Source: Desulfobacteraceae bacterium (GTDB lineage Bacteria; Desulfobacterota; Desulfobacteria; Desulfobacterales; BuS5). Taken from it: DNA of 12,035 nt. Numbering within the stretch: position 1 is the stretch's first letter; each line of letters opens with the position of its first letter. The notes under the pieces are model-generated. The model was not told the DNA's origin. It worked only from the letters and a program-made list of their open reading frames with translations, and did no database searches. The DNA lies in contig JAUVKE010000047.1 of NCBI GenBank assembly GCA_030592105.1, positions 1 through 12,035 of the forward strand, written 5' to 3'. A program made the translations under genes and the position numbers. Shown one piece after another: positions 1 through 12,035 of this stretch.

Positions 1-1
1 G

Positions 2-877
2 CACTGGGAAGCCTGCAAGATCAGAAATATGGCCCGCCTTATTGAAGAAAAAATGGGACGGCCCCATCTTTCAGCCACATATGAACGGTGTGTTGACGAA
101 GGGATCAATGCTTTTGAAAGACGGGAACATGGCAATAACTGGATTACAACATTTATCTGGATGGATGGAATGGATGCCATTGTAGCACTTAAAAAACTTG
201 TTTTTGATGAAAAGAAATATACCATGGAACAGGTTTTAGAGATGCTTACTGCCAATTGGGAAGGATATGAAAAAGAACGTATGGATTTTGTCAGAACTCC
301 GAAGTGGGGAAATGACGATCCCTATGCCGACGAAATAATCGTGAAAATTCATGAAAGAATGCGTGATGAAGTCTGCCTTCCTGTTCAGTGCTGGGGTTCA
401 ACCGCCAAAGGTGTTCCCATGGTGCCCCAGAATATTGCAGCATACACAGTTGCTGGTGCTCTTCTAGGAGCTTTGCCAAATGGACGGCGCATTGGAGATA
501 CATGCTATGATGGTGGATGTTCGCCCGGAGCAGGCCTGGACAAAAAAGGACCCACAGCAGTATTGCAGTCTGTTGGAAAGCTTACCCATGAAAATATGTT
601 CAGAGCAAATCTTTTAAACCAGAGGCTTTCACCTTCTCAGCTCATCGGTGACAAGGGTTTTGATGTATGGAAATCATATATTGAAACATGGTGCGACCTT
701 GGGATTAATCATGTTCAATTTAACATGGTCGACAACGAAACTCTGCTAAACGCCCAGAAAGAACCTGAAGATTATAACGAGCTTGTTGTACGGGTTGCCG
801 GCTACAGCGCATTATTTACCGGACTCAACAAAAGAACCCAGGATACAATAATTGCACGTACTATTCAGGAAATATAA
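2..877 (+). CDS. X-succinate synthase (AssA/MasD/BssA/NmsA family) catalytic subunit, C-terminal part
   Basis: This is the 3' end of a glycyl radical enzyme that adds a hydrocarbon radical to fumarate. The frame is open to the left edge, so the ATG at 29 is internal and about 291 residues of an enzyme usually near 860 are visible. The glycyl radical loop RVAGYSA lies at about 791-811, with the radical glycine codon at 800-802, 24 residues before the stop, which is the usual place. PKWGNDD (about 299-319) is a block conserved in bssA/assA-type genes. The cysteine that carries the thiyl radical lies more than 300 residues before the glycine in this family and is outside the window. Small accessory-subunit genes follow, and a matching activating enzyme is at 3429. 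The substrate class is unresolved: the rubredoxin-like small proteins downstream favour alkylsuccinate synthase, but naphthylmethyl- or benzylsuccinate synthase is possible. Confidence 0.93.
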   Translation, partial: HWEACKIRNMARLIEEKMGRPHLSATYERCVDEGINAFERREHGNNWITTFIWMDGMDAIVALKKLVFDEKKYTMEQVLEMLTANWEGYEKERMDFVRTPKWGNDDPYADEIIVKIHERMRDEVCLPVQCWGSTAKGVPMVPQNIAAYTVAGALLGALPNGRRIGDTCYDGGCSPGAGLDKKGPTAVLQSVGKLTHENMFRANLLNQRLSPSQLIGDKGFDVWKSYIETWCDLGINHVQFNMVDNETLLNAQKEPEDYNELVVRVAGYSALFTGLNKRTQDTIIARTIQEI

Positions 878-1252
878 AATAAATAACTGAATAAAAAGTC
901 TAGGCAGAGATTTACAAGTCAAATTTGTTAATCTCTGCTTTGAAATTATTTCAACCCGCATCAAGTACGTATTTGCTGTAAACTTATTCTTTTGTTTTTT
1001 TTGGCACCCCTCACTCTTTAACACAAATAAAAATGATCACGCTCTTGTATAAATAATTAAGTTATGATATTTACTTATTGTTAATTTAAACATCGATAAA
1101 AAAATATCTTGATAAAGTTCTGGTAATGTAATAACTTAAATACATTGTTTTTTTATACAGAAGAGGGTGCAAGTAAAATAAATTGCATTACCAACTGTTT
1201 TTTTTAATCGTTTTCATACATCACTATCTATATTTAAGTAAGGAGCAAAATA
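878..1252. other. 375-base AT-rich spacer between catalytic and small-subunit genes
   Basis: Apart from the hairpin at 904-938 I see no gene here. It contains a 9-bp inverted repeat TTAAGTTAT/ATAACTTAA (1057-1065 and 1131-1139) and a TGCAA-N10-TTGCA dyad (1168-1187) that could be an operator. No convincing promoter pair was found. A good Shine-Dalgarno, AAGGAG, lies at its right end (about 1239-1244) before the ATG at 1253. The spacer is long for subunits of one enzyme and may hold a second promoter for the small-subunit genes. Confidence 0.5.
904..941 (+). terminator. Hairpin after the catalytic subunit gene, possible weak terminator or attenuator
   Basis: GCAGAGATT (904-912) pairs perfectly with AATCTCTGC (930-938). 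After one T/T mismatch the stem continues with ACAA/TTGT (914-917/925-928), leaving a 7-base loop. Only TTT follows before the sequence becomes mixed, so this is a weak intrinsic terminator at best. It begins 26 bases after the stop codon and could lower readthrough into the small-subunit genes. Confidence 0.45.
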
Positions 1253-1486
1253 ATGGCTAGACACGGAGACTGCAAACATTTTATTCCAGATACTGCAAAC
1301 ATGGCTGCATCAGAAGGTATGTGCATGGAAATGGCGGATGAGGATGGAATGCCTGCTATCGTTAACATTTTTAATGATATTGAGGGTTGCGAAAAATATG
1401 AAGAAGCAACCCGAATTAAAACTGATACATCTGAGTTCACATGGGACAAGGACGTTCGTGCTGTACGCGGTTTTGAGGAAAAATAA
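1253..1486 (+). CDS. Small Fe-S-type accessory subunit of the X-succinate synthase (BssC/AssC-like)
   Basis: This 77-residue acidic protein has cysteines at 7, 24 and 46 and the N-terminal pattern H4-x2-C7 (HGDCKHF), followed by a GMCMEM segment and a GCEKYEE segment. Small subunits of benzyl- and alkylsuccinate synthases bind one HiPIP-like [4Fe-4S] cluster, normally through a CxxC plus two distal cysteines. Here the first CxxC cysteine position is occupied by histidine, so a His plus three Cys ligand set is likely. A strong Shine-Dalgarno (AAGGAG, 8 bases upstream) fixes the start. Its position after the catalytic gene supports the subunit role. The assignment to the C-type rather than the B-type small subunit rests on resemblance recalled by eye and is less certain than the general role. 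Confidence 0.7.
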   Translation: MARHGDCKHFIPDTANMAASEGMCMEMADEDGMPAIVNIFNDIEGCEKYEEATRIKTDTSEFTWDKDVRAVRGFEEK

Positions 1487-1514
1487 TTTATAACATACAA
1501 CGGTTTTATTAGCC

Positions 1515-1745
1515 ATGAAATGTTCAAAATGTAAATTTGAAGGGGGGAGAGAAGACTGGCATTTCATAGGAAATGCGAGTCTTACCGGCTTGTTAGCTTC
1601 AAGGAAATGTCCTGATTGCGGACATATTGAAATCTCAAACGAGATGGAAGCTGACGAAGCCTATAAAGGCCCTCGACCATGGGGGCTGGACACGTTTAGA
1701 GGACGTGTGTTTAAGGGGAAGAAAAAACCCGTAACCGATGTATAA
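1515..1745 (+). CDS. Rubredoxin/zinc-ribbon-like small protein 1
   Basis: This 76-residue protein has two metal knuckles, C3-x2-C6 and C32-x2-C35 (KCPDCGHIE), spaced as in rubredoxin-like or zinc-ribbon folds. The C-terminal half is basic and rich in glycine and proline and has no further cysteines. The knuckles would hold one Fe or Zn ion. It starts 28 bases after the previous stop and shows no clear Shine-Dalgarno, so translation may depend on coupling. It is related to the next gene (same knuckles, same spacing class, similar length), suggesting tandem duplication. Alkylsuccinate synthase loci are known to encode an additional small subunit beyond the two of benzylsuccinate synthase, and this gene or the next is a candidate for it. 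No enzymatic role can be read from the sequence. Confidence 0.72.
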   Translation: MKCSKCKFEGGREDWHFIGNASLTGLLASRKCPDCGHIEISNEMEADEAYKGPRPWGLDTFRGRVFKGKKKPVTDV

Positions 1746-1760
1746 AAGAGGAGGAAGTTG

Positions 1761-1985
1761 ATGGAAACAAAATGTGAGCATTGTGATTATGTAGGTCCAA
1801 AAGAAACTTTTACTTATTTGTACAATATCAGACTGGACGATGGAGCAAGCTGGCACGAATGTCCCAAATGCCATGGATGGAATTTTCTTTCGGCAACTGA
1901 CGGTTCGAGCCTAAGCTTTGAGGAGACTGCACGGGGATATAAAATTCATTCCGATCTTGGAGTGGGTGTTAGTAAACCGATTTAA
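1761..1985 (+). CDS. Rubredoxin/zinc-ribbon-like small protein 2
   Basis: This 74-residue protein has knuckles KCEHC near the N-terminus and ECPKC about 33 residues later, again a single metal-binding ribbon. The best start is the ATG at 1761, behind the strong Shine-Dalgarno GAGGAGG at 1748-1754. An in-frame TTG at 1758 directly before it is not needed. The gene begins 15 bases after the stop of its paralogue, so the two are surely co-transcribed. Residues after the second knuckle differ from the first copy: this one ends in a glycine/valine-rich tail (DLGVGVSKP). It probably binds Fe or Zn and may be an electron-transfer or structural subunit of the succinate synthase complex. That function is inferred from position only. 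Confidence 0.72.
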   Translation: METKCEHCDYVGPKETFTYLYNIRLDDGASWHECPKCHGWNFLSATDGSSLSFEETARGYKIHSDLGVGVSKPI

Positions 1986-2114
1986 GTGCTACGGCATTTT
2001 TAAATCAGGCCGAATTAAATATAAGTGCGTTTTAATCGCAATTTGAATTATATTGTATTGTTTATCCAATATAATTACTTTAAACATCATTATTTAATAT
2101 TTAGGAGAAAAAAA

Positions 2115-2288
2115 ATGGCCAAAGATAAATACGAAGGCGAGAAATGGTTCTTCCCCTTTGAAGATGATCCTGAGAACGGAGACCTTGTGGAAAGAGTACT
2201 TGATGCGCGCTGCGCTTACTGGAAATCGACTCCAATGAAAAAAAGTGATGTCCCCCCTGGAGTTAAAATAGGTTCGCCAGTTAAATAG
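2115..2288 (+). CDS. 57-residue small protein, possible further synthase subunit
   Basis: The start is the ATG at 2115, preceded by AGGAG (2103-2107) with 7 bases of spacing. An in-frame upstream ATG at 2025 would add 30 low-complexity residues with no ribosome site and is rejected. The protein is rich in aromatic and acidic residues at the N-terminus (KWFFPFEDDPENG) and has a Pro/Lys-rich tail. It has only one cysteine, in the DARCAYW segment, so it cannot hold a [4Fe-4S] cluster alone. The FFP segment followed by acidic residues loosely recalls benzylsuccinate synthase small subunits, which raises the possibility of a small subunit that has lost its cluster. It is the last gene before a strong hairpin. 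Its function is not recognised. Confidence 0.65.
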   Translation: MAKDKYEGEKWFFPFEDDPENGDLVERVLDARCAYWKSTPMKKSDVPPGVKIGSPVK

Positions 2289-2377
2289 TATCCACTATTT
2301 TCTCGTACAAATACTAAATAATATATGGATATCCTTATTATAGAGCATTATTCTATATATTATTATAGGCAACGAAC

Positions 2378-2415
2378 TGCAGCCTCGCCGGAAAATTAAT
2401 TCCGGCGAGGCTGCA
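2378..2415. terminator. 16-bp GC-rich hairpin closing the small-subunit block
   Basis: A perfect 16-bp inverted repeat (2378-2393 with 2400-2415, core GCCTCGCCGG) surrounds a 6-base AT loop in otherwise AT-rich DNA. There is no T-run on either side, so it is not a classical intrinsic terminator. It could still block transcription or protect the 3' end of the small-subunit transcript. Just upstream (2317-2364) is an AT-rich dyad of AATAATATAT and its complement around GGATATCC. Confidence 0.6.
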
Positions 2416-2424
2416 TGCCTAATA

Positions 2425-2528
2425 TATAGATTGTCATATAGTAGCCTGTTTTTAAAATTAGGCAGAAGGCGTATTATAATACGCAGGCGGCCGATAACGG
2501 AGTGAAATTATTTATATGACGATCTATA
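2425..2528 (+). mobile_element. MITE-like repeat, copy A (104 bp)
   Basis: Terminal inverted repeats TATAGATTGTCATATA (2425-2440) and its near-complement (2513-2528) match at 15 of 16 positions. Inside is a perfect 16-bp palindrome GCGTATTATAATACGC (2470-2485). A second, 118-bp copy lies at 11172-11289 on the opposite strand. The ends begin with TATA, compatible with insertion at TA. The element has no coding capacity. It ends 22 bases before the start codon at 2551. Confidence 0.8.
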
Positions 2529-2550
2529 ATAACACAACCAAACTAACCTT

Positions 2551-2928
2551 ATGACTATACTTCCTGATACAGTATTAGATGCTTTAGCTGAACCTGCTTC
2601 TGTTACCATGGTTGCCACAGTTGATGGCCAGGGGAAGCCCAATACAGTGGTGATATCAACCATTGCTGTTATTGATCTTGAAACTCTGGCTTTTGCCGAT
2701 GCATGCCTCGGCAAAACCAAGGCAAATTTAAGGGAGACTGGAAAACTTACAGTAACAGTTGCAACATCTCAAGGCACAGCTCACCAGATACAATGTACAT
2801 TTATCCACTTTGACAACAAAACACCTTTGTTTGACACATGGCATGATGCTGTCTGGAATAGAATGAACATACAGATCAAAGGTGTAGCAATCGCCAAAGT
2901 TGAAAGTGTCTCCGCCGCAGATTTATAG
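2551..2928 (+). CDS. Pyridoxamine 5'-phosphate oxidase-like split-barrel protein 1
   Basis: This 125-residue single-domain protein has the pattern of small PNPOx-type flavin-binding split barrels. A short N-terminal helix is followed by a first strand pair VTMVATVDGQGKPNTV, a second pair with ADACLGKTKANL (the usual flavin-phosphate region with Lys, Thr, Asn and Leu), and LTVTVATSQG. Members bind FMN, F420, heme or similar and act as dimers, and their reactions are often unknown. No Shine-Dalgarno is visible before the ATG. The 5' flank is the MITE ending at 2528, so the native leader may have been replaced. A start at the internal Met 20 would cut the first strand and is unlikely. It stands 36 bases before a second protein of the same fold. 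The cofactor and substrate cannot be inferred. Confidence 0.75.
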   Translation: MTILPDTVLDALAEPASVTMVATVDGQGKPNTVVISTIAVIDLETLAFADACLGKTKANLRETGKLTVTVATSQGTAHQIQCTFIHFDNKTPLFDTWHDAVWNRMNIQIKGVAIAKVESVSAADL

Positions 2929-2964
2929 TCCATTATTAAAAGAATAAAAAAAAGACAAAAACAG

Positions 2965-3357
2965 ATGAAAATCCCAGATGATGTTAGAGAAATCCTCAAG
3001 GATTCAGCAACCGTCAAGATGATCAGCACAGCCAATACCCACCTTGATATCAGCCTGGAAAGGGTAAAGTATGTGGAAATACTTGATGATAACATTATCC
3101 TTCTTCCATATTTTAACGAGAAGAATAACACTTTAAAAAATATTCAACAAAACAGTGCTATCTCCCTGGCTGTATTACGCCCTCCCATTATTGCTTTTAA
3201 ATTAAACGGGACTTTAAAGGAGATTGACAAAACAGAAAAATATTTGAAATATTTTAATACAACCCATGCAGGTCAAACAATATCTGGAGTCATAAAAATC
3301 AAAATTGTTGAAATTCATGCATTAACAATGGCTATTTCAGGTGATAAAATCGCCTGA
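2965..3357 (+). CDS. Pyridoxamine 5'-phosphate oxidase-like split-barrel protein 2
   Basis: This 130-residue protein is organised like its upstream neighbour: a helical N-terminus (IPDDVREILKD), a strand pair VKMISTANTHLDIS, an ILLPYFNEKNNTLKNI segment at the position of the flavin-contacting KTxxNL region, then SAISLAV and an extended strand region ending VVEIHALTM-like (IKIKIVEIHAL). It is clearly more divergent than the first, and some flavin-contacting residues may be lost. Like the first, it lacks an obvious Shine-Dalgarno. The two may form a heterodimer, since split-barrel proteins place the flavin at the dimer interface. They sit between the small-subunit genes and the activating enzyme, which suggests a supporting role in the same pathway, but nothing in the sequence proves it. 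Confidence 0.62.
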   Translation: MKIPDDVREILKDSATVKMISTANTHLDISLERVKYVEILDDNIILLPYFNEKNNTLKNIQQNSAISLAVLRPPIIAFKLNGTLKEIDKTEKYLKYFNTTHAGQTISGVIKIKIVEIHALTMAISGDKIA

Positions 3358-3428
3358 GCATGCACTGTTTTCATACACTAAGACCCCCTTCCTTCCACCG
3401 TAAATGATTTACTTTTCTGGAGGTAAAA

Positions 3429-4370
3429 ATGGCCGAAAAATGTCTTATTACAAATGTGCAACGGTATTCAATCAACGATGGGCCAGGGATACGAACCCTC
3501 GTTGTTACCATGGGCTGTAATCTCAAATGCCTCTGGTGCCATAATCCTGAAACCATAAGTGGAAAAAATGAGCTATATTGGAGAACAACACTTTGTGTGC
3601 AGTGTGGTCTGTGCATAGAGGCTTGTCCCCAGGAGGCCATATTGCCGCCAATACCTGTGGAAGAAGCAAGGGAAGAAGGGAGTACTTATCATAAAATAGA
3701 CAGAACAAAATGTGATCTCTGTATGAAGTGTGTTGACGCGTGTATTTATGATGCCCTTGCCCCTGCAGGAAATTACTTAACTTCTGATGAAGTACTTGAT
3801 GAAGTCGAAAGGGATAAGCCATTTTATAAAAATTCCGGGGGGGGAATGACCATAGGTGGAGGAGAACCCACAACCCATATAAATTTCCTCATGGAGCTTC
3901 TGGTTAAAGGAAAAGAAAAAGATCTTCACATCTGTCTTGATACCAACGGTATTTCATCCTGGAGTTCATATGAAAAGACTATTCCATATGTTGATCTTTA
4001 TTTAATAGATTTTAAAAATATGGATACAAAAAAGCATGCCAAAGCAACTGGGGCAGGAAATGAAAAAATTCTTGAAAATGTAAGGACCCTTTCTGAAAAA
4101 GGATGCAAAATCAGAGGTAGAGTTCCTGTTATATATGATTTTAACGATAATGATGAAAATTTTGAGCAGCTTGCAGAATTTATTAACAGTCTTCCTAACC
4201 CTGTAGAAGGGATTGACCTTCTCCCCTTTCATAACTGGTGCCAGAATAAATACAGATGGCTTGGGTTAGACTGGCCCCTGGAAGATGAAGAGAGCATGGA
4301 TCCAATGGAAGTAGAAGGGTTTAAGGAGATTCTTGCTTCCCGCGGCATTGTCTGTACCATAGGCGGATGA
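3429..4370 (+). CDS. Glycyl-radical-enzyme activating protein (AssD/BssD/MasG-like radical SAM enzyme)
   Basis: This 313-residue radical SAM enzyme uses S-adenosylmethionine to create the glycyl radical on the synthase catalytic subunit. The SAM cluster motif is C30-x3-C34-x2-C37, in the family-typical context DGPGIRT...GCNLKCLWCHN. It is followed by a two-cluster ferredoxin insert: C56-x2-C59-x2-C62-x3-C66 and C95-x2-C98-x2-C101-x3-C105. The SAM-binding GGGEP comes after that (in MTIGGGEP). The ferredoxin insert distinguishes these activases from the pyruvate formate-lyase type. The start is fixed by CTGGAGGT (3417-3424) just upstream. Length and motifs are complete, so the gene looks functional. 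It is separated from its presumed target by the small-subunit genes, a repeat and the two split-barrel genes, unlike bss operons in which the activase precedes the subunits. Confidence 0.94.
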   Translation: MAEKCLITNVQRYSINDGPGIRTLVVTMGCNLKCLWCHNPETISGKNELYWRTTLCVQCGLCIEACPQEAILPPIPVEEAREEGSTYHKIDRTKCDLCMKCVDACIYDALAPAGNYLTSDEVLDEVERDKPFYKNSGGGMTIGGGEPTTHINFLMELLVKGKEKDLHICLDTNGISSWSSYEKTIPYVDLYLIDFKNMDTKKHAKATGAGNEKILENVRTLSEKGCKIRGRVPVIYDFNDNDENFEQLAEFINSLPNPVEGIDLLPFHNWCQNKYRWLGLDWPLEDEESMDPMEVEGFKEILASRGIVCTIGG

Positions 4371-4693
4371 TTTAAAGCCGAGTACCCTTCACATTTCATG
4401 GGAAAAAGCATTATCCGTTTTTAAACGCTAAACAATTTGTAACTATTGAGTTGTGCTGATTGCAGACATGCTTCAGTTGGATCTGGTTAAAACTTTGGAC
4501 CTATACACTGAATAGTTACAATTACAATTATAATTTTTGGGCTTGGTTTTATCTTGGGCCACCTATTCTTGAGTTGTTAGTATTGAAAAAAATAGATTGT
4601 ATCTTTGTTCGCAATACTCATCCCTCATATCCCAAAATGGCCTTAATTAAAACCAATACCTAATTTTTACATGTTCTAACGGAGAAAAACAGC
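4371..4693. other. 323-base intergenic region with an 85-bp inverted-repeat element
   Basis: I see no credible gene here. An ORF at 4460-4663 is low-complexity and lacks a ribosome site. The main structure is an inverted repeat at 4437-4451/4507-4521, annotated separately. The right end carries GGAG (4681-4684), the ribosome site of the next gene. The length suggests a separate promoter for the MoxR/VWA genes, but no clear -35/-10 pair was found. Confidence 0.5.
4437..4521. repeat. 85-bp element bounded by inverted repeats
   Basis: TTGTAACTATT (4437-4447) is the exact reverse complement of 4511-4521. After one mismatch the match continues for AGT/ACT (4449-4451/4507-4509). The two arms enclose 55 bases. 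No matching flanking target duplication was found. It could be a small non-autonomous element, the remnant ends of an insertion sequence, or an operator pair. Confidence 0.45.
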
Positions 4694-5545
4694 ATGGCTC
4701 AGGACACATCATTATCAGATATTCTCATCCCGGAAAAAGACCCCCATTATTTTTTATCGACGGAAATTTCATCCAATCTTAACAGGTTTAATACATTATC
4801 CGAAGAATTTCCCACAAATCTTCTTATTGTTGGCAAACAGGGCTGCGGGAAGTCGACACTTGTAAAACAATTCGCAGCACGTCACAACCGGCCCCTTGCA
4901 ACTTTTCAGGTGGGGATCCTTTCCGAACCTGGCCAGCTTTTCGGGGAACTCCGGCTAAAAGATGGAGAAACATATTACCAGCAGTTTCTTTTTCCCCAGG
5001 CCATAGCCACACCAAACTGCGTAATTCATTTAGAAGAAATAAACCGCCCGGAACATCCCAAGGCTTTGAATATGCTCTTTTCCATTTTAAGTGATGACCG
5101 CCAGGCATGGCTTGACGATCTGGGCAATGTTCAAGTCGCAGATGGGGTTATCTTTTTCGCAACCCTTAATGAGGGAGAGGAATTCAGTGGCACGGAAATG
5201 CTTGACGCTGCTCTAAAAGACAGATTTTACGTAGTCTCCATGGACTACCTTCCCCTTAGCGTTGAAAAGAGGGTGTTAATGCTCAAAACAGGTATTCCTG
5301 AAGAAAAAGCTCAAAAGATTGTCTCTATTTTAAATAATCTAAGGTATAACGCAAAAATGCCCATTTCCGTATCCACAAGACACAGCCTCATGATAGCAAG
5401 ACTTGTGAAAGCAGGAGCAAGTATCAGGGAAGCTTTGATTTTCAGCTTGCAGATGAGCAAGGAAGCTCTTGAGGCAATTCTGCTTTCTGTTCAAGTGGAA
5501 ATGGATGAGACAAAGGTGCCTGAATATGCCTATGAATTATATTAA
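4694..5545 (+). CDS. MoxR-family AAA+ ATPase 1 (BssE/NorQ/CbbQ-like chaperone)
   Basis: This 283-residue cytoplasmic AAA+ ATPase has Walker A GKQGCGKST (47-55), a Walker B strand CVIHLEE (109-115), sensor 1 Asn159 in FFATLNEGEE, an arginine finger Arg177 in LKDRF, and a sensor-2 region VSTRHSL near residue 225. The Walker B acidic pair is Glu-Glu rather than the usual Asp-Glu. MoxR ATPases form hexameric rings that work with VWA partners to activate or remodel metalloenzymes. A homologue, BssE, is encoded in bss operons. The following VWA gene overlaps it by 20 bp, so the two are translationally coupled and probably form a complex. GGAG lies 9 bases before the start. A close paralogue is at 7251. 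The target is inferred to be the glycyl radical synthase. Confidence 0.9.
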   Translation: MAQDTSLSDILIPEKDPHYFLSTEISSNLNRFNTLSEEFPTNLLIVGKQGCGKSTLVKQFAARHNRPLATFQVGILSEPGQLFGELRLKDGETYYQQFLFPQAIATPNCVIHLEEINRPEHPKALNMLFSILSDDRQAWLDDLGNVQVADGVIFFATLNEGEEFSGTEMLDAALKDRFYVVSMDYLPLSVEKRVLMLKTGIPEEKAQKIVSILNNLRYNAKMPISVSTRHSLMIARLVKAGASIREALIFSLQMSKEALEAILLSVQVEMDETKVPEYAYELY

Positions 5546-7235
5546 TCGGCTGGATATATATTGCCAGCAGACTCTGGACAACATATGGAATAAACCGAGC
5601 TGGGTTTTTAAGGGAAATTCAAGTTACTGGAGAATGACCCAGGCTGGCTATGAATCAGCAGAGCTTGCAGGTGTCCTTAAATCTCTCAACACAGTTATCG
5701 GCCATGTTGGAATGAATGTGGGACGTGTAACCTGGTCGGGCCAGGTATCCACGGAAATCGACAAGGAATCCCTTGTCCTTCCAGCTGAATTTATATTAGG
5801 AGATTATCCTGTTCCCCCCGGTAAAATGGATGTACTTATTGGAGTCTCCATACACGAAGCACTTCGCCAGAGCGAATGGAGCGGTTTTGTATGGAAAGAG
5901 ATGCTTAAAAAAGATCAAAGTTTCAGCAAAGTTTCAAATTATTTAAAAAAAGATACTCTATGGAAATTTTTTTCTGTTGCTGAAAACATATATCTTGATA
6001 AAAAAGCTTCCAGGAATATTTTAGGGGAATATACTAAAAAAGCCCGCATCGCCTTGATCCCTGGAATGTTAAGGGACCCCGCAAAAATTCCCACAGCATG
6101 GCATCTGTTCGATCTTTGGGAGCAGATTGCCCTTGACCAGGTTACATATTTAAACCTGAATAAATTATATAATGGGCCATTGGATATTCTGCAAAAAGAG
6201 GTGGATACCATTGCATTGATTGCTCACAACAAACAATCTGTGACAGTAAGATGTGGTATGAGGGCGGATGTCTATCTGGATATCTTTAAAAAAATTGAAG
6301 AATTTATGCCAGAGTGGGAAAAAGAGCCCGTGGCTTTTTTTTCACGGGGTCCTGGAACAAAGGACATCAAGAAGAAAAAAAGAAAAAAAGATGAGGATAC
6401 AAGATCATACACGGCCATTAGTACAGATATGTGGGAGGATATTAATCTTGAGCTTGCCAGGGATACTACAGATCTAACCCCCTTAATACAATTAGCCTGT
6501 AATAACGATGAAAAAGTCTTGCGTACATCACTCACTGACTTCACTGTACCTGCCAATGCGTATACGGACAGACGACTGGTCCAACGGCTGAAAAATGTTT
6601 TTCAATATTATTCTCAAAGAATAAAAAAAGTCAATCGTGGTCTTGAAAGCGGGAAAATAGACAGAAGGCGGCTGTACCGTGCTCCCATTGATGGGAGATG
6701 TTTTAAAATTGAACAAAAGCTGGCTGAATTTGCATGGAATTTTACAGTTGTTGTTGATGCATCCATGTCCATGGCAGGGTTTAAATGGAAAGTTGTTGAA
6801 AATACCATGAGCTCACTTCGTAAAGCCCTGGAAGGGTACAGAAATAATCTCAGGGTATTTGGTTATTTTGAATGGGATGGTGTCTGTTTGATATCTGAAC
6901 TTTTAAGACATAACATTCTCTACTCCATTGCCCCCACAGGGAGAACCCCGTCCGGCCAGGCTATAATCGCAGCGGCTTTATTAATGCCCACGGACAATAG
7001 TAAGCCCAAGTATATTCTCCATATCACAGATGGTGAATCAAATGCAGGGGCTGACGTTCAGTATGCCATCGATTTTTGCAAAAAAGAAAAGATAGATATG
7101 ATAACATTAGGATGCAGTTATAAAGAAAAAGAAAAAATGGTCAAACAATATGGAAAACAGGTACAGTTTCTTGACTCCATTGAAGAACTGCCAAAGGCTA
7201 TTGAACGACTGTTTCAAAGGATTTTAAAATATTAA
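5526..7235 (+). CDS. VWA-domain protein 1 (NorD/CbbO/BssF-type partner of MoxR ATPase)
   Basis: This protein of about 569 residues has an N-terminal helical domain, a Lys-rich linker, and a C-terminal von Willebrand A domain with a complete MIDAS: D411-A-S413-M-S415, T474 (in PTGRTPSG) and D502 (in ITDGESN). A metal ion bound there usually mediates contact with a partner or target. In the N-terminal domain YPVPPGKMDVLIG leads to HEALR (residues 110-114), which resembles a zinc-protease HExxH with the last His changed to Arg. The linker DIKKKKRKKDED is strongly basic. The start at 5526 is preferred because AAAGGTG (5512-5518) lies 7 bases upstream. ATG 5532 is an alternative, and the longer frame from 5469 would run far inside the ATPase gene. 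It overlaps the ATPase by 20 bp. There is no signal peptide or membrane segment. Confidence 0.88.
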   Translation: MPMNYINRLDIYCQQTLDNIWNKPSWVFKGNSSYWRMTQAGYESAELAGVLKSLNTVIGHVGMNVGRVTWSGQVSTEIDKESLVLPAEFILGDYPVPPGKMDVLIGVSIHEALRQSEWSGFVWKEMLKKDQSFSKVSNYLKKDTLWKFFSVAENIYLDKKASRNILGEYTKKARIALIPGMLRDPAKIPTAWHLFDLWEQIALDQVTYLNLNKLYNGPLDILQKEVDTIALIAHNKQSVTVRCGMRADVYLDIFKKIEEFMPEWEKEPVAFFSRGPGTKDIKKKKRKKDEDTRSYTAISTDMWEDINLELARDTTDLTPLIQLACNNDEKVLRTSLTDFTVPANAYTDRRLVQRLKNVFQYYSQRIKKVNRGLESGKIDRRRLYRAPIDGRCFKIEQKLAEFAWNFTVVVDASMSMAGFKWKVVENTMSSLRKALEGYRNNLRVFGYFEWDGVCLISELLRHNILYSIAPTGRTPSGQAIIAAALLMPTDNSKPKYILHITDGESNAGADVQYAIDFCKKEKIDMITLGCSYKEKEKMVKQYGKQVQFLDSIEELPKAIERLFQRILKY

Positions 7236-7250
7236 CCATGGAGGCCAATA

Positions 7251-8096
7251 ATGGATAATAAAGACCTTTTAACGCCACCTGAGCTGGACCCATTTTTTTA
7301 TATTCAGGAAGAGACCTCTGATGTACTTAAAAGCCTGGAAAAATTATCCAACACACATCCGGTCAATGTATTAATGACAGGACGTCAGGGCTGTGGAAAA
7401 TCGTCTTTAATACGCCAGTTTGCAGCTTTTTTTAAAAGACCCCTTGCTGTTTTTCAGATTGGGCAACTTTCCGAGCCAGGACAGTTATTTGGAGAGCATG
7501 GGCTAAAATGCGGGGAAACATTTTATCAGGAATTTTTGTTCCCTAAAGCCATATCAACTCCGGGATGTGTTATCCATTTAGAAGAGATAAACAGACCTGA
7601 GCATCCCAAGGCGCTGAACGAACTTTTTTCGGTTCTTTCCGAAGACAGGTCAATATGGGTGGATCAACTGGGTCAGGTAAAAGTAGCTGAGAATGTTGTT
7701 TTTTTTGCCAGCATGAATGAAGGAGAAGAATTCACAGGAACAGACGCCCTGGATGTTGCATTACGGGATAGATTCTATATAATCCCTGTTGATTATCTCC
7801 CCTATGAGATTGAAAAGCAGGTATTAATAAATAAAACCAACATTAATGAAAAAGATTCTGAGCTGGTTTTAAAAGTATTGGGGCACTTAAGAAGTGATCC
7901 TCAAATAGATTCAACAATCTCTGTGCGCCACAGCCTGATGATATCTGAACTCATGGGCGCAGGAGCAGGATTAAAGGAATCGATAATTTACAGCCTTTCC
8001 ATATCCCGTGATATTCTTGAAAGTATACTGTTGTCCCTTCATGTTGAAACAAAGGATCATAAAATTAAATCGAATCAGTATAAACGATTTGTATAA
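7251..8096 (+). CDS. MoxR-family AAA+ ATPase 2
   Basis: This 281-residue protein is a paralogue of the ATPase at 4694, with about three in five residues identical over the core by eye. Walker A is GRQGCGKSS (44-52), Walker B is CVIHLEE (106-112), sensor 1 is Asn156, the arginine finger is Arg174 in LRDRF, and the sensor-2 arginine is Arg226 in VRHSL. All catalytic positions are kept, including the unusual Glu-Glu Walker B, so it should hydrolyse ATP. GGAGG (7240-7244) lies 6 bases upstream, and it starts 15 bases after VWA 1. It is the last gene of the plus-strand operon and faces the minus-strand VWA 2/radical SAM pair across a structured junction. It may be the ATPase for VWA 2, or it may co-assemble with ATPase 1 in a mixed ring. 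Confidence 0.9.
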   Translation: MDNKDLLTPPELDPFFYIQEETSDVLKSLEKLSNTHPVNVLMTGRQGCGKSSLIRQFAAFFKRPLAVFQIGQLSEPGQLFGEHGLKCGETFYQEFLFPKAISTPGCVIHLEEINRPEHPKALNELFSVLSEDRSIWVDQLGQVKVAENVVFFASMNEGEEFTGTDALDVALRDRFYIIPVDYLPYEIEKQVLINKTNINEKDSELVLKVLGHLRSDPQIDSTISVRHSLMISELMGAGAGLKESIIYSLSISRDILESILLSLHVETKDHKIKSNQYKRFV

Positions 8097-8175
8097 GCAG
8101 GGAATGGAAACAAAAAAATCCCCTGTGGTTTCCCTGCTCGTAGGGGCAACCACAGGGGATTGCCCTACGAGCAGG
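8097..8175. terminator. Interlocked palindromes at a convergent junction, probable bidirectional terminator or REP-like element
   Basis: Two long inverted repeats are interleaved. Stem 1 is a perfect 14 bp (8117-8130 with 8148-8161, core CCCCTGTGG). Stem 2 is a perfect 13 bp (8133-8145 with 8163-8175, core CTGCTCGTAGG), extendable by 3 bp past one bulged G. The order is A-B-A'-B', so the RNA could form a pseudoknot or switch between two hairpins. A third alternative pairs 8097-8104 with 8130-8137. It lies between the stop codons of the convergent genes ending at 8096 and 8196. Confidence 0.65.
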
Positions 8176-8195
8176 TTTCATTGAAAAGTTATGAA

Positions 8196-9302
8196 TTAAA
8201 ATAATATCCCCGAACTTTCAAGTTCCTCATTTGAGCGACCACGCCAGCACAGTGGGTCTTCTTCTAAAATATTATTATTTAAAAAATAGGCATTTCTTCT
8301 GCATCCACCGCAGATATATCGGTAATTACATTTACCACATCTTCCCTTAAGATTTTCACGGTTCCTTATATCTTTAAGTATCTTTGATGTCTGCCAGATA
8401 CGCGACAGGGGGGTTTCCTTAAGATTACCAAGTTTCCCTTCCCCGTATCGTCCACACAACCTGAGTTCTCCTGTTGACGAAACAAACAGGGAATAGATTC
8501 CTGTAAAGCATCCTACACAAAAATCATAAAACCCTGAACCAAAATCAGAATTTGTGCAAATCTTCTGTGAGCCTTTATCCTCAGAAATAATATATCTGTT
8601 CTCAAAGCCTATGGAGGAAACCCCAAGGTCAGCCTGTTTTTTAAAAAGAAGCCTTTGCATATCACGTCGATTTCTTCTGGTCAGCACAAGATTATCCTTC
8701 CCCTTTCCCCGGCCCCCTGGGAAAAATTCCTGAACATGCAAAGCTGAGTCAAGCTCTCCTGCCTTATCAATTATATCTGAAAGCTGCGAGTAATTTGTCA
8801 TGGAAATAGTAAATGAAATACGGACAGTTATCCCTGCAAGTTTTAAATATTTTACAGCGGCAAGTGCCCGGTCATAACTACCCTCACCCCTGTTGAAATC
8901 ATGGGTAATACGATCCAGACCATCAATGCTGATCATCATCTGCTTAACACCTGCTGCGGCAATCTCTCTGGCAAGGTTTTTATCAATAAGATAACCATTT
9001 GAAACAATCCCAACACTTCTAAAACGGCCTGAAGCATATGATGCAAGTTCCAGAATATCATCCCGCACCAAAGGTTCGCCCCCACCAAATGAAAGGTGCA
9101 TGACTTCAGCTTCAGCAAGATTGTCAATAACAATTCTTGCCTCCTTTGTGGTGAGCTCACCTTTAGCGGGCTCACCTGCGGCGGCTCCGCACAACTTACA
9201 CCTGAGATTGCAGGCCTGGGTAACGCTGAGACCGGCAATTAACGGGACAGGTTTTTTTACTGCTTCATAGTATTTTTTTTTGGTTTTTTCTAAGAAATTC
9301 AT
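8196..9302 (-). CDS. Radical SAM/SPASM-domain protein
   Basis: This 368-residue radical SAM enzyme has the SAM cluster motif C31-x3-C35-x2-C38 in TQACNLRCKLCG and the SAM-binding GGGEP (73-77). Nine further cysteines lie at 249, 262, 265, 283, 322, 325, 331, 334 and 352. The C322-x2-C325-x5-C331-x2-C334 run and the distal C352 are typical of a SPASM domain holding auxiliary [4Fe-4S] clusters. SPASM enzymes mostly modify peptides or proteins (anaerobic sulfatase maturase, PqqE, RiPP maturases), while related ones act in heme or heme d1 synthesis. Its ATG overlaps the stop of VWA 2 (ATGA), so the two are made together. It is not the glycyl radical activase: it lacks the ferredoxin insert of the enzyme at 3429. 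A role in modifying a component of this locus is inference. Confidence 0.9.
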   Translation of the reverse strand: MNFLEKTKKKYYEAVKKPVPLIAGLSVTQACNLRCKLCGAAAGEPAKGELTTKEARIVIDNLAEAEVMHLSFGGGEPLVRDDILELASYASGRFRSVGIVSNGYLIDKNLAREIAAAGVKQMMISIDGLDRITHDFNRGEGSYDRALAAVKYLKLAGITVRISFTISMTNYSQLSDIIDKAGELDSALHVQEFFPGGRGKGKDNLVLTRRNRRDMQRLLFKKQADLGVSSIGFENRYIISEDKGSQKICTNSDFGSGFYDFCVGCFTGIYSLFVSSTGELRLCGRYGEGKLGNLKETPLSRIWQTSKILKDIRNRENLKGRCGKCNYRYICGGCRRNAYFLNNNILEEDPLCWRGRSNEELESSGILF

Positions 9303-10999
9303 CTTAATAAATTAGCCCTCAGTACCGCCTCTAGCTGCTCAGGTAAAAGATCTATGGAATCTATCAAAATGGCCCTGTCATGATACTGCTTTTCAAGAAG
9401 ATCTCTTGTTTTTTCTTCAAAATACGTCCCAATGGTTACAACGTCCACACCTTGCTTATCACAAAATTCAAGGCTTTTTTGAACACTTAAGCCGCAGTTG
9501 GGTTCACCATCTGTAAGGTGTACAATGAGCCTTTTTTTATCTTTGGGCATTATTGAGGCTGTTGCTATAATAGCCTGGCCAGTAGGTGTCCTTCCCCCCG
9601 GACGCACAGTGTAAAGCCTGTTGCCGTATACAAGTGCATTAACTTCACAAATTCCTGCTCTCTCATAATAGCAAAGAAGGTCCAGCCTGTTCCCTGTACC
9701 TTTTACAGCTTCAAAGAGTGAAAGAAAAAGCCTTTCGGTCTTGGCCCACTCTTTTCCACCCCCTGGCAACCCTCCGGTCATTGACGCGGAACCATCAACC
9801 AAAATTGCTATATTTCTTGTATTATCATGGGTCAAATATTCTTTTTTTCTAAAAATTTTTCCATCCAAAGAATATCTGTGAAGACGTCTCCCATCTATTT
9901 TTCCTAATAATTGAGCACGATTATAAAAATAACGTCTGCTTCTGTGGGATCGCTGTACCCTAAAAATCTTTTTTAAACGTGCAACCAGTGCTTCATCAGC
10001 CGTTATCCTGCACGGGATTGTTGCCCTGCCGTAAACAGTATCCATAATCCGCCACTGTTCTTCTTCCCCTGCAACATCTGCAACCTCCTGATTTATACTC
10101 TTTTCATCCATCTCCTCCATAATATCATTTACTCTTTGCATAAGAGCCTGATTTTCCCTCTCTGTAAAACGCCTTGCATCTGTATTTTCCTCCGACTCCA
10201 TATCCACTGCAGGGTCATCACAGGAATCTCCTTCATCTCCAGAAAATTCTTCTGCAAGTCCGGAAGCATCTGATAAAGAGTCCTCATCTACCCAGGTCTC
10301 AGCTCTTTTCAAAATTTCATTCCAGAGGTTCAAATAAATATTTGCCCTTAAAAAAGATCTTTTTGAAATCGAACTTTCACTAAGCAAAGCTTTAATTGCA
10401 TCCCTTGTATCAAGGCAAATCTGAAACAGGTCATAATACGCAGGGTTCATGTTCACGGCAAGTTTATCAAAAAAAATGTAATCTGCAAATATATGAAGAA
10501 ATGCATGAATGGTCGGTTTATCCGTATTTGATTTAAAGGGGGGTCTCACATAAGGCCAACACCTGGAAAGGTAATATTTCCAGACAGTATCTTCGGCAAT
10601 TTCTTTGGTAAAAATATCCTCTCCAATACTGATCAGCAGATCCAGAAGGTATTTATAACCTTCTGAAATTTCACCCACCTTTTTTTTAACATTTATATAA
10701 ACAATATCAGAAAGAATTTTACAGTGAAATGCCTCCCTTGCTGTAATCCCGACAAGAATATCCATTTTCCCCGGGGGAACAGGGTATTCCCCTTTTGCAA
10801 GGTTAATATCAATTCCTATCAGTAAAGGATTAGGTGTGGAAGAGGTACTCCATTCAATCGGTTTTAAATTGGTGGCTATATGTCTTCCAACTTTTCGCAG
10901 GGCATAAAGAACCCTGACAAGCTCCTGGGATTCGACAGCCGATATATTTTTTCTCCAATATTCTGAATGTCCAAAATTTAAATTATTTCTGGAAGCCAT
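9299..10999 (-). CDS. VWA-domain protein 2 (NorD/CbbO/BssF-type)
   Basis: This 566-residue paralogue of VWA 1 has the same architecture. The C-terminal VWA domain has a complete MIDAS: D402-G-S404-A-S406, T471 (in GGRTPTG) and D497 (in LTDGEPN). A block KIDGRRLHRYSLDG precedes the domain and matches VWA 1. The N-terminal domain has YPVPPGKMDILVG followed by REAFH (88-92), which looks like HExxH with the first His replaced. The linker around 236-275 is very acidic (DEDSLSD, GDEGDSCDD, MESEEN), opposite in charge to that of VWA 1. The start at 10999 is chosen because TGAGGA lies 5 bases upstream and the protein then begins at the same point of homology. A longer frame to 11062 lacks such a site. 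It is coupled to the radical SAM gene. Confidence 0.88.
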   Translation of the reverse strand: MASRNNLNFGHSEYWRKNISAVESQELVRVLYALRKVGRHIATNLKPIEWSTSSTPNPLLIGIDINLAKGEYPVPPGKMDILVGITAREAFHCKILSDIVYINVKKKVGEISEGYKYLLDLLISIGEDIFTKEIAEDTVWKYYLSRCWPYVRPPFKSNTDKPTIHAFLHIFADYIFFDKLAVNMNPAYYDLFQICLDTRDAIKALLSESSISKRSFLRANIYLNLWNEILKRAETWVDEDSLSDASGLAEEFSGDEGDSCDDPAVDMESEENTDARRFTERENQALMQRVNDIMEEMDEKSINQEVADVAGEEEQWRIMDTVYGRATIPCRITADEALVARLKKIFRVQRSHRSRRYFYNRAQLLGKIDGRRLHRYSLDGKIFRKKEYLTHDNTRNIAILVDGSASMTGGLPGGGKEWAKTERLFLSLFEAVKGTGNRLDLLCYYERAGICEVNALVYGNRLYTVRPGGRTPTGQAIIATASIMPKDKKRLIVHLTDGEPNCGLSVQKSLEFCDKQGVDVVTIGTYFEEKTRDLLEKQYHDRAILIDSIDLLPEQLEAVLRANLLR

Positions 11000-11064
11000 T
11001 TGAATCCTCATAAATAATTTTAAAACAAAATTTGAGCGAGCCCTTAGTTTCAATTTCAGCAATA

Positions 11065-11150
11065 GACTGAGCTATAATAAAATTTGAAAACCTCTGAAAC
11101 TTGCTGCGCTCAAACAACCAGAGGTTTTCAAATTTCACCATAACTCAGTC
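11065..11150 (-). repeat. Large hairpin upstream of VWA 2, with a loop shared with the right-edge palindrome
   Basis: A perfect 17-bp stem (11080-11096 with 11119-11135, core GAAAACCTCTG) is enclosed by an outer 7-bp GACTGAG/CTCAGTC stem (11065-11071/11144-11150). On the minus strand the loop contains TTGTTTGAGCG followed by a GCAAGTTT stretch, closely like the loop of the element at 11913-12032. It ends 66 bases before the VWA 2 start and could be a leader structure or a dispersed repeat. Confidence 0.65.
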
Positions 11151-11171
11151 CCGGCGTCTGATGGCCAAAGT

Positions 11172-11289
11172 TATAGATTGTTACATAAATAATTTCACTG
11201 CGTTATCGTCGCCTGCGTATTACAATACGCCTTCCTCCCTCTGGCCTTGTGCCAATTTTTAAAATCGGGTAATTATCTGACAATCTATA
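11172..11289 (-). mobile_element. MITE-like repeat, copy B (118 bp)
   Basis: This is an inverted copy of the element at 2425-2528. Its ends TATAGATTGT and ACAATCTATA are terminal inverted repeats. Read on the minus strand, the half beginning AAGGCGTATTGTAATACGC is nearly identical to copy A. Copy B has about 15 extra bases in its other half. With the hairpin at 11065-11150 it fills most of the 313-base gap between the genes at 10999 and 11313. Confidence 0.8.
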
Positions 11290-11312
11290 GCCTCTCAAAA
11301 AAAATAAAAAAA

Positions 11313-11834
11313 TTATTGGGGCCAACCCTCAAAAGTCCTGTCCGGAAAATCAAAAATCTTTGAAAACCTTTGCCTGGAATCTTCCCTTACTTCTGCAGCC
11401 TCTTCCTGACTTATTTTTTCTGACCTGATCCACTGTTCAAGTAGTCTTCCTCCGGGTAGCCACATCTGTACTGTCTCCCTGTCGAATATCCAGGCCTTGA
11501 GCCTTTCACCGGTTCCGGCTATTTTCTCCCAAACCTGCTCCCTGTCCCTCACGTCACAATAAATCGACATTACACATTCTTCCATGCCTAGATTTACAAG
11601 GGGCTTTTTGTCATATTTAAAACAGGGTATTATTCCTGAATCAACATGGGGATCCAGAATTTTTCCAATCTTATCAAGCTTACTCCTGGAACCAAATAAA
11701 ATCCACTTGCCCCAGTAATCAAGGTATCCCTGATTTGTTAATGGTTTTTTTTTATATGCAATATAACTATATCCCTCGTATATTTGAGGATGATATCCAA
11801 ATATAAAATGCGTCTGAGGCTGGTCTATAATCAT
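11313..11834 (-). CDS. 173-residue protein of uncertain function
   Basis: This is a soluble protein with no signal peptide, membrane segment or cysteine cluster. Blocks visible are GKWILFG (43-49), a KLDKIGKIL helix, GIIPCFKYD, ECVMSIYCDVRDREQVWEKI, and a charged C-terminal helix (SEKISQEEAAEVRED). The order GKW-[hydrophobic], a helix, a K-rich strand, a hydrophobic strand with D-x-x-D, then WxxI loosely resembles small proteins annotated as putative phosphothreonine-lyase-domain proteins. That comparison is from memory and weak. A poor ribosome site (GGAT, 8 bases upstream) precedes the ATG. It is upstream of VWA 2 on the same strand but separated by a MITE and a hairpin, so co-transcription is uncertain. 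Confidence 0.65.
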   Translation of the reverse strand: MIIDQPQTHFIFGYHPQIYEGYSYIAYKKKPLTNQGYLDYWGKWILFGSRSKLDKIGKILDPHVDSGIIPCFKYDKKPLVNLGMEECVMSIYCDVRDREQVWEKIAGTGERLKAWIFDRETVQMWLPGGRLLEQWIRSEKISQEEAAEVREDSRQRFSKIFDFPDRTFEGWPQ

Positions 11835-11912
11835 TGTTAATATCCATTATTTTTCAGTAGTGTCCGGTTAGAATTTTGCGTGAGGGGAGTTTAATTGTTT
11901 TTGTAGCATATT

Positions 11913-12032
11913 GAATAAATTTCGTAGAATTTCTTAGTGCAGCGTAGGCAAAAAATTGCGATTGTTTGAGCGAGGCACGAGCGAGTTTCGCAATTTTGGC
12001 GGAGCAAACTTAGAAATTCAAGAAATTTATTC
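11913..12032. repeat. Long interrupted palindrome at the right edge
   Basis: GAATAAATTTC (11913-11923) pairs exactly with 12022-12032, and the match continues imperfectly inwards (AATTTCTTAG against CTTAGAAATT). A further perfect 10-bp stem AAAATTGCGA/TCGCAATTTT is at 11952-11961/11988-11997. The loop holds TTGTTTGAGCG and a 7-base direct repeat GAGCGAG (11968-11974 and 11979-11985). The rest of 11835-12035 has no gene; it contains a GTAGTGTCCGGTTAG stretch near 11856-11870 that may be the edge of another repeat. Confidence 0.6.
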
Positions 12033-12035
12033 GCA

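What the first reader, a model, noticed from the sequence alone, without database searches (positions are those of the whole stretch)
4694..11062. Duplicated MoxR/VWA remodelling module with a SPASM radical SAM enzyme beside a fumarate-addition enzyme
Seen: two MoxR ATPases, two VWA proteins with intact MIDAS, and a radical SAM/SPASM protein coupled by ATGA to VWA 2, next to the synthase and its activase. Known: MoxR/VWA pairs (NorQ/NorD, CbbQ/CbbO) activate metalloenzymes, and bss operons carry one MoxR ATPase, BssE. Inference: one pair may load the activase or accessory subunits onto the synthase, while the second works with the SPASM enzyme on a different step, such as repair of the radical enzyme or modification of a subunit. 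I know of no described system with this composition.
Basis: partly seen in the sequence, partly recalled or inferred. Interest (0 to 1): 0.72.

Follow-up and report, generated by a model that had tools for sequence, protein, structure and literature searches.

The report
Second maturation module beside alkane-activating enzyme
Next to genes for an enzyme that attacks alkanes without oxygen lie two different ATP-driven protein-remodelling pairs; one is the usual helper of such enzymes, the other belongs to a separate, apparently undescribed helper set that tends to occur together with these enzymes and may be a missing piece in making them work.

Summary
In detail: two MoxR ATPases, two VWA proteins with intact MIDAS, and a SPASM radical SAM gene overlapping VWA2, beside a fumarate-adding glycyl radical enzyme (X-succinate synthase, XSS) and its activase. 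The reading needs correcting. Pair 1 (MoxR1/VWA1) is the ordinary BssE/BssF-type pair: in 394 genomes of one phylum, 15 of 15 XSS genomes carry VWA1. Pair 2 is an old paralogous pair; MoxR2, though placed behind VWA1, groups by phylogeny with MoxRs next to VWA2. Its steadiest partners are not SPASM but OrfZ (11313-11834) and, in relatives, a ThiS/MoaD-like sulfur carrier and a ThiF/MoeB-like enzyme; in one genome OrfZ and VWA2 share one open frame. In the 394 genomes VWA2 occurs in 10 (8 with clear XSS), OrfZ in 11 (all with the VWA family), SPASM at 38% identity or more in 7 (all with OrfZ). OrfZ also sits beside a second glycyl radical enzyme class. Best reading: a second, synthase-linked NorQD-like maturation machine, perhaps sulfur-fed as in CoxD/CoxE; target and chemistry are inferred. 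The library searches I ran showed no description.

The parts
2..877 (+). X-succinate synthase (glycyl radical enzyme) catalytic subunit, C-terminal 291 residues; 97% identical to G001 (L100), 78% to G003 (L063), 74% to Peptococcaceae SCADC1_2_3 (L119)
1253..1486 (+). small Cys-bearing protein, possible beta-type accessory subunit (tentative; Pfam best E 0.19)
1515..1745 (+). rubredoxin-like small protein, Cys 3, 6, 32, 35 as reported for MASS delta of strain HxN1
   Evidence: paper passage; Cys positions read from the sequence
1761..1985 (+). second CX2C/CX2C small protein
   Evidence: Cys positions read from the sequence
2115..2288 (+). BssC/TutF-like gamma subunit (24.1 bits against cut-off 25)
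2551..2928 (+). PNPOx-like protein 1 (27.0 bits against cut-off 28.1)
2965..3357 (+). PNPOx-like protein 2 (26.2 bits against cut-off 28.1)
3429..4370 (+). radical SAM activase of the synthase
4694..5545 (+). MoxR1, BssE-type AAA+ ATPase, partner of VWA1
5526..7235 (+). VWA1, BssF-type VWA protein, MIDAS intact
7251..8096 (+). MoxR2, by phylogeny the partner of VWA2 although it lies 15 nt behind VWA1
8133..8175 (.). hairpin between converging operons, terminator-like
8196..9302 (-). SPASM radical SAM protein, start overlaps VWA2 stop (ATGA)
9299..10999 (-). VWA2, second-clade VWA protein, NorD-like C-terminal half, MIDAS intact
11313..11834 (-). OrfZ, 173 aa, conserved partner of VWA2/MoxR2 and of ThiS/ThiF elsewhere; eIF4E/BLES03-like fold (tentative)

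Best explanation
Two different NorQD-type AAA+/VWA machines serve one X-succinate synthase system. Pair 1 (MoxR1/VWA1) is the BssE/BssF-type pair found with these synthases in general. Pair 2 (MoxR2/VWA2) with OrfZ and SPASM, and in relatives with a ThiS/MoaD-like carrier and a ThiF/MoeB-like enzyme, is a second maturation module carried by a subset of synthase-bearing bacteria. Mechanism (inferred): the MoxR2 ring turns VWA2 by ATP hydrolysis as NorQ turns NorD, opens the synthase complex or one of its iron or Fe-S accessory subunits, and lets in a sulfur- or radical-SAM-derived change supplied by OrfZ/ThiS/ThiF and, where present, SPASM. Shown: gene content, intact motifs, cognate pairing by tree, co-occurrence and linkage. 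Not shown: physical target, chemistry, co-expression.
Against: No biochemical or expression evidence. Only 6 of 27 VWA2 genes have a GRE within 10 kb (9 with GRE or activase) against 34 (43) of 58 VWA1 genes. The mutase gene of the same pathway is near OrfZ in 4 of 42 cases. 10 of 26 VWA2 genomes gave no XSS match of 41% or more over 200 residues, all ten MAGs by record title. At the preset cut-off SPASM was in 10 of 394 genomes, 7 of them with OrfZ. ThiS/ThiF are not in the window itself, and half of the OrfZ copies were fetched through a VWA match, which inflates that count. Genome counts are not corrected for kinship.
Confidence: 0.5

Rival explanations
1. Pair 2 and its partners mature another enzyme of the same alkane pathway or of the same organisms, for example the B12-dependent CoA mutase of alkylsuccinyl-CoA, or a tungsten/molybdenum enzyme that needs ThiS/MoeB-type sulfur chemistry.
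For: In Smithella (L010) a mutase, a ferredoxin-like protein, ThiS, OrfZ, MoxR2, VWA2, SPASM and ThiF lie in a row; a mutase-type gene is within 5 kb of OrfZ in 4 of 42 cases. The SPASM protein scores best against a heme-maturase model (TIGR04545, 233 of 500 bits). Sharing a pathway gives the same co-occurrence as acting on the synthase.
Against: OrfZ with an AAA/VWA pair beside a GRE in second-class loci (L082-L084, L089), where no mutase was labelled; an OrfZ-VWA2 frame between a GRE end and MoxR2 in G023. GRE or activase is near OrfZ more often (13 of 42) than the mutase (4 of 42). I did not search for Mo/W enzymes genome-wide.
Confidence: 0.27
2. One pair per synthase: organisms with several synthases keep one MoxR/VWA pair for each.
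For: G001, closest to the window, has several XSS genes.
Against: G020 (complete genome), G024 and G026 show one XSS match and both VWA types; G028 and G029 show two XSS matches and only VWA1 was found (the tool scored at most 2 GRE and 3 VWA candidates per genome there).
Confidence: 0.08
3. The neighbourhood is a loose island: pair 2 and SPASM lie here without functional tie to the synthase.
For: Opposite strand with a hairpin between; the module is absent from many XSS genomes (VWA2 in 8 of 15).
Against: Co-occurrence in two separately drawn samples, repeated linkage in several phyla, and MoxR2 (behind VWA1) and VWA2 lying in two facing operons while keeping tree-matched partners.
Confidence: 0.1

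Closest known systems
BssE/BssF pair of benzylsuccinate synthase operons
   Same: AAA+ then VWA gene behind a fumarate-adding GRE; BssF about 580 aa (PMC5874301, passage), VWA1 569 aa; VWA1 is in all 15 XSS genomes of the sample
   Different: Pair 2 is a separate clade with other partners; the passages of the bss papers that I saw describe one pair only
NorQ/NorD of nitric oxide reductase
   Same: MoxR-type ring with a VWA partner; VWA2 C-half matches the NorD VWA and finger part, MoxR2 matches NorQ
   Different: Target is not a nitric oxide reductase; OrfZ, ThiS/ThiF and SPASM have no counterpart there (recalled)
CoxD/CoxE of CO dehydrogenase
   Same: AAA+ and VWA proteins tied to ATP-dependent sulfuration and metal insertion (PMC4240915, abstract and passages)
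   Different: No Mo/Cu enzyme among the window's genes; the sulfur link here rests on ThiS/ThiF neighbours only
MASS of Azoarcus HxN1 (alkylsuccinate synthase)
   Same: Catalytic subunit with gamma, beta and rubredoxin-like delta subunits (PMC12358834, abstract and passages); the window has a BssC-like and two CX2C/CX2C small proteins
   Different: Two delta-like genes and two PNPOx-like genes in the window, and pair 2; the HxN1 locus itself was not compared

Membership tests
NorQ/NorD-type MoxR AAA+/VWA pair | MoxR-type AAA+ with Walker A/B and Arg finger | tested here: met
   for both MoxR1 and MoxR2; PDB search for MoxR2 only
NorQ/NorD-type MoxR AAA+/VWA pair | VWA protein with MIDAS and NorD-like VWA/finger half | tested here: met
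   MIDAS in both; NorD match for VWA2; VWA1 not folded
NorQ/NorD-type MoxR AAA+/VWA pair | physical complex and remodelling of a target enzyme | not testable with these tools
   needs protein work
BssE/BssF (pair 1) | AAA+ then VWA gene in an operon with a fumarate-adding GRE and activase | tested here: met
   window order; MoxR1 within 10 kb of 47 of 58 and GRE or activase of 43 of 58 VWA1 genes, one of the 43 by a 26-bit fragment only; a BssD-like locus (L066, TIGR04003 437.7 bits, cut-off 496.45) also in the VWA1 clade
BssE/BssF (pair 1) | sequence kinship to the named BssF of a toluene degrader | not tested
   no BssF record reached; the plasmid search gave none
BssE/BssF (pair 2) | same clade as the VWA and MoxR of synthase operons | tested here: not met
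   VWA2 in the other clade, SH-aLRT 100; MoxR2 in a clade without VWA1-adjacent MoxRs, 99/95
X-succinate synthase, MasD cluster III (propane/butane type) | catalytic subunit in one clade with strain BuS5 and a Peptococcaceae single cell | tested here: inconclusive
   window groups with SCADC1_2_3 and G003 (6-row clade 100/100); G003 stands for BuS5 only through its VWA2 (P0022); cluster III as in PMC4703814 (passages); BuS5 MasD itself not compared; that the single cell of the paper is SCADC1_2_3 is my assumption
CoxD/CoxE-type sulfurating AAA+/VWA system | sulfur transfer onto the target's cofactor | not testable with these tools
   only the ThiS/ThiF neighbours (30 of 42 OrfZ copies) point this way
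SPASM peptide (RiPP) maturase | score above a curated maturase cut-off | tested here: not met
   best TIGR04545 233 of 500 bits; no curated cut-off reached among the 25 of 79 NCBIfam models shown
eIF4E/BLES03-like fold (OrfZ) | clear structural match | tested here: inconclusive

The most novel reading that the evidence does not exclude
X-succinate synthases of this lineage carry an undescribed sulfur-derived modification or cofactor, made by OrfZ with a ThiS-type carrier and a ThiF-type enzyme and in some lineages by SPASM radical SAM chemistry, and inserted by the MoxR2/VWA2 machine; without it the synthase stays inactive outside its native host.
Probability: 0.12. Interest if true: 0.85.

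Novelty: new variant of a known kind. Interest (0 to 1): 0.58.

Why it matters
X-succinate synthases start the oxygen-free breakdown of oil and gas alkanes, and their accessory proteins are poorly understood. A second maturation module that occurs with these enzymes in several phyla names concrete genes (mox2, vwa2, orfZ, spasm, thiS, thiF) to add to expression constructs or to delete in native strains. It turns the question of what these synthases need beyond an activase into a direct test.

Tried and rejected
Recent tandem duplication: rejected by the VWA and MoxR trees. One pair per synthase: against one-synthase genomes with both pairs. Module carried by viruses or plasmids: no relative found in viral contigs by pattern scan with the VWA2 family, and none in plasmids with VWA1. 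OrfZ family: no Pfam match at E<=1, no solved relative by sequence better than E 0.095. Idea that the 591-aa Smithella neighbour was a tungsten oxidoreductase: it is a methylmalonyl-CoA-mutase-type protein.

Paper searches for a description of the module (what I saw is the listing, unless passages are named in the report): alkylsuccinate synthase/von Willebrand/MoxR (20 of 44 listed, none of the 20 holding alkylsuccinate synthase); benzylsuccinate synthase/AAA+/BssE/VWA (20 of 44 listed); MasD/gene cluster/ATPase/chaperone (2 papers); BuS5 (2 of 2 and 12 of 31 listed); MoxR/fumarate addition/glycyl radical (10 of 35 listed); bssE/bssF/assE/VWA (10 of 159 listed, nearly all unrelated); SPASM with succinate synthase (3 papers); hydroxybenzylsuccinate synthase (7 papers); succinate synthase with von Willebrand anywhere in a word (20 of 56 listed, of which only PMC7285207 concerns such an enzyme). 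So 'undescribed' holds for the listed part of these searches in an open library only.

Dropped rows and cut-offs: the SPASM search of 394 genomes was cut at 1e-60 and gave 10 genomes; 7 of the 10 lie inside the OrfZ set, the other three (G078, G110, G159) have matches at 36% identity; '7 of 7' uses 38%, chosen afterwards. XSS means 41% identity or more to the L063 GRE (in one search over at least 200 residues; G016 and G023 have shorter matches at 54% and 51%, not counted); four further genomes (31-34%) were not counted as XSS. In the 394-genome searches the tool scored only the top candidates per genome (up to 9 for OrfZ, 2 for GRE, 3 for VWA, 5 for SPASM); completeness of 90% was asked for but is not printed. 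P0017 (full length), P0026, P0030 and P0047 were left out of A1; P0017 without a reason. In A2 the rows of L018 and L047 begin at an inner Met. VWA tree: ORFs of 450 aa or more with over 150 bits, plus 22 of 125 database proteins. MoxR tree: ORFs of 250 aa or more with over 250 bits; loci L080 and later left out except L098, L099, L128; 'next to' means a VWA starting from 200 nt before to 400 nt behind the MoxR end, so some true neighbours with long open frames (L022, L061) count as 'no VWA next'. L015, L046 and L054 count as VWA2 by the tree although phmmer scored them nearer to VWA1. One search keeps one locus for each distinct OrfZ, so ThiS is undercounted (L122, L125, L127 show it for three copies), and 21 of its 42 copies come from loci fetched by a VWA match. 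The fused OrfZ of G023 is not among the 42.
Full report
What is there. The window holds, on the plus strand, the end of a glycyl radical enzyme (2-877), small subunit-like genes, two PNPOx-like genes, an activase (3429-4370), MoxR1 (4694-5545), VWA1 (5526-7235) and MoxR2 (7251-8096). Facing them on the minus strand are OrfZ (11834-11313), VWA2 (10999-9299) and a SPASM radical SAM gene (9302-8196). ATPase, MIDAS and radical SAM motifs are intact. VWA2 and SPASM overlap as ATGA, MoxR1 and VWA1 overlap by 20 nt, MoxR2 starts 15 nt behind VWA1, and a strong hairpin separates the converging operons (z -4.15).

Which enzyme. The GRE end is 97% identical to a GRE in G001 (genome of L001, a Desulfobacteraceae MAG), 78% to G003, 74% to Peptococcaceae SCADC1_2_3, and 50-55% to GREs of D. 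alkenivorans, D. alkanivorans and Smithella SCADC. PMC4703814 (passages) places strain BuS5 (propane and butane only), a Peptococcaceae single cell and a propane enrichment in MasD cluster III. The window fits this group, but BuS5 MasD itself was not compared.

Pair 1. The VWA tree of 103 proteins splits into VWA1 (62) and VWA2 (41) with SH-aLRT 100, so the two are not a recent duplication. VWA1 is the usual companion of the synthase: GRE or activase within 10 kb of 43 of 58 VWA1 genes (one of them only by a 26-bit fragment), MoxR1 of 47 of 58, many contigs being cut. [quoted passage not shown] A bssF insertion mutant of Azoarcus CIB did not grow on toluene or m-xylene, with downstream genes not excluded; that paper saw no similarity of BssF to proteins of known function (PMC5874301, passages). 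No named BssF sequence was compared; a BssD-like locus (L066) falls in the VWA1 clade.

Partners of pair 2. OrfZ was found in 23 of 26 genomes with VWA2-clade loci and in 0 of 12 genomes whose loci had shown only VWA1; six further genomes in that call, four of them chosen because OrfZ had been seen, all had it (29 of 44 in total). Around 42 distinct OrfZ copies, within 5 kb: ThiS- or ThiF-like genes 30, AAA/VWA genes 28, GRE or activase 13, SPASM 11, mutase 4, any module gene 41. Because 21 of these copies lie in loci fetched through a VWA match, the other 21 are the fairer count: ThiS or ThiF 13, AAA/VWA 7, GRE or activase 6, SPASM 3. In Smithella (L010) the order is mutase, ferredoxin-like, ThiS, OrfZ, MoxR2, VWA2, SPASM, ThiF. 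In L002, a closer relative of the window, it is ThiS, a 103-aa protein, a second GRE-activase-like radical SAM, a 91-aa protein, a B12-type-like radical SAM, OrfZ, VWA2, SPASM. L001 shows the same from the small protein on, so the window's minus operon probably continues beyond 12035 with these genes.

A fusion. In G023, a Dehalococcoidia MAG, OrfZ and a VWA2-clade protein are read in one uninterrupted frame of 756 aa: OrfZ profile at 3-153 (E 2.3e-40), VWA profile at 196-751 (E 6.8e-124) (the same stretch is held as L046 and L096). A GRE end lies 500 nt before it and a MoxR2-clade gene 76 nt behind it. It is one draft genome, but it ties OrfZ, VWA2, MoxR2 and a GRE together in a few kilobases.

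Link to glycyl radical enzymes beyond XSS. OrfZ also lies beside a second GRE class (38-41% to the window over the C-terminal part, two members compared). There it comes with a ChlI-like AAA protein, a shorter VWA protein and one or two activases (L082, L083, L084, L089); with SPASM, activase and GRE in L081; and L132 holds SPASM, activase and weak OrfZ and GRE pieces. The two members tested fall below every curated GRE cut-off shown.

Sampling. 394 genomes of the phylum of D. alkanivorans were drawn by the tool, the same number and description in four searches. XSS of 41% identity or more: 15 genomes. VWA family: 18, namely all 15 plus G011 (whose XSS is in pieces), G301 (a 34% GRE on the same contig) and G105. 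VWA1: 17; VWA2: 10. OrfZ: 11, all among the 18, and 8 of 11 among the 15 XSS (hypergeometric 7.5e-11, kinship ignored). SPASM: 10 at the preset cut, 7 of them in the OrfZ set; at 38% identity or more 7 of 7. In 95 genomes of the order of Peptococcaceae SCADC1_2_3: VWA family 12, OrfZ 10, GRE matches at E<=1e-90 13; OrfZ inside VWA 9 of 10 (not G469), VWA with GRE 10 of 12 (not G007, G016). There VWA genes of G452, G495, G509 and G512 lie near GREs of only 35-36% identity. The sampled groups were chosen because they contain known members.

Against. In the first set, 10 of 26 VWA2 genomes had no XSS match of 41% or more over 200 residues: G007 none at all, the others lower or shorter matches; all ten are MAGs by title. 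VWA2 is less often near a GRE (6 of 27; 9 with activase) than VWA1 (34 and 43 of 58). Close SPASM relatives also occur away from the module: in G006 (L086) with an old-yellow-enzyme-type protein, an MmgE/PrpD-type protein and a CoA-ligase-type protein, in G008 (L087) in a similar gene order, and in L088 and L094. So SPASM is not tied to VWA2.

How it may work. NorQD: the MoxR ring is proposed to turn the VWA half, stretch a linker and so let iron into its target (PMC13036017, abstract and discussion). CoxD/CoxE: AAA+ and VWA proteins act in ATP-dependent sulfuration and copper insertion (PMC4240915, abstract and passages). By analogy, pair 2 would open the synthase complex or one of its small iron proteins, and the ThiS/ThiF/OrfZ set would bring sulfur. 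MASS has a rubredoxin-like delta subunit in the region where the activase binds (PMC12358834, abstract and passages), and the window has two CX2C/CX2C proteins, which makes them candidate targets. This is inference.

Verdict. The composition has a standard part (pair 1) and an unusual, apparently undescribed part (pair 2 with OrfZ, ThiS/ThiF in relatives, and optional SPASM). It is a new variant of a known kind of maturation system, with a clear test programme.

Noticed in passing
window 1515-1745 and 1761-1985: Two CX2C/CX2C small proteins; the first has Cys at 3, 6, 32, 35, the positions given for the rubredoxin-like MASS delta of strain HxN1. The window thus seems to have two delta-like subunits.
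   Followed up: partly
window 2551-2928 and 2965-3357: Two PNPOx-like proteins in the synthase operon; a PNPOx-like LssP of unclear role is reported in a limonenylsuccinate synthase operon (PMC12583861, passage). L023, L024 and L063 also have such genes.
   Followed up: partly
L001:151-3810 and L002:4738-9054: Upstream of OrfZ in the nearest relatives: a ThiS/MoaD-like protein (L002), a 103-111 aa protein, a second GRE-activase-like radical SAM protein, a 90-91 aa protein and a B12-type-like radical SAM protein of about 640 aa; with SPASM three radical SAM enzymes in one row.
   Followed up: partly
L046:743-3010 (same stretch L096:7246-9513): OrfZ and a VWA2-clade protein in one 756-aa open frame, between a GRE end and a MoxR2-clade gene.
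   Followed up: yes
L082, L083, L084, L089: A second, unassigned GRE class (two members tested, below all curated NCBIfam cut-offs shown) with one or two activases, OrfZ, a ChlI-like AAA protein of 516-522 aa and a VWA protein of about 375-401 aa (cut off in L084).
   Followed up: partly
L086 and L087: Close SPASM relatives (57% and 55% identity) in Firmicutes follow a second SPASM gene (in two pieces in L087); in L086 they lie with an old-yellow-enzyme-type flavoprotein, an MmgE/PrpD-type protein and a CoA-ligase-type protein.
   Followed up: no
L053:12663-12962: A ThiS-like gene directly behind GRE, VWA1 and activase in a BssD-like locus, so the sulfur carrier is not confined to pair 2.
   Followed up: no
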